From positions 124,001-188,000 of the forward strand of contig JAFKGD010000004.1 of assembly GCA_017307855.1 (NCBI GenBank): a DNA stretch of 64,000 bases. The letters are read 5' to 3'. Origin of the DNA: Burkholderiales bacterium (lineage in GTDB: Bacteria > Pseudomonadota > Gammaproteobacteria > Burkholderiales > Burkholderiaceae_C). The notes below the pieces were generated by a model that was not told the origin of the DNA, did no database searches, and saw only the letters and a list, made by a program, of their open reading frames with translations. Shown here one piece after another: positions 1-64,000 of the stretch (position 1 is the stretch's first letter; each line of letters opens with the position of its first letter). A program made the position numbers and the translations under genes.

Positions 1-1002
1 CGGCACCAGCAGGCCATGGCCGATGCCCAGGAACAGCAGCGGCAACGACAGGGCCAGCGGCGATTGCACGCCGGCCACGGCCAGCCCCAGCACGAGCCCC
101 AGGCCGGTGAACGACAGCACTTGTCCCATGCGCATGAGTGACCGGTCGCCATGGCGTCTGATCAGGCGCGTGGTCAGCAGGTTGCCGGCGATGTAGGACA
201 CCGGAATGGTCATGATGTACAGGCCGATGCGCTCGGGCGTGACGTCGTAGCGCGCCAGCACCAGCGGCGCTCCGCCCAGGAAGGCGTAGAAGGTGGCGGT
301 GGTCGATCCCAGCATGGCCACGTACATCATGAAGACGGGATGGCGCAGCAGGCGAAGGTAGCCCGACAACAGTGCGCCCCAGCCCGCGGACCCACTCTGC
401 GCGGCGCCCGCCGCTACCGCTTCGCGCGCAGGCAGACCGCGCCAGGCCGCTGCGAAAAGCAAGGCCGCCAGCAGCGCGACGAGCACGAAGCCGGCCTGCC
501 AGCCCAGTCGCACGTGCAACTGGCCGCCAACCAGCATGGCCACGGGCGGGCACACCCCCATCGTCATGCCCACGAAAGCCATCATGCGCGTGCGCCCCGG
601 TCCGGCGAACAGGTCCTGCACCATCGCGCGGCCCACAACCATGCCCGCGGCACCGCCCGCGCCCTGCACCACGCGGCCCAGCACCAGCATCCAGAGCTCG
701 TCCGCCAGAGCGCACAGCAGCGAGCCGGCCACGCACAGCAACAGCCCCGCCAGCAACACCGGCTTGCGGCCGATGCGGTCGGACAGCGGGCCATGCACAA
801 GCTGGAAGCCACCGTAGGCGGCGATGAATGCACCGAAGGTGAGCTGCACCTGCGCCTGGCTGGCGCCGAAGGTGGCAGGCCAGTCCTGCATCGAGGGCAG
901 GCACATGGTCATGGCCAGCAGGCCGAGCGCCATCTGCGCGACGAGGTTGATCGTGAGCCAGCCCATGCGGGACGGCGCTGGAGGGGGGGTACTGCGCGGC
1001 AT
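1..1002 (-). CDS. Bcr/CflA-type MFS drug transporter, C-terminus cut by window edge
   Basis: The frame is open from the ATG at 1002 to the left edge, giving 334 residues without the C-terminus. It reads as a major facilitator with closely packed hydrophobic helices. The loop 2-3 signature GPLSDRIGRKP lies at residues 71-81, followed by a glycine-rich QGAGGAAG segment, as in Bcr/CflA proton-driven exporters of the inner membrane. An internal Met at residue 13 (position 966) begins the first helix and is an alternative start. The gene is divergent from the EVE-domain gene, about 60 bases away. The substrate cannot be told from the sequence. Confidence 0.85.
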   Translation of the reverse strand, partial: MPRSTPPPAPSRMGWLTINLVAQMALGLLAMTMCLPSMQDWPATFGASQAQVQLTFGAFIAAYGGFQLVHGPLSDRIGRKPVLLAGLLLCVAGSLLCALADELWMLVLGRVVQGAGGAAGMVVGRAMVQDLFAGPGRTRMMAFVGMTMGVCPPVAMLVGGQLHVRLGWQAGFVLVALLAALLFAAAWRGLPAREAVAAGAAQSGSAGWGALLSGYLRLLRHPVFMMYVAMLGSTTATFYAFLGGAPLVLARYDVTPERIGLYIMTIPVSYIAGNLLTTRLIRRHGDRSLMRMGQVLSFTGLGLVLGLAVAGVQSPLALSLPLLFLGIGHGLLVP

Positions 1003-1062
1003 CGGAAGCGGCTATTCTCGCCGCTTGCGAACGATGCCTCCGCCCAACCGCGGCACGAGCCC

Positions 1063-1536
<474 letters not shown>

Positions 1537-1542
1537 GGCCGC

Positions 1543-2409
1543 TCAGGCCGCGCGGGCCTGGCTGCCGTCCAGCATCGCCACCAGCGCCGTCATCGCCGGC
1601 CCGATCGGCCGCTCGATCTTGAGCGCGTACAGCGCGTCGGCCCGCGTGCGCCCCACGTTGAGGGCCGCCAGCGGCAATCCAGCGTCAGACGCGGCCTGTG
1701 CGAACCTAAAGCCCGAATACACCATGAGCGACGAACCGACGACCAGCATCGCGTCCGACGCCGCCAGCGCCGCGCGCGCGGCATCGACACGTTCGCGCGG
1801 CACGTTCTCTCCGAAAAACACCACGTCGGGCTTGAACAGCCCACCGCAGTGCGGGCAGGCCGGCACGTCGAAGCTGGAGAAGTCGAGCCCTTCGAGGTCG
1901 GCGTCGCCATCCGGCGCGGCCCGTGCATCCAGGGCTGCCCAGGCCGGATTGCGGCGCAGCAGTTCGGCCTGCAGCGCGGCACGCGGCGAGCGCGCCTCGC
2001 AGGCCATGCAGCGCACGGTGTCGATGCGGCCGTGCAGATCGATCACGGCCCGGCTGCCCGCTGCGTCGTGCAGGCCGTCGACGTTCTGCGTCAACACCAC
2101 GGACAGGCGCCCGGCCGTCTCCAGCGCGGCCAGCGCCACGTGCGCCGGGCCCGGCCGCGCCTGTCCCATGGTCCGCCAGCCGACCAGGCTGCGCGCCCAG
2201 TAGCGTCGCCGCACGGCCTCGTCGCCCATGAAGGCCTGGAAGGTGACCGGCGCCGGCCGCTTCCAGTCGCCCTGCGCATCGCGGTAGTCCGGAATGCCCG
2301 ATTCCGTGCTGCAGCCGGCACCCGTCAGCACGAACAGCCGTGGGTGGCTGCGCACGAAGGCAGCCAGCGCTTCGATGGACGCATCGTCGTTCACGTGGGC
2401 GATCTGCAT
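1543..2409 (-). CDS. SIR2-family NAD-dependent protein deacylase
   Basis: This 288-residue sirtuin has the NAD-binding GAGCSTESGIPDYR motif (residues 30-43), TQNVDGLH (108-114), the catalytic His126 in DLHG, and two zinc-binding Cys pairs (C134/C137 and C185/C188). The STESGIPDYR form is typical of the SIRT4-like class, so lipoamidase, ADP-ribosyl or deacylase activity is possible besides deacetylation. The start at 2409 was chosen because the longer open frame runs into the sbcB gene, whose stop lies 11 bases upstream; the two genes are probably cotranscribed. Confidence 0.9.
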   Translation of the reverse strand: MQIAHVNDDASIEALAAFVRSHPRLFVLTGAGCSTESGIPDYRDAQGDWKRPAPVTFQAFMGDEAVRRRYWARSLVGWRTMGQARPGPAHVALAALETAGRLSVVLTQNVDGLHDAAGSRAVIDLHGRIDTVRCMACEARSPRAALQAELLRRNPAWAALDARAAPDGDADLEGLDFSSFDVPACPHCGGLFKPDVVFFGENVPRERVDAARAALAASDAMLVVGSSLMVYSGFRFAQAASDAGLPLAALNVGRTRADALYALKIERPIGPAMTALVAMLDGSQARAA

Positions 2410-2419
2410 GGCTTGGCCG

Positions 2420-3895
2420 TCAATCCCCGCCCACCGGCTCGGGCGCAATGGCCTCCGCGTAGTCGTAGAGCGCTCCCAGGACGGCTTCACCGCGCTCATC
2501 GGCCGTGGCCGAGAGTTCGTCGATCTTCGCGAACAGCTCGTCCACATTGCGCGCCCCACCCTCGCCTTCGAGCAGCCGCGCGGCGCGGTGTTCTTCCCAG
2601 CGCAGGGCTTCGTCCTCGGTGAGGGTGTCCGGAAAATTGCGCGCGCGATAGCGGAACAGCAGTTCGGTCAGGCGGTCGTCGTCGAAACCGGCGCGGCTGA
2701 CGGCCAGCTTTTCCGGCGACAGCGCGCGCAGCCCGGTGAGGCGCCGGCGGTCCGCATCGCCGACGAATCCGCCGTAGAGGTCTTCATCGACGTCGGGCGT
2801 GGGTAGCGGATCGCGCTTGAACACCTCGGGCCAGATCGCGCTCATGTCGGGCAGCGTCGCCGCGATCTCGGCATGGCGCAACGCGCGCTCGATGTCGGTA
2901 CCCCAGCGCTCGGCCATCGCGGGCGAGAGCGTCTGAAGGTTGCGCACCACCATCGGCGATTTGTTGATGTGCACCGACTTGAGCGGCAGCCGCTGCACGC
3001 CTTCGGGCAGATCGGCGCTGCGCGTGAACAGGCGCTGGCGCAGCGTCGCCACGTCGAGCAGGGCCAGCTCCGACGGGTCGTGCGCAAGATCCCAGGCGAG
3101 CAGTTCGTTCCGGTTGGTCGGGTGCGTGGCCAGCGGCCACATGACGGCCAGGCAACCCTGCGCCGCCGGAAACATGCCCGAAACGTGCAGGAACGGCCGC
3201 GCCGTCTGCGGCGATGCCGGCAGGCCCAGCTCGGCCATCACGCGGTCCTTGCGGTGCATGCCGAAGCAGAACTCGAACAGCTTGGGCTGCCTGTCGCGGA
3301 TGAGCCGAGCCATGGCGATGGTGGCGCGTACGTCCGACAACGCATCGTGCGCCGACTCGTGCACCAGCCCGTTGGCCCGGGTCAGTTCTTCCAGCTTGAA
3401 GCTCGGACGCAGCGCGCCCGGCGCGCCGCGCTCGTCGGCCACCGTGGGCCAGACAATGCCCTCGGGCCGCAAGGCGTAGGCCATGCGCACCACGTCGAGC
3501 AGGTCCCAGCGGCCACAGCCGTTCTGCCATTCACGCGCGTAGGGATCGATGAGGTTGCGCCAGAACATGAAGCGAGTGACCTCGTCGTCGAAGCGGATGG
3601 TGTTGTAGCCCACGCCGATGGTGCCGGGCGTGGCCAGTTCGGCCTCGATGCGCGCGGCGAATTCATGCTCGGGCACGCCGCGCTCGAGGCACAGCTGGGG
3701 CGTGATGCCCGTGATCAGGCAAGACTGCGGATCGGGCAGGTAGTCGTTGGCCGGCTGGCAGTACAGCATCAGCGGCTCGCCGATCTCGTGGAGGTCGGCA
3801 TCGGTGCGGATGCCGGCGAACTGGCAGGGCCGGTCGCGGCGCGGCACCACGCCGAAGGTTTCGTAGTCGTGCCAGAAGAAGGTGTGCTGTGCCAT
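2420..3895 (-). CDS. sbcB: Exodeoxyribonuclease I
   Basis: A 491-residue 3'-5' single-strand DNA exonuclease acting in recombination and mismatch repair. The DEDD-type exonuclease start HDYETFG supplies the metal-binding Asp10 and Glu12. The middle motif (GYNTIRFDDEV) and the SAHDALSDVRATIAMA segment complete the nuclease domain, followed by the SH3-like and C-terminal ExoI domains. Length is close to the family norm of about 475. It is followed on the same strand by the sirtuin gene and preceded by the clpA terminator. Confidence 0.95.
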   Translation of the reverse strand: MAQHTFFWHDYETFGVVPRRDRPCQFAGIRTDADLHEIGEPLMLYCQPANDYLPDPQSCLITGITPQLCLERGVPEHEFAARIEAELATPGTIGVGYNTIRFDDEVTRFMFWRNLIDPYAREWQNGCGRWDLLDVVRMAYALRPEGIVWPTVADERGAPGALRPSFKLEELTRANGLVHESAHDALSDVRATIAMARLIRDRQPKLFEFCFGMHRKDRVMAELGLPASPQTARPFLHVSGMFPAAQGCLAVMWPLATHPTNRNELLAWDLAHDPSELALLDVATLRQRLFTRSADLPEGVQRLPLKSVHINKSPMVVRNLQTLSPAMAERWGTDIERALRHAEIAATLPDMSAIWPEVFKRDPLPTPDVDEDLYGGFVGDADRRRLTGLRALSPEKLAVSRAGFDDDRLTELLFRYRARNFPDTLTEDEALRWEEHRAARLLEGEGGARNVDELFAKIDELSATADERGEAVLGALYDYAEAIAPEPVGGD

Positions 3896-3953
3896 GGGTC
3901 GCTATTGTCGTTGCGGCCGCGTACTGCGCCAGCACGGCGGAGCGAAGTGGATG

Positions 3954-3986
3954 GAAAAAGGGCCGGCGGCTTGCGCCTCCGGCCCT
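3954..3986 (-). terminator. Intrinsic terminator downstream of clpA
   Basis: On the minus strand a GGGCCGG/CCGGCCC stem (3960-3966 with 3979-3985) is followed by a run of five T residues. It sits 36 bases past the clpA stop and isolates clpA from sbcB. Confidence 0.8.
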
Positions 3987-4021
3987 CCTGTGTGCCACCG
4001 TGCCGCGCAGCGACAGGGCTG

Positions 4022-6340
<2,319 letters not shown>

Positions 6341-6412
6341 GATGATTCCTTTGCCTTGCTGAGAGAAAACTCCGGGGGAGTCTGAAGAGTCCTAAATGGG
6401 TGTGACCCGGTT

Positions 6413-6772
6413 CTATTCAACCGGTTCACTGACGCACTGCAACGGATGCCCGGCGTTGCGCGCCGCATCGAGCACGAGGTTGACCTTGGTGGCCGCCACG
6501 TCGCGCGAATACACGCCACATACGCCGCGGCCATCGAGATGGATCTTGAGCATGATCTGGGTGGCTGTCTCGCGGTCCTTGTGGAAGTACTCCTGGAGAA
6601 CCATGACGACGAACTCCATGGGGGTGAAGTCGTCGTTGAGCATCAGCACCTGGTACATCTGGGGCGGCTGGGTCTTCTGCGTGCGCCGCTCCATCACGAC
6701 GGAATCGCCGTCGTTAGCGCCGCCGGGCCGGGTACCCGTTGCCGGTGGCGCTGGAGGGATTTTGGTTGCCAT
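6413..6772 (-). CDS. clpS: ATP-dependent Clp protease adaptor ClpS
   Basis: A 119-residue N-recognin that binds the ClpA N-domain and delivers N-end-rule substrates. The core [18 protein letters not shown] carries the conserved NDD(F)TP(M)EFV signature with the hydrophobic pocket, followed by an HxxG-like [13 protein letters not shown] segment. The disordered Pro-rich N-tail (about 35 residues) is typical. The start at 6772 (MATKIPPAP) is preferred over an upstream in-frame ATG at 6841, which would add Cys-rich unrelated sequence. It is divergent from the cold-shock gene. Confidence 0.95.
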
Positions 6773-6958
6773 GAAATTCATTCTATCGGGCCGGATTCCG
6801 CACCACTGCCCGCAGGTGATTTGGTGACACTCCTGCAACATTCAAGACGCATGCCAGCGCGGAATGAGCACAAACCCCAACCCGCCCGTTCATTGACAAA
6901 CGCGCTGGCAGAACCGCACACTTTGCCGCGTTACGGAGACAAAAAAATGGAGGCCCCA

Positions 6959-7195
6959 ATGGCTACCGGCACGGTCAAGTGGTTCAATGACGCCAAAGGC
7001 TTTGGGTTCATCGAACCCGATGGGGGTGGAACCGACGTATTTGCCCATTTCTCGGCCATTGCCATGGACGGCTTCAAGACCCTGAAGCAGGGTTCGCGCG
7101 TCACCTACGATCTGGTGGACGGCCCCAAGGGCCAGCTCGCCCAGAATATCCACACTGACAGCGCGGCTGCAGCGCTCGCCCAGCCAGGCGGCTAG
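6959..7195 (+). CDS. Cold-shock domain protein (CspA family)
   Basis: A 78-residue single cold-shock domain protein beginning [10 protein letters not shown], with the RNP1 motif KGFGFIEP and the RNP2-like VFAHFSAI, which bind single-stranded RNA or DNA. It is slightly longer than the usual 67-70 residues because of an Ala/Gln-rich tail. Two starts compete: the ATG at 6959 with GGAGG at 6949-6953, and an in-frame ATG at 6947 with GGAG at 6935, adding MEAP. The first gives the canonical N-terminus. The upstream leader of more than 100 bases is typical for post-transcriptionally regulated csp genes. Confidence 0.95.
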
Positions 7196-7218
7196 GCCAG
7201 CCGACCCGGCGCCCCGGG

Positions 7219-9333
7219 TCAGGCCGGCGCCACAGGCACACTCACCTGCACCACCGTGCCGCCCGCGTCGGCGCGCTGCCATTGCACCGTGCCGCCGAGG
7301 TCGCTCACACGCTCCCCAATGGTGCGTGCGGTCCGTGGCTGGGTCGCCGACTCGGCCGATGGCTGGTCTCCGCGCTCGTCTTCCACCCGCAGGCCAATGG
7401 CGCCGCCTTCGCAAACCCATTCCACGCGGACGCGCGGCGCGTCGGCATGCTTGAGGCTGTTGGTGATGGCCTCACGCACGATACGGCCCAGGTTGGTCTG
7501 CTGCCGCGCGGACAGCCAGACGCCCCGGCAGTCGTCGGGTTGACACCAGTCGAGCTGCCGCCCCAGCAGTTGCATGCGTTGTGCCGCCTCGGTTCGCCAG
7601 GTGGCCAGGGCTTCGTCCAGGCTGCACCCCTGCGATCCCAACGCAGACAGTACGTCGCGCATGTCCTGCATGGCCGCGCGGGCGATCTGCTGCATTTCGC
7701 CCTGCCCCATGTAGACCATGGACAACAGCTTGCCGCCAAGGTCGTCGTGCAGGTCGCGCATGATGCGGCCGCGCTCTGCCTGCACATCGGTTTCACGCCG
7801 CTGCATGGCATCGTGCACATGCTGCACCATGCGCCAGAGCACCTCGCCGCGCGCTGCGTCGTCCCGTCCGAAGAGGCGCGCGCCCGATTGAGGCAGTCGC
7901 AGCGCCAGCCCCGGGCCACCGCCGGGTTCGGGCAGATGCAGGGCCAGGCCGTTCTCCGCGATGGCGACGCCCGAGGCAGCAGCGGGCGGGCGCTCCTGCA
8001 CCTCGAGCGGCGCAAACTGCTCCGACAGCACCTGCCGCCAGCGCACACGCAATTGCGCCTCGTCGGGCGCCGCCGCCAGGGCTTCGAGCGCACGGCCCAG
8101 CGAACGGCCGGCCTCTTCGGCCGATGTGCCGCCTGCCAGCCGTGCCCAAAGCCACTGACGCGCCGGGAAGTACACCCACCCCAGCAGCGCGAGCGACAGG
8201 CCCAGCGCCCCGGCCTGCGACATGTCGAACAGCGAAACCAGGGCCAGATCGAGCAGCAGCAGGCACAAGCCACCGATGAACCAGCTCCAGGCACGGAACC
8301 ACCAGCGATCCAGATCGAATAGCCGGTACCGCGTGATGCCCGCCACGATGCCCGCGAACATGAACAGGAACACGCTGAACATCAGCCCCTGGCTGGCCGG
8401 CGGCGCGATGCCGAGGGCGACCGGCAGGAGGATGCCGGTCGCGAAGAGGCCGGTGCCCAGGTAGATCGACAGCAGATACCACTTGAGCGCCGCACGCTCC
8501 AGCGGACGGCCCCGCGTGCGCCGCCATTGCACGAACGCGGCGGCGAACGAGAACGAGAACAAGGCCAGTACGGCGGCATTGCCCATGGGCGGCGCCGGCA
8601 CGACCTGCCAGACGAACAGCACGAAGGTCAGCACCGTCATGGCATAGGCCAGCAGCGCGGGACTGCGGCGCGCCAGTGTCGTGGGGTAGTGCCACAACAA
8701 CATGACCAGCGCCGAGGTGAACAGCATCGCACCCAGATGGTTCAGACGCGAGAGCCACAGGAATACCTCGGCCTGCAACGCCAGCTCCCGTGAGCTGTAG
8801 ACCGCCGCGCAGCACGCCGACAGCATCACGCCCAGGCCCGACAACGCGAAATGCCAGGCGGCGCGGTCGCCCGAGCGGTACACCCAGACGCCCCATGCCA
8901 GCAGGAAGCACACCACGCCGACGAAGCACTGGAACCAGAACAGCATGGGCAACTGGTACCAGTGGCGCGTACGCACCTCAAGGTCCACACGGCGGCCGTC
9001 GGCCAATTGCGCCGCCACCTGAGGCGCCTCCATGGCGGCGTTCAGCGCCCGCATGCCGGCCATGAGGTCGTTGTAGCGCGCCCAGTCAGGCAGCATGTCG
9101 GGTTCCTCAATCACGAAGTCGGGCTGCAGCGCCACGCCGCCCAGCGACAGCACACGGTCTGCGGGGCCCAGCCGTGACACAGCGCTCGCCGTGATCCGCA
9201 GGCCCGCGCCTTCGTCCGCCGCCAGCGACAGCCCGACCGTGGGCGCCTGCAGCGCCAGCAGCAGCGCCGTGAGGAATGCGCCCATCGCCAGCACGGCACC
9301 CAGGGTCTGCAGCAATCGAGGGGCTAGTTGCAT
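7219..9333 (-). CDS. Membrane sensor histidine kinase, NarL/DesK type
   Basis: This 704-residue kinase has an N-terminal helix (about 7-28), an extracytoplasmic segment with PDZ-like character (DRVLSLGGVALQPD), a block of about seven or eight hydrophobic helices (about 125-390), then a cytoplasmic kinase. The HisKA_3 box RDLHDDLGG places the phosphorylated His at residue 529; the ATPase N-box is REAITNSLKHAD and the C-terminal lid is glycine rich. It is divergent from the LuxR-type response regulator 98 bases away, which is its likely partner. The sensed signal is unknown. Confidence 0.88.
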   Translation of the reverse strand: MQLAPRLLQTLGAVLAMGAFLTALLLALQAPTVGLSLAADEGAGLRITASAVSRLGPADRVLSLGGVALQPDFVIEEPDMLPDWARYNDLMAGMRALNAAMEAPQVAAQLADGRRVDLEVRTRHWYQLPMLFWFQCFVGVVCFLLAWGVWVYRSGDRAAWHFALSGLGVMLSACCAAVYSSRELALQAEVFLWLSRLNHLGAMLFTSALVMLLWHYPTTLARRSPALLAYAMTVLTFVLFVWQVVPAPPMGNAAVLALFSFSFAAAFVQWRRTRGRPLERAALKWYLLSIYLGTGLFATGILLPVALGIAPPASQGLMFSVFLFMFAGIVAGITRYRLFDLDRWWFRAWSWFIGGLCLLLLDLALVSLFDMSQAGALGLSLALLGWVYFPARQWLWARLAGGTSAEEAGRSLGRALEALAAAPDEAQLRVRWRQVLSEQFAPLEVQERPPAAASGVAIAENGLALHLPEPGGGPGLALRLPQSGARLFGRDDAARGEVLWRMVQHVHDAMQRRETDVQAERGRIMRDLHDDLGGKLLSMVYMGQGEMQQIARAAMQDMRDVLSALGSQGCSLDEALATWRTEAAQRMQLLGRQLDWCQPDDCRGVWLSARQQTNLGRIVREAITNSLKHADAPRVRVEWVCEGGAIGLRVEDERGDQPSAESATQPRTARTIGERVSDLGGTVQWQRADAGGTVVQVSVPVAPA

Positions 9334-9431
9334 ATGGCAACAATTCTAGGAGCGGAAGGGCCGACAAACTGTCGTCTTATCATTGCCCGCAACTTTCTCG
9401 CCACTTCCGGCGCGCCCGCCCCCCGCAATCG

Positions 9432-10091
9432 ATGCCGATGCTGTCCGCCCTCATCCTGGAAGATCATCCCCACGCCCGTGAATGGCTGGCAGGCGCCCTG
9501 GACAAAGCGTTCCCCGGCATCGGTATCCAGGCCGTCCCGACCTGCGCCCAGGCACACGAATGGCTGCGTACAGCCTGCCCCGACCTGGCGCTGGTGGATC
9601 TCGAGCTACCCGACGGCTCCGGGGTGGACGTCGTGGCGTCGCTGGCGCGCTCGCATCCGGGCTGCACCAGCATCGTGGCCACGATCTTCGACGACGACGA
9701 GCACCTGTTTTCTTCGCTGCGGGCGGGAGCCCGCGGTTACCTGCTCAAGGACCGGGGGCAGGACGAGCTGGTCGAGATGCTGCGTGGCATCGTCGATGGG
9801 CGTCCGCCGCTGTCACCCGCCATCGCACGCAGGCTGCTGGGCCATTTCCAGCAGGCGCCCACCGTGCCGATGGCCGGGGCACCCTCCCCGGCCCCTCTCA
9901 CCACGCGTGAAACCATGGTGCTCGGCTGCATCGCGCGCGGCCACACGCTGGCCGAGGCCGCGCAGCAACTGGGCCTGTCGCGACATACCGTGGCCGGCTA
10001 CGTCAAAGACGTCTACCGCAAGCTCGACATCAACTCGCGCGCGGAGGCGGCACTCGAAGCCGCGCGACGCGGGCTGATCGAGCCCCGCTGA
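9432..10091 (+). CDS. LuxR/NarL-family response regulator
   Basis: This 219-residue regulator has a receiver domain (acidic pair in LILEDH, phosphoacceptor Asp56 in LVDLELPDG) and a C-terminal LuxR helix-turn-helix (TTRETMVLGCIARGHTLAEA...SRHTVAGYVKDVYRKL). It is divergent from the histidine kinase at 7219-9333, its probable cognate. The start at 9432 gives MPMLSALILEDH; an ATG two codons later is equally possible. Targets are unknown, but the heme oxygenase gene starts 36 bases downstream and may be cotranscribed. Confidence 0.93.
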   Translation: MPMLSALILEDHPHAREWLAGALDKAFPGIGIQAVPTCAQAHEWLRTACPDLALVDLELPDGSGVDVVASLARSHPGCTSIVATIFDDDEHLFSSLRAGARGYLLKDRGQDELVEMLRGIVDGRPPLSPAIARRLLGHFQQAPTVPMAGAPSPAPLTTRETMVLGCIARGHTLAEAAQQLGLSRHTVAGYVKDVYRKLDINSRAEAALEAARRGLIEPR

Positions 10092-10127
10092 GCCGCCTCA
10101 GCCCTCCACCGGCCCATCATTCCATTC

Positions 10128-10700
10128 ATGTCCTCTCCCTCGCCCGCACTGTCCCGGCGCCTGAAAGCCGAAACAGCCTTCCAGCACGACCGCATGGAGC
10201 AGTTGATGGCGCGCGCCGACCCGTTCGGCTCGCGCGACGCCTACGCCCGCTTCACCGCGTCCCAATATCTCTTCCAGCAGGACGTCGAGCATTTCTTCGC
10301 CGATCCTGGCTTGCGCGCGGCGGTCCCCGATCTGCATGTACGTGGCCGCCTGCAGGCCGCCCGCGACGATCTGGCCGACCTGGGTCATGCACCGCCCGAT
10401 GACGCCGTGGCGACGGCGGGTGTCACCATGCCCGAGGCGCTCGGCTGGCTGTACGTCTCCGAAGGATCGACACTCGGCGCCGCCTTCCTGCTCAAGGAAG
10501 CGCGGGAAAAACTGGGTTTGTCGGAAGACTTCGGCGCGCGCAACCTGTCGGCGTATCCGGGCGGCCGGGCCCAGGTGTGGAAGCAGTTCGTCGCGACGCT
10601 CGACGCCCAGCCAGCCCAGGCGCACGACGCCGTCGTGGCGGGTGCCCAGGCAGCCTACGATCGCATGGGCGTACTGCTGGCACGGCTTGCACCCGCCTGA
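10128..10700 (+). CDS. Biliverdin-producing heme oxygenase
   Basis: This 190-residue protein opens heme to biliverdin, CO and iron. The proximal heme ligand is His20 in the motif KAETAFQHDRME, and the distal helix is represented by LGWLYVSEGSTLGAAFL. The size and the STLGA form resemble the PigA/BphO group rather than the HmuO group. It lies directly after the response regulator in the same direction. No phytochrome, heme uptake or ferredoxin reductase gene is nearby, so the physiological partner (iron scavenging or chromophore supply) is not shown. Confidence 0.88.
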   Translation: MSSPSPALSRRLKAETAFQHDRMEQLMARADPFGSRDAYARFTASQYLFQQDVEHFFADPGLRAAVPDLHVRGRLQAARDDLADLGHAPPDDAVATAGVTMPEALGWLYVSEGSTLGAAFLLKEAREKLGLSEDFGARNLSAYPGGRAQVWKQFVATLDAQPAQAHDAVVAGAQAAYDRMGVLLARLAPA

Positions 10701-10716
10701 GTCGGCCTCGCCTCCG

Positions 10717-11880
10717 TCAAGCCTGCAGCAGCGGCCCGAGGCTTAGATCGCCCCCTCGCAGCGAGGGGAACAGCGCCGAGCGCACGCGCGCCGGCTCCAG
10801 CGTGAACACCTCGGCCAGCACGGCCGCCACCAGCGCGTCCAGGCCCAGCGTCGGCCGCAGATCGCGCCCCTCATACAGATCGGCGGCAGTCAGGCCCGGC
10901 CAGTCAGCCAGTACCCTGCCACCGCGCACGCCTCCGCCCATGAGCATGGCGACGCTGGCGGTGCCGTGATCGGTCCCGCCCGTGCCGTTGGCAGCCGCCG
11001 TGCGGCCGAACTCGGTGGCGACGAGCACCGTGGTCTGCTCCCACACGGGGCCCAGGCCCGACCTCATCGCGGCGATCATCGTGTCAAGCGCCTTGAGCTG
11101 CGTGGCCAGACGGCCGGCCTGCCCGGTATGCGTGTCCCAGCCGCCGGTTTCGATCATGGCGATGCGCGGCCCAGCGGCGCGGCCCAGGAAGTTGGCGGCC
11201 ATGCGGCCGATGCCCTCTGGGTCCTGCCTGACTCGGCCACCGGCCATGTCGCCCGAAGCCATGGATCGCGCATCGAGCGCCGCCGCCCACAACGCATGCA
11301 GTTGCGCATCGCCGGCATACAGCTGCTCGACGCGCACCAGCAGATCGTCGGACGCCTGCGACAGATTGGAGGGGGCATAGGACGTCACCTCCTGCGCGCC
11401 GCGCAACGCCAGCGGCAAGGTGGGCGCGAGTGCGATGGCTTCCTGGCCGTGGCGCGGCAGCAACGCCAGCAGCCGGTTGAGCCAGCCGTCCTTGAGCTGG
11501 TAGGGTGCGGTTCCGCCGGTTTCCAGCACGTTCTGCCCGTCGAAGTGAGACCGGTCGCGATACGGGGAGGCCACCGCGTGTACGAACAGCGCCTGCTGCT
11601 GTGCGTAGAGTTGCGCCGTCTGCGCGAGCGCCGGATGCAAAGCGAACATGCCGTCGAGCCGCGTCGCCTGAGTCGCATCGATGGCCAATGCGCCGCGCAG
11701 GCTGGCGTAGGACGGATCGGCGTACGGCACGACGGTATTGAGGCCGTCGGCCGCGCCGCGCTGGATGATGAAGACGAAACGGCGCTCGACCGCCGCGTTC
11801 GCGAACACGAGGCGGGGCGCCACCAGGCCCGTGCTGGCCAGGAACGCCGCGCGGCGAATGAAGTCACGTCGTTGCAGCAT
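10717..11880 (-). CDS. DUF1501 family exported protein
   Basis: A 387-residue protein starting MLQRRDFIRRAAFLASTG, a twin-arginine-like signal followed by a hydrophobic stretch. The body (FVFIIQRGAADGLNTVVPYADPSY, GGWDTHTGQ, EFGRT, DHGTASVAMLMGG) matches DUF1501, an alkaline-phosphatase-superfamily fold common in exported proteins. A longer upstream open frame was rejected because it lies inside the preceding gene. It starts 5 bases after the DUF1800 gene, the usual pairing. The biochemical role of the pair is not established. Confidence 0.88.
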   Translation of the reverse strand: MLQRRDFIRRAAFLASTGLVAPRLVFANAAVERRFVFIIQRGAADGLNTVVPYADPSYASLRGALAIDATQATRLDGMFALHPALAQTAQLYAQQQALFVHAVASPYRDRSHFDGQNVLETGGTAPYQLKDGWLNRLLALLPRHGQEAIALAPTLPLALRGAQEVTSYAPSNLSQASDDLLVRVEQLYAGDAQLHALWAAALDARSMASGDMAGGRVRQDPEGIGRMAANFLGRAAGPRIAMIETGGWDTHTGQAGRLATQLKALDTMIAAMRSGLGPVWEQTTVLVATEFGRTAAANGTGGTDHGTASVAMLMGGGVRGGRVLADWPGLTAADLYEGRDLRPTLGLDALVAAVLAEVFTLEPARVRSALFPSLRGGDLSLGPLLQA

Positions 11881-11885
11881 GGCGG

Positions 11886-13325
11886 TCACCTCCGCAGGAA
11901 ATCGGGCGAGACGAGCAGCAGCGCCAGACCCGACGCACCGCTTTCCGCGCGATCCACGGCCGCGCGAGTGGATTCGGTCAACGTGCCGGGCAGCACCAGC
12001 GGTGCCAATGCGCGTGGATCCACGGCATTGCCCGCACGGGCGGCCAACCGCTGAGCGGTTTCGATGCGCCGCACCAACGCATCGGGGGCCGCCCAACTGG
12101 CGGCGATGTCGTCCCAGCCGGCCGGCGATCCGGGTCGCCAGACAGGCTGGCCCAGTTGCGTCATCACGGGTACTGGCTGGACACCCTGCAGGTCGCGCCG
12201 GCCCAGCGCACGCAGACCCGACAGCATCCAGTCCCACGGCGTCTTGAACTTCAGCGGCTGCGGCGCCCATGCCTCGGGCGATTCGACCAGAGTGCGATAG
12301 AGGGCGGGCAGGTCGCCGCGCGTCCGCATGAAGACGGATTCGAGCCGCTGTACCAGCGTCGCGGGGGGCTGGTCTCCGGCGAAATGGCGCGCCAGCTTGG
12401 TCGCGATGTGGCGCGCCGTGGCCGGCTGGGCCGCCACGTCGCGCAGGATGGTCAGGCCTTGCGCTTCGCCCCCCGCTGCATAGCGCCGGCCCAGCACGCG
12501 GCGCTCGCCAGGCTCGTGCTGCATCGGCTGGAACTGGAAGGTGCCGGCCTGCGGAGTCTCGTCGGACTCCGGCGGGCCGTTTTGCGCGCCGCGGACACGC
12601 GCCGCTCGGGCCGGTGTCTCTCCGGCGATGCCCCAGCCGGTGAGCGCACGCGCAAATTCGGTCACGTCGTCCTGGCCGTAGCCGCTGCGCACGCCCAGCG
12701 TGTGCAGCTCGAGAATCTCCCGGGCAAGGTTCTCGTTGAGGCCACGGCGCTGCCCGTTGCCCGTCCGTTGCGCGTTGGCATTGGCGCGCTGCCCGGCCGG
12801 GCTGCCAGGGCCGATGGATCGCGCCTGATCCAGATAGAGCAACATGGCCGGATGGCGCTCGACGGCCAGCAGCAGGTCTTCGAACCGGCCGAGCACGTGC
12901 GGGCGGATGGCTTCTGCCTCGAACGCACCCGCCAGAGCTGTCACGGCGTTCTGCTCGATCGAGACCGCGAAGTGATTCGACCAGAAGTGCACCAGCCGTT
13001 CGACGAAGGGGGCCGGTGTCACGAGCGAGCTGAGCACGCGCGCCTCGACGCCGGCAGCGTGCACCTCGCGTGCGTCGCGGCGGCGCATCTCCTGCGCCTG
13101 CCGGCGTGCGACGTCGTCGAGGGTGCGCTGCTCACGCTGCGCTGCTTGCGATGCGGCCAGCAGGACGGCTGATGGCGCCAGTGCTGTCCAGGCCTGGGTG
13201 CGAGGCTGGTAGCGCTCAAGCTGCTCCAGCAGCGAGCGCCGTGCCTGCGCGGGCGGCGCTTCGTCAGGGCGGGCGCCCAGACCGAAGCGGTTGAGGGCAA
13301 TGGCGGTGTCGGCGGTTGACTGCAC
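11886..13325 (-). CDS. DUF1800 family protein
   Basis: This protein of about 479 residues has the family signature IALNRFGLGARPDE near its N-terminus and NLAREILELHTLGV with YGQDDVTEFARALTGWG in the middle. The GTG at 13325 is chosen because GAGG lies 5 bases upstream; an in-frame ATG at 13373 has no ribosome-binding site. It is the first gene of the pair with the DUF1501 gene, a partnership seen widely in proteobacteria and planctomycetes. No enzymatic residue can be named from sequence alone. Confidence 0.87.
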   Translation of the reverse strand: MQSTADTAIALNRFGLGARPDEAPPAQARRSLLEQLERYQPRTQAWTALAPSAVLLAASQAAQREQRTLDDVARRQAQEMRRRDAREVHAAGVEARVLSSLVTPAPFVERLVHFWSNHFAVSIEQNAVTALAGAFEAEAIRPHVLGRFEDLLLAVERHPAMLLYLDQARSIGPGSPAGQRANANAQRTGNGQRRGLNENLAREILELHTLGVRSGYGQDDVTEFARALTGWGIAGETPARAARVRGAQNGPPESDETPQAGTFQFQPMQHEPGERRVLGRRYAAGGEAQGLTILRDVAAQPATARHIATKLARHFAGDQPPATLVQRLESVFMRTRGDLPALYRTLVESPEAWAPQPLKFKTPWDWMLSGLRALGRRDLQGVQPVPVMTQLGQPVWRPGSPAGWDDIAASWAAPDALVRRIETAQRLAARAGNAVDPRALAPLVLPGTLTESTRAAVDRAESGASGLALLLVSPDFLRR

Positions 13326-13458
13326 AGGTTCCTCGCGAAGCGACTCAGAGAATTGAACGCGCGAGCCCCGCATACGGCCAACAAGGCGGCGTCAAAGATG
13401 TAACTCTGCGTGAAGCCAAGGCACGCGCGGGCAGGCCATCCCATATGGGCCTGGATGG

Positions 13459-13492
13459 AAAAAGGCCCCGGCACCTGACGGTACCGGGGCCT
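13459..13492 (-). terminator. Intrinsic terminator downstream of icd2
   Basis: On the minus strand an AGGCCCCGG/CCGGGGCCT stem (13463-13471 with 13484-13492) is followed by a T run. It lies about 25 bases past the end of the monomeric isocitrate dehydrogenase gene. Confidence 0.85.
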
Positions 13493-13516
13493 GCGCGCAT
13501 GCGACGCGGGTGAGGC

Positions 13517-15751
<2,235 letters not shown>

Positions 15752-15924
15752 GGAATCTCCTGGAAAGGCTTCGCTTCTTGAAAACGTCTGCTTGTCTGGG
15801 CCGTTCCGTCAGCGGAAACGGCATGCCGGGCCGGCCGGCCTCTGGCACAACCCCCGATTGTTGCATAGCGAGCCGCCATCCCACATGATGAACGGCCGCC
15901 CGGCGCCTCCAGCCGTTCTGCTGC

Positions 15925-16428
15925 TCAAACGGGGTAAATCACAGAGTTGGGCACGAGTTCGGTGTCGTAGATGCATTCGCGCGAGGCGAACTTCAGGCCG
16001 TCGGACGTGCGGACCACCACATCGATGTAGCGGCCCACGTTGAAGACGGTCGATGGCTCCGACAGCTTGGTGCGGAACACCGCGTAGTTGGCCTCGCAGT
16101 GCAGCCGCCCGTCTTCTGCGATGCGGCGGATCACCGGCGCGCCCACCACGTGCCGCTGGTAGTACGGGTCGTGATAGAGCGTCTCGCGGATGCCATAGAC
16201 GCGATCTTTCAGCATGCCCTTGCTCGTGAACGACAGCGTGGCCAGCGGAAAGCCGCGTTCGTGGTTCTCGCGTGGCTGCAGGCGATAGAGGCATTGGTCG
16301 ATGAAGAATTCGGGCCACAGGTCCCAATGGCCCGAATCGACCGCGCTCGCGTAATCGGCATAGAGCTGCTGCAGTTCGAACCACGTGTCCACATCGGGTC
16401 GGCCGGGCGGTGTCGTCGCGCTCGTCAT
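15925..16428 (-). CDS. Aromatic-ring-hydroxylating oxygenase, small (beta) subunit
   Basis: A 167-residue NTF2-fold subunit: it has the early DYASAVDSGHWDLWPEFF segment and the family's C-terminal ECIYDTELVPNSVIYPV. It pairs with the alpha subunit, whose stop codon precedes its ATG by one base, so the two are translationally linked. The small size and alpha partner resemble the terephthalate, salicylate 5-hydroxylase and anthranilate oxygenase group. The beta subunit is structural in this family. Confidence 0.9.
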   Translation of the reverse strand: MTSATTPPGRPDVDTWFELQQLYADYASAVDSGHWDLWPEFFIDQCLYRLQPRENHERGFPLATLSFTSKGMLKDRVYGIRETLYHDPYYQRHVVGAPVIRRIAEDGRLHCEANYAVFRTKLSEPSTVFNVGRYIDVVVRTSDGLKFASRECIYDTELVPNSVIYPV

Positions 16429-16429
16429 C

Positions 16430-17776
16430 TCAGGCCTCCATCACGTCGCGCCAGTAGCGATACATGCCGCGGATCAGCGTCTCGGTGACCATGTGTTCGG
16501 TGTCTTCCACGTCGCGCCCGCCCAGTTCGGCCACGGCGCGGTGGAACGGCTTGGATTCGAACGCCTGCTGGGAGAACTCGATCACCTCGCCATCGTCGGC
16601 CGAGACGAAGCCGGCCGGCCCGAACAGGTTGGCCTGGCGCAGGCGGCGTTCGGTCATCTCCGGCGTGTCGTCCTCGAACCCGAAATGCGTCCAGACGAAA
16701 TCGAAGCTGCCGCGCCCGCTGGGCTGGATGTGCCGGGTGGAGACGCTGTTGACCTGCTGCTGCAGGATCACGCTGGGGAAAATCGTCGTCATGACGGCCG
16801 TCGGAGCATGAGCCCCCACGCTTCCCACTTCGTGTGGTTCGCTGCCCCCCGAGGGGGCGCATGCCGCCTCGGGGCGGCCCAGCGGCGGCATGTTCCACCA
16901 CGGCTCCGGAACGATGTCGAGGAAGCCTGGATCGTTGAGCTGCATGCTTTCCTTGAAGCTCGACACCTGCGTGACCTGCCCGGCGTTGCCGCCGCCAGTG
17001 CCGCGCGTGGAGATCATGGCCGCGTGGCGGTGGCGCGCGTCCATGCGCAACTGCGACTTGTTGTCGGCGCGCCAGAGGCCGAAGGTGACGAACCAGGTGT
17101 GCAGCAGGCCCGGGTGGTACGGGTCCTTGATGTTCTCCTGCATGAGCTTCCAGTTGCCCGGGATGCGCTGGCGGTTGTAGCCCAGGATAGTCAGCTTGCG
17201 GCCGTTGAACAGGCGGTCGAAGTAACCCAGGATCGTGGGGCCCAGGTAACTCTCGAGCGATTCGACCTCGTGGTCGAACGACGCGAACACCACACCGCCC
17301 CGCGTGGCCACCTTGAGCTTGGTGAGGCCGTGGTCGGCCATCGAGAAATCGGACGGCATGCCGCCGTGCACCTCGCCGTCCTGCCGCACGCCCCGGCGGA
17401 ACGGTACGCCCTGCAAGTCGCCCTTGAGGGTGTAGCTCCATTGGTGGTAGGGGCAGGTGAAGTCCTTCCGGTTGCCGTGCCGCTCGCGGCAGAACCGCAT
17501 GCCGCGGTGCGCGCAGACGTTCTCCACCACGTGGATATCGCCGCCTGCATCGCGCGTGAGGATCACCGAGCGTTCGCCGACCACGGTGCGCTTGTAGTCG
17601 CCGGGGTTGGGCACTTCAGCCTCCAGCCCGACGTAGCACCAGTGGCCACGGTAGAAGAAACGTTCGAGCTCGCGTTTGTACAGCTCGTCGCTGGTGTAGG
17701 CCAGGAACGGAATGCGGTGCGTGCCCTCGCCTTCCCAGCGCGCGCGCTCGGGGAAGACGGCCGATCGGTCGTCCAT
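16430..17776 (-). CDS. Rieske aromatic-ring-hydroxylating oxygenase, large (alpha) subunit
   Basis: A 448-residue oxygenase. The Rieske 2Fe-2S ligands are C88, H90, C108 and H111 (CAHRG...CPYHQW); the mononuclear iron site is the NWKLMQENIKDPYHPGLLH segment with Asp218, His221 and His226. Organisation is like terephthalate dioxygenase TphA2 and salicylate 5-hydroxylase NagG. Residues about 300-325 are extra relative to these relatives and coincide with a 45-base repeat inserted in frame (16813-16857). No ferredoxin or reductase gene is adjacent, so electron donors must be encoded elsewhere. A NahR-like regulator is divergent, suggesting an aromatic-acid inducer. Confidence 0.92.
   Translation of the reverse strand: MDDRSAVFPERARWEGEGTHRIPFLAYTSDELYKRELERFFYRGHWCYVGLEAEVPNPGDYKRTVVGERSVILTRDAGGDIHVVENVCAHRGMRFCRERHGNRKDFTCPYHQWSYTLKGDLQGVPFRRGVRQDGEVHGGMPSDFSMADHGLTKLKVATRGGVVFASFDHEVESLESYLGPTILGYFDRLFNGRKLTILGYNRQRIPGNWKLMQENIKDPYHPGLLHTWFVTFGLWRADNKSQLRMDARHRHAAMISTRGTGGGNAGQVTQVSSFKESMQLNDPGFLDIVPEPWWNMPPLGRPEAACAPSGGSEPHEVGSVGAHAPTAVMTTIFPSVILQQQVNSVSTRHIQPSGRGSFDFVWTHFGFEDDTPEMTERRLRQANLFGPAGFVSADDGEVIEFSQQAFESKPFHRAVAELGGRDVEDTEHMVTETLIRGMYRYWRDVMEA
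16813..16857 (+). repeat. Short palindromic repeat, copy 1, inside the oxygenase alpha gene
   Basis: This 45-base sequence matches 61670-61714 at 40 of 45 positions, in the same orientation. It ends in CTGCCCCCCGAGGGGG, a GC-rich hairpin. Flanking bases to 16890 extend the palindromic character (GCCGCC...GGCGGC). It is antisense to the oxygenase alpha gene and is translated as its residues about 307-322. Confidence 0.85.
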
Positions 17777-17886
17777 CGTGTTGTCTCCGGTTGTCGTTGT
17801 GCGCGCCCTGGCGCGGTGCCGGGCGCATCGCGCACATGATCCGGGCTCGCGCGCGATCAGCCAACGGGATTGTGGATATATTCATC

Positions 17887-17901
17887 ATCACCATCAGTGA
17901 T
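17887..17901. promoter_or_regulatory. Candidate LysR-type binding site
   Basis: ATCAC-N5-GTGAT is a perfect inverted repeat that fits the T-N11-A rule of LysR sites (T at 17888, A at 17900). It lies between the divergent oxygenase operon and the NahR-like gene, 23 bases before the regulator's GTG. Confidence 0.6.
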
Positions 17902-17924
17902 ACATGATCAGGAGGCGCGCGCCA

Positions 17925-18863
17925 GTGGAACTACATGACATCGACCTGAACCTGCTGGTCGTCTTCCGCCAGTTGCTGCTCGAGCGGCGCGTGTCGCGCG
18001 TGGCCGAGACGCTGGGCGTGTCGCAGCCAGCCGTGAGCAATTCGCTGGCCAAGCTGCGGCGGCTGTTCGGTGATGAGCTGTTCCTGCGCACGCCCGGCGG
18101 CATGCAGCCCACGACCTATGCCCAGCAGCTGGCCGGGCCGGTGAACGAAGCCCTGGCCCTGCTGCACGGCGGGATCAACCTGCGCGCCAGCTTCGAGCCG
18201 GCGACCTCGGATCGCGCCTTCACGCTGGGCATGACCGACATCGGCGAAATCTACTTCCTGCCAACGCTGGCGCAACACCTGCGCCAGCACGCGCCGGCCG
18301 TGACACTGAGCACCGTGCGCGACACCGCCGTGGACCAGCGCGAGGAACTTGCCTCAGGCCAGATGGACCTGGCCATCGGCCTCCTGCCGCAACTGCGTGC
18401 CGGCTTCTATCAGCGCCGCCTGTTCACGCAGCGCTATGTGTGCCTGATGCGACGCGGACACCGGCTCGGCCGGAAGCGGCTGTCGCAGTCCGATTACGCG
18501 GCGGCCGAGCATCTGGTGGTGGTCGCGGCCGGCACCGGCCACGGTCAGGTCGATGCGCTGCTCGCGCGCAACGGCATCGAGCGGCGCGTGCATCTCTCCG
18601 TACCGCATTACCTGAGTGTGGGTCACATCCTGGCTGATTCCGACCTGATCGCCACCGTGCCGGAGCGACTGGCCGACCGCCTGCTGGAGCCCTTCGGCCT
18701 GGAGAAGGCCGCGCACCCCGTCAAGCTGCCTGACGTGGCCATCAACCTGTTCTGGCACGCGCGCTACCACCGCGATCCGGCCAACCGCTGGTTGCGCGAA
18801 CTAATGATCGAATTGTTCGCCGACAGACGCGCGCCCGCGACGGCGCGGCGCGGCACCGGCTGA
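17925..18863 (+). CDS. LysR-family regulator, NahR/NagR/DntR-like
   Basis: A 312-residue activator. It starts xELHDIDLNLLVVFRQLL, closely following NahR, with a helix-turn-helix at about residues 20-45. The effector domain keeps FTLGMTDIGEIYFLP, STVRDT, AAGTGHGQVD and PFGL...INLFWHARYH, all typical of the salicylate-responsive NahR group. The GTG at 17925 has AGGAGG 9 bases upstream and gives the canonical N-terminus; an ATG at 17904 has none. It is divergent from the ring-hydroxylating oxygenase, its probable target. The inducer is inferred to be a hydroxylated or amino aromatic acid. Confidence 0.92.
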   Translation: MELHDIDLNLLVVFRQLLLERRVSRVAETLGVSQPAVSNSLAKLRRLFGDELFLRTPGGMQPTTYAQQLAGPVNEALALLHGGINLRASFEPATSDRAFTLGMTDIGEIYFLPTLAQHLRQHAPAVTLSTVRDTAVDQREELASGQMDLAIGLLPQLRAGFYQRRLFTQRYVCLMRRGHRLGRKRLSQSDYAAAEHLVVVAAGTGHGQVDALLARNGIERRVHLSVPHYLSVGHILADSDLIATVPERLADRLLEPFGLEKAAHPVKLPDVAINLFWHARYHRDPANRWLRELMIELFADRRAPATARRGTG

Positions 18864-18957
18864 CACCGGCGACCCGCACTTACGGGCCGCCTGGCACAGG
18901 CATTGCCGGCCGGGCTCGGCCACTGAGCGGGCAGCCCGGCAGGGCCAGACCGCCAGC

Positions 18958-20214
18958 TCACATGTTGTCGATCATCACCTGCCCGAAGCCCGAACAGCTC
19001 ACCTGCATTGCGCCATCCATCAGGCGCGCGAAGTCATAGGTGACACGCTTGGATTCGATGGCTCGCTCCAGCGACGCGATGATGAGATCCGCCGCCTCGG
19101 CCCAGCCCATGTGGCGCAGCATCATTTCGGCGGAGAGGATGCTGGAGCCCGGATTGACGTAATCCTTGCCGGCGTACTTGGGCGCCGTGCCGTGGGTGGC
19201 TTCGAACATGGCCACGGTATCGGACATGTTGGCGCCTGGCGCGATGCCGATGCCGCCCACTTGTGCAGCGAGTGCATCGGAGAGGTAGTCCCCGTTGAGA
19301 TTGAGCGTCGCCACCACGCTGTACTCGGCGGGCCGCATCAGGATCTGCTGCAGGAACGCATCGGCGATGCTGTCCTTGACGATGATGTCGCGGCCGGTGC
19401 GCGGATTCTTCACTCGGCACCACGGACCACCATCGATCAGCTCGGCGCCGAACTCGCGCTGCGCCAGCGCAAAGCCCCAGTCACGGAAGCCCCCTTCGGT
19501 GAACTTCATGATGTTGCCCTTGTGCACGAGGGTGACGCTGGGCTTGTCGTGGTCGATGGCGTACTGGATGGCGCGCCGTACCAGGCGCTCGGTGCCCTCG
19601 ATGGACACCGGCTTGACGCCCAGCGCAGAGGTTTCGGGAAAACGCAGCTTCTTGACGCCGAGCTCGTCGATGAGGAAACGGATGAGCTTGCGCGCCTTCT
19701 CGCTCTGCGCCTCGTATTCGATGCCGGCGTAGATGTCCTCGGAGTTCTCGCGGAACAGCGCCATGTTGGTCTTCTCGGGCTCACGCAGCGGCGAGGGCAC
19801 GCCCTTGAAGTAGCGCACCGGGCGCAGGCAGACGTAGAGATCGAGTTCCTGGCGCAGGAGCACGTTGAGCGACCGGTGGCCTCCGCCGACCGGCGTGGTC
19901 AGCGGGCCCTTGATGGACACCACATAGTCGCGCACGACTTCGAGCGTTTCCGCCGGCATGCCCGCGTCGTCGCCATAGAGGCGAGTGGCCTTCTCGCCGG
20001 CATAGATCTCCATCCAGTGGATGCGCCGCTGACCACCGTAGGCCTTGGCCACCGCCGCGTCGACCACCTTGATCATGACCGGTGTGGTGTCGACGCCCAC
20101 GCCGTCACCTTCGATGAAAGGAATGATCGGCTGGTCGGGCACGTTCAGCGACTGGTCTGCGTTGACGGTGATCTTCTGGCCTTGGGCAGGCACCCGGATG
20201 TGCTGGTAGGGCAT
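18958..20214 (-). CDS. icd: NADP-dependent isocitrate dehydrogenase, dimeric type
   Basis: A 418-residue TCA-cycle enzyme. The substrate loop [22 protein letters not shown] has the serine that is phosphorylated in Escherichia coli Icd. [26 protein letters not shown] and [12 protein letters not shown] are also conserved. The start at 20214 ([15 protein letters not shown]) matches the family; the longer open frame upstream is not homologous. It is independent of, and not homologous in architecture to, the monomeric enzyme 3 kb away. Confidence 0.97.
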
Positions 20215-20371
20215 GGAGCGAGAGTGTTCGAAGCTGGCAACGGGCCGGGTCGCGCAACGCCCGGGGAGCATCGGCGTGTGGCTCGCCGACAGGGAAAGCC
20301 CTTGGATTTTAGCGACACCCGGCAACACATCCGCCGTCAACGCGGCGTGCGTGAGCGCCGTTGAAGGATCA

Positions 20372-20388
20372 CCTCTGATTCACAGAGG
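20372..20388 (+). other. Leader hairpin upstream of the small secreted protein gene
   Basis: CCTCTG-ATTCA-CAGAGG forms a 6-base-pair hairpin. The 9-mer AAGGATCAC occurs just before it (20364-20372) and again as the ribosome-binding region (20414-20422), so a leader structure could mimic the binding site. A regulatory role is only inferred. Confidence 0.35.
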
Positions 20389-20426
20389 CGGCTAGCCAAA
20401 CCAACGCATATCAAAGGATCACTGCC

Positions 20427-20699
20427 ATGACCAAGTTCTTCGCCACCCTGATCGCCACGGCTTTCGCTGCGACGGCGTTCGCCCAGGCTCCGGCGGCCAA
20501 GCCGGCTCCCGCCGCTCCGGCCGCAGCGGCGATGCCGGCTCCCGCAACCACCCCGGCTCCGGCAGCCCCTGTGGCCGCCGCCCCCGCCCCGAAGGCCGAG
20601 CCCAAGATGGCCGCCAAGGATGGCGCCAAGGCCAAGCACACCAAGGTTGCCAAGAAGAGCAAGAAGGCCAAGAAGCACGACGCCATGCCCAAGGCCTGA
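20427..20699 (+). CDS. Secreted Ala/Pro/Lys-rich small protein
   Basis: This 90-residue protein has a clear signal peptide (MTKFFATLIATAFAATAFAQ), an Ala-Pro low-complexity middle and a strongly basic C-terminus (KHTKVAKKSKKAKKHDAMPKA). AAAGGATC precedes the ATG by 8 bases. Proteins of this pattern are common and abundant in Comamonadaceae, but I know of no defined function. The charge and composition suggest a periplasmic, envelope- or polyanion-binding role; this is inference. Confidence 0.8.
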   Translation: MTKFFATLIATAFAATAFAQAPAAKPAPAAPAAAAMPAPATTPAPAAPVAAAPAPKAEPKMAAKDGAKAKHTKVAKKSKKAKKHDAMPKA

Positions 20700-20790
20700 T
20701 GACGGCACCGGCCTGCTGCGCGTCCCGGCGCGTGGCAGGCGGATGGCTGTACATTCGGGCGATCCCCGTGTTGCGTGACCCGTGACTCCC

Positions 20791-21336
20791 ATGCGCCCTC
20801 AAAGTCAACGATCGCCGGCCTCCGCCGCGCGCCACTCCCGCTACTTCGTCCTGTCCGGCGCCCTGGCGATTTCGCTGGTGGTCGGCGTCGTGACGACCGT
20901 CACGTCCGCACCGGCCACCGCCCAGCCGACCACCACGGCCGCCCAGGGAACCCCTCAACTCAACCTGCCGCGTGTCCGGCTCACCGCCGGCATGCATCTC
21001 ATCGACGCGCAGGTGGCGCGCACGCCCGACCAGCAGGCCACGGGCCTGATGTTCCGCCAGGACATGCCCATCAACGAAGGCATGCTGTTCGTCTTCGACC
21101 AGCCACGCCAGCAGTGCTTCTGGATGAAGAACACGCTGATTCCGCTCACGGCGGCCTTCGTCGACGACGACGGAACCATCGTCAACCTGGCAGACATGCA
21201 GCCCCTGTCGACGGCGTCGCATTGCTCGACTCGCCCTGTGCGGTACGTACTCGAAATGAATCAGGGCTGGTTCGCGCGCAAGGGTCTGAAGGCAGGATTC
21301 CGGCTCGGCGGCGAACCTTTCACCATCCGGAGATAG
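20791..21336 (+). CDS. DUF192 family exported protein
   Basis: A protein of about 181 residues with an N-terminal hydrophobic signal or anchor (YFVLSGALAISLVVGVVTTV), then the DUF192 domain: DAQVARTPDQQATGLMFR, MLFVFDQPRQQCFWMKNT and the C-terminal YVLEMNQGWFARKGLKAG. The family is exported and of unknown function. The ATG at 20791 is taken; a GTG three codons upstream (20782) is possible and neither has a strong ribosome-binding site. A bidirectional terminator separates it from sodB. Confidence 0.88.
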   Translation: MRPQSQRSPASAARHSRYFVLSGALAISLVVGVVTTVTSAPATAQPTTTAAQGTPQLNLPRVRLTAGMHLIDAQVARTPDQQATGLMFRQDMPINEGMLFVFDQPRQQCFWMKNTLIPLTAAFVDDDGTIVNLADMQPLSTASHCSTRPVRYVLEMNQGWFARKGLKAGFRLGGEPFTIRR

Positions 21337-21420
21337 GACGGCATCCAACGCGCTTTGCGGTGGGTCGCAAGTGGTCCACCCCGCTGACATGGTCTATGCC
21401 TGCCAGAACCGACAAGGCAA

Positions 21421-21450
21421 AAAAAAGCCGGCGCATCGCGCCGGCTTTTT
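21421..21450. terminator. Bidirectional intrinsic terminator between the DUF192 gene and sodB
   Basis: GCCGGCGC-ATC-GCGCCGGC (21427-21445) is flanked by six A residues on the left and five T residues on the right, so it can end transcription on both strands between two convergent genes. Confidence 0.92.
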
Positions 21451-21468
21451 GTCTGGACGTTGCCCGTC

Positions 21469-22050
21469 TCAGGCGAAGTTCTTGGCAGCGAATTCCCAGT
21501 TCACGAGTTTGTCGAGGAAGGTCTCGACGAATTTCGGGCGCAGGTTGCGGTAGTCGATGTAATAGGCGTGTTCCCACACGTCCACGGTCAGCAGGGCCTT
21601 GTCATCGGTGGTCAGCGGCGTGCCGGCGGCACCGGTGTTGACGATGTCAACGCTGCCGTCGGCCTTCTTCACCAGCCAGGTCCAGCCGGAGCCGAAGTTG
21701 CCCACGGCGGACTTGGTGAACGCTTCCTTGAACGCAGCGTAGCTGCCCCACTTCTTGTTAATGGCCTCGGCCAGCGCGCCGGTGGGTTCACCGCCGCCAG
21801 CGGGCTTCATGCAGTTCCAGAAGAACGTGTGGTTCCAGATCTGGGCGGCGTTGTTGTAGATGCCACCAGAGGACTTCTTCACGATTTCCTCGAGCGGCAT
21901 GTTCTCGAACTCGGTGCCCTTCTGCAGGTTGTTCAGGTTCACGACATAGGCGTTGTGGTGCTTGCCGTGGTGGTACTCCAGTGTCTCCTTGGAGTAGTGC
22001 GGTGCCAGGGCATCGATCGCATACGGGAGGGGGGGAAGCGTGTGTTCCAT
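21469..22050 (-). CDS. sodB: Superoxide dismutase, Fe type
   Basis: A 193-residue cytoplasmic enzyme that dismutates superoxide. Metal ligands are in [13 protein letters not shown] (His27), NHTFFW (His of the second helix) and [11 protein letters not shown] (Asp and His). The [14 protein letters not shown] and [10 protein letters not shown] segments favour iron over manganese use. It is monocistronic, with a terminator just downstream and xseA 54 bases upstream on the same strand. Confidence 0.96.
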
Positions 22051-22104
22051 GGTTTCCTCGTGGTGTTGTTGAACTGAAAACGGAGTCGATTGTAGGAAGA
22101 ACTG

Positions 22105-23424
22105 TCAGCGCCTCGCCTTCACCGTGAGGTCAACCTCACCGTCGGCAAGGGTTGCCACCACCGGCTGGCCCGGCCGCACGCTCGCAGCCTGCGTGACGGG
22201 CTTGCCAGCACTGTCGGCGAGCCAGGCATAACCGCGCTGCAGCACCAGCGCCGGATCGAGAAGTGCGAGCCCGCGCTGGGATTGCGCCAGGCGTGCACGG
22301 TGGCGGTCGACGGCCAGGGCACCGGCCGCCGGCAACCGGCGCGCCATGTCGTCCTGCCGGGTGCGCTCGAACGAGATCGCCCGGCTCGCCGCCTCGCGTA
22401 ACCGGGCGCCCTGATGCTGCAAGCCGACCTGCTGTCGTACCAGCAAGGCCGATGGCCGTCCCAACCGATGGGCCGCGCGATCGAGCCGCTGGGCCTGCAC
22501 ATCGAGGCGGCGACTCACGGCATCGATCAGCCGGCCTTCCATCAGTTCGACGGCACGCAGCCAGGCCTGAAGGGGTTGCGCCGCGATCTCGGCTGCCGCA
22601 GTGGGCGTGGGCGCGCGCACGTCCGCGCAGAAGTCGGCAATGGTGAAATCGGTTTCATGACCAACGCCGCTGATGAGAGGCACCGGGCTGCGCACGATGG
22701 TGCGGGCCAGCCGCTCGTCGTTGAAAGCCCACAGGTCTTCGATGGAGCCGCCTCCGCGCACCAGCAGGATGACGTCGGGCGCACCGGGTGCGCGGGCTTC
22801 GACGCGTGCATAGAGCGATTCGAGCGCCCGGACCAGTTCTCCGGACGCGGCCTGGCCCTGCACCTGCGACGGTGCGATGACGACCGGCACGTGCGGGGCG
22901 CGTCGGCGCAGGGCTGTCACCACGTCGTGCAGTGCGGCCGCGCCCGGCGACGTCACGACGCCGATGCTGCGCGCGGCCACGGGCACCGGTCGCTTTCGCG
23001 ACGTCTCGAACAGGCCTTCTTCTTCAAGGCGTGCCTTCAACCGAAGGAACTGCTCGAATAACGCGCCCTGGCCCGCACGCGACATGGCTTCGACAACCAG
23101 TTGCAGGTCGCCGCGCGGCTCGTATACGGCAAGGCGCCCGCGCACTTCGACGCGCTCGCCGTCGCGCGGCTGGAAATCGAGCAAGCCAGCGGCGCGGCGG
23201 AACATCGCACAGCGCAACTGGCCGTCGGCATCCTTGAGCGAGAAGTAGCAATGGCCGCTGGCCGCGCGCGAAAAGCCGGAAATCTCGCCCGTGACCGCCA
23301 CCGGGTTGAAACGCGTTTGCAGGGCATCCGCGATGGCACGGCACAGCGCTCCCACCGCCCACGCACGGCTCTCGCCCAAGGCTGGAGCCGCTCCATCTTT
23401 GCCGGTCGTGTCAAGCCAGGACAC
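22105..23424 (-). CDS. xseA: Exodeoxyribonuclease VII large subunit
   Basis: A 439-residue catalytic subunit of the single-strand nuclease ExoVII. It has the N-terminal OB-fold (VTGEISGFSRAASGHCYFSLKD), the central catalytic region with RGGGSIEDLWAFNDE and SGVGHETDFTIADF, then a long helical Arg-rich segment. xseB is not in the window. It starts the gene order xseA, exbB, exbD, lpxK, kdsB, adk that is common in Comamonadaceae, and is divergent from exbB. Confidence 0.95.
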   Translation of the reverse strand: MSWLDTTGKDGAAPALGESRAWAVGALCRAIADALQTRFNPVAVTGEISGFSRAASGHCYFSLKDADGQLRCAMFRRAAGLLDFQPRDGERVEVRGRLAVYEPRGDLQLVVEAMSRAGQGALFEQFLRLKARLEEEGLFETSRKRPVPVAARSIGVVTSPGAAALHDVVTALRRRAPHVPVVIAPSQVQGQAASGELVRALESLYARVEARAPGAPDVILLVRGGGSIEDLWAFNDERLARTIVRSPVPLISGVGHETDFTIADFCADVRAPTPTAAAEIAAQPLQAWLRAVELMEGRLIDAVSRRLDVQAQRLDRAAHRLGRPSALLVRQQVGLQHQGARLREAASRAISFERTRQDDMARRLPAAGALAVDRHRARLAQSQRGLALLDPALVLQRGYAWLADSAGKPVTQAASVRPGQPVVATLADGEVDLTVKARR

Positions 23425-23760
23425 GCAATTCGTCCACAGAAGCTCGCGAGAGCCAGATTAACCCGGAAAAGCCACTGGGAAATGACGATTTTTCGAAGCA
23501 AGTCATTGATTTATAAGATTTTTTGTTTGCTCAAAATGTCATCGAATTGTCACCAGCGTTAACTGGCGCGGGTTGGCGCGCTCTCACCACAGGGTTGTTC
23601 ACAAAGTTATCCACAGAAAATGTGGGCCGCGACCTACTTTGAAATGCGCAGGCCAGTTGTTCGCTGGCGAGCCTTGCGCGCCGTCTGCGCTGGGCCATAA
23701 TCGGCCGGCGTTTTTCGCCACATGGCACATTGCCGCTGCAGTCCGTACCGAGGGGGTTTT
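23425..23760. other. Intergenic region with AT-rich patch and DnaA boxes
   Basis: This gene-free stretch between the divergent xseA and exbB genes has an AT-rich patch at about 23480-23550, very unlike the surrounding DNA. It is followed by a perfect DnaA box TTATCCACA (23607-23615) and a near match TTGTTCACA (23595-23603) in the same orientation, 12 bases apart. The ribosome-binding site of exbB lies at its right end. Confidence 0.6.
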
Positions 23761-24396
23761 TTGCTTTCGATCATACAAGCCGCAGGTTGGCCGATCTGGC
23801 CCCTGATCACCTGCTCCATCCTTGCGCTGGCCCTGATCATCGAGCGTTTCGTCAGCCTGAAGACGGCCCGCATCGCGCCACCCCGCCTGCTGGACGAAGC
23901 CATCGGCGTCTCGCGGGGCGGCGTGCCCTCCCCCGATATCGTCACCAAGCTCGAGCAGAACTCGGCCCTCGGGGAAGTGCTGGCCAGCGGCTTCCGGGCG
24001 CTGAACGCCAATCCGCGCTGCTCGGAGGAGGATCTTCGCGCCAGCATGGAAGGCACGGGGCGGCTGGTGGCGCACCGGCTCGAGCGCTACCTTGCCGCGC
24101 TTGGAACCATTGCTTCGGCCGCGCCCCTTCTGGGCCTGCTCGGCACGGTCATCGGCATGATCGAGATCTTCGGCTCGCAGGCCCCCACTGGCGCGGGCGG
24201 CGTCAGCGGCAATCCGGGCCAGCTGGCGCACGGGATTTCGATCGCGCTCTACAACACCGCCTTCGGCCTGATCGTCGCCATCCCGGCGCTGATCTTCTGG
24301 CGCTATTTCCGTTCCCGGGTTGACGCCTACCTGCTCACGCTGGAACTGTCGGCTGAGCGTTTCGTGCGCCACCTGAACTCCCTGCGCGCGGCATGA
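23761..24396 (+). CDS. exbB: MotA/TolQ/ExbB proton channel protein
   Basis: A protein of about 211 residues with three membrane helices: a first helix in IIQAAGWPIWPLITCSILALALI, and a TM2-TM3 hairpin with APLLGLLGTVIGMIEIF and IALYNTAFGLIVAIPALIFW, the proton-channel core of the family. The TTG at 23761 is favoured because GAGGGGG ends 4 bases upstream and the product then begins LSIIQAAGWPIW as in relatives; an ATG at 23722 would add 13 unrelated residues. It overlaps exbD by 4 bases. The partner TonB or TolA is not in the window. Confidence 0.93.
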   Translation: MLSIIQAAGWPIWPLITCSILALALIIERFVSLKTARIAPPRLLDEAIGVSRGGVPSPDIVTKLEQNSALGEVLASGFRALNANPRCSEEDLRASMEGTGRLVAHRLERYLAALGTIASAAPLLGLLGTVIGMIEIFGSQAPTGAGGVSGNPGQLAHGISIALYNTAFGLIVAIPALIFWRYFRSRVDAYLLTLELSAERFVRHLNSLRAA

Positions 24397-24812
24397 ACTT
24401 CCGACCGCGTCCGAAGGAAGAACCCGAGATCAACCTGATCCCGTTCATCGACGTGCTGCTGGTGATTTTGATCTTCCTGATGCTCACCACCACCTACAGC
24501 AAGTTCACCGAGTTGCAGCTAACGCTGCCTGTGGCCGATGCGGATGCGCAGCGTGACTATCCCAAGGAAGTGGTGGTGGCGGTGGCGTCAGACGGGCGTT
24601 ATTCCATCAACAAGACTGCGGTCGAAGGCCGAAGCGTCGAAATCGTGGCGGCCGCGCTGGCGCGCGCCGCCGTGGCCGGCAAAGACAGCGTGATCATCAT
24701 CAGCGCAGATGCCAACGCAGCGCACCAGTCGGTCGTCACTGTGATGGAAGCGGCGCGCCGCGCGGGCCTGAGCCAGATCACATTCGCCACGCAGTCCTCC
24801 GGGTCGCGCTGA
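24393..24812 (+). CDS. exbD: Biopolymer transport protein ExbD/TolR
   Basis: A 139-residue inner-membrane protein: a single membrane helix (INLIPFIDVLLVILIFLML) with the conserved membrane Asp in PFIDVLLV that carries protons, then a periplasmic domain ending GLSQITFATQ. It overlaps exbB (ATGA) and is followed one base later by lpxK, so the energy-transducing pair is cotranscribed with lipid A and KDO genes. Confidence 0.95.
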   Translation: MNFRPRPKEEPEINLIPFIDVLLVILIFLMLTTTYSKFTELQLTLPVADADAQRDYPKEVVVAVASDGRYSINKTAVEGRSVEIVAAALARAAVAGKDSVIIISADANAAHQSVVTVMEAARRAGLSQITFATQSSGSR

Positions 24813-24813
24813 C

Positions 24814-25803
24814 ATGGCGCTGCAGCAGGCGTGGCTGCGGCGAGGCGCCACGGCCACGGCGCTGTGGCCCGTTTCGCTGCTCTATCGTGCCGTTGTCTCG
24901 CTGCGACGATCCGCCTACCGTGCCGGCCTGTTGCGCACGACGCGGATCGCCAGGCCCGTCATCGTGGTGGGCAATGTCGTCGCCGGCGGGGCGGGCAAAA
25001 CGCCGGTGGTCATCGCACTGGTCAATCATCTGCGCCGGCGCGGCATCCCGGCGGGCGTGATCTCTCGTGGATACGGCCGCGCCACCCGCGACTGCCGCGA
25101 GGTTCGGGCCAACAGCGCCGCAGCCGACAGCGGTGACGAGCCCCTGCTGATCGCGCGTGCCACCGGCGTACCGGTGGTCGTGGCACCGCGCCGCGCCGAA
25201 GCAGCGCGGGCACTGCTCGACCGGCATCCAGACGTTCAGTTGATCGTCTGTGACGATGGGCTGCAGCATCTCGCGCTGGCGCGTGATCTGGAAATCTGTG
25301 TTTTCGACGCCCGCGGGACAGGCAACGGCTGGCTGCTGCCGGCCGGTCCACTGCGCGAACCCTGGCCTCGCGTGGTCGACTTCATCCTGCATCCGCCTGA
25401 GCGCGCCATGCTCGGCGGCCTTGCCATCCAGCGACGGCTGGCCAGCCATGCTGTCGACGGCGATGGACGGCGGATTCCTCTGGCATCGTTGCGCGGCCAG
25501 CGAGCCACGGCCATGGCTGCCATCGCCCAGCCGCAGCGGTTTTTCGACATGCTGCGCGGGGAGGCCGGGATCGAGCTCTCGGAATGCATCGCCCTGCCCG
25601 ATCACGCCGACCTGTCGCGGTGGCAGCCGCCAGCGGGCGTGCTGCTGTGCACCGAGAAGGATGCCGTGAAGCTGTGGCCGCACCACCGCCAGGCATTGGC
25701 AGTGCCGCTGGAGGTGGAAATCGAGCCGGCGTTCTGGGCCGCACTGGATGCCTGGCTGGACCAGCGGTCGCTATCATCGGCGCATGGACACCAAACTGAT
25801 TGA
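24814..25803 (+). CDS. lpxK: Tetraacyldisaccharide 4'-kinase
   Basis: A 329-residue membrane-associated kinase that phosphorylates the 4' position of the lipid A disaccharide precursor. The P-loop [12 protein letters not shown] is at residues 53-64, followed by GVISRGYGR and the [19 protein letters not shown] segment that holds catalytic Asp residues. The length is normal. Its last 20 bases overlap the Trm112-family gene. Confidence 0.96.
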
Positions 25804-25962
25804 GTTGCTGGTCTGCCCCGTCACCAAGGGTACGCTGCAGTACGACCGCGAGCGCCAGGAACTCGTCTCGCGCAGCGCCCGGCTGGCCTACCCGGTGCGC
25901 GACGGTATCCCCATCCTGCTCGAGACCGAAGCCCGCACGTTGACCGATGCGGAACTCGGGCT

Positions 25963-25966
<4 letters not shown>
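25784..25966 (+). CDS. Trm112 family (YcaR-like) small protein
   Basis: A 60-residue protein beginning [18 protein letters not shown], with [17 protein letters not shown], the pattern of the UPF0434/Trm112 group that is regularly encoded between lpxK and kdsB. Only one Cys of the zinc site seen in the eukaryotic protein remains (LLVCPV). It overlaps lpxK by 20 bases and kdsB by 4, so translation is coupled. Confidence 0.9.
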
Positions 25967-27514
<1,548 letters not shown>

Positions 27515-27548
27515 CGGGCTGCGGCCGTCGTCATTCCGTTCATCACAC

Positions 27549-27572
27549 CACGGGGCGCTTCGGCGCCCCGTG
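27549..27572. terminator. UUCG-capped hairpin after adk
   Basis: CACGGGGCGC-TTCG-GCGCCCCGTG forms a 10-base-pair stem with a stable tetraloop between two convergent genes. The T tract after it is short (CCGTTTCC), so it may need help or act mainly as mRNA 3' protection. Confidence 0.75.
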
Positions 27573-27598
27573 CCGTTTCCCAAGCGCCAGGGTAGCGC

Positions 27599-28078
27599 TC
27601 AGGCCGGGCTGGACCGCAGCCCGTATCCCTTGCCGTTCACAAACAGGTATTCGGCCCGCAGAACCGGATCGCCCTTCTCGTCGGTGAAGGCAAAGCCCAC
27701 CACCTCGATGGCCTGCCCCACCGCGAGCGGCTCGACCTGCCAGGCACGCAGGCGCGTCAGCGGAGCGAGTTCGATCTCCCATTGCGCGTCCCGCCGGGTG
27801 GGCAACGTGGTGCGCGCCAGCAGGTCGGGCGGCACGGGCGCCGTCTGCGCAGGCAGCGGACGCCGGGCGAGATCAGCCGGCAATACCGCCGGTGTCGCCA
27901 CGTCGAGCAGGATCTCGGCGTGCGGGTTCTGCCAGCGCACGCGTGCCACTCGACCGGCCAGGAACAGCGGGCGGTTCTGGTCGAAGCTGCTCCAGCCATG
28001 ATGCGCCCATGCAGAAACGCCGGCCGACGCCAGCACCGGCGCGCCCAGCGCCCAACCCATCCATTCCCGTCGCTTCAT
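27599..28078 (-). CDS. DUF6152-like exported protein
   Basis: This 159-residue protein has a Tat-like start (MKRREWMGWALGAPVLASAG) and a mature N-terminus AHHGWSSFDQNRPLFLAGRVARVRWQNPHAEI, the pattern of DUF6152. The C-terminus ADAEYLFVNGKGY-like segment (LRAEYLFVNGKGYGL) suits the same family. It is last in a three-gene minus-strand unit with a small membrane protein and an asparaginase. Function unknown. Confidence 0.75.
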   Translation of the reverse strand: MKRREWMGWALGAPVLASAGVSAWAHHGWSSFDQNRPLFLAGRVARVRWQNPHAEILLDVATPAVLPADLARRPLPAQTAPVPPDLLARTTLPTRRDAQWEIELAPLTRLRAWQVEPLAVGQAIEVVGFAFTDEKGDPVLRAEYLFVNGKGYGLRSSPA

Positions 28079-28116
28079 GCAGGTCACTCCTTTGTCGTTG
28101 GCGCCAGGCGCCGGCT

Positions 28117-28536
28117 TCACAGGTATCCGATCCAGCGTCCACAAGTGATGACGGCCAGCCAGACCAGCATCGACAGCCCCATTTGCGCCCGCGCCAGACC
28201 GTCCATACGGACCAGCGAGCCCCGCGCATGGAACCACGCGGCGTTGCAGCCCGCGACCACCAGCAGCAGCATCTTGAGATTGAATGCGCGATTGGCGAGA
28301 AGTTCAGCCGGCTGCAGCGCGAACATGACCAGTCCCGACAGCGCGGCCAAGCCAAAGCCCGACAGCGCAATCCCCATCGACAGGCGGGCCAGCGGCATCA
28401 GCGGCAAGGCAACGCCGCCAATTCCCCAGGCGCGGATCTCCAGCAGCACCAGGTTTCCCACCAGCAGCGCGATGCCGACAATATGGACGGTCTCGAGCGC
28501 GGGATAAAGCCAGGCAATGGACTGCAACGACTGCAC
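28117..28536 (-). CDS. Four-helix membrane protein (DUF6644-like)
   Basis: This 139-residue protein is almost wholly hydrophobic with four predicted membrane helices (for example VHIVGIALLVGNLVLLEIRAWG and MLLLVVAGCNAAWFHARG). His and Asn residues in the helices could bind heme, but this is not shown. It begins with GTG 4 bases after the asparaginase stop. Its pairing with a DUF6152-like exported protein recurs in related bacteria as far as I know; no function is assigned. Confidence 0.7.
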   Translation of the reverse strand: MQSLQSIAWLYPALETVHIVGIALLVGNLVLLEIRAWGIGGVALPLMPLARLSMGIALSGFGLAALSGLVMFALQPAELLANRAFNLKMLLLVVAGCNAAWFHARGSLVRMDGLARAQMGLSMLVWLAVITCGRWIGYL

Positions 28537-28540
28537 GTGG

Positions 28541-29476
28541 TCAGTCCCCGAGCGACAGCATCAGGCTCACTCGCGCTTTCACTGGCGACAGGTCGTCTGC
28601 ATCCGCGAACGCCGCATCGGCCGATGCAATGATGCGCCCCTGCGCGCATCGGGTCGCGCGCAGCACGCGCGTGCCCCCTTGCTGCGCTCGCGCCAGCGCG
28701 GCTTCCAGCGCCTTGTGGACGGTTCCATTGCCCGTGGCGGCAACAATCAGGCCACGAGTGCCGTCAGCCACCAGAAGTTCCACCAGCCGCGCGTCGGCGC
28801 CTGCGTGGCTGGACACGATGTCCACGCGGGGCCATTCATGCGCGTCGCGCGCCAGCAGCGCCGCCTGCGGCGGCAACGGACGGGGCCAGCCGCGCAGCAG
28901 GCGCAGGCCGCCCTGCTCCACATAGCCGATGGGGCCGGCGTCTCCGCTGTCGAAGGCGTCCAGGCGGTACGTGTGGCTCTTGCGCACTTCGCGCGCGCCG
29001 TGGATGGCACCCGCGCAAACGGCCACCACGCCGCTGGCGCCGGGATGGCGCGCCACCGACACGGCATCCAGCAGATTCTGCGGACCGTCGGCCACCAGCG
29101 CCGTCGCGGGCCGCATGGCGCAGGCCAGTACCACCGGCTTGGACGGCTGCAGCACTTGCTGCAGGAACCATGCGGTTTCTTCCAGCGTATCGGTGCCATG
29201 CGTGACCACGATGCCTTGCACTTGCGTGTCGGCCAGCCAATGCGCCACCCTGAGTGCCAGTGCGCGCCAGGTGGCGTGGTCCATGTCCTTGCTGTCGAGC
29301 TGCGCCACCTGCTCGGCCACGAGGGGAACGTCGGCCAGCGCGGGTACGCTGGCGACGAGTTCGGCCACACCGAGCTGCGCCGCCGTGTAGCCGACATGGT
29401 CGCCACGCGCCGCAGCCGTGCCGGCGATGGTGCCGCCGGTCCCCAGAATCACGATCTTGTTGCTTGACACTTGCAA
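28541..29476 (-). CDS. Asparaginase family protein
   Basis: This 311-residue amidohydrolase has both active-site threonine motifs: [11 protein letters not shown] near the N-terminus and [15 protein letters not shown] in the first third, with a Lys in the expected later position. No signal peptide is visible, pointing to a cytoplasmic enzyme. It probably starts at TTG 29476; the GTG two codons later is an alternative. The start codon lies 9 bases from the first of two SOS boxes shared with lexA, so LexA could also affect this operon. Confidence 0.88.
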
Positions 29477-29485
29477 AGTCTTTCG

Positions 29486-29505
29486 AACTGATCAAAAATA
29501 CAGTT
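29486..29505. promoter_or_regulatory. SOS (LexA) box 1
   Basis: AACTG-N10-CAGTT is a symmetric CTG-N10-CAG site, the LexA box pattern of beta- and gammaproteobacteria. It lies between the divergent asparaginase and lexA genes and abuts box 2. Confidence 0.85.
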
Positions 29506-29524
29506 ACTGGATGAACACACAGTG
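29505..29524. promoter_or_regulatory. SOS (LexA) box 2
   Basis: TACTG-N10-CAGTG matches the Escherichia coli consensus arms TACTG/CAGTA at 9 of 10 positions. It shares one base with box 1 and lies 55 bases before the lexA ATG, as expected for lexA autorepression. Confidence 0.88.
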
Positions 29525-29579
29525 TTGTGATGTTCGCTCAATGGATCCCTGTCCCGGCCTGTCCCAAGAAGGAGCCGTC

Positions 29580-30254
29580 ATGATCGAGAGTCCCAAGCTC
29601 ACCGCCCGCCAGCAGCAGATCCTGCAGCTGATTGAAAGCGTCATCGCGCGCACAGGTGCGCCTCCTACGCGGGCCGAGATCGCGGCCGAGCTCGGCTTCC
29701 GCTCCGCCAATGCAGCCGAGGAACATCTTCAGGCGCTGGCTCGCAAGGGGGTCATCGAACTGGTGAGTGGCACCTCACGCGGCATCCGCCTCAAGAGCGA
29801 CACGCTGCGTTCGCTGCACGAATCGCGCACCAAGCAGTTCAGCCTGCCCTTGCCCAGCCTCGCGCAGCTGGCATTGCCGCTGGTGGGCCGCGTCGCGGCG
29901 GGGTCTCCGATTCTCGCCCAGGAACATGTCGACCAGACTTACTACGTCGAAAGCAGCCTGTTCCAGCGCAGGCCCGATTACCTGCTGAAGGTGCGCGGCA
30001 TGTCCATGCGCGACGCCGGCATCATGGATGGCGACCTGCTGGCCGTGCAATCAACGCGGGAGGCCAAGAACGGCCAGATCGTGGTGGCGCGGCTGGGTGA
30101 CGAGGTCACCGTCAAGCGCTACCGCCGCAACCGCGACGTGATCGAACTCCACGCCGAGAACCCCGACTACCAGACCATCGTCGTCGAGGCCGGTGAGCCT
30201 TTCGAGATCGAAGGTCTCGCGGTCGGCCTGATCCGCAACACCATGTTGATGTAG
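29580..30254 (+). CDS. lexA: SOS repressor LexA
   Basis: A 224-residue repressor of the SOS regulon. The winged helix is in [19 protein letters not shown]...[13 protein letters not shown]; the self-cleavage bond is Ala107-Gly108 in GRVAAGSP; the Ser-Lys dyad is Ser142 (GMSMRDAG) and Lys179 (EVTVKRY). The ATG at 29580 follows AAGAAGGAG. Two abutting SOS boxes lie 55 bases upstream, so it is autoregulated. Confidence 0.97.
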
Positions 30255-30374
30255 GCCCGCCCTGCATCGGCCCGGCAGCAGGTGGCGGGCGTATGGCATG
30301 AAGCCATCACCCTGCTGTCGGTCTTCTCGAATCCTGCCTGTGTTCAACCACTTGCCTTTTCTGGAAGAAACAAC

Positions 30375-30731
30375 ATGGGAATCGCCCTCCTCGCGCTCGA
30401 AGGTCTCTTCACCCCGCTGCAGGCCCTGCTGAACCAGGCCACCGCACGCCGTCAGACTGCGGTGCCCGCAGGCCGCACGCTGGGCGGAAACGACAAAAAC
30501 GCCTCGGCCAACGACGCTCTCATGTCGCGCCCCGCTGCAACGCGAGGACCGGCACATGGCAGCAGTCTGTCAGCCCCGCGCCGCCCGGCACAGCCGCATC
30601 GACCGCTCCGCGTGGTGCGCGTCATCGATCCCAAGGCCCGCGACGCAGGGCGGCTCGTCATCAGCGGTCGCATGGCCGATGTCTGCGCAGAGCTCGACCG
30701 GCTGGCTGAGATCGAATCGCGACGGCACTGA
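30375..30731 (+). CDS. Hypothetical protein downstream of lexA
   Basis: This 118-residue protein is not recognised. The first 22 residues are hydrophobic (MGIALLALEGLFTPLQALLN), the middle is Arg/Pro/Ala-rich and probably disordered, and the C-terminus is ordered (LRVVRVIDPKARDAGRLVISGRMADVCAELDRLAEIE). GGAAGAAA precedes the ATG. Its position after lexA would suit an SOS-linked function such as a division inhibitor, but there is no homology visible and no SOS box between the two genes. Confidence 0.65.
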   Translation: MGIALLALEGLFTPLQALLNQATARRQTAVPAGRTLGGNDKNASANDALMSRPAATRGPAHGSSLSAPRRPAQPHRPLRVVRVIDPKARDAGRLVISGRMADVCAELDRLAEIESRRH

Positions 30732-30819
30732 ACACACTTAGGCAGGCCGTCAGCGCCGCCGCAGGCCGGAGCGCTCATGCGGTCGTGCTGATCAGACGGA
30801 TCGATGGCCGCCGGGAACG

Positions 30820-31341
30820 TCAGGTGGCTGCCTGCGCACCCGCAAGATAGTCTCGCTTGCCGAGGTTCACGCCGTTGTGGCGCAGGATGGCGTAGGCCGT
30901 CGTCACGTGGAAGAAGAAGTTGGGCAGCGCGTGCTGCCGAAGATAGTCTTCCCCCGACAGCGTGCGCGTGCGGTCGCGGCCCGCCGGGAACGTGATCTGC
31001 CTGGCCTCCGAGCCGTCGATCAAGTGCGGCTCGACGCTGTCGATGAATGCCAGCGTGCCCGCGATGCGCGCCTGGAGTTCAGGCAACGTGCTTTCACTGT
31101 CCTCATGGCGAGGTGCGTCGATACCCGCCAGGCGTGCGACGCAGAGCTTCGCGGAATCGCAGGCGATGGTCACCTGCCGCAGCAGCGGCAGCATGTCGGG
31201 CGCAAGTCGGGCGTTGGCAAGCACCGCCGGATCGTAGTGACGTGCCTGCGCATCGGCCTGCGCCTTGTCGAGCAGGTGGGAGAGATTGGACAGCATGGAG
31301 CGAAACACCGGAAGGCTGGCGGACGACATCGTGATCGACAT
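30820..31341 (-). CDS. DUF1993 domain protein
   Basis: A 173-residue protein with the DUF1993 (DinB-like four-helix) pattern: SLPVFRSMLSNLSHLLDKA near the start, ARLAPDMLPLLRQVTIACDSAK in helix 2 and HALPNFFFHVTTAYAILRHNGV near the end. The His residues of the last segment may bind metal as in DinB-like folds. The start MSITMSSASLPVF at 31341 is preferred over upstream in-frame codons. No function is known. Confidence 0.85.
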   Translation of the reverse strand: MSITMSSASLPVFRSMLSNLSHLLDKAQADAQARHYDPAVLANARLAPDMLPLLRQVTIACDSAKLCVARLAGIDAPRHEDSESTLPELQARIAGTLAFIDSVEPHLIDGSEARQITFPAGRDRTRTLSGEDYLRQHALPNFFFHVTTAYAILRHNGVNLGKRDYLAGAQAAT

Positions 31342-31441
31342 GAGTGATTCCGTGACGAAGTGGTTGACGGTGCGCCATGCTAGCCGCCTCCTGCAGCCCT
31401 TGCACGAACGTGAGCGGCATGCACGCGGCACAATGTCGGCC

Positions 31442-32449
31442 ATGAATATTGTGATCCTCGATGACTACCAGGATGCGGTGCGCAAGTTGCCCTGCGCCGC
31501 CAAGCTCGACGCCTACACCGCCAAGGTCTACACCAACACCGTCAAGGGAATTGGACAGCTCTCGGTGCGCCTCAAGGACGCCGATGTCATCGTGCTCAAC
31601 CGCGAGCGCACGCACATCACGCGCGCGCTGATCGAGAAGCTCCCGCGCCTGAAACTCATCTCGCAGACCGGCAGGGTCGGCGCGCACGTGGACGTGGCTG
31701 CATGCACCGAGCGCGGCATTGCCGTGGCCGAGGGCACGGGCTCGCCTGTCGCACCGGCCGAACTGACCTGGGCGCTGATCATGGCAGCCACCCGCCGGCT
31801 GCCGCAGTACATCAGCAACCTCAAGCACGGCGCCTGGCAACAGTCGGGGCTCAAGTCCGCATCGATGCCGCCCAACTTCGGTCTCGGGTCGGTGCTCATG
31901 GGCAAGACCCTGGGAATCTGGGGCTATGGGCGCATCGGACAGCTCGTGGCGCGCTATGCCATCGCCTTCGGCATGCAGGTGGTTGTCTGGGGCAGCGAGG
32001 CGACGCGGGACCGTGCGCTGGCCGACGGCCTGCTGGTAGCGCCCGACCGCGAGACCTTTTTTTCCGAATGCGATGTGATCTCGCTGCACCTGCGGCTGGC
32101 CGACGGCACGCGTGGCGCCGTGACGCTGGATGACCTGTCGCGCATGAAGCCCACGGCATTGCTGGTCAACACATCGCGTGCCGAGTTGATAGAGGCCGAT
32201 GCGCTGATCGCCGCGCTCAACCGTGGGCGCCCCGGCCTGGCGGCTATCGACGTATTCGAGAGCGAGCCGATACTGCAGGGTCACGCGCTGTTGCGCCTGG
32301 AAAACTGCATCTGCACCCCGCACATCGGCTACGTCGAGCAGGACAGCTATGAGTCCTACTTCGGCCAGGCGTTCGACAACGTGGTGAACTTCATCTCGGG
32401 CCGGCCGACCAACATCGTCAACCCGGGCGCCCTGCAAGTCCGCCGATGA
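31442..32449 (+). CDS. D-2-hydroxyacid dehydrogenase family protein
   Basis: A 335-residue NAD-dependent oxidoreductase. The nucleotide motif GYGRIG is at residues 161-166; catalytic Arg and the TSRAELIEADAL region follow, and the catalytic His is in CTPHIGY near the C-terminus. The sequence is closer to the phosphoglycerate dehydrogenase-like branch than to D-lactate dehydrogenase, but the substrate cannot be told. An ATG three codons upstream (31433) is also possible. Confidence 0.88.
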   Translation: MNIVILDDYQDAVRKLPCAAKLDAYTAKVYTNTVKGIGQLSVRLKDADVIVLNRERTHITRALIEKLPRLKLISQTGRVGAHVDVAACTERGIAVAEGTGSPVAPAELTWALIMAATRRLPQYISNLKHGAWQQSGLKSASMPPNFGLGSVLMGKTLGIWGYGRIGQLVARYAIAFGMQVVVWGSEATRDRALADGLLVAPDRETFFSECDVISLHLRLADGTRGAVTLDDLSRMKPTALLVNTSRAELIEADALIAALNRGRPGLAAIDVFESEPILQGHALLRLENCICTPHIGYVEQDSYESYFGQAFDNVVNFISGRPTNIVNPGALQVRR

Positions 32450-32465
32450 CGGCTTTCAATCGCTG

Positions 32466-32492
32466 AAAAAACAACGGGCCCTCGGGCCCGTT
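32466..32492. terminator. Bidirectional terminator between hydroxyacid dehydrogenase and fimV
   Basis: AACGGGCC-CTCG-GGCCCGTT (32473-32492) is an 8-base-pair stem. On the minus strand it is followed by a run of six T residues, so it mainly serves fimV; on the plus strand the T tract is weak. Confidence 0.8.
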
Positions 32493-32548
32493 CGTCATTG
32501 CCCCGCGATGCGGGCCTGAGCGGATGCGCCGTCAGCGCAACCCCTCGC

Positions 32549-34813
32549 TCATTTCTTGCGCTCGGGGTCGAGCTTCGCTTCGGTTGACGGATCGAACAGG
32601 TCGAAGTCGATGCCGTTGTCCGCTGGCGCAGGTGCCGGAGGCCGTGCCGGCGGGCGAGGCACCGGCAGCGAGCCCAGCGGAGCCACCATGCTGTCGGACA
32701 ACTCGAAGTCGATGCTGCTCGTGGTGCCCTTCGGAGCACTGGCGGTCGGCACGGCCGGCGCGGGGTGCGTCGGCAGCGAGCCCGCTTCGGAGGCCAGGTT
32801 GATGTCGAACTCCGGCAACGGCGGCAGCGACACCGACGCTTCGCGTAACGCCACCGGCTCATCATCGATGGCAGGCGGAACCGTCGCCGGGCCGCCCGGC
32901 GTGTCGTCGATCACGGCAAACGCCGAGCCACGGCCGGACACCACGAAGTCGTCGTCCTCTTCCGACTCACTCACTTCAAGCGCAATGGCGAACAGCAGCA
33001 GCAATTCGCGATAAGCCTCCAGGTCGAAGGCCTGGCCGTCGGCGCCCCGTCCGGGCCGGCGGAAGATCAGTTCTTCGATCAGCGTGATGCCGTCCGGCGT
33101 ACCCCACAGAGCCTCGATGCGCGCCAGTGTCTCGGCGTAGCCTTCGAGGCCCCGGCCGACGTCGTTGAAGGCGTCGAAGCTCGGTACGTCAGCGTTGAAT
33201 GCGGCATGGAACTCATCGCGCAGCTGGTCGAACTGCGCGCGCCGGTTCTGCTGGTGGTAGATCCTGAACAGATCAAGGTAGGCCAGCGCGCTGGTCTTCG
33301 GGTTTTCGCGGATGTAACCCATGAGCACGCCGATGGCCTGCTCATGCTGCCCGAGCGAGACGAAGAAATCGGCCTGCTGGTGAATGTCGAACAACTCCTC
33401 GGTATTGACCGAGCGGCCACTGCCACCGAACGAGGAATGGAAATCCGAATGCATGCGCCGCGGCAGCGGCTGCGGACGGAAGACCATGTTGCCTTCGTTC
33501 TGCATCATGGCCGACGCCTGCGACGGCTCGTCAAAACCCAGGTCAAGGTCAAGCCCCGCGCCGGCCGCGGGCGTGGCCGACGCCTGCGTACGTACCGTAG
33601 AGCGGTGTGGCGGCGGTGCCGGGGGCTCGGTGATACCGGGGATCGGGCCCGCCGGCGCGACCTGGATCGTGTTGGGACTGCGGTGATCGACGTCACGCCA
33701 CCAGTCGGCCGAGCGCGGCCTTGCTTCGCTGCCCCGGCCTCGCTTCCACACGAACGCCAGCGCGGCCAGTGCCAGCACCAGCAGAAGGCCGAGCACGTAG
33801 ACCAGGGGATTGGTGTAGCGCTCGCGTTGCGCCTGGTCGAGCTGCGTGCGCAACTCGGTCAGCATCGTTTGGTTCTGCGCCATTTGCGAGCGAAGAGCCA
33901 GCAGGCTTTTCTCCAGTTCCTGCAGGCGCTGGGTCTCGCGCTGGATGTCGTCGGGCTGGGCGTTGATCGAGCGCAGGATGGCAGCGGCCTCGGCGCGGCG
34001 GGCGTCGTTCTCCTCAGGCGTTCCAGACAGAACCGTCGAACTGCGCAGGCCACCATCGGCCGGCGGCGGTGGGGGCTCCGCCGGATCGAGCTGCAGTCGC
34101 GCGCGCGGCGCCGGCGAAGCCGCCGGTGCCCGTGCAGGTGCCTGGCTGGGAGCGCGCGCCGTGGGGGCCGCGCTGGCAGGCGCATCGGCACGCGGTGTGG
34201 TCGTTGCATCCGCCGCCGGAGCCACCACGCGGGGACGTGTCGGACGCGGTGCGGGCCGAGGCGCGGCTACGGGAGCCTCGCTGGTGGCGGGCCGGGACAC
34301 CGGCGACGAGGTGCTGCGCGAAGTCTGCGCCTCGGCCGGCCGAGGCGCCGCGGCTGGTGCGGCAGGCGAGCCCGCCCCGGGCACGGGCAACACCGGCAGA
34401 GGAGCGACCGGTATCGCGGACGACGTGTCGATGGGCACGTCGGCCAGCAACACCAGTCGGCGGCTGATCTTCTGCTCGCACCCGACCCGCAGGTACAGCG
34501 TCACCACAGGCTCGTCGACGACGAGCGACGAGCGCACCCGCACGGTGAATTCGCGGCCACCGCTGGGCGTGGGGGCGGACTCGGTCACCAGTTGGACGTT
34601 GCGGGACTCGACCCGAGTGTCGGCGTGGAAGACGTCGGCGTCGAAGCACAGCGAAGAGCCGTCTTCGCCCGGCTCGAGCCGCACGGGTACGGTGACATCG
34701 AGGGGTTGGCCGATCCATGCGGCACCTCGCACCCGCCCGATCGACAGCGCGTGGCTGGCGACAGCGGTGGCGAGAAGCATGCCTCCTAGGACTGTGTGTC
34801 TGAGCTTCTTCAC
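32549..34813 (-). CDS. fimV: FimV-like pilus/polar hub protein
   Basis: This protein of about 754 residues has a signal peptide (KKLRHTVLGGMLLATAVASHA), then the FimV N-terminal domain (LSIGRVRGAAWIGQPLDVTVPVRL), a long Pro/Ala/Arg-rich linker, one membrane helix (LVYVLGLLLVLALAALAFVW), an acidic disordered region and TPR-like cytoplasmic repeats (DLFRIYHQQNRRAQFDQLRDEF). FimV organises cell poles and type IV pili; no obvious LysM repeat was seen. The GTG at 34813 is chosen because it gives the signal peptide. No other pilus gene is nearby. Confidence 0.87.
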   Translation of the reverse strand: MKKLRHTVLGGMLLATAVASHALSIGRVRGAAWIGQPLDVTVPVRLEPGEDGSSLCFDADVFHADTRVESRNVQLVTESAPTPSGGREFTVRVRSSLVVDEPVVTLYLRVGCEQKISRRLVLLADVPIDTSSAIPVAPLPVLPVPGAGSPAAPAAAPRPAEAQTSRSTSSPVSRPATSEAPVAAPRPAPRPTRPRVVAPAADATTTPRADAPASAAPTARAPSQAPARAPAASPAPRARLQLDPAEPPPPPADGGLRSSTVLSGTPEENDARRAEAAAILRSINAQPDDIQRETQRLQELEKSLLALRSQMAQNQTMLTELRTQLDQAQRERYTNPLVYVLGLLLVLALAALAFVWKRGRGSEARPRSADWWRDVDHRSPNTIQVAPAGPIPGITEPPAPPPHRSTVRTQASATPAAGAGLDLDLGFDEPSQASAMMQNEGNMVFRPQPLPRRMHSDFHSSFGGSGRSVNTEELFDIHQQADFFVSLGQHEQAIGVLMGYIRENPKTSALAYLDLFRIYHQQNRRAQFDQLRDEFHAAFNADVPSFDAFNDVGRGLEGYAETLARIEALWGTPDGITLIEELIFRRPGRGADGQAFDLEAYRELLLLFAIALEVSESEEDDDFVVSGRGSAFAVIDDTPGGPATVPPAIDDEPVALREASVSLPPLPEFDINLASEAGSLPTHPAPAVPTASAPKGTTSSIDFELSDSMVAPLGSLPVPRPPARPPAPAPADNGIDFDLFDPSTEAKLDPERKK

Positions 34814-34884
34814 GGGGGAGCTATTCTGAATGTGACTGATTTTGACACACCTTGAAACACCGACCCCTACGCAATAATCCACGG

Positions 34885-36405
34885 ATGACAACGATTTATC
34901 CAGACATCGGGCTGGTGGGGACAGGCGCCATGGGGCGCGGCATTGCGCAGATCGCCGCGCAGGCCGGCAGTGTCGTTCACCTTTTTGACACAAAGCCCGA
35001 GGCCGCGCCGCAGGCCCGCGATCACATCCTCGCGCAATGGAAGCGGCAGGAAGAAAAAGGCCGCCTGCCTGCAGGCGAATCCGACCGCCTCGCACAGCGG
35101 CTGAGGATCGCAGCAAAGCTCGAAGATCTGGCGGGGTGCCAGTTGGTGGTGGAAGCCGTCGTCGAGCGTCTCGACGTCAAGCAGTCGCTGTTCGCCCAAC
35201 TGGAGCAGGTCGTCGCCGCCGATGCGACGCTGGCCACCAACACGTCGTCGCTGTCAGTGACGGCCATCGGCGCGGGGCTCAGGCATCCGCAGCGCCTGGC
35301 CGGCTATCACTTCTTCAACCCTGTGCCGCTGATGAAAGTGGTCGAGGTGATTGCCGGTCTGAAGACCGATGCCGCTGTGTGCGAGCGGCTCGCCGGCTAT
35401 GCGCGCCAGATGGGGCATACGCCGGTGCGCGCGCAGGACACGCCCGGATTCATCGTCAACCATGCCGGGCGCGGATTCGGCACGGAGGCGCTGCGCATCG
35501 TCTCCGAAGGCGTGGCCGATTTCGCCACCATAGACCGCATCCTGAAGGACCAGGCCGGCTTCAAGCTCGGGCCCTTCGAGCTCATGGACCTGACCGCACT
35601 GGACGTCTCGCACCCGGTCATGGAATCGATCTACCACCAGTACTACGAAGAGCCGCGCTTCCGCCCCAGCGTGATCACGGCCCAGCGGCTGGCCGGCGGC
35701 GTGGTCGGACGCAAGGTGGGCGAAGGCTTCTATCGCTACGTGGACGGCGTGGCACAGGTGCCCGACGAGCCACCCGTGCCGCAGGTGGAGGCGATTCCAC
35801 CCGTGTGGGTCTCCCCGCGCGCATCGCGCCGGGCCGAACTGCTGCAACTGGTCAAGAACCTGGGCGCCACCATCGAGACCGGCGCCTCCCCTTCGGCGCA
35901 GGCGCTCACCATCGTGGCACCGTTGGGCTTCGACGTGACCACCGTGGCGGTGGTCGAGCGGCTCGATCCGGCCCGCACCGTGGGCATCGACTTCCTGATC
36001 GAGGACGCCGCGACCCGCCGGCGTGTGCTCGCCACCAACCCGGCCACCCGCACCGACATGCGCGACGCCGCGCACGCCCTGTTCGCGCGCGACGGCAAGC
36101 CCGTGAGCGTGATCCGCGATTCGGGTGGATTCGTCACCCAGCGCGTACTCGCCACCATCATCAACATCGCGTCGGACATCTGCCAGCAGCGCATCTGCTC
36201 GCCGGCCGATCTGGAAACCGCCGTCACGCTCGGGCTGGGTTATCCGCAGGGCCCGCTCGCCATGGGCGACCGCCAGGGTCCGACCAACGTGCTCGAAGTG
36301 CTGTTCAACCTGCAGACGGTCTACGGTGATCCCCGCTATCGCCCGAGTCCCTGGCTGCGCCGCCGCGGCGCCATCGGCCTGAGCCTGCTGCACGACGAAG
36401 CCTGA
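34885..36405 (+). CDS. 3-hydroxyacyl-CoA dehydrogenase, PaaH-like
   Basis: A 506-residue NAD enzyme. GLVGTGAMGRGIAQ (residues 9-22) is the nucleotide loop; FFNPVPLMKVVEVI and DTPGFIVNHAGRGF are the catalytic-region motifs, and a second C-terminal 3HCDH repeat completes the long form typical of PaaH (PaaC). It starts a five-gene plus-strand cluster for CoA-thioester breakdown. As there are no phenylacetate oxygenase genes here, the substrate is probably a fatty or hydroxy acyl-CoA. Confidence 0.92.
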   Translation: MTTIYPDIGLVGTGAMGRGIAQIAAQAGSVVHLFDTKPEAAPQARDHILAQWKRQEEKGRLPAGESDRLAQRLRIAAKLEDLAGCQLVVEAVVERLDVKQSLFAQLEQVVAADATLATNTSSLSVTAIGAGLRHPQRLAGYHFFNPVPLMKVVEVIAGLKTDAAVCERLAGYARQMGHTPVRAQDTPGFIVNHAGRGFGTEALRIVSEGVADFATIDRILKDQAGFKLGPFELMDLTALDVSHPVMESIYHQYYEEPRFRPSVITAQRLAGGVVGRKVGEGFYRYVDGVAQVPDEPPVPQVEAIPPVWVSPRASRRAELLQLVKNLGATIETGASPSAQALTIVAPLGFDVTTVAVVERLDPARTVGIDFLIEDAATRRRVLATNPATRTDMRDAAHALFARDGKPVSVIRDSGGFVTQRVLATIINIASDICQQRICSPADLETAVTLGLGYPQGPLAMGDRQGPTNVLEVLFNLQTVYGDPRYRPSPWLRRRGAIGLSLLHDEA

Positions 36406-36449
36406 TCGCACGCCGTCGCCCCGCCCCCTGCGCACAACCGAAGGAACCG

Positions 36450-37229
36450 ATGCCTGCCGCACTCAAGAGCACCAGCGATGGCCACACCCTGGTGTTGCAC
36501 ATCAGCAATCCCGAACATCGCAACGCGTTCGGCCCCGAGATCTATGCCGCCGGCGTGGAAGCCCTCAACGCCGCGGGCGACAGTCCCGACGTGCGCAGCG
36601 TGATCATCACGGGCGAAGGTACCTTGTTCAGTGCCGGCGGCGACCTCGGACGACTGAACAGCAACAGGCAGCAGGATCCGTCGGTGCAGGCCGCGAGCCT
36701 GGAAGGCCTGCACACCTGGATCGAGGCCGTTCGCACCTTCCCGCGCCCGGTGATCGCAGCCGTCGAGGGAGCGGCGGCCGGAGCCGGCTTTTCGCTTGCG
36801 CTGGCCTGCGATTTCATCGTGGCCGCCAGCAACGCGGTGTTCGTGATGGCATACAGCAACATCGCCCTGTCGCCCGATGGCGGCGGCAGCTGGAACCTCG
36901 CGCGTACCTTGCCTCGCCAACTGGTGAACGAGTTGCTGATGTGCGGCGAGCGCATGCCGGCCGAGCGGCTGCACCAGCTGGGTATCGTCAACCGTCTCAG
37001 CGAGCCGGCGGGAGCGCTGGCCGACGCCTTGTCGCTAGCGCACGGCCTCAACCTGCGTGCGCCCAATGCGCTGGAGAGCATCAAGGAACTCGTGAACGAC
37101 GCCGCCGACCGCACGCTCAACGAGCAACTGGCCGCCGAACGCGACCACTTCGTGCGCAACCTGCACCATGCCAACGCCGGCATCGGCATCGAGGCCTTCC
37201 TGCGCAAGGAGACGCCGCGCTACTCCTGA
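36450..37229 (+). CDS. Enoyl-CoA hydratase/isomerase family protein
   Basis: A 259-residue crotonase-fold enzyme, oxyanion-hole segments FSAGGDLGRLN and AAVEGAAAGAGFSLALACDF, and a C-terminal hexamer helix. The Asp/Glu arrangement (ALSPDGGGSWNL) is like the isomerase-leaning PaaG group. AAGGAA precedes the ATG. It follows the dehydrogenase by 44 bases and likely shares its transcript. Confidence 0.92.
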   Translation: MPAALKSTSDGHTLVLHISNPEHRNAFGPEIYAAGVEALNAAGDSPDVRSVIITGEGTLFSAGGDLGRLNSNRQQDPSVQAASLEGLHTWIEAVRTFPRPVIAAVEGAAAGAGFSLALACDFIVAASNAVFVMAYSNIALSPDGGGSWNLARTLPRQLVNELLMCGERMPAERLHQLGIVNRLSEPAGALADALSLAHGLNLRAPNALESIKELVNDAADRTLNEQLAAERDHFVRNLHHANAGIGIEAFLRKETPRYS

Positions 37230-37287
37230 ACGCGGCAGGTCGCGCGCGCGACAACCGGTCCGCGCCCAGTCACTCACACGACAGTCC

Positions 37288-38013
37288 ATGGACGAACCGA
37301 TTCTTACCATCGAGGAACGCGAGGCGATCAACAACGGTCGCTGGTTCTCTTCCCTCTCGCCGTCGCTGCGGCACGACATTCTTCGATGCACCTACGTCAA
37401 GCGCTTCAAGGATGGCGACATCATCGCCGCCCGCGGCGACCCGGCCCAGGACTGGATCGCCTGCGCGCGAGGTGCGGTCCGCGTCAGCTCGACCTCGGTG
37501 ACCGGCAAGCAGATCACGCTGACATATGTAGAGCCGGGCATCTGGTTCGGCGACGTGGCCATCCTGGATGGCGACCGGCGCACGCACGATGCCTCGGCGC
37601 ATGGCGACACCACCATCGTGTGCGTTTCGCGCGACGACTTCCGCCGCATCATGACGCAGCACATCGAGCTGTACGAAGCCCTGTTGCGGCTGCAGGCGCG
37701 ACGCATACGCCAGCTGTTCAGCCAGGTGGAAGACCTCAACACCCTGCCCCTGCGCGCGCGCCTGGCCAAACAGCTCACGCACCTCGTGCGCAGCTACGGC
37801 GTGCCGCCGCTGCACGGCCAACCCGAGGCCGAAGTGCGCATCGGGCTGCATCTGGCGCAGGAAGAGCTGGCCCAGTTGCTGGGTGCCTCGCGCCAGCGCG
37901 TCAATCAGGAACTCAAGGCCATGGAACGCGAAGCCGTGATCCGCATCGAGGCCTCGGGCTTGGTGGTGCGCGACCGGCAGATGCTGGCGCGCATCGCCGA
38001 ATCCGACAACTGA
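37288..38013 (+). CDS. Crp/Fnr-family transcription regulator
   Basis: A 241-residue regulator with a cyclic-nucleotide-binding-fold sensor domain (GDIIAARGDPAQDW, GIWFGDVAILDGDRRTHDA) and a C-terminal Crp helix-turn-helix (LAQEELAQLLGASRQRVNQELKAMERE). The N-terminal Cys cluster of Fnr is lacking, so it is not an iron-sulfur oxygen sensor. Its place inside the acyl-CoA gene cluster suggests local control. Confidence 0.92.
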   Translation: MDEPILTIEEREAINNGRWFSSLSPSLRHDILRCTYVKRFKDGDIIAARGDPAQDWIACARGAVRVSSTSVTGKQITLTYVEPGIWFGDVAILDGDRRTHDASAHGDTTIVCVSRDDFRRIMTQHIELYEALLRLQARRIRQLFSQVEDLNTLPLRARLAKQLTHLVRSYGVPPLHGQPEAEVRIGLHLAQEELAQLLGASRQRVNQELKAMEREAVIRIEASGLVVRDRQMLARIAESDN

Positions 38014-38031
38014 ATCTTCAGGAGACCGCAC

Positions 38032-39114
38032 ATGGGTGACTTCGATCATTTCGTCGGCACCCGGGCAGTATCGGGTCGCCATGCCTTCGATGTGGCGGCG
38101 CTCGAGCGCTGGCTCATCGGCCGGCTGCCGGACTTCCAGGGCCCGCTTTCGGTGGAGATGTTCAAGGGGGGCCAGTCCAACCCCACCTACAAGCTCATCA
38201 CGCCCGATCGCAGCTTCGTGCTGCGGGCCAAGCCCGGCCCGGCGGCGGACCTGCTGCCATCGGCGCATGCCATCGACCGCGAATTCACCGTGATGCGTGC
38301 GCTGGCCGGCACCGACGTTCCCGTGCCGCGCATGTACGAGCTGTGCGAGGACGAGTCCGTCATCGGTCGTGCCTTCTACGTGATGGAGTTCATGCCTGGC
38401 CGCGTGCTGTGGGATCAGGCCCTGCCGGGGATGTCGCCGCAAGAACGTGGCGCGATCTACGACGAGATGAACCGCGTCGTCGCCGCGCTGCACAGCGTGC
38501 CCGTGACCGGCGCCCTGGAAGCCTACGGACGCCATGGCAACTATTTCGAGCGCCAGATCGCACGCTGGAGCCGGCAGTACCAGGCGTCGATCACCCAGCC
38601 CATCGCCGAGATGGACCGGCTGATCGAGTGGCTGCCCGCGCACATTCCTGCCGGCGCGCGCGACGAAGGCGAGAAGTCGATCGTGCACGGCGACTTCCGT
38701 CTCGACAACCTGGTGTTCCATCCCACCGAGCCGCGTGTGATCGCCGTGCTCGACTGGGAGCTGTCCACCATCGGCCATCCGCTGGCCGACTTCAGCTATC
38801 ACTGCATGGCCTGGCACATCCCGCCCGGCGCGTTCCGAGGCATCGGCGGGCTCGACCATGCGGCGCTGGGCATCCCCGACGAGCAGGCCTACGTGCGCCA
38901 CTATTGCGAGCGCACCGGCCGCGCCGATCCGGATGCCGTGATGGCCGACTGGAACTTCTACCTCGCCTACAACCTGTTCCGTCTGGCGGCCATCCTGCAG
39001 GGCATCGCCAAGCGCGTCGAAGCAGGCACGGCGTCCAGCGCGCAGGCACTCAGTGCTGCGGCCGGTGCCGCGCCGCTCGCGCGCATGGCCTGGGATTTCG
39101 CGCAACGCGGCTGA
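38032..39114 (+). CDS. ACAD10/11-type phosphotransferase (4-hydroxyacyl-CoA kinase-like)
   Basis: A 360-residue APH-fold kinase. It follows the N-terminal kinase domain of mammalian ACAD11: KGGQSNPTYKLITP, FVLRAKP, IDREFTVMRAL, SVIGRAFYVMEFMPGR, IVHGDFRLDNLVFHP (catalytic loop) and VIAVLDWELSTIGHP (metal-binding). ACAD10/11 and bacterial LvaA phosphorylate 4-hydroxyacyl-CoA. AGGAGA precedes the ATG. An acyl-CoA dehydrogenase follows 57 bases later, giving the two ACAD11 halves as separate genes. Confidence 0.9.
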   Translation: MGDFDHFVGTRAVSGRHAFDVAALERWLIGRLPDFQGPLSVEMFKGGQSNPTYKLITPDRSFVLRAKPGPAADLLPSAHAIDREFTVMRALAGTDVPVPRMYELCEDESVIGRAFYVMEFMPGRVLWDQALPGMSPQERGAIYDEMNRVVAALHSVPVTGALEAYGRHGNYFERQIARWSRQYQASITQPIAEMDRLIEWLPAHIPAGARDEGEKSIVHGDFRLDNLVFHPTEPRVIAVLDWELSTIGHPLADFSYHCMAWHIPPGAFRGIGGLDHAALGIPDEQAYVRHYCERTGRADPDAVMADWNFYLAYNLFRLAAILQGIAKRVEAGTASSAQALSAAAGAAPLARMAWDFAQRG

Positions 39115-39171
39115 CGCCATCCACACATCCAATGACCGGCCATCCTGCCGGCCCGCCACAGGAGAACACAC

Positions 39172-40446
39172 ATGGATTTCGACTACTCCCCCCGCACCCG
39201 CGAACTGCAGGCGCGCCTGCTGGCTTTCATGGACGCACACGTCTATCCGGCCGAAGCCGAATACGCGCGCGAACTGGCCGCCAACACCGCGGCGGGCAAG
39301 CGCTGGAGCGCGCTCGACGTGATCGAGCGCCTCAAGAAGCAGGCCCGCGCCGACGGACTGTGGAACCTCTTCCTGCCGGTGGACAGTGCCGCCGTGTCGG
39401 GCTACGAAGGCGCCGGTCTCACCAACCAGGAATACGCGCCGCTGGCCGAGATCATGGGACGCGTGCCCTGGGCACCCGAGGTGTTCAACTGCTCGGCGCC
39501 CGACACCGGCAACATGGAAACCATCGCACGCTACGGCAGTGAGGAGATCCGCGCGCGCTGGCTGAAACCCCTGCTCGAAGGCCAGATCCGCTCGGCCTTC
39601 GCCATGACCGAGCCCGAGGTCGCCTCCAGCGACGCCACCAACATCGCCACGCGCATCGAGCGCCAGGGCGACGACTATGTGATCAACGGGCACAAGTGGT
39701 GGATCTCCGGCGCGGCCGACCCGCGCTGCGCCGTCTTCATCACGATGGGCAAGACAGACCCCGACGCACCCCGCCACTCGCAGCAGAGCATGATCGTCGT
39801 TCCCGCCGACACGCCGGGCATCCGCATCGTGCGGCCGTTGGGCGTGTTCGGCTACGACGACGCGCCGCACGGCCACGTCGAGATGTACTTCGAGAATGTG
39901 CGCGTGCCCGCCGGCAACATCCTGCTGGGCGAAGGCCGCGGCTTCGAGATCGCGCAGGGGCGCCTGGGCCCCGGACGCATCCACCATTGCATGCGCCTGA
40001 TCGGCCTGGCTGAGCGTGCGCTCGAGTTGATGTGCCGCCGCGCTTCGTCGCGCACGGCCTTCGGCAAGACCGTGGCCCAGCAGACCGTGACGCAGGAGCG
40101 CATCGCCGAAGCACGGTGCCGCATCGACATGGCGCGCCTGCTCACGCTCAAGGCCGCCTGGATGATGGACGTGGCCGGCAACAAGGCGGCCAAGAGCGAG
40201 ATCGCGATGATCAAGGTGGTCGCGCCGTCGATGGCCTGCCAGGTGATCGACTGGGCCATGCAGGTGCATGGCGGCGGCGGCATGTGTGACGACTTTCCGC
40301 TCGCCTATGCCTATGCCAACGCGCGCACGTTGCGCTTCGCCGATGGGCCGGACGAGGTGCACCGCAATGCCATCGCCAAACTCGAACTGGGCAAGTATTC
40401 GGCCTCGAAGCGCGAAGTCGAGATGCCGGTGACCCGCGGCTTCTGA
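39172..40446 (+). CDS. Acyl-CoA dehydrogenase, ACAD10/11 or LvaC-like
   Basis: A 424-residue FAD enzyme. [16 protein letters not shown] is the flavin/substrate signature and [22 protein letters not shown] follows; the C-terminal domain has [34 protein letters not shown], matching the ACAD11 group. In that group it works with the kinase to convert 4-hydroxyacyl-CoA into 3-hydroxyacyl-CoA by phosphate elimination. AGGAGA lies 8 bases before the ATG. It ends the cluster. Confidence 0.93.
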
Positions 40447-40456
40447 ACGTGGGCGC

Positions 40457-41137
40457 TCAGCCCACGGTACGAGGCAGCACGGCCTGCGCCCGCGCGCAGG
40501 CCAGCGGATAGAGCCGGCTCGCCTGCGCCAGCACTCCCAGGTCGAGCGGCACCGCTTCCATTCGGAAGTAGACGTTGCCGCGCAGCGCCATCAGGATCAG
40601 CGGCGTCTGCTCGTTGACCGGCTCGTGCCAGCGCATCAGCTCTGTGGCCAGAGACGCATCGATCCAGTCCTGCGCGTGGCGCGGCTCGTCGGCCAGCACC
40701 GCATACATATCCTGGAAACCGATGGGTGCCTCGGGCAGCGGCACTTCTTCGTACATCGAGAGCCAGCGCACCTCTTCGGGCAACTGCTGATCGGCCGAGG
40801 TGCGCAGGGTGTCGGTGAACTCGGAGAAAGCGCGGTGTTCGAGGGCGTCCTGCAGATGGCGGTTGAGAACGAGCACCGCGACATTGGAATGCAGGCCGAG
40901 TTCGGTTCGCCCGCGCAGTTCGGCGCCATGAATGAAGTGGCGCGACGGCGCCCCGCGTTCGAGCCGCCAGGCCAGTCCATCGTGCTGGCCGGACACCACG
41001 AAGCCCGCCTCGCCGCGTGGCTGGAAATCGAATCCCGCGCCCGTCGCCCAGGCGGCCGCCGCTTCAATCGGCACCGGCACAGCCCGGGCTGCCGAGGGTG
41101 CGCGCGACGAGAACAGCTTGCGCAGTCGCTCCAGCAT
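40457..41137 (-). CDS. Hypothetical protein
   Basis: This 226-residue soluble protein is not recognised. It starts MLERLRKLFSSRAP, continues with an aromatic- and Gly-containing region (GAGFDFQPRGEAGFVVSG) and ends with RTVG. There is no signal peptide and no membrane helix. It converges on the acyl-CoA dehydrogenase with a 10-base gap and is divergent from the GST gene. An upstream in-frame start at 41185 would run into the GST promoter region. Confidence 0.7.
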   Translation of the reverse strand: MLERLRKLFSSRAPSAARAVPVPIEAAAAWATGAGFDFQPRGEAGFVVSGQHDGLAWRLERGAPSRHFIHGAELRGRTELGLHSNVAVLVLNRHLQDALEHRAFSEFTDTLRTSADQQLPEEVRWLSMYEEVPLPEAPIGFQDMYAVLADEPRHAQDWIDASLATELMRWHEPVNEQTPLILMALRGNVYFRMEAVPLDLGVLAQASRLYPLACARAQAVLPRTVG

Positions 41138-41197
41138 CGCCCCCCCAGATGAACTAAAGTGCCCATCTTCCACGAAAACCCGCATGAGAGGTAGCCA

Positions 41198-41890
41198 GTG
41201 ATCGATATTTATTCATGGCCCACGCCGAACGGCCACAAAGTTCACATCATGCTGGAGGAATGCGGCCTGCCCTATCGCGCCCATCCGGTCGACATCGGAC
41301 GCGGCGAACAGTTCGCCCCCGACTTCCTCGCCATCAGCCCCAACAACAAGATACCCGCGCTGGTGGATCCCGAAGGCCCGGGCGGCCAGCCGATCTCGCT
41401 GTTCGAATCGGGCGCCATCCTCATCTACCTTGCCGGCAAGACCGGCCGCTTCCTGCCGGCCGATGACGCCGGCCGCTATGAGGCCCTGCAATGGTTGATG
41501 TTCCAGATGGGTGGCGTGGGTCCGATGCTGGGCCAGGTGCACCACTTCAGGCTCTACGCCCCCGAGAAGATCCCCTACGCCATCGAGCGCTACACCAATG
41601 AGGCGCGTCGCCTCTACGGCGTGATCGACCGGCGGCTCGCCTCCAGCCCGTTCATCACGGGTGCCGAGTACGGTATCGCCGACATCGCGATATTCCCTTG
41701 GCTGCGCAACTGGGCCAACCAGGGCATCGTGCTGACGGAATACCCGCACCTCGCAGCGTGGTTCGCGCAAGTGGCCGAGCGGCCCGCCGTGCAGCGCGGT
41801 GTGAAGGTGTTGGCCGACCTGCGCAAGCCGATCACGGACGACAAGTCGCGCGAAGTCCTGTTCGGAGCCACCCAGTACGCCAGGCGCTGA
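41198..41890 (+). CDS. Glutathione S-transferase, YfcG/Nu-class-like
   Basis: A 230-residue enzyme with a thioredoxin-fold N-domain (DIYSWPTPNGHKVHIMLEECGLPY, PNNKIPALVDPEG, ISLFESGAILIYLAGKTG) and a helical C-domain (WLMFQMGGVGPMLGQVHHF). This matches the YfcG-type disulfide-bond oxidoreductase. It starts with GTG behind AGAGGT. The substrate is unknown. Confidence 0.92.
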   Translation: MIDIYSWPTPNGHKVHIMLEECGLPYRAHPVDIGRGEQFAPDFLAISPNNKIPALVDPEGPGGQPISLFESGAILIYLAGKTGRFLPADDAGRYEALQWLMFQMGGVGPMLGQVHHFRLYAPEKIPYAIERYTNEARRLYGVIDRRLASSPFITGAEYGIADIAIFPWLRNWANQGIVLTEYPHLAAWFAQVAERPAVQRGVKVLADLRKPITDDKSREVLFGATQYARR

Positions 41891-41966
41891 CGCTTCCTGA
41901 CGTTCTCCTACGCGCGCCGCGGCCTGCCTGAGGCATGCTGCGCGAAGCACTGCAGGATCCACCCGA

Positions 41967-42854
41967 ATGACACTGAGCCAGTTCTTCCACATCAGCCGGC
42001 GATCGGTCAAATCCTGGCTGGACGACGACGCCTCCAGCATGGGTGCAGCCATCGCCTTCTATACCGTGTTCTCGATCGCGCCGCTGCTCGTGATCGTGAT
42101 CGCCGTGGCGGGTGTCGTGTGGGAGCGCGAGGCGGTCCAGGGTGAGATCGTCGAGCAGATCGGCGACGTGGTCGGGCGCGACGCCGCAGGCACCGTGCAG
42201 ACCTTGCTGCAGGCCTCGGCCGTCAGCGGCAGCAGCCTGTTCGCCACGCTGGTGAGCATCGGCGTTCTGCTGTTTGGCGCCACCCGCGCGTTCGCCGAGC
42301 TGCAGCGGGCACTCGATCGCATCTGGCGCGTGCCGCCCGAAAGCAAGTCGGGCATCGTGGCCACGGTCAAGACCCGTTTGCTGTCGTTCGGGATCATCTT
42401 TACCTTCGCGTTCCTGCTGGTGGTTTCGCTGGTGGCCAGCGCCGTGGTGGCTGCCATTGGCCAGTGGACGAACGACCTGCTGCCCGCTGGTGCCGAGTTG
42501 CTGCTGCAGTTGCTGAACCTGGCCATCTCGCTCTTCGTCACCACCACGCTGTTCGCCAGCATCTACCGGCTGATGCCACGCGCGGCGATCGCGTGGCGCG
42601 ACGTCTGGGTGGGTGCCGCCGTGACGGCCGTACTGTTCGAAGTCGGCAAGATGCTGATCGGCCTGTACCTGGGCAAGTCCGCCACCGTGAGTTCATTCGG
42701 CGCAGCGGGTTCGCTGGCGGTGCTGCTGCTCTGGATCAACTACTCGGCGCAGATCTTTCTGCTGGGCGCTGAGTTCACCTATGCCTACGCCAGCGAGCGC
42801 GGCTCACACAGCGCGGCCCGAGCGACGCACGAAAACACATCGGCGCCGGCCTGA
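41967..42854 (+). CDS. YihY/BrkB family inner-membrane protein
   Basis: A 295-residue protein with six hydrophobic helices. Family motifs include DDASSMGAAIAFYTVFSIAPLLVI, GATRAFAELQRALDRIWRV and LLLWINYSAQIFLLGAEFTYAYA. The family was once called RNase BN, but that activity belongs to another protein; transport or envelope roles are proposed. A terminator follows 28 bases after the stop. Confidence 0.93.
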   Translation: MTLSQFFHISRRSVKSWLDDDASSMGAAIAFYTVFSIAPLLVIVIAVAGVVWEREAVQGEIVEQIGDVVGRDAAGTVQTLLQASAVSGSSLFATLVSIGVLLFGATRAFAELQRALDRIWRVPPESKSGIVATVKTRLLSFGIIFTFAFLLVVSLVASAVVAAIGQWTNDLLPAGAELLLQLLNLAISLFVTTTLFASIYRLMPRAAIAWRDVWVGAAVTAVLFEVGKMLIGLYLGKSATVSSFGAAGSLAVLLLWINYSAQIFLLGAEFTYAYASERGSHSAARATHENTSAPA

Positions 42855-42881
42855 AAGAAACCCGTTCCCCATTGCCCATTG

Positions 42882-42912
42882 AAAAAGCCCGCCTCTGTGG
42901 AGGCGGGCTTTC
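42882..42912. terminator. Bidirectional terminator after brkB-like gene
   Basis: GCCCGCCTC and its complement (42887-42895 with 42900-42908) form a 9-base-pair stem around TGTG, flanked by an A run on the left and TTTCTTG on the right, between convergent genes. Confidence 0.88.
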
Positions 42913-42956
42913 TTGTTTCTGGCGGACAGCGCGAGCAGTTCGCGGCGCCGCGCAGA

Positions 42957-43886
42957 TCACTTGGCCTTGTACGCGTCGCGCAAGGCCTTGATCTGATCGT
43001 GGTTGCGTTGCGCACCCTGCATCTGGCGTTCGATCAGCGAACGTACGTCGGCCGGCAGGCTGTCATGCTTGAGTGCCTTGCGATACCGCGCCAGGGCGGC
43101 ATCCTCGCCGCGCTCGCACTCTTCGAGCACGGCCTTGTCGTCGTACTTGGTCAGAGCGGTGCGCACCGCCACCCAGCCGCGATGCATGGCGCCAGCCACA
43201 GTGCCCCCCTCGGCCGGCTTGCCGCCGCGCCGCTGGATCTCGCGCTGCAATTCAAGACCGGCTTCGTTGCATTCGCTGGCGTGGCGCAGCAGCACCGTCT
43301 TGATGTCCTGCGACTTGGCTTGTTCGGCGCTGGTGCGGAAACCATACTCGCCGTCGCGGCAGCTCTCCAGCAGGTCGTTCAACGTATCGACGACATCGAC
43401 GGCGCGCTCGGGCCCCGCGTTGATCTTCGCGGCACGATCCCAGGCAGCCATGGTGGCCGGCCGAGCTTTCTGCCAGTCGAGGGAAGAGGAGCCGCGGCGC
43501 GACTCCCAGTCGGCACGCAGGCGCTCTTCGGCCTCGTTGAACGGAACCCCGTACAGCCCGGCGCTGGACCAGCCCAGGGCGTAGGCAGGGTGGTAATCCT
43601 CGTACTGCCGGCCTTGCTCGAAATACGGCTCATCGCGGTAGGCGTCGCGCCAGTAGGCCTCTTCGGCCGTCGGGTTGACGGCCTCGGCTGCGGCCTTGCC
43701 GGCCAGTCCGCCCGTCACGGCGCCCGCGATACCGCCGAGCGCGGCACCGACGGGGCCGCCGACCATTCCCACTGCGGCACCTGCAGCGGCGCCCCCCGCT
43801 GCAGCGCCGAGGCCAGTACCGACCGGGTGTGCGCCGGGTTCGTCAGTAATCGGGTCGCGGTTCGCGTCTCGCTTGTCAGCTGCCAT
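42957..43886 (-). CDS. Glycine-zipper protein with PA2169-type four-helix domain
   Basis: A 309-residue protein. Residues about 24-65 are a Gly/Ala-rich zipper (GLGAAAGGAAAGAAVGMVGG and beyond) that likely inserts in a membrane. The C-terminal 150 residues match the PA2169/DUF2383 four-helix-bundle family (DVVDTLNDLLESCRDGEYGF, LLRHASECNEAGLELQREI). Family members are linked to stress and stationary phase. The start MAADKRDANRDP at 43886 has AGGAGCTAC upstream. It is divergent from the DUF3096 gene, and a CCTACG element lies 167 bases upstream. Confidence 0.85.
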   Translation of the reverse strand: MAADKRDANRDPITDEPGAHPVGTGLGAAAGGAAAGAAVGMVGGPVGAALGGIAGAVTGGLAGKAAAEAVNPTAEEAYWRDAYRDEPYFEQGRQYEDYHPAYALGWSSAGLYGVPFNEAEERLRADWESRRGSSSLDWQKARPATMAAWDRAAKINAGPERAVDVVDTLNDLLESCRDGEYGFRTSAEQAKSQDIKTVLLRHASECNEAGLELQREIQRRGGKPAEGGTVAGAMHRGWVAVRTALTKYDDKAVLEECERGEDAALARYRKALKHDSLPADVRSLIERQMQGAQRNHDQIKALRDAYKAK

Positions 43887-44177
43887 GGTGTAGCTCCTTT
43901 CGTTGAAGAGCCCCATCTTGGAGCTCCAACGGCGCATCACCTGTCGGTGGCAGAGCGGGCCGGCTGTCGGTGAAAGACCCACGTCGCAACCGCTTCTGGC
44001 TGCAACAAACGCAACGCTTGCGCGCAGTGATCCGCCAACGATGTGCACCCTGCGTAGGACGGCACCGGCTTCGGCTCGGGGGAGCAGCCGTCACCCGAAT
44101 GCACCGTCGCTCTCCACAATGCGCTCAGGCGGGGCCAGGCGGCCGCAGCCACTCACCTTTCGTGGAGAACACACGGC

Positions 44178-44309
44178 ATGACACTCGTCCAGATCGGGCC
44201 ACTCGCCGCCCTCATCGCAGGCATCCTCATCCTGATCATGCCGCGCCTGCTGAACTACATCGTGGCGCTGTACCTGATCATCGTCGGCATACTCGGCCTC
44301 TTCGGCTGA
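44178..44309 (+). CDS. DUF3096 small membrane protein
   Basis: A 43-residue peptide of two adjacent hydrophobic helices around Pro/Arg (LAALIAGILILIMPRLLNYI, then VALYLIIVGILGLFG). The order and the PRLLNYIVALYLI motif fit the DUF3096 family of tiny membrane proteins found in stress-related gene groups. The ATG follows GTGGAGA. It ends 18 bases from the end of the convergent FtsH-like gene. Confidence 0.85.
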   Translation: MTLVQIGPLAALIAGILILIMPRLLNYIVALYLIIVGILGLFG

Positions 44310-44327
44310 GGCTGCACCCGGAGAGGC

Positions 44328-46502
44328 TCAGGCCGGCTCTGCGACGGCCGGAGGCACCGAACCGAACTGACTGTCGAACGCTTCGCAGTCGCGCTCGAAC
44401 CGGCGGATTTCCTCGACCGCCTGCGTCAGGCTCATCTCGCCCGTTTCCATCAGCTTGCCGGCCAGGTGTTCGGTCAGCGGCTTGAGCGGCGCCAGCAGCG
44501 CGCGGGTTTCGGCATAGAGGCGCTCGCTTTGGGCCTCCATCACCGCGCGGGTTTCCTCGTCGACCGACTTGGCCTGGCCGCCCTGCTCCAGCGCGCCGAA
44601 GTTCAGGCGCGTCTTGCGGTACATGCCCATCTCGCCCACGGCGTGGTGCAGGATGCGCGTCACGCGCGTGATGTCGTTGTGCGCGCCGTTGGTGGTGCCA
44701 TCCTCGCCGAAGAACAGCTCTTCATTGGCCATGCCGCCCAGCAACACGCGCACCTCGTGCTCCAGGTCGCCCTTGGTCTTGAGCAGGTTGGAGCCCTGGC
44801 GGTGGAACACGAAGCCCAAGGCATTGCTGCGCGGATTGGCCTTGAGCGAGATCTTGAGCGTCTTCATCGACGCCAGCAGCTTCTCCCAGTCGCCGTCAGC
44901 CAGCTTGCGCTCGCGCACCAGATCGACCAGGAAGTGGCCCCATTCGTGGATGGCGATGATGCGGCGGTCGCGCTCTCGCTCCTGCGTCGTGGCGCTGGTG
45001 GTGTTGCCCACGAGCACCCGCTCGGCCGCGAGCATGAGTGTCTCCGTGTCGATGAGCTCGCCGGTCTGCACGGCGCTGATACCCGCCTGGTTCACGAGCG
45101 TCTCGATGTCGGCCGGACTCATGCCTTCGGTCACGGCGACCACGTGGCCCAGATCGAGATCAGGGGCCACCTTGGCCGCGCGCAGCGAGAGGTAGTGCTC
45201 GATGATGGCCAGCCGCTCCTCGCGGTTGGGCGTGCGGAAGTCCACCTTCATCTGGAAACGCCGCAGCATGGCTTCATCCATCTGCTGGTTCTGCTGGTTG
45301 AAGTTGGAGGCGACGATCCAGATGATCTCCGTCTCGCCCTGGGTACGCACACCGTCGAGCACGGCCAGCAGCATGTTCTGCGTGTCGTCGTCGAACTTGC
45401 GGTGACCACCGCGCTTCATGAACAGGTCTTGCGCTTCGTCGAGGAAGACGATGCAGCGCTTGCGGCGCTTGGCCATCGAGACGATGCGGTTGAGCGTCTG
45501 CGAGCCGCCGGCCACGAAGCCGGTCTCGAGGTTGGCGGCCGAATGGAACAGGATCGGCAGCTTCAGCTCCTTGGCCAGGTAGCTCGCGAGCTTGGTCTTG
45601 CCGGTGCCGGCCGGTCCGCTGAACATGACGTTGAACGGCTTGGTCACACCGTACTCGGCGTACTCGGCACGCCGCTGGTACTGGTCCTTGATCTGTGCGA
45701 CTTCGGCCTTGATGTCGTCCATGCCCACCAGGTCGTCGATACTGCCCTTGATCTGCGCTGGCTCGATGAAACGCAGTGATTTGATCTGGCCCCTCAGCTG
45801 GAACCACAGGAAGCCCAGCAGGCCGATCGTGAGCGCCGCCGAAAACGCGGCCGACAGCCCGGAACGCCAGTTGTCGCCGGCCTGCGGACGCGCGCCCGAG
45901 AAGCGCTTCTCCAGGCGATCGACCATCGCCGCGGCATCGCCCTGCAGTTCGGCGCGCGGCACGAAGTTGAGCTTGCCGGCCCAGGGAGCGGTCAGCGCCT
46001 GCTCGGTGAAGATCCGAGTCTCCATGTCGGAGGGATAGTAGGCGTACTGCGTTCCCTGAGATTCGATCAGCACGAAGCGTTCTGACACGCTCCAGGACAG
46101 CGGGCTGTAGATCACCGTCACACGGTCGACCGGATTGGACGCCAGGAACGACAGCAGCGAGCCGCCGCCGAAAACCACGGGCCTGGAGGTATCGAGTGCC
46201 CAGACGGCCTGTGCGCCGGGCGCGGTATCGTTCATCGCCATCACCTGCTCGGCCATGGAGGTGGAGCGCTCCATCGACACCCACGCATAGATCGCCGACG
46301 CCGGAATCAGCAGCAGCGCCAGCACCACCAGCACCTGGGTCACGGGCAGCTGCACCGAGAACCAGTCGGCCACGCGCGAGCCCGCATGGCGTGCGGCCTG
46401 CCTGGCGCGCTGCCAACGTCCAGGACGCGGCGCAGCGTCGTGCGCCTGGGCCTCGAAGGCTTCGGAGACTGGGGAACCGGCGTGGGTGGAGGAGTCGCTC
46501 AT
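44328..46502 (-). CDS. FtsH-like membrane AAA+ metalloprotease
   Basis: A 724-residue protease. TM1 is at about residues 54-73 and TM2 at about 222-236, with an external domain between. The AAA+ module has Walker A GPAGTGKT (296-303), Walker B CIVFLDEAQD and an arginine finger region (DEAMLRRFQMKVDF). The zinc site is HEWGH (519-523) with a likely third ligand Asp610 (GAHND). It is longer than housekeeping FtsH and the usual HEAGH is HEWGH, so it is probably an accessory stress paralogue. The ATG at 46502 is preceded by a TTG two codons upstream. A CCTACA element lies 155 bases upstream. Confidence 0.9.
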   Translation of the reverse strand: MSDSSTHAGSPVSEAFEAQAHDAAPRPGRWQRARQAARHAGSRVADWFSVQLPVTQVLVVLALLLIPASAIYAWVSMERSTSMAEQVMAMNDTAPGAQAVWALDTSRPVVFGGGSLLSFLASNPVDRVTVIYSPLSWSVSERFVLIESQGTQYAYYPSDMETRIFTEQALTAPWAGKLNFVPRAELQGDAAAMVDRLEKRFSGARPQAGDNWRSGLSAAFSAALTIGLLGFLWFQLRGQIKSLRFIEPAQIKGSIDDLVGMDDIKAEVAQIKDQYQRRAEYAEYGVTKPFNVMFSGPAGTGKTKLASYLAKELKLPILFHSAANLETGFVAGGSQTLNRIVSMAKRRKRCIVFLDEAQDLFMKRGGHRKFDDDTQNMLLAVLDGVRTQGETEIIWIVASNFNQQNQQMDEAMLRRFQMKVDFRTPNREERLAIIEHYLSLRAAKVAPDLDLGHVVAVTEGMSPADIETLVNQAGISAVQTGELIDTETLMLAAERVLVGNTTSATTQERERDRRIIAIHEWGHFLVDLVRERKLADGDWEKLLASMKTLKISLKANPRSNALGFVFHRQGSNLLKTKGDLEHEVRVLLGGMANEELFFGEDGTTNGAHNDITRVTRILHHAVGEMGMYRKTRLNFGALEQGGQAKSVDEETRAVMEAQSERLYAETRALLAPLKPLTEHLAGKLMETGEMSLTQAVEEIRRFERDCEAFDSQFGSVPPAVAEPA

Positions 46503-46656
46503 GGGCAATACGGCCTGTCAATGGCGTCCTGCTGCGGGACGGCCGGGAACATGAAAGCCTGGAACCGAGGCCACGCGACAGACGTGCGTGGAATGCCGCG
46601 TGCTGCAGCGCCGCGGCTTGGTCAGTCCCGTTACCTCCGCCTGGGACTGCCTCGTT

Positions 46657-46663
46657 TGTAGGC
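46657..46663 (-). promoter_or_regulatory. GCCTACA element upstream of FtsH-like gene
   Basis: On the minus strand GCCTACA is embedded in CCTACAAACGAG, a 12-mer that also occurs upstream of the 28-residue ORF (48875-48961). It lies 155 bases from the protease start, further than at other genes. Confidence 0.4.
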
Positions 46664-46750
46664 ACCATCCTACAGGCATACCCATTCCGCAACCAGCAAA
46701 AGGCTATTCGGATATGTATCAGACCCAGCTGCGGAGGGCCGTGGGCGCGG

Positions 46751-48148
46751 CTAGGAGTCCGGCTTCACCCGCCAGATCGCATTGCCCACGTCGTCAGCCA
46801 CCAACAGCGCGCCACGCCCGTCGATGGCCACGCTGACCGGACGACCGCGCGCGCGGCCATCCGCGCCCACGAAGCCGTCGAGCACAGTGATCGGCAGACC
46901 CGCGGGCCGGCCCTCCCTGAACGGCACGAAAACCACGTTGTAGCCCGAGCGCGGCCGCCGATTCCAAGAGCCGTGTTGGCCCACGAAGGCACCCGACGCA
47001 AAAGCCTGCGGCCAGCGCATCGTCTGTTGCCCATCAGCTCTGGCGGGCCCAGGCGCGAAGGCGAGCCCGAGCGGCGCGACGTGACTGCCCAGCGAATAGT
47101 CGGGTCGGATGGCCTGAGCCACGCGGGCTGCGTCGAGCGGCTGGACACGTGTGTCGACGTGCTGCCCCCAGTAGCTCCATGGCCATCCGTAGAAGCCCCC
47201 ATCGCGCACTGAAGTGAGGTAGTCGGGCGCCAGGTCGTTGCCGATCAGGTCACGCTCGTTGACCACAGTCCAGAGCGCCCCGGTGACGGGCTCCCATGCC
47301 ATGCCATTGGGATTGCGCAAACCTGTGGCGAAGAGCCGCTGGCGGCCGCTGGCAATGTCCAGTTCCCATATGGCGGCGCGGTTGTGTTCCGCTTCCAGCC
47401 CGTTCTCGCCGATGTTGCTGTTGGAGCCCACGGTGATGTACAGGCGAGCCCCGTCTGGCGACGCCAGCAGGTTTTTGGTCCAGTGGTGGTTGAGGCCTGC
47501 AGGAAGCGAAGCGACACGAGTCGCAGGCCCCGCAATCCGCTGGCTGCCGGGCACGTAGTCGTAGCGCACCAGCGCATCGGCATTGGCCACGTAAAGGTGT
47601 GGACCCACCAGCGCCATGCCGAACGGCGACATCAACCCGCCCTCGCGGTCGAGCAGCACGTGCCGAGTCTCGGCGACACCGTCGCCATCGGCATCTCGCA
47701 ACAACGTGATGCGGTCGGCGCTGGGGACATTGGAGCCTGCGCGCTTCATCACCATTCCCATCACCCATTGCTTGAAGCCACCGCCCTCGCCCGGGGGCTT
47801 CGGCGGTGCGGCGGCCTCGGCGACGAGCACATCGCCATTTGGGAGGACATGGAGCCAGCGAGGATGATCGAGCCCGCGGGCAAATGCAGTCACGGTCAGT
47901 CCCGGTGCAGGCGTGGGCGCTGCGGTGTCGGTCCAGCCCGCCGCAGGCGCGACCAGAAGCGTGGGCAGCACCTGGGCGCGAGCCTCCGGCAAGTGCGGCT
48001 CGGGCCCCTGGGTTTCGGCAAGCGCCAGGTGGGATACCCCCTCGCTGCAGCCCGCGAGCCCGGCTATCAGAAGCAGCGGCGCCATCAGGCCCCGGGCAGC
48101 CCGAGCCGCAGCGCTGCGCATCTCGGTAACGAGTGGGAATTCAGCCAT
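46751..48148 (-). CDS. Sorbosone dehydrogenase-like beta-propeller lipoprotein
   Basis: A 465-residue lipoprotein: the lipobox LAGC places Cys34 as the lipidated residue. The propeller part contains RGLDHPRWLHVLPNGDVLVAEA, NADALVRYDY, GSNSNIGENG, TGLRNPNGMAWEP and GHSW-like GQHGSWNRRPRSGY, as in soluble aldose sugar and sorbosone dehydrogenases that use PQQ. Whether PQQ is bound cannot be told. It follows the 91-residue membrane protein by 6 bases, probably its partner. Confidence 0.85.
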   Translation of the reverse strand: MAEFPLVTEMRSAAARAARGLMAPLLLIAGLAGCSEGVSHLALAETQGPEPHLPEARAQVLPTLLVAPAAGWTDTAAPTPAPGLTVTAFARGLDHPRWLHVLPNGDVLVAEAAAPPKPPGEGGGFKQWVMGMVMKRAGSNVPSADRITLLRDADGDGVAETRHVLLDREGGLMSPFGMALVGPHLYVANADALVRYDYVPGSQRIAGPATRVASLPAGLNHHWTKNLLASPDGARLYITVGSNSNIGENGLEAEHNRAAIWELDIASGRQRLFATGLRNPNGMAWEPVTGALWTVVNERDLIGNDLAPDYLTSVRDGGFYGWPWSYWGQHVDTRVQPLDAARVAQAIRPDYSLGSHVAPLGLAFAPGPARADGQQTMRWPQAFASGAFVGQHGSWNRRPRSGYNVVFVPFREGRPAGLPITVLDGFVGADGRARGRPVSVAIDGRGALLVADDVGNAIWRVKPDS

Positions 48149-48154
48149 CCGGCT

Positions 48155-48430
48155 CTACTGCGGCGCGTCGTTGCGCGGCGAGCCTGCGCGCGCCGACGGC
48201 ACATCTTCCTTGAACAGGGCATTGAAAACCAGCATCAGCAGGAACGCAATCACGCCTGCCACGATGAAATACCAGCTCAGGCTCATCAGCACGCTGCCCG
48301 AGCGGCCCCCTACCGAACTCGCCGCGATAGCGAGCACGGCCGCCGTGAGCGTCAGGATGTAGAACACGGCGCGGGCAATCATCTGAACGCGGGCACCGGC
48401 GTTGGGCGTTGGCAGTTGCGGCATGTGCAT
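48155..48430 (-). CDS. Small two-helix membrane protein
   Basis: This 91-residue protein has two hydrophobic segments (ARAVFYILTLTAAVLAIAAS and LSWYFIVAGVIAFLLMLVFNAL) and a charged, Pro-containing C-tail. It is not recognised as a named family. It lies 6 bases before the sorbosone dehydrogenase-like gene and could anchor it or pass electrons; this is inferred from position only. A first ATG at 48430 and a second two codons later compete. Confidence 0.65.
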   Translation of the reverse strand: MHMPQLPTPNAGARVQMIARAVFYILTLTAAVLAIAASSVGGRSGSVLMSLSWYFIVAGVIAFLLMLVFNALFKEDVPSARAGSPRNDAPQ

Positions 48431-48454
48431 GGGATGACCATCGCACCGACAAGT

Positions 48455-48628
48455 TCAGTGCTTGCCGAGATAGTCCCACACCTCGGAAAGGCCAGCTTCC
48501 CCGAGGCCGTTGGCCGGCGATGTAAGCATGGAGAAGGCGTCTGGCATACGGCGTTCTCCCACGGAGCGCGCCTGCTCCGGCATCGTGTCGTCACGATGGG
48601 TGCTTCGGCTCCAGTCGGGCTCATCCAT
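48455..48628 (-). CDS. Small hydrophilic protein, 57 residues
   Basis: MDEPDWSRSTHRDDTMPEQ begins a polar, probably disordered protein that ends LGEAGLSEVWDYLGKH. A good ribosome-binding site (AAGGAG, 5 bases before ATG) decides the start at 48628. It is not recognised. A CCTACA element lies 64 bases upstream. It may head the transcript that continues into the two genes to the left. Confidence 0.65.
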   Translation of the reverse strand: MDEPDWSRSTHRDDTMPEQARSVGERRMPDAFSMLTSPANGLGEAGLSEVWDYLGKH

Positions 48629-48691
48629 GGCTACTCCTTGTAAGAAGAAGTGGTTGGGCCTGAAAGCTTCGGGCTGTGGCTCCGAGCGGCC

Positions 48692-48699
48692 TGTAGGAC
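48692..48699 (-). promoter_or_regulatory. GTCCTACA element upstream of 57-residue protein
   Basis: On the minus strand GTCCTACA lies 64 bases before the ATG, with GTGACA 16 bases upstream of CCTACA as a possible -35 element. The same pair occurs before the gene at 58203-58424. Confidence 0.5.
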
Positions 48700-48770
48700 G
48701 CCGCGCCAATTACTGTCACGCCTGTCACACCTTCCCGTCAGCAGCTGTTGGCGCAGGGCCTGGAGCCCCC

Positions 48771-48804
48771 AAATAAAAAACCCTTCGGCCCGAAGACCGA
48801 AGGG
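48771..48804 (-). terminator. Intrinsic terminator downstream of the 28-residue ORF
   Basis: On the minus strand CCCTTCGG/CCGAAGGG (48781-48788 with 48797-48804) is followed by TTTTTTATTT. It closes a transcript coming from about 49 kb. Confidence 0.88.
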
Positions 48805-48874
48805 AAGCAGTTTCCCGGAGGAGGAAGGGAAACATCACGGGCGGCTGCCTCGCCAGCACCCACCCGCGATCCGG

Positions 48875-48961
48875 TTACCGGCCTGAGGCCGGATCAAACT
48901 TATCTGCGGGACACCACCCTGCCATCACTGGCTGCGCGCCCTTGCGGCTTCTTTCATACAT
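48875..48961 (-). CDS. Candidate 28-residue peptide
   Basis: The ORF reads MYERSRKGAQPVMAGWCPAD and ends FDPASGR. It is supported by AGGAGAC 5 bases before the ATG, by a GCCTACA element 33 bases upstream and by the intrinsic terminator 70 bases downstream. The peptide is basic at the start and not membrane-like. It is not recognised, and such a short frame could be chance. Confidence 0.45.
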   Translation of the reverse strand: MYERSRKGAQPVMAGWCPADKFDPASGR

Positions 48962-48993
48962 CGATTCGTCTCCTGTGCTTGGCTGGACTCGTT

Positions 48994-49000
48994 TGTAGGC
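48994..49000 (-). promoter_or_regulatory. GCCTACA element upstream of the 28-residue ORF
   Basis: On the minus strand GCCTACA sits in CCTACAAACGAG, identical over 12 bases to the element before the FtsH-like gene. It is 33 bases from the ATG. Confidence 0.5.
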
Positions 49001-49100
49001 CATCAGAAAGCAGCTGCATGTCGGAAGATGCCGTTGAGCGCCCGCGCACTGCAACCAGCCTCGAAGTGCCGCAACAAGGGGTGTCACGTCGAGGAACAGG

Positions 49101-49160
49101 AAAGCCCGCACGCGGCGGGCCTGGAATTGGTCGTGGACTCTTACGCGGCCCACGTTACGG
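49101..49160 (-). repeat. Terminator-linked RNA-like repeat, copy 1
   Basis: The core 49126-49160 matches 51209-51243 at 33 of 35 positions. On the minus strand the core is followed by a GCCCGC/GCGGGC hairpin and TTTCC, and it follows the 64-residue membrane protein gene, so it would lie in that mRNA's 3' region. A perfect 9-base-pair palindrome (49161-49179) lies next to it. Confidence 0.8.
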
Positions 49161-49216
49161 GGCACCCGGCCCGGGTGCCTGACGGCCGTCCCGGAGGATG
49201 CTCGCAAGGGGTCAGG

Positions 49217-49411
49217 TCATGCCATGAAAACAGCAATGAAGGCGAGCAGGAACATCATCGCACCGCCCATGACGGGCAACACGATCGGCATATAGGGAAC
49301 AACTGCCTCGATGGTGTCTTCCATCACGGCTTCGCTGGCTTCGCGTAGATCCGGGTCGGTGTATTCATCCGGGCTTTTGCCATCGTCGAGGTCGCGGTCG
49401 TTGGTTGACAT
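49217..49411 (-). CDS. Small single-helix membrane protein, 64 residues
   Basis: An acidic N-terminal half (MSTNDRDLDDGKSPDEYTDP) is followed by one membrane helix (MPIVLPVMGGAMMFLLAFIAVF). AGGAGA lies 5 bases before the ATG. No named family is recognised. A CCTACG element lies 50 bases upstream and the shared 35-base RNA-like element lies in its 3' region. Confidence 0.75.
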   Translation of the reverse strand: MSTNDRDLDDGKSPDEYTDPDLREASEAVMEDTIEAVVPYMPIVLPVMGGAMMFLLAFIAVFMA

Positions 49412-49460
49412 CGTGTCTCCTGAAACTGACGAAATGGTCGCAGGATACGAATGCCCTTCG

Positions 49461-49468
49461 CGTAGGAC
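49461..49468 (-). promoter_or_regulatory. GTCCTACG element upstream of 64-residue membrane protein
   Basis: On the minus strand GTCCTACG lies 50 bases before the ATG. It differs from the CCTACA form only in the last base. Confidence 0.45.
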
Positions 49469-49579
49469 AGGAACGCGAAGTTTTTCTCTCGCAGCCGCCG
49501 ACTAAAGCATTCCTTCCTGCGACATCCATGTGAAAACGCGATTGCAAAAGGTATCGCGTGGTGGAGGCTTGTCAGCGCA

Positions 49580-49587
49580 CTCCTACA
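49580..49587 (+). promoter_or_regulatory. CTCCTACA element upstream of a wHTH-like ORF
   Basis: CTCCTACA followed by GT, giving TACAGT as a good -10 hexamer, lies 36 bases before the GTG at 49623. Confidence 0.4.
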
Positions 49588-49622
49588 GTGAATCGGTCTC
49601 CCAGCTCCTGCTTAGATTCGCC

Positions 49623-49835
49623 GTGCCGCTCGATTTGCTCAAAGCCTTGTCCACCGAAAGCCTGCCTGTGACCATCTCTGATGCTCGCTGTTTCCCGCGA
49701 CTGCGGATGCTGCTGGGCGCAGGTTGCATCGAAGCTGTGCCACCGCTCATCAGCTCGGACACGACAGAGGTGGTGGTCCATGGCATCACCCAACTCGGCT
49801 GGCGCACGCTGGGCAAGGAGCCGCCCGCGGTTTGA
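49623..49835 (+). CDS. Small winged-helix-like hypothetical protein
   Basis: From the GTG at 49623 the product has 70 residues (xPLDLLKALSTESLPVTISD, then RMLLGAGCIEAVPP and VVVHGITQLGWRTL). The alternation of a short helix, a turn and a terminal beta pair is like small winged-helix or DUF folds, but no family is recognised. The frame is open back to 49530, and no ribosome-binding site supports either start. The start here was chosen by the CCTACA element 36 bases upstream. Confidence 0.45.
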   Translation: MPLDLLKALSTESLPVTISDARCFPRLRMLLGAGCIEAVPPLISSDTTEVVVHGITQLGWRTLGKEPPAV

Positions 49836-49866
49836 ACGGTACGACTTGTGCAATACGGGCGCGGAT

Positions 49867-49874
49867 GTCCTACA
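49867..49874 (+). promoter_or_regulatory. GTCCTACA element upstream of the small lipoprotein
   Basis: GTCCTACA lies 52 bases before the ATG at 49926. TTGTGC 17 bases upstream of CCTACA could serve as a -35 element. Confidence 0.55.
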
Positions 49875-49925
49875 GCCTCGGCTTACCCGGAGTCTTAAGG
49901 TGAGAGGCCATCTCAAGGAGCTGTC

Positions 49926-50075
49926 ATGCATCCTCCACATGCCGTCGCGGTTTTCGCCACCCTTGCCATGGCTCTACTTTTGAGCGCATGTGAAGACTCC
50001 CGGATTGGCGATCCGACGTCACCCACTTCACCTACGGTGCCACGTCCAGATACAGACAAGCAGTCCCAGCGTTGA
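49926..50075 (+). CDS. Small lipoprotein, 49 residues
   Basis: The ORF starts MHPPHAVAVFATLAMALLLS and has the lipobox LLSAC, so Cys22 would be lipidated after signal removal. The mature part is short, polar and rich in Pro, Thr and Ser (GDPTSPTSPTVPRPD). AAGGAG lies 5 bases before the ATG. It resembles entericidin-like stress lipoproteins in size only. A GTCCTACA element is 52 bases upstream. Confidence 0.75.
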   Translation: MHPPHAVAVFATLAMALLLSACEDSRIGDPTSPTSPTVPRPDTDKQSQR

Positions 50076-50183
50076 ACTGCCGTAGTACCCATTTGCTCCC
50101 GCCCTGCTCCGATGCACTGGAGAAGGTGCCGATGAAACTGACTCGTTGGTCAATAGTGCGCGTGAAGCCATACTGCATCCTGC

Positions 50184-50651
50184 ATGGAATCTCTCGCCCG
50201 CTTCCTCGCGGCATTTGCATTGACAGCATGGTGCGCGGTCTCCGTGAATGCTGCAGAGCGGTCGTGGTTCACCATCGTTGGGGATCCCGACCAGGCTGAT
50301 GCCGACACCATCCAGGTGGACGTGGCTTCGATCCTGGGCAATGACGCTGATCGCACAGCGGTGATCCGAGTCAGCCGCGCATCGTTGCGCATTTCTCCAT
50401 GGGCCGAGCTGCAATTCCGGTCTTTCGCAGCACTGGTGCACTTCGATTGCGTGAGTCGTACGGCGCGCTACCGGGAAGTGACGTACTGGAGTCAACCCAT
50501 CTGGCGGGGCCAGCCCCTTCGATCAATGGAATTCGGACCGCAGACTCAGGCGGTGATGCGTTTTCGAGGGGTGGAACCCAATCCTGCAGAACGCATCATC
50601 CGCGCGGCATGCGAGTCGCAGGGCATCAGCAGCACTCAACCACGGCGATAG
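50184..50651 (+). CDS. Surface-adhesin protein E-like exported protein
   Basis: A 155-residue protein with a signal peptide (MESLARFLAAFALTAWCAVSVNA) and a body like the surface-adhesin E family: SWFTIVGDPDQADADTIQVD, RVSRASLRISPWAELQFRSF, FDCVSRTARYREVTYW and a final RAACESQG with a paired Cys. It is probably periplasmic or surface exposed. No partner adhesin genes are near. No strong ribosome-binding site is seen at 50184. Confidence 0.72.
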   Translation: MESLARFLAAFALTAWCAVSVNAAERSWFTIVGDPDQADADTIQVDVASILGNDADRTAVIRVSRASLRISPWAELQFRSFAALVHFDCVSRTARYREVTYWSQPIWRGQPLRSMEFGPQTQAVMRFRGVEPNPAERIIRAACESQGISSTQPRR

Positions 50652-50672
50652 AAAACCGTGGTCATGGGCAAC

Positions 50673-50882
50673 TTAACGCATCTGGCCGCCCGGAGAATGC
50701 GTAGCCACGATGTCGCCCGCCTGCAATTGGCCGCTTGGCATCACCGCCCCACGCGACTTGCCGGGAGCGGACCCCACTGAAGAATAGTAGACCCACGACC
50801 TCCGAGAACGGTTGCCGAATGCGGCACCAGGCGCGTTGACGTTGGGCATGCGCTTGCCGGCAGCAGGAAACACATCGGACAT
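50673..50882 (-). CDS. Hypothetical protein, 69 residues
   Basis: The frame starts MSDVFPAAGKRMPNVNAPGA and ends QLQAGDIVATHSPGGQMR. It is Gly/Ser/Arg rich with no recognised domain. GGGGG lies 6 bases before the ATG and a CCTACG element lies 55 bases upstream, the same arrangement as for neighbouring small genes. Without homologs it could be a chance frame. Confidence 0.4.
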   Translation of the reverse strand: MSDVFPAAGKRMPNVNAPGAAFGNRSRRSWVYYSSVGSAPGKSRGAVMPSGQLQAGDIVATHSPGGQMR

Positions 50883-50936
50883 ATTGGACCCCCATTCTTT
50901 GACACCGACAGCATGGAGCAGCGCGCGTGATGCCTT

Positions 50937-50944
50937 CGTAGGAC
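50937..50944 (-). promoter_or_regulatory. GTCCTACG element upstream of the 69-residue ORF
   Basis: On the minus strand GTCCTACG lies 55 bases before the ATG at 50882, at the same distance as other members of the element group. Confidence 0.4.
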
Positions 50945-51027
50945 GCTACCGCGTCACATTTCCAGCCGGTGCCTCGTCCAGCGAACAGCTCGATCTAGGC
51001 GATGGCGAAGTTTTCCTACATGTCGCG

Positions 51028-51118
51028 ATCAGAACTGAACTGACACTCCTCCCTGCAAACCTCCCGCCCTCATCCTCGATGGGGCTTCAGCCCCTTGCTT
51101 CGCGGCAAGGGGCTTTTT
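51028..51118 (+). ncRNA. Candidate small RNA with anti-Shine-Dalgarno-like motifs
   Basis: TCCTACAT at 51014-51021 resembles the CCTACA promoter element, giving a start near 51028. The roughly 90-base transcript would carry CTCCTCCC (51046-51053) and CCTCCC (51060-51065), which could pair with ribosome-binding sites as in CCUCCUCCC stress RNAs, and end in a strong terminator. Start and existence are inferred; the terminator is clear. Confidence 0.5.
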
Positions 51119-51120
51119 CT
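51089..51120 (+). terminator. Strong intrinsic terminator of the plus-strand small RNA
   Basis: AGCCCCTTGC and GCAAGGGGCT (51089-51098 with 51105-51114) form a 10-base-pair stem with a 6-base loop, followed by TTTTCTTTC. No protein gene ends near it. Confidence 0.9.
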
Positions 51121-51175
51121 TTCATCCGAACTCTTATCGGCGCACGGCGAGGTTTCTTCGCGAGATAACCTGCAA

Positions 51176-51204
51176 TGAAGAAAGCCCGCGCAAGGCGGGC
51201 TTTC
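51176..51204 (-). terminator. Intrinsic terminator of the SOS-box transcript
   Basis: GAAAGCCCGC and GCGGGCTTTC (51180-51189 with 51195-51204) form a perfect 10-base-pair stem with a 5-base loop. On the minus strand it is followed by TTCATT, extending a T-rich tract. Confidence 0.85.
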
Positions 51205-51243
51205 GGGGATTGGTCGTGGGCTCTTACGCGACCCACGTTACGG
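51181..51243 (-). repeat. Terminator-linked RNA-like repeat, copy 2
   Basis: The core 51209-51243 matches 49126-49160 at 33 of 35 positions. One difference lies in a loop; the other changes a G-C pair into a G-U pair when read as minus-strand RNA. In both copies a GCCCGC/GCGGGC hairpin follows at once on the minus strand. Confidence 0.8.
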
Positions 51244-51373
51244 CACATTCACATGCAGGAGAACCCGTTTGTTTTTCTCGTCGTGAGTTCTCTGTCGACG
51301 TGCCGCCGTGAGATAACGGCTTGCCTGGCCAGGCACCCGGCAGAGGCTGCAACTGCTTGCCGGCGAAGTGCGA

Positions 51374-51404
51374 ACTATAGCACAAACTGGATATCTGTCC
51401 AGTT
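51374..51404 (-). promoter_or_regulatory. Promoter with overlapping SOS (LexA) box
   Basis: On the minus strand TGGACA (51396-51401) and TATAGT (51374-51379) are separated by 16 bases; each matches the sigma70 consensus at 5 of 6 positions. AACTG-N10-CAGTT at 51385-51404 covers the -35 element and spacer and has the same arms as the first lexA box. Such overlap is the usual arrangement for LexA repression. Confidence 0.8.
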
Positions 51405-51416
51405 GCTCTGAATTCC

Positions 51417-51809
51417 TTAGCGGCATGCCGGTACGGCAAGCCACGCGGCCTCGCGCACCGCGGTCCAGATGGCAGCCTTGCCGCCCAGCGGATGGCGGGC
51501 CTGCTCCATGACGCGGCTCCAGATCTCTTCCATCTTCTCGGGCCGATCGAAGGCACCCACACAATCCGGATGACCGCTGTGCATCACGATCTGATCTACA
51601 GCGCCCTGCAGGTAGCTGGTGCAGACATCCTGCGCGTTCTCGCGCGGGCGCAGAGCGCAGTCATCGACGAACTGCTGGACGGTGGCGGCGTTGACCGGTG
51701 CGGCCACCACGGCGGGCAGGCACGTACCGGCCACACCCAGTGCCAGCAACGCGGTGCGCATGCCACGCACCAACGCGCCATGCAAGAGAGGGGTTCGGGG
51801 TAGGCTCAT
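51417..51809 (-). CDS. Rap1a/Tai-type small exported protein
   Basis: A 130-residue protein with an N-terminal signal segment (TALLALGVAGTCLPAVVAAPVNA) and a mature domain with paired Cys (VQQFVDDCALRPRENAQDVCTSYLQGAVDQI, GHPDC, LAVPAC). This Cys spacing and the final aromatic-Pro-Ala-Cys suit the Rap1a family, known as periplasmic immunity proteins of type VI effectors. No toxin or secretion gene is nearby. The ATG at 51809 or the internal ATG at 51761 may be the start; neither has a clear ribosome-binding site. Confidence 0.68.
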   Translation of the reverse strand: MSLPRTPLLHGALVRGMRTALLALGVAGTCLPAVVAAPVNAATVQQFVDDCALRPRENAQDVCTSYLQGAVDQIVMHSGHPDCVGAFDRPEKMEEIWSRVMEQARHPLGGKAAIWTAVREAAWLAVPACR

Positions 51810-51920
51810 GGAAATTGCAGCGGATCACGGCGAAAAGCCGGGCCCAGAGGATAGGCGATGCGGCCCCGCGCTCCCGGCCCACGCGCCCGATGTACAACGA
51901 CACCATCGAAGGAAACCGAC

Positions 51921-52268
51921 TTGAAATTCCTGCAGAACGCTCTTGGCCCCTGGGGGCTGCTGGCCGCCATCGGCATCTATGCCTTGCTCGTGTTCATGGC
52001 CGCCGGCGCACTGTTTCCACGCAGCCAGGGTCTCGCCACGATCGTCATCCTCGCGCTCACCCTGGGCGGCGCGTGGCTGCTGCTGGGCCGCCGCTGCAGC
52101 TGCTGGGCTTCCGCTAGGCAGCCGCCGGCATTTCCATGCGCTCCACGGCCCGGGCCTCCAGGCCGTACAACTCGGCTGCGTTGTCAAGCAGTACACGGCG
52201 GGCCAGCCAATCGACCTGGCGCGTGTTCCACACGCCGCGCATGTGGCCGTCGTTCAGCACGTGGTTGA
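51921..52268 (+). CDS. Small membrane protein, C-terminus possibly disrupted
   Basis: From a TTG at 51921 with GGAAA upstream, the first 65 residues are protein-like: KFLQNALGPWGLLAAIGIYA, a helix through LLVFMAAGALF, a turn, and a second helix ATIVILALTLGGAWLLLG. After that the frame runs 155 bases into the oppositely oriented amidohydrolase gene with Arg/Pro-rich low-quality sequence. A stop occurs at 52115-52117 in another frame, so a frameshift near 52085 or a natural long tail are both possible. Confidence 0.45.
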   Translation: MKFLQNALGPWGLLAAIGIYALLVFMAAGALFPRSQGLATIVILALTLGGAWLLLGRRCSCWASARQPPAFPCAPRPGPPGRTTRLRCQAVHGGPANRPGACSTRRACGRRSARG

Positions 52269-53466
52269 GCGCATCGCGTGCCTGCGCGGCAGCGGCCACG
52301 TGGAATTCGGGCGCGCCAGCGTCGGAGCCGTAGAGCAGGCGGTTGGCCGGAAGGATCTCCAGCCATTCCGTGAGCTTCTGCCGCAGGTAGAAATGGTGCA
52401 GGTACGGCATCCAGGAAAAGTCGAGGAACACGTTGCCGTAGGTCTGCACCAGCGCCGCCATGTCGCTGGAAAACGGATAGCCGCCGTGCAGCAGCGTGAT
52501 CTTCAGCCGGTTGAGCGAGCGGATGTTGAGGAAGGTTTCCAGCAACAGCGGTCCGCTGTTGCCGATCAGCATGCCCGGCTCGGGATGCCCCATGCCCACG
52601 TGCAACTGCATGGGCAGGGCATGGTCGGCTGCGTACTGCGCCACGCGGCGCACCACGAAATCCTCGAGGGGGCGGCGCTCCACGTCCCGGCCGGCCGCCA
52701 GCGCCGCGTAGGTTGCCGCCGCGTCATCGAACGAGGCCGGGCGGAAGTCGATCGGCCGCACGTAAGCCGATGCCACCTTGATGCCGATGGCGCCCTCCCG
52801 CACGCGGCGTTCGATGGAGGCATCGACGAACTGCAGGTACGCATCGAAGGTGGCCGGCGGCGCATCCATGCCGTAGTGCGTCAGTTCGCGGCGCAGCACA
52901 GCCGCGAAGCCGGCATGGAAGCGCTGGAACTCCGTGCCCCGCAGCGTGTCCGTCTGCCCGCTGTGGAAGGGGTAGACGTACGGGTCGATCCGCATGATCT
53001 GCCGGTAGTGCGCGGGGCTCCACACCGAGCGGTCGATGTAGGGCACGTCGGCCAGCGCGACGGGGGTGTTGGCCACGCGCACGGCCTGGTCGTAGCTGAA
53101 CGCAGGGCCGCGGCTGCCCCAATCGAGCGCGCGTGCCATCTGCTCGTCCCAGCCTGCATCGGGACCGTAGAGCTGCGCGCAACCCAGCCGCAGCGCGCGC
53201 GCAAAGAACGTGGTGGAACGGAATTCGACACCCCGGAGCATCAGGGCCTCGGTGCCGTGTTCGGCATCGAGCTGCTGCAACGCAGCCGCGTCGCCACGGT
53301 TGCGCGCGGCGATGAAGGCGTCGTACACCCCGGCCGGCACGTTGCCCTCGAGGTGGTCGGTGGCGAAATGGCGTTCGATCTGGTCCACCGTGCGAAAGCG
53401 CGCCATCGACGCATGCGAGTGGTGGTCGATGGCGGGCAAGCCGCCGGCGATGTCGGGTGTCTCCAT
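52114..53466 (-). CDS. Amidohydrolase family protein
   Basis: A 450-residue TIM-barrel hydrolase. The metal site begins with AIDHHSHASM near the N-terminus; QLHVGMGHPEPG and LLHGGYPFSSD provide further His residues, and NRLLYGSDAGAPEF holds the conserved Asp late in the barrel. This is the amidohydrolase-2 group, which includes decarboxylases and lactonases. It follows a Bug solute-binding gene by 30 bases and both face a LacI regulator, suggesting uptake and hydrolysis of a carboxylic compound. Confidence 0.88.
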   Translation of the reverse strand: METPDIAGGLPAIDHHSHASMARFRTVDQIERHFATDHLEGNVPAGVYDAFIAARNRGDAAALQQLDAEHGTEALMLRGVEFRSTTFFARALRLGCAQLYGPDAGWDEQMARALDWGSRGPAFSYDQAVRVANTPVALADVPYIDRSVWSPAHYRQIMRIDPYVYPFHSGQTDTLRGTEFQRFHAGFAAVLRRELTHYGMDAPPATFDAYLQFVDASIERRVREGAIGIKVASAYVRPIDFRPASFDDAAATYAALAAGRDVERRPLEDFVVRRVAQYAADHALPMQLHVGMGHPEPGMLIGNSGPLLLETFLNIRSLNRLKITLLHGGYPFSSDMAALVQTYGNVFLDFSWMPYLHHFYLRQKLTEWLEILPANRLLYGSDAGAPEFHVAAAAQARDALNHVLNDGHMRGVWNTRQVDWLARRVLLDNAAELYGLEARAVERMEMPAAA

Positions 53467-53496
53467 GGAATGCTGTCGGATGAACGCGGCTGTGGC

Positions 53497-54471
53497 TCAG
53501 TCGGCGCGGATGTCCTTGTCCTTGATGATCGCAGCCCACTTGGCGCTTTCCCGGCGCACGTGTTCGGCGAATTGCTCTGGCGTGCTGGCGCGCGGCGTGG
53601 TGCCCACGTTGCGCAGGCGCTCTGGAAGCTCGCCGCCAGCCAGTGCCTTGGCCGTCTCGCCGGACAGCTGCGTCAGGATCTCTCGCGGCGTGTCGCCATG
53701 CGCGCACAGGCCATACCAGGAGATCACCTCGAAGCCCTTGAGCCCCAGCTCGTTGAGCGTGGGCACATTGGGCAGGTAGGGCGAGCGCTCCAGCGAGGTG
53801 ACGGCCAGCGGAACGACTTTGTCGGTCTGGCTCTGCACATACGTGCGTGCCGAGGGCAGCGGGTTGAAGTAGAAGTCGACATGGCCGCCCAGCAGGTCGT
53901 TGATCGCCGCCTGCCCGCCCTTGAACGGCGTGTGCGTGGCGGTGAGGCCGGCCTGGCGCAGGAAGAGTTCCGCCGTCAGGTGGGTGATGTTGCCCGCGCC
54001 AGCCGAGGCATAGAAGACTTTGTCGGGGTTGGCCTTGGCGTACGAGACGAAGTCGGCGTAGTTCTTCACCGGCATGCGCGTGCTGGCCACCAGCACCATC
54101 GGCGTGGTGCCGATCAGCGACACCGGCACGATGTCCTTGCCCACCGTGTAGGGCAGCTTGGCGTACAGATGGGGATTGATCGTCATTGGCCCGGGCGAGC
54201 AGATGAGCAGCGTGTGGCCGTCTGCGGGTTGCTTGGCCACATGGCCAGTGCCGATCTGCGCGCTCGCGCCAGCGCGGTTTTCCACGATGTACGGCTGCCC
54301 CCACGCGGTGCGGAAATGGTCGCCCAGGCTGCGGCCGATCGGATCCAGGTCGCTGCCCGCCGGGAACGGCACCACGATCTTGATGAGCTTGTTGGGATAC
54401 GGCTCGCCATGGGCGACGACGGAGGAAGCAGCGAGCGCGATCAGCGCAATGGCACGGGCGAACGGTTTCAT
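53497..54471 (-). CDS. Bug family tripartite tricarboxylate transporter substrate-binding protein
   Basis: A 324-residue periplasmic receptor. The signal peptide (MKPFARAIALIALAASSVVA) precedes PYPNKLIKIVVPFPAGSDLDPIGR and VENRAGASAQIGTGHVAKQPADGHTLL, characteristic of the Bug family that binds carboxylates such as citrate or nicotinate. No TctA/TctB membrane genes are in the window, so this is one of the many orphan Bug proteins of Burkholderiales. It heads the operon with the amidohydrolase. Confidence 0.93.
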   Translation of the reverse strand: MKPFARAIALIALAASSVVAHGEPYPNKLIKIVVPFPAGSDLDPIGRSLGDHFRTAWGQPYIVENRAGASAQIGTGHVAKQPADGHTLLICSPGPMTINPHLYAKLPYTVGKDIVPVSLIGTTPMVLVASTRMPVKNYADFVSYAKANPDKVFYASAGAGNITHLTAELFLRQAGLTATHTPFKGGQAAINDLLGGHVDFYFNPLPSARTYVQSQTDKVVPLAVTSLERSPYLPNVPTLNELGLKGFEVISWYGLCAHGDTPREILTQLSGETAKALAGGELPERLRNVGTTPRASTPEQFAEHVRRESAKWAAIIKDKDIRAD

Positions 54472-54495
54472 GGGTGGCTTTCCCGAGGGTTTGGG

Positions 54496-54509
54496 TTGTA
54501 GCGCTATAA
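54496..54509. promoter_or_regulatory. LacI-type operator, Bug-proximal
   Basis: TTGTAGCGCTATAA matches the perfect operator at 54588-54607 with one change. It lies 25 bases upstream of the Bug gene start. Its centre is 95 bases from the other operator, about nine helical turns, which would allow DNA looping. Confidence 0.8.
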
Positions 54510-54587
54510 AATCCTGCTGCCCGAAGGTTCGAAGCGTCGGGCTGCAGAAGGAGACCGCCATGAGGATTTCACACCAGCACGGCTGGC

Positions 54588-54607
54588 AAATTGTAGCGCT
54601 ACAATTT
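54588..54607. promoter_or_regulatory. LacI-type operator, regulator-proximal
   Basis: A perfect 20-base palindrome with core TTGTAGCGCTACAA and the central GC-CG pattern of LacI/PurR sites. It ends 23 bases before the ATG of the LacI gene, so the regulator likely represses itself. Confidence 0.88.
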
Positions 54608-54630
54608 TCATACGCAAGGAGATTTGCGCA

Positions 54631-55641
54631 ATGAAGGCCGAGCGCCGTCCGCGCGCCACCATGGCCGATCTGGCCGCGGCCGCCGGCGTGTCGCCGATGA
54701 CCGTTTCCAACTGCTTCAAGCACCCGGACAAGGTGCAGGCCGCCACGCGCAAGAAAGTGCTGGAGACGGCGGCTGCGCTGGGCTACGTGCCCAACCTGAT
54801 CGCCAGCAGCCTGGCGTCGGGCAACAGTCGCATGATCGCCGCACTGGTGCCCTCGCTGCGCAACTCCAACTACGCACGCACGCTCAAGGGTCTTGGCGAC
54901 CATCTGCACAACCGAGGCTACGAATTGCTGCTGGCCGAGGCCGACCATCCCGCGCGCGAAGAAAAGGTGCTGCGGGGCCTGCTGGGCCGGCGCCCCGCCG
55001 GCATCGTGATGACCGGCGGCGAGCACAGCGAACTCAGTATCGAGCTGATCCGCCAATCGGGCGTGCCGGTGGTGGAAACCTGGCGCCATGCCCGGCCCAG
55101 CGTGGACATGGCCGTGGGCTTCTCACTGTTCGACGCCGCGCGCGACATCGCGCACATGATGGTGCGCAAGGGTCTGCGCCACATCGGTTGGGCCGGCCAC
55201 GATGAGCCCGCCAGCGAGCGCTACGTGCAGCGGCAACTGGGTTTCCAGCAAGCCATGAGCGATGCGGGGCTGCGCGCCGACCTCGTGTTCCTGGCGCCCG
55301 AGTCGTCCGGCTTCGCGGGCGGGCGGCTGGCCATGGAAGCCCTGCTGCGCCAGGAGCCCCGGCTGCAGGGCCTGTGCTGCGTCACCGATGTGATGGCGGC
55401 TGGCGCGCTGTTCGAGTGCATGCGCCGCGGCTGGAGCGTGCCCGAGCGTTTCTCGGTGGCAGGCTATGGCGACTACGAAATCGCCGCCGAAGTCCCGCCC
55501 GGGCTCACGACGGTCAAGACCAACGGGGCGGAAATCGGCCGCGCTGCCGCAGAGATGCTGCTGCAGAAGATCGAGACGGGTCACGTGGAGTCGGCAGTGC
55601 GCCAGATCCCGTACGAAATCGTGATCCGGCACAGCCTCTGA
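54631..55641 (+). CDS. LacI-family transcription regulator
   Basis: A 336-residue regulator with an N-terminal helix-turn-helix and hinge (TMADLAAAAGVSPMTVSNCF, KHPDKVQAATRKKV, LGYVPNLIASSLASG) and a periplasmic-binding-fold effector domain. It is near GntR in spirit, with MIAALVPSLRNSNYARTLKG and VAGYGDYEIAAEVPPGLTTV. AAGGAG lies upstream of the ATG. Two matching palindromes in the divergent region to the Bug/amidohydrolase operon are the probable operators. Confidence 0.93.
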   Translation: MKAERRPRATMADLAAAAGVSPMTVSNCFKHPDKVQAATRKKVLETAAALGYVPNLIASSLASGNSRMIAALVPSLRNSNYARTLKGLGDHLHNRGYELLLAEADHPAREEKVLRGLLGRRPAGIVMTGGEHSELSIELIRQSGVPVVETWRHARPSVDMAVGFSLFDAARDIAHMMVRKGLRHIGWAGHDEPASERYVQRQLGFQQAMSDAGLRADLVFLAPESSGFAGGRLAMEALLRQEPRLQGLCCVTDVMAAGALFECMRRGWSVPERFSVAGYGDYEIAAEVPPGLTTVKTNGAEIGRAAAEMLLQKIETGHVESAVRQIPYEIVIRHSL

Positions 55642-55797
55642 CGACACCACTCGACAAGACAGTCCTCGCGGCACGGGCATCGCCATGTGATTCCGGCCGA
55701 CCCGGCGCTATGGCAGACAATCTCCTCTCGACTGCCAATCCTGCTGCTGCGGAATCGTGCTCCGCGGTGTTGTATGAGAGTGGGTCTCCCAGGCCCC

Positions 55798-56073
55798 ATG
55801 TTTCTACGGTCGCTCATCACCTGCACGGTGGAGCCGTCCTTCTTGTCATCCTCTCCCGATTCGGGCCATCCGTACGCCTCGACCTTTGTGCTCGCGCGCG
55901 CCCTTTCCATCGTCTTTGCGGTACTCGCCGCCCTCTGCCTGCCTCTGCTGCAGGCGGCCGACGCACCCGCGGAGGCCTCGGCCGTGGTGGCCTGGGTACT
56001 GTTCGGTGTTGGCACACTCAGCGCGGTGGTGATGCTCGTCGCCTACTGGAGCATGGGTCGGGTGCAGGCCTAG
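55798..56073 (+). CDS. Hypothetical two-helix membrane protein
   Basis: A protein of about 91 residues with two hydrophobic helices (LARALSIVFAVLAALCLPLLQ and SAVVAWVLFGVGTLSAVVMLVAYW). The frame is open from 55687, and the start at 55798 or 55774 is uncertain, since neither has a good ribosome-binding site. It is not recognised. It lies between the LacI regulator and a group of small stress-type genes. Confidence 0.5.
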   Translation: MFLRSLITCTVEPSFLSSSPDSGHPYASTFVLARALSIVFAVLAALCLPLLQAADAPAEASAVVAWVLFGVGTLSAVVMLVAYWSMGRVQA

Positions 56074-56113
56074 TCGCGGTGGACGGGCAGCGCCCACACG
56101 TATCACCGAGCCG

Positions 56114-56121
56114 GTCCTACA
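56114..56121 (+). promoter_or_regulatory. GTCCTACA element upstream of a lipoprotein gene
   Basis: GTCCTACA lies 55 bases before the ATG at 56176, at the spacing seen for other members of this element group. Confidence 0.5.
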
Positions 56122-56175
56122 GGCGGCGGGCAGACCGGGCGCCAGAGTTGTCTCATGCCCTCACCGGAGAAACAG

Positions 56176-56517
56176 ATGCCCCGTCCCCCGACTTCCGTTC
56201 GATCCATTCTCGTGCCCGCTCTGGGCGCCTGCGCGATCGTGCTGGCTCTCGCTGGATGCGACCGCCAGGAAGGCGCCAATCCTGGCACCGGCAACAGCAC
56301 GCCGACGGCACCGGCCACCACCGCCACGCCGGACCGCGCCACACCTGCAGCACCCGATACGCCGCCGGGCGGCAGCACAGGCCCCATGGGCACTGGCAAC
56401 ACGCCCGGTGCGTCGGGAGCCGGCTCTCCCGACGTCACTGTCAGCCCGCAGTCGAACGCTACCGCTCCGGTGCCTGCGAACACCGCCAGCGATCTGCCGA
56501 CCCCGCCGCCCCGCTGA
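56176..56517 (+). CDS. Pro/Thr/Ala-rich lipoprotein
   Basis: This 113-residue protein has a signal with lipobox LALAGC and a mature part of low complexity rich in Thr, Pro, Ala and Gly, ending ASDLPTPPPR. The ATG at 56176 is preceded by GGAG at 6 bases; an upstream ATG at 56155 has none. Such lipoproteins are probably extended envelope spacers; no named family is recognised. It is followed 18 bases later by a 65-residue gene. Confidence 0.72.
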   Translation: MPRPPTSVRSILVPALGACAIVLALAGCDRQEGANPGTGNSTPTAPATTATPDRATPAAPDTPPGGSTGPMGTGNTPGASGAGSPDVTVSPQSNATAPVPANTASDLPTPPPR

Positions 56518-56535
56518 ATCCCGCCAGGAGTCGCC

Positions 56536-56733
56536 ATGCCACAGACACAACCCACGACACCCCACCCTGGCGGATCGCAGGCGTATGAGGAAGCCAGCGA
56601 GGGCAAGCGCTCCGGCAAGTCCACGTCTAACATCGAGCAGGCCCGCCAGGCCGGGATCGATTCCCCTTCCCGAGGCAGCGGGCAGGGCAAGGACATCGAC
56701 GCAGAGGACCCGGGGCGCGCCCGCGGCGACTGA
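56536..56733 (+). CDS. Small hydrophilic stress-type protein, 65 residues
   Basis: MPQTQPTTPHPGGSQAYEEA begins a polar, Gly/Ser/Glu/Lys-rich and probably disordered protein with SGKSTSNIEQARQAGIDSPS in the middle. AGGAG lies 6 bases before the ATG. The composition is like hydrophilin or KGG-type stress proteins, without the exact repeats. It is likely cotranscribed with the lipoprotein gene upstream. Confidence 0.65.
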   Translation: MPQTQPTTPHPGGSQAYEEASEGKRSGKSTSNIEQARQAGIDSPSRGSGQGKDIDAEDPGRARGD

Positions 56734-56796
56734 ACGGGCCCACGGTATCATCACGGGCCTTCGCGCCGCAGGGTTTCCGCCCTACCCAGCGCGTAT

Positions 56797-56873
56797 CTGC
56801 CCGTAGCTCAACTGGATAGAGCAGCTGCCTTCTAAGCAGCAGGTCGGCGGTTCGAGTCCGTCCGGGCAGGCCA
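56797..56873 (+). tRNA. tRNA-Arg (anticodon UCU)
   Basis: A 77-base cloverleaf: acceptor CTGCCCG pairs with CGGGCAG, D-stem GCTC/GAGC, anticodon stem GCTGC/GCAGC around CTTCTAA (anticodon TCT, for AGA codons), T-arm GGCGG-TTCGAGT-CCGTC, discriminator G and an encoded CCA at 56871-56873. It is single and not in an rRNA operon. No integrase or repeated 3' end was seen beside it. Confidence 0.95.
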
Positions 56874-56932
56874 GATCGGACATAGGCGCACTTCGGTGGA
56901 GATGAGCTCCGCGCCGGTTAGCATCCGAGTCG

Positions 56933-57235
56933 ATGTGGTTCAAAATCTGCCTCGCGAGCGCCGGTGTTCTGTGCCTGCTGGCCGTGGTGCTCGACTGGGC
57001 CTGGTTCTTCGACAACTGGCGTGCCAGGCCGATCGTCGAAGCATTGGGCAAGGAAGTGGCGCAGCTCTTCTATGCTCTGCTGGGCGCTTGCTTCCTCTTC
57101 GCGGCTTACTACCTGGAGCCGGAATCTGCCGCGCCAAGGGCTGGGGCTACTGCGCCTGAAAAGGCCCTCTCTGCTGCGCCCCCGACGCAGGAACCAGCCT
57201 CTGCCGGGCTGCGGCAACTGGCGCCATATCCCTGA
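56933..57235 (+). CDS. Imm17-like small membrane protein
   Basis: A 100-residue protein with two membrane helices (ICLASAGVLCLLAVVLDWAW and AQLFYALLGACFLFAAYYL) linked by WRARPIVEALGKEV. The DWAWFF...RARPIVEALG...FY motif resembles the Imm17 immunity family, with an added Ala/Pro-rich tail. No toxin gene is adjacent. It lies 60 bases after the tRNA-Arg gene, a typical place for acquired genes. Confidence 0.65.
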   Translation: MWFKICLASAGVLCLLAVVLDWAWFFDNWRARPIVEALGKEVAQLFYALLGACFLFAAYYLEPESAAPRAGATAPEKALSAAPPTQEPASAGLRQLAPYP

Positions 57236-57366
57236 TCACCGGCTCGCGCTACATCGCTGTAGCGATGAACTGACCACATAGGGCGTCAGGTCGAAACGGG
57301 GCGGCATACACCGCCATGGCCTGGGCATCGCACTGATCGGCGAGCGCGGGCGGCGCACTCTACGCC

Positions 57367-58176
57367 TTACGCCGCCGGCGGCGGCACCATCAGCTCCACC
57401 CACGTGGGCGCGTGGTCGCTGGCATGGGCCTCGCCGCGCGCGGCCATGTCCACGCCGGCACGCTTGAGCCACGGGGCCACCACGCCGTTGACCAGGATGT
57501 GATCGATGCGCAGCCCGGCATTGCGCTGCCAGTGCTGGCGAAAGTAGTCCCAGAAGGTGAACAGCTGCTCGTCGGGGTTCAGCGCGCGCAGGCTGTCCGT
57601 CCAGCCCTGCGCCAGCAGCTCGGCGAACACCTCGCGCACCTCGGGCTGCAGCAGCGCGTCACGCCGCCACGACTTGGGGTTGTAGATGTCGAAGTCGGTC
57701 GGCACCACGTTGAAATCGCCCGCCAGCACCACCGGAAACTCCCCCGCCGCCAGTGGCCCCACATGCGCAATCAGCCGCCGCATCCAGCGCAGTTTGTAGG
57801 CGTACTTGGGGCCGGTGATCGGGTTGCCGTTGGGCGCATACAGGCAGCACACCACCAGCCCCTTGACGGCCGCCTGCAGATAGCGCGCCTGGTCGTCGTC
57901 GGGCTCGCCCGGCAAGCGCGTGGCCACCACCAGCGGCTCGCTGCCGCGCGAGAGGATGGCCACGCCGTTCCACGCCTTCTGCCCCACCCAGGCGGCGTGG
58001 TAGCCCTCGGCCTGCAGCTGCTCTTTGGGGAAGGCGGCCTGCGTGGCCTTCAGCTCCTGCAGGCACACGATGTCGGGCTGGGCCTCGCGCAGCCAGGCGA
58101 TCAGGTTGGGCAGGCGCGAGCCAATGCCGTTGATGTTGTAGGTGGCCAGCGCCAGGCGTTTGCGGCGCGCCATCAT
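57367..58176 (-). CDS. xth: Exodeoxyribonuclease III / AP endonuclease
   Basis: A 269-residue base-excision-repair nuclease. Metal and catalytic residues lie in TYNINGIGSR (Asn), LQELKAT (Glu), YAPNG (Tyr), LAGDFNVVPTDFDIYNP (Asp, Asn), LRIDHILV (Asp) and ASDHAPTW (Asp-His). The start at MMARRKRLALATYNI (58176) is supported by the family N-terminus. An in-frame extension upstream is not homologous. Confidence 0.95.
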   Translation of the reverse strand: MMARRKRLALATYNINGIGSRLPNLIAWLREAQPDIVCLQELKATQAAFPKEQLQAEGYHAAWVGQKAWNGVAILSRGSEPLVVATRLPGEPDDDQARYLQAAVKGLVVCCLYAPNGNPITGPKYAYKLRWMRRLIAHVGPLAAGEFPVVLAGDFNVVPTDFDIYNPKSWRRDALLQPEVREVFAELLAQGWTDSLRALNPDEQLFTFWDYFRQHWQRNAGLRIDHILVNGVVAPWLKRAGVDMAARGEAHASDHAPTWVELMVPPPAA

Positions 58177-58202
58177 GCCGCCTTGCTGCCCATGGCGCGC
58201 CC

Positions 58203-58424
58203 TCAATCGGGCTTCTGGGGCGAGCGCGGCTCGTGCGGCCCGGTCGGTTGCAGCGGCGTGGCTTGCGGCTTGATGAAGCCGGCCTGGTTCTCGCCCTTGC
58301 CGGGCGTCGCTTCGTCCTGCTGATGCAAGGGCGCGGCCGGCCTGGCGCCGGTCCCGCCGCCGCCGGCGCTCTTGCGCATGGTCTCGGACGCCATGAACGG
58401 CCAAGTGTTGGGTTTGTAGGTCAT
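58203..58424 (-). CDS. Small hydrophilic protein, 73 residues
   Basis: MTYKPNTWPFMASETMRKSA begins a Gly/Pro/Gln-rich, probably disordered protein that ends PHEPRSPQKPD. AAGGAG lies 8 bases before the ATG and decides the start. It is not recognised. A GTCCTACA element lies 56 bases upstream with GTGACA 17 bases further, as for the gene at 48455-48628. Confidence 0.68.
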   Translation of the reverse strand: MTYKPNTWPFMASETMRKSAGGGGTGARPAAPLHQQDEATPGKGENQAGFIKPQATPLQPTGPHEPRSPQKPD

Positions 58425-58479
58425 CTTGGAGGCTCCTTCTGCCATCGCGCCAAGCGTGGCTGCCAGCCTACGCACGGGT

Positions 58480-58487
58480 TGTAGGAC
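58480..58487 (-). promoter_or_regulatory. GTCCTACA element upstream of 73-residue protein
   Basis: On the minus strand GTCCTACA lies 56 bases before the ATG; GTGACA 17 bases upstream of CCTACA may be the -35 element. Confidence 0.55.
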
Positions 58488-58616
58488 GACAGTGTCCGGA
58501 CGTGTCACACCTGCCGCCATACCCATGATACTGGACAAATAAACAGTACACGGACACGAGCCATCGCCACGCCTGCTTTCGTTCCGTTGTATCTGACAAC
58601 AGAAACGGCTGCGCCA

Positions 58617-58817
58617 TCAGCGGCCGAGGCGCGAAGCGATCGGGTGCTGGCGCCGAACCGAAGTCGCGGTCCACACCAACACCGCGGTAGACAGCAGGAT
58701 GCAACTCACCAGACCGCCCACGGCCAGCAGGCCGGCCGGCGTGGCCTGCACGGTCGCGTCAGCAGTGAAGCGGCCCATTCGCACCGTGACCTTGGCCGTC
58801 TGGCCTCGCTCTGCCAC
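58617..58817 (-). CDS. Small single-helix membrane protein, 66 residues
   Basis: From a GTG at 58817 the product has a polar start (xAERGQTAKVTVRMGRFTAD), one membrane helix (GLLAVGGLVSCILLSTAVLVWTA) and a basic tail (RRQHPIASRLGR). It begins 8 bases after the stop of the DUF3606 gene, so the two are likely cotranscribed. No family is recognised. Confidence 0.6.
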   Translation of the reverse strand: MAERGQTAKVTVRMGRFTADATVQATPAGLLAVGGLVSCILLSTAVLVWTATSVRRQHPIASRLGR

Positions 58818-58825
58818 GGCGCTCG

Positions 58826-59005
58826 TCAGCGGCTCTTGCCCAGGTACTCGCGCACGGCGTCGGCGGAATTGCCGACGGCCTGCACAGCCTGCGTGAGTCT
58901 TTCTTCGCTCACGCCGAAGCTCTTGGCCCAGTCGCGGCGCTCGTAGTCCTGCTCCAGGCTGATGAATTTGCGGTCAGATCCCGTCTTGCTGGTGTCGTCG
59001 CTCAT
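58826..59005 (-). CDS. DUF3606 domain small protein, 59 residues
   Basis: MSDDTSKTGSDRKFISLEQD begins a protein that continues YERRDWAKSFGVSEERLTQA and VGNSADAVREYLGKS, the compact DUF3606 fold common in small stress-associated proteins of Burkholderiales. AAGGGA lies 7 bases before the ATG. It is the first gene of a two-gene unit with the membrane protein at 58617-58817. Confidence 0.88.
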   Translation of the reverse strand: MSDDTSKTGSDRKFISLEQDYERRDWAKSFGVSEERLTQAVQAVGNSADAVREYLGKSR

Positions 59006-59108
59006 GGAATTCCCTTCGAGAAAGGGGAAAGACTCGCGCCGACGGCGGGCATGTCCTGTCGGACGGGGTCAATGTTGCAGGTGTACGGGCGGTCGAAGCC
59101 GCTGGCGC

Positions 59109-59465
59109 CTAGAGCGGACCGAAATCCGTCGTGCCTGAATGATCGCGCTTGCCGTAGTCGTCGATCCACGCCAGCGCCTTGTGGCGCAGATGGTCCACCA
59201 CCGCATCGTCATCCTGCCCGGGCCGCACTGTCGTCATCCGCGCGCGCACCGTGCCGGCGAGCACCATCTGCACCGCGTGCATCAGGTAGCCGCCTCGCGA
59301 ATTCGACGACCTGAAGTACCGAAGCTCCCACTCGTCCACGGCTTCAGCATGTAGCGGCGTTTCTTGCATGCTGGACACGGCGGCGCCCAGCAGTTCCGAC
59401 AGATTGGCTGAAGGTGGTTTGGTAGAAGAGGCCACAGCGCCAGCAATATACACGTCCTGCAACAC
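59109..59465 (-). CDS. Hypothetical protein, about 118 residues
   Basis: A soluble acidic protein with a likely helix-rich body (SELLGAAVSSMQETPLHAEA, VDEWELRYFRSSNSRGGYLM, HLRHKALAWIDDYGKRD). It is not recognised. The frame opens with a GTG at 59465, and several later GTG codons are possible starts; no ribosome-binding site settles it. It is the last gene before the sulfate operon end. Confidence 0.55.
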   Translation of the reverse strand: MLQDVYIAGAVASSTKPPSANLSELLGAAVSSMQETPLHAEAVDEWELRYFRSSNSRGGYLMHAVQMVLAGTVRARMTTVRPGQDDDAVVDHLRHKALAWIDDYGKRDHSGTTDFGPL

Positions 59466-59555
59466 ACCCGGCCGGCTGTGGCGCGTCGCCCCCCGGGCCG
59501 TCAGTTGCGCAGCGACAGGCGCCGATCAGCGGCGCCCGCAGCCAAGACTATCGGC

Positions 59556-60671
59556 TCAGATTCCTGCGCCCGCCTCGACGAACACCCGCGCGCGGCGCGG
59601 CGTCACCACCAGGGTTTCACCTTCCTTCAGGCCCAGTTCGCGGAACTGTTCGGCCGGGATCTGCGCCTCGATCAGCGATTCCTTCCCAGGTGTGCCGCCC
59701 TCCTCCGCCGCCACCAGTTCGAGCCGGGCGATCGGCCCGACGACGATGGCGCGCTCCAGCTGGGCCACGATGCCGCGAGGCTTGCCCGATCCATCCACGT
59801 TGCCGCCGGGGGCCCACCGCTGCACGTCGAGATCGTGCGGACGCACATAGGCGAAGGCCTTGGCGTTCTGCGCGCCCGCGTGCTCGGGCGAATCGAGCTG
59901 GATGCCCTCGACCGTGACGGCGCCTTCGTGCGCGCGGCCATGGAACAGGTTCACGTCGCCCAGGAAGCCATAGACGAAGGGGCTGGCCGGGTGGTCCCAC
60001 ACCTCCTGCGGCGAGCCCACCTGTTCGATGTTGCCCTTGTTCATCAGCACCACGCGGTCGGCCACTTCCAGCGCCTCTTCCTGGTCGTGCGTGACGAAGA
60101 TCGAGGTGACGTGCAACTCGTCGTGCAGGCGGCGCAGCCAGCGGCGCAGTTCCTTGCGCACCTTGGCATCGAGCGCGCCGAAGGGCTCGTCGAGCAGCAG
60201 CACCTTGGGCTCCACGGCCAGTGCGCGGGCCAGCGCGATGCGCTGGCGCTGCCCACCCGAGAGCTGCGACGGATAGCGGTCAGCCAGCCAGTCCAGCTGT
60301 ACCAGGCCCAGCAACTCGTGCACCTTGGCCTTGATCTGCGCTTCGCTCGGGCGCGTGGCACGGGGGCGCACGCGCAGGCCGAAGGCCACGTTCTCGAACA
60401 CGGTCATGTGGCGGAACAGCGCGTAGTGCTGGAACACGAATCCGACCTGGCGCTCGCGCACGTGCACGTCGGTGGTGTCTTCGCCGCTGAACAGGATGCT
60501 GCCCGCGTCGGCCGATTCCAGGCCCGCGATGATGCGCAGCAGCGTGGTCTTGCCGCAGCCCGAGGGGCCGAGCAACGCGATGAGTTCGCCCGACCCGATG
60601 TCCAGGCTCACGTCGTTCAGCGCACGGAAGTCGCCGAACTGCTTGGTGATGTTGCGGATTTCGATGCTCAT
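59556..60671 (-). CDS. cysA: Sulfate/thiosulfate ABC transporter ATP-binding protein
   Basis: A 371-residue ATPase: Walker [10 protein letters not shown] (35-43), Q-loop region [11 protein letters not shown], signature [16 protein letters not shown], Walker [17 protein letters not shown], switch His in [11 protein letters not shown], and a C-terminal TOBE-like regulatory domain ([14 protein letters not shown]). It completes the operon sbp-cysT-cysW-cysA, with cysW 22 bases upstream. The start [13 protein letters not shown] matches the family. Confidence 0.96.
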
Positions 60672-60693
60672 GGTGATGCGTTCAATCGTGGGT

Positions 60694-61662
60694 TCAGCGC
60701 GTGGCCGGGGAAGTCGAGGCGACCGTCGTCGTGCCCGCAGGCTGGGCGTACCCGCCCAGGGGCCGCTCGGGCGGCAGGTCGGCCGAGGCGTTGAGCTCGC
60801 GTTCGCTTTGCCATTCGGCGATGGACTTGATGACCAGCGTGACCAGGGCCAGCAGCGCCAGCAGCGACGCCACGGCGAACGCCGCGACCGACTGGTATTC
60901 GTTGTAGAGGATTTCCACGTGCAGCGGGATGGTGTTGGTCTGCCCGCGGATGTGGCCCGACACCACCGACACCGCACCGAACTCGCCCATGGCGCGCGCG
61001 TTGCACAGGATCACGCCGTACAGCAGGCCCCACTTGATGTTGGGCAGCGTGACATGCCAGAACGTCTGCCAGCCGGTGGCGCCCAGCACGATGGCGGCCT
61101 GCTCTTCCTCGGTGCCCTGCGCCTGCATCAGCGGGATCAGTTCGCGCGCGATGAAGGGAAAGGTGACGAAGACGGTGGCCAGCACGATGCCGGGCACGGC
61201 GAAGATGATCTTGATGTTGTGCTCCTGCAGCCACGGGCCCAGCCAGCCGTGCGCGCCGAAGAGCAGCACGTACACCAGGCCGGCCACCACGGGCGACACC
61301 GAGAAAGGCAGGTCCACCAGCGTCGTCAGGAACGACTTGCCGCGGAACTCGTACTTGGCGATGGCCCAGGCCGCGCACACGCCGAACACCAGGTTGAGCG
61401 GCACCGCGATGGCGGCGGTGATCAGCGTGAGCCGGATCGCCGCCCAGGCGTCGGGTTCCTTGAGCGCCTCGAGGTAGGCACCGAAGCCCTTGCGCAACGC
61501 TTCGGTGGCCACGGCCGCCAGCGGCAGCACCAGGAACAGCAGCAGAAAGCCCAGCGCGATCGTGAGCAGCGTGTAGCGCACCCACGGCGCCTCGCTGGTG
61601 CCCGCGCGGGTGCGGGCGCGCTGTTGCCCGGCGCTGATGCGTGAGGTGGTCGCGCCGCTCAT
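60694..61662 (-). CDS. cysW: Sulfate ABC transporter permease CysW
   Basis: A 322-residue inner-membrane permease with six helices and the EAA loop ([25 protein letters not shown]) that contacts Cys[28 protein letters not shown] is the CysW-specific segment. The C-tail is a Pro/Thr-rich extension. It follows cysT by 85 bases, a space occupied by a copy of the palindromic repeat. Confidence 0.95.
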
Positions 61663-61669
61663 TTGTCGA

Positions 61670-61714
61670 CCCCCACGCTCGTCACTTCGTGTCCTTCGCT
61701 GCCCCCCGAGGGGG
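61670..61714 (+). repeat. Short palindromic repeat, copy 2, between cysT and cysW
   Basis: This 45-base sequence matches 16813-16857 at 40 of 45 positions and ends in the same CTGCCCCCCGAGGGGG hairpin. Here it sits between genes rather than inside one. Confidence 0.85.
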
Positions 61715-61747
61715 TCGTCGCTTGCTTGAAGCGGTTCTGCGCTGCGC

Positions 61748-62635
61748 TCATGCCGGTGCTCCCGCGCGCCTGCGCTGCCAGGCCTGCAGGCCGTTGATGA
61801 CGAGCAGCAGGATGAACGAGATGACCAGCATGACGGTGGCCACGGCCGTGGCGCCCGCGTAGTCGTACTGTTCGAGCTTGCCGATGATGATGAGCGGCGT
61901 GATCTCGGAAATCATGGGCATGTTGCCGGCGATGAAGATGACGGAGCCGTACTCGCCCACGGCCCGCGCGAACGCCATGGCGAAACCGGTGAGCAGCGCC
62001 GGGGTGATGGTGGGCAGGATGACCCGGGTGAACACCTGCAGGCGCGTGGCACCCAGCGAGGTAGCGGCTTCTTCCAGCTCTTTCTCGGTGTCTTCCAGCA
62101 CGGGCTGCACCGTGCGCACCACGAACGGCAGGCCGATGAAGATCAGTGCGATCACCACGCCCGCGGGCGTGAAGGCCAGCTTGATGCCCATGGGCTCCAG
62201 GTACTGGCCGATCCAGCCATTGCTGGCCAGCAGCGCGGTCAGCGAGATGCCGGCCACGGCGGTGGGCAGCGCGAAGGGCAGGTCCACCAGCGCGTCGACG
62301 ATCTTCTTGCCTGGAAAGCTGTAGCGCACCAGCACCCAGGCGATCAGCAGGCCGAAGACGAGGTTGACCAGCGCCGCCAGCAGCGAGGCGCCGAAGGTGA
62401 GGCGGTACGACGCCAGTACCCGCGGCGACGTGACGGCCACCCAGAACTGGTCCCAGGTGAGCGTGAAGGTCTTGAAGACCAGCGCCGACAGCGGGATCAG
62501 CACGATCAGGCACAGGTAGAAGAGCATGTAGCCGAGCGTGAGGTTGAAGCCGGGCAGCACGCGCCGGGCCCCTCCACGACGGCGCGGCGCCGGGGCCAGA
62601 GGGGCCGCAGGCGCCGCAGGATTCGCGGTGTTCAT
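61748..62635 (-). CDS. cysT: Sulfate ABC transporter permease CysT
   Basis: A 295-residue permease with the CysT/CysU start [20 protein letters not shown], the EAA loop ([27 protein letters not shown]) and [19 protein letters not shown]. It begins 72 bases after sbp, beyond an intrinsic terminator that should reduce its transcription relative to sbp. Confidence 0.95.
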
Positions 62636-62666
62636 TGGAATACGTTCGCCCGTGAGGACTGCAAGG

Positions 62667-62701
62667 AAAAACGAGCGCCGCCGGGCGGCCGGGCGGCGCT
62701 C
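62667..62701 (-). terminator. Attenuating terminator between sbp and cysT
   Basis: On the minus strand GAGCGCCGCC and its complement (62673-62682 with 62692-62701) form a 10-base-pair stem followed by GTTTTTCC. It lies between cotranscribed sbp and cysT, so partial read-through would yield more binding protein than permease. Confidence 0.82.
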
Positions 62702-62707
62702 ACTGGC

Positions 62708-63703
62708 TTACTTGACGGTGTAGAGCTTGTCGAACTGGCCGCCGTCGTTGAAGTGCACCTTCTGCGCTTCTGACAGCGAACCGAAGTACTTGGCCACGGT
62801 GAACTGCTTGAGGGGCTTGAACTGGTTCGAGTACTTCTTCAGCACGGCCTCGTTGCGCGGCCGCAGCGCGTGCTTGGCGGCGATCTCCTGCGCTTCGGGG
62901 GAGTAGAGCCAGTCGAGGTAAGCCTTGGCCAGATCGGCCGTGCCCTTCTTGGCGACGGTGCGTTCGACGACAGCCACCGGGTTCTCCGCCGTGACCGACA
63001 CCGACGGGTACACCGCATCGACCTTGCCGGCGCCGAATTCGCGGTCGACCGAGATCACTTCGGATTCGAACGTGATGAGCACGTCGCCGATGTTGCGCTG
63101 CAAGAAGATGCTGGTGGCGTCGCGGCCACCCTTGCCCAGCACGGGCACGTTCTTGAACAGCTTGCCCACGAACTCGGCGGCCTGCGCGTCGGTGCCGCCC
63201 TTCTCGCGCACATAGCCCCAGGCGGCCAGATAGGCGTAGCGGCCGTTGCCGCCCGTCTTGGGGTTGACCACCACGACCTTGACATCGGGGCGGATCAGGT
63301 CGTCCCAGTCCTTGATGTTCTTCGGGTTGCCGTTGCGCACCAGGAACAGCATGGTGGATGTGGTGGGCGAAGCGTCGTTGGGCAAGCGCTTGGCCCAGTC
63401 CTTGGCGACGATGTTGTTGTCGGCCAGGAACTGCACGTCGGTGGTGGTGTTGAACGTGACCACGTCGGCGTCCAGGCCGTCGTTCACCGCGCGCGCCTGG
63501 GCGCTCGAGCCGCCGTGCGCCTGATCCACCTTGATGTCCTTGCCGGTGGTCTTCTTGTAGTTGGCGATGAAGGCGGCGTTGTAGTCCTTGTAGAACTCGC
63601 GCGCCACGTCGTACGAGACGTTGAGCAGGGTCTGCGCCGAGGCGACGCTGCCGGCGGCGAGGACGACGCCCGCCAGGATCGTTTTGATGGTGAAGTTCTT
63701 CAT
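62708..63703 (-). CDS. sbp: Sulfate-binding periplasmic protein
   Basis: A 331-residue receptor. The signal peptide (MKNFTIKTILAGVVLAAGSVASA) is followed by TLLNVSYDVAREFYKDYNAA, and the sulfate-contacting regions AHGGSSAQARAVNDGLDADV, NPKTGGNGRYAYLAAWGY and GGRDATSIFLQRNIGDVLITFE are all present. AGGAAGAGAAG precedes the ATG. It is the first gene of the sulfate transport operon; a CysB-type site was not identified. Confidence 0.96.
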   Translation of the reverse strand: MKNFTIKTILAGVVLAAGSVASAQTLLNVSYDVAREFYKDYNAAFIANYKKTTGKDIKVDQAHGGSSAQARAVNDGLDADVVTFNTTTDVQFLADNNIVAKDWAKRLPNDASPTTSTMLFLVRNGNPKNIKDWDDLIRPDVKVVVVNPKTGGNGRYAYLAAWGYVREKGGTDAQAAEFVGKLFKNVPVLGKGGRDATSIFLQRNIGDVLITFESEVISVDREFGAGKVDAVYPSVSVTAENPVAVVERTVAKKGTADLAKAYLDWLYSPEAQEIAAKHALRPRNEAVLKKYSNQFKPLKQFTVAKYFGSLSEAQKVHFNDGGQFDKLYTVK

Positions 63704-63743
63704 GCTCTTCTCTTCCTCAGTGGTGATGTGCCGAAAAAAGGGT

Positions 63744-64000
63744 TCAGGCCGCCAGGGCCGCGTCGCCAGTCAGCGATTGCAGCAGGGCGAGCCCCAGGGG
63801 CCACTCGCCATGGCCCGATTCGATGTTGATGTGTCCTGCGCCGTTGAGCCGCACGAACTCGCTGCCCCAGGCCCGCGCATAGGCGCCCGCCAGCCTCACG
63901 GGGCAATACGGATCGTTGCCGCTGGCCACGACCACGCTGCGGTACGGCAGGGGTGCAAATGGTACAGGCGCGAAGTCCGACAGCACGGCGCGGCGCTCCG
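63744..64000 (-). CDS. RBBP9/YdeN-type alpha/beta hydrolase, N-terminus cut by window edge
   Basis: The visible 85 C-terminal residues contain SVVVASGNDPYCPVRLAGAY, ARAWGSEFVRLNGAGHINIE and SGHGEWPLGLALLQSL, which carry the acidic residue and the catalytic His (GAGHIN) of the RBBP9/YdeN serine hydrolase family. The frame is open to the right edge. The catalytic Ser lies outside the window. It ends 40 bases before sbp starts. Confidence 0.88.
   Translation of the reverse strand, partial: ERRAVLSDFAPVPFAPLPYRSVVVASGNDPYCPVRLAGAYARAWGSEFVRLNGAGHINIESGHGEWPLGLALLQSLTGDAALAA

Follow-up and report, generated by a model that had tools for sequence, protein, structure and literature searches.

The window analysed here, a 64,000-nucleotide stretch of Burkholderiales DNA, holds on its minus strand, at 51176-51404, a conserved structured RNA gene belonging to a family whose existence is near certain. 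The predicted RNA is about 190 nt long, conserved and covarying, and has its own promoter and a terminator-like hairpin; a conserved reading frame was not found in it. Homologues and covariation together argue for a transcript beyond chance. The best explanation of the locus, and the one that we lean towards, is a noncoding small RNA gene repressed by LexA in this genome.

Promoter, terminator and predicted transcript

A sigma-70-type promoter, TGGACA-N16-TATAGT, occupies 51374-51401 on the minus strand, with the -35 TGGACA at 51401-51396, a spacer of 16 bases and the -10 TATAGT at 51379-51374. By consensus score it agrees with the canonical sequence at 10/12 positions and has in addition a TG ahead of the -10, and transcription would be expected to start near 51367. 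Between 49000 and 53500 there is one promoter-like site, against 0.8 expected from shuffled sequence, so that the count by itself is no proof. At the other end, the terminator-like hairpin GAAAGCCCGC-CTTGC-GCGGGCTTTC (51180-51204, minus strand) forms 10 perfect pairs around the loop CTTGC; its T tail is weak, which is why it is missing from the list of the terminator scan. The single-strand fold beats shuffles (z -2.9), with 2/200 shuffles equally good. An earlier note, made from the letters of this DNA, had described a free-standing stretch bounded by this minus-strand promoter and by a perfect 10-bp terminator, with no convincing protein gene between them, and this description holds at the positions given, the T tail being the weak point. 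Upstream of the RNA gene lies a 130-aa ORF (51417-51809) without a Pfam hit. Separately, a strong terminator-like hairpin on the plus strand, at 51089-51114 of the window, shows sub-threshold similarity to the sRNA families RF02278 and RF02837.

Homologues and distribution

In a DNA search of 60 genomes, 17 gave some match at E 0.01, many spanning barely more than the terminator, and four strong homologues were found in four other genera (G003, G016, G020 and G023; E 4e-35 to 8e-43). The covariance search for homologues proposed in the earlier note was productive: R1, a covariance model of the RNA core built from six sequences, matches 21/299 family genomes and 14/141 genera, a lower bound with 12 candidates scored per genome. 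An order-wide draw gave R1 matches in 5/399 genomes, all within the same family (again a lower bound, with nine candidates per genome), and in the draw for the genus Polaromonas, with 63 candidates scored per genome, counts are likewise lower bounds. A scan of GTDB contigs with the pattern of hairpin P3 (described below) returned 81 stretches, 80 of which were obtained as loci; R1 matches 78 of the 80, five of them weakly (L056, L062, L064, L071 and L076; E 2e-4 to 5e-3), and the two loci without a match, L075 and L104, were judged by eye to be coding-like sequence. Judged by record titles, the RNA is carried by Variovorax, Delftia, Comamonas, Xenophilus, Xylophilus, Ramlibacter, Pseudorhodoferax, Rhodoferax, Polaromonas and Lampropedia, among other genera, and the window's genus is represented by one genome only.

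The counts over 81 copies refer to unique full-length sequences, namely 70 from named genomes, 7 from other genomes, 3 viral copies and the window's own, leaving out 13 short or cut loci, a copy near 49 kb in the window and duplicates. Among them, a -10 matching at least 5/6 positions lies within 110 bases upstream in 72/81 (shuffles: mean 6.4, at most 12), and a hairpin with a T tail follows the core in 81/81 by a loose rule applied without a shuffle control.

Secondary structure and covariation

The conserved core modelled by R1 (51207-51314, minus strand) comprises the hairpins P2, P2b and P3 and is delineated by the covariance model and by covariation. On its 5' side stand, on the same strand, P0 (CCGGCA...TGCCGG, 51337-51363), which was read by eye and left uncounted and whose place is taken, also by eye, by a different stem in many other copies, and the palindromic hairpin P1, TGCCTGGCCAGGCA (51322-51335). 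A perfect stem before the core is common, with at least 5 pairs immediately 5' of it in 71/81 copies. Within the core, the inner hairpin P2b, GAGAAC/GTTCTC (51259-51292, minus strand), encloses a conserved A-rich loop, CACGACGAGAAAAACAAA, and all 7 of its modelled pairs show two-sided change in some sequences. P3, CGTGGGTCGCGTAAGAGCCCACG (51215-51237, minus strand), stands between CCGTAA on its 5' side and ACCA on its 3' side and is paired in 99.8% of cells; its end, CGC-GUAA-GAG, may form a GNRA-type loop above a G.A mismatch, replaced by G.U in some copies.

Across 76 distinct sequences, 90.2% of cells are paired, against 78.4% in shuffled and 26-45% in slid controls, and two-sided changes occur at 17/26 modelled pairs; these pairing counts lean towards the model, the alignment having been fitted to R1, which was itself trained on six sequences. 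P2 is weaker, with 81.6% of cells paired and two pairs that fail in 28/76 and 35/76 rows.

A LexA-like dyad over the promoter

The LexA-like dyad AACTGGATATCTGTCCAGTT (51385-51404) spans the -35 and the greater part of the spacer. Its arms are, as the earlier note says, identical to those of the first lexA box: the exact pattern AACTG-N10-CAGTT occurs both here and upstream of lexA (29486-29505). These are its only two occurrences in the window, and LexA domains were found in the lexA gene product. Motif counts are weak evidence for the dyad. With up to two mismatches, the window holds 22 matches against 12.7 expected, and genome-wide WACTG-N10-CAGTW is not enriched, with 11 sites compared with 10 in the backward control. 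The stricter pattern CTGT-N8-ACAG, allowing one mismatch, gives 15 sites against 18.7 expected and misses the dyad, whose half-sites are CTGG/CCAG rather than CTGT/ACAG.

A LexA weight matrix is more telling. It was made from six hand-picked boxes of this genome, namely five of the 11 WACTG-N10-CAGTW sites plus the second lexA box; besides the candidate itself, the remaining five sites were kept out as GC-rich. The training boxes lie upstream of lexA (two), a gene with a SulA-like match below the Pfam cut-off (21.3 vs 23.1 bits), which we take to be ImuA-like, an S24 peptidase stretch, presumably UmuD-like, a radical-SAM gene and an exonuclease/endonuclease-family gene. In the window, a strong LexA-type box, TACTGGACAAATAAACAGTA (58529-58548), stands upstream of an exonuclease/endonuclease/phosphatase-family gene (57367-58404, minus strand). 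The dyad scores 20.6 bits, within the range of 14.5-32.0 that the training boxes reach when each is left out in turn, and no non-training site in the window comes within 6 bits of it. Simulated sequence of 6 Mb, scored only at CTG-N10-CAG, contains no site as good, and 625,746 positions of other species contain three at or above 20.6 bits (L068, L099 and L108). Of these, the L108 box lies over the promoter of the same RNA in a Polaromonas genome; of the 61 genomes taken from that genus, in a search giving lower bounds, this is the only one seen to carry the RNA. When the stretch from -110 to -20 before the core was ranked in the 81 copies, L108 (20.9 bits) and the window (20.6) were followed by L120 (16.9), a Rhodoferax MAG whose site lies upstream of the expected -35, and then by a copy at 10.4.

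The leading alternative is that the same noncoding RNA is expressed without LexA, the dyad being a chance occurrence or the site of another repressor. This reading, which is possible though we consider it somewhat doubtful, draws on the 78/81 copies that score at most 10.4 bits, on the lack of genome-wide enrichment and on the failure of the stricter search to recover the dyad. It is opposed by a score that falls among the genome's own boxes and is unequalled in the simulated 6 Mb, and by the equally scoring box that this RNA has in a second genus. The SOS box of the earlier note is upheld in part: it scores like the LexA boxes of this genome and overlaps the promoter, but CTG-N10-CAG is absent from the 160 bases upstream in the four strong homologues. 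Retention in close relatives, on which that note had staked the box, was thus not observed. Since the box is absent in these four, SOS control can be no more than a lineage-specific addition to a widely distributed RNA, and a LexA-type box is no family trait of this RNA. In this genome the box appears credible and LexA control of the RNA is probable; as judged from the promoter sequences, the same is likely for one further lineage, that of the Polaromonas copy, and such control would be a local addition to a promoter that appears unboxed in most relatives.

Genomic context and possible mobility

The surroundings of the RNA vary widely. By DNA similarity, 56 groups are distinguished among the flanks of 79 loci and 27 among those of 33 Variovorax-titled loci (L098 left out); the grouping is by blastn of the 3-kb sides, a method blind to orthologous flanks that have diverged. 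The RNA may move, or else its neighbourhood is frequently remodelled. That it is a phage-derived or otherwise mobile RNA, moving between intergenic sites and serving a mobile element rather than the cell, seems unlikely to us, and the evidence is divided. This diversity of flanks, also within Variovorax-titled loci, speaks for mobility, as does the number of P3 copies, which reaches four in one Comamonas genome; two genomes have two, yet 12/15 have a single one. The flanking proteins are diverse, and the families listed (the top 25 among 115 of 141 proteins from a crude gene caller) are mostly ordinary chromosomal ones. Two integrase families with one member each are among these 25, and mobile-element enrichment of the flanks was not seen there.

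Viral records are similarly mixed. With the window copy as query, none of the 50,697 phage records of INPHARED and a single plasmid record matched, which tells against mobility, whereas nine IMG/VR contigs carry the motif and seven the full core, some of these copies lying among phage-type genes. Three of the seven full viral copies (L147, L149 and L150) are identical to one another and two (L143 and L144) repeat the chromosomal copies L054 and L086, which weakens the viral case; the copies in L143 and L144 may be flank rather than virus. The L086/L144 copy adjoins an integrase gene and, by eye, an apparent tRNA 3' end, in keeping with mobility; no element ends or empty site came to light.

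The short P3 copy and giant phage RNAs

A second, short copy lies 2 kb from the main RNA, at 49100-49180 on the minus strand (R1 E 2.5e-6), and consists of a P2-like hairpin, CCGTAA, P3 and a terminator-like hairpin. It directly follows a 64-aa ORF (49217-49411) and is possibly an RNA module in the 3' untranslated region of that ORF. The ORF has a hydrophobic C-terminal stretch and no Pfam hit.

The P3 module also occurs inside long stretches resembling large structured RNAs, in Alcaligenes (L076, 5370-4880, minus strand), Paenalcaligenes (L062, 5747-5200, minus), a Pusillimonas MAG (L064, 5650-4530, minus) and the phage contigs L146 and L151 (the latter 2470-1480, minus); further giant stretches are L195 (5225-6058, plus) and L245, all ends having been set by eye. 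The L062 stretch adjoins two tRNA genes. A second motif of the giant stretches, GCGGCGGCGTNGAAGG...ACGC, is present in at least 120 IMG/VR stretches. The model R2 was trained on 36 sequences, four of which came from large-RNA loci or phage contigs (L062, L064, L076 and L146). Among 80 viral loci picked by the second motif, its strong P3 hits are confined to L195 and L245 (E 4e-7), where P3 begins 40 bases ahead of that motif; by R2, most loci with the giant-RNA motif lack P3. According to their labels, L195 and L245 are contigs of a single source genome, so that they amount to one or two independent cases. Each has a second P3-like place at E 0.04, the matches in L178 and L247 are at chance level, and L172, obtained via the P3 pattern, reaches E 0.005 with R2.

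The L195 stretch extends up to a tRNA gene, and its fold beats shuffles (z -4.2, 0/20); tRNA genes were present in 12/60 loci scanned. Rfam returned only tRNA-type and low-scoring unrelated hits on the giant stretches, and small parts (6-26%) of L195 and L151, possibly flanks, are similar to records of Bordetella, Alcaligenes and Iodobacter phages. A further module, GCGGCGGCGTNGAAGGNNACGC, is exact in 65/80 viral loci (66 copies), with its hairpin pair being G-C in 51, T-A in 10, T-G in 2 and G-T, C-G and T-C in one each; a 9-nt closing helix follows in 21/66 copies against 17/1300 controls, and part of the 65 loci may be coding chance matches. Such stretches apparently make up a giant type of structured phage RNA that has gone unlisted. 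Another short kind of RNA, GTCGTAAACGTG.ACCGCGCAAGAGTCCACG with a terminator-like hairpin, occurs in L048 and L168, the latter sharing its genome, Pseudorhodoferax soli, with L118.

The sharing of P3 raises the idea that the RNA is a cellular miniature of the giant phage RNA with a connector hairpin CGUAA-P3-NCCA, made alongside damage-induced prophages and disturbing or joining giant-RNA assembly. We regard this as quite improbable: the exact giant-RNA module is found in 1/299 family genomes and is absent from the window's own, leaving the co-residence that such a decoy entails unsupported.

Comparison with known RNAs and systems

Neither in the window nor in 18 loci with relatives does an Rfam 15 family reach its gathering threshold on this RNA, and for the stretch 50900-51850 a search with E up to 10 gave sub-threshold hits only, those on the minus strand with E of at least 3.8; an Rfam riboswitch or leader was rejected for want of a threshold match. 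The genome's only match to 6S RNA (RF00013) lies elsewhere (C9:161025-161205), the alpha-type tmRNA model RF01849, the one tmRNA model searched, is without a match, and the Rfam models of GOLLD and ROOL gave no hit at E up to 1 in the large-RNA loci or up to 10 in the window stretch. A literature search turned up no paper recognised as describing the RNA; the 2017 survey of 224 candidate RNAs was not among its results.

The istR/tisB locus is a LexA-regulated small RNA locus, and the likeness consists in a small transcript under a LexA-type box where an ordinary gene is absent; the window RNA differs in that no conserved peptide was found, the RNA is conserved and structured, and the box is not conserved. 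The analogy drawn in the earlier note is not supported, a conserved peptide being absent from what was found. The 32-codon peptide frame mentioned there has no counterpart in the list of ORFs of at least 30 aa, which shows none of exactly 32 codons here; for the frame tested (51087-51248), the start-ATG context is kept in only 20/81 copies, by which measure no conserved small toxin frame was found and a peptide gene was rejected. An SOS-induced type I toxin-antitoxin or small-peptide locus of the tisB/istR kind, for which the SOS-type promoter and the small transcript would speak, is accordingly extremely improbable given this start-context count and a pattern of change that is that of RNA stems.

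Free-standing trans-acting sRNAs of the Hfq type have in common with the window RNA an own promoter, a terminator-like hairpin and an A-rich loop; the window RNA differs in being long and highly structured, with little gene context common to its relatives, and its Hfq binding is putative. The BRE is described as a short element tied to sRNAs in Bordetella and occurring as a repeat in Comamonadaceae, where 13 copies are counted for Delftia acidovorans SPH-1 and 29 for Polaromonas JS666 (Hot et al. 2011, PMC3110155). In contrast to that many-copy element, P3 is single in two Delftia and two Polaromonas genomes, which are other strains than the published ones, and the BRE was ruled out by copy number only. 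The few giant phage RNAs with the P3 module resemble GOLLD and ROOL, giant phage RNAs too (PMC12286853), in that they can be located close to tRNA genes; the Rfam 15 models of these two match neither the small RNA nor the giant ones.

Proposed function and implications

For the LexA-repressed noncoding RNA that we favour, binding of LexA to the dyad over the -35 and spacer would repress transcription in this genome, a step supported by the matrix score though unproven, and cleavage of LexA after DNA damage would raise the level of the RNA. The gene would work through its RNA, whose likeliest role is that of a trans-acting regulator or a protein-bound RNA. The conserved A-rich loop CACGACGARAAAAACAA, which would be displayed on the rigid P0/P1/P2/P3 scaffold, is a plausible putative Hfq-type site and pairing seed, and we put the trans-acting mode at about an even chance.

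The finding adds a covarying RNA family that Rfam 15 does not match and whose copies stay alike in sequence in changing neighbourhoods. Two lineages appear to have put this RNA under LexA, and the P3 module that it has in common with a few giant phage RNAs offers a concrete handle on such RNAs.
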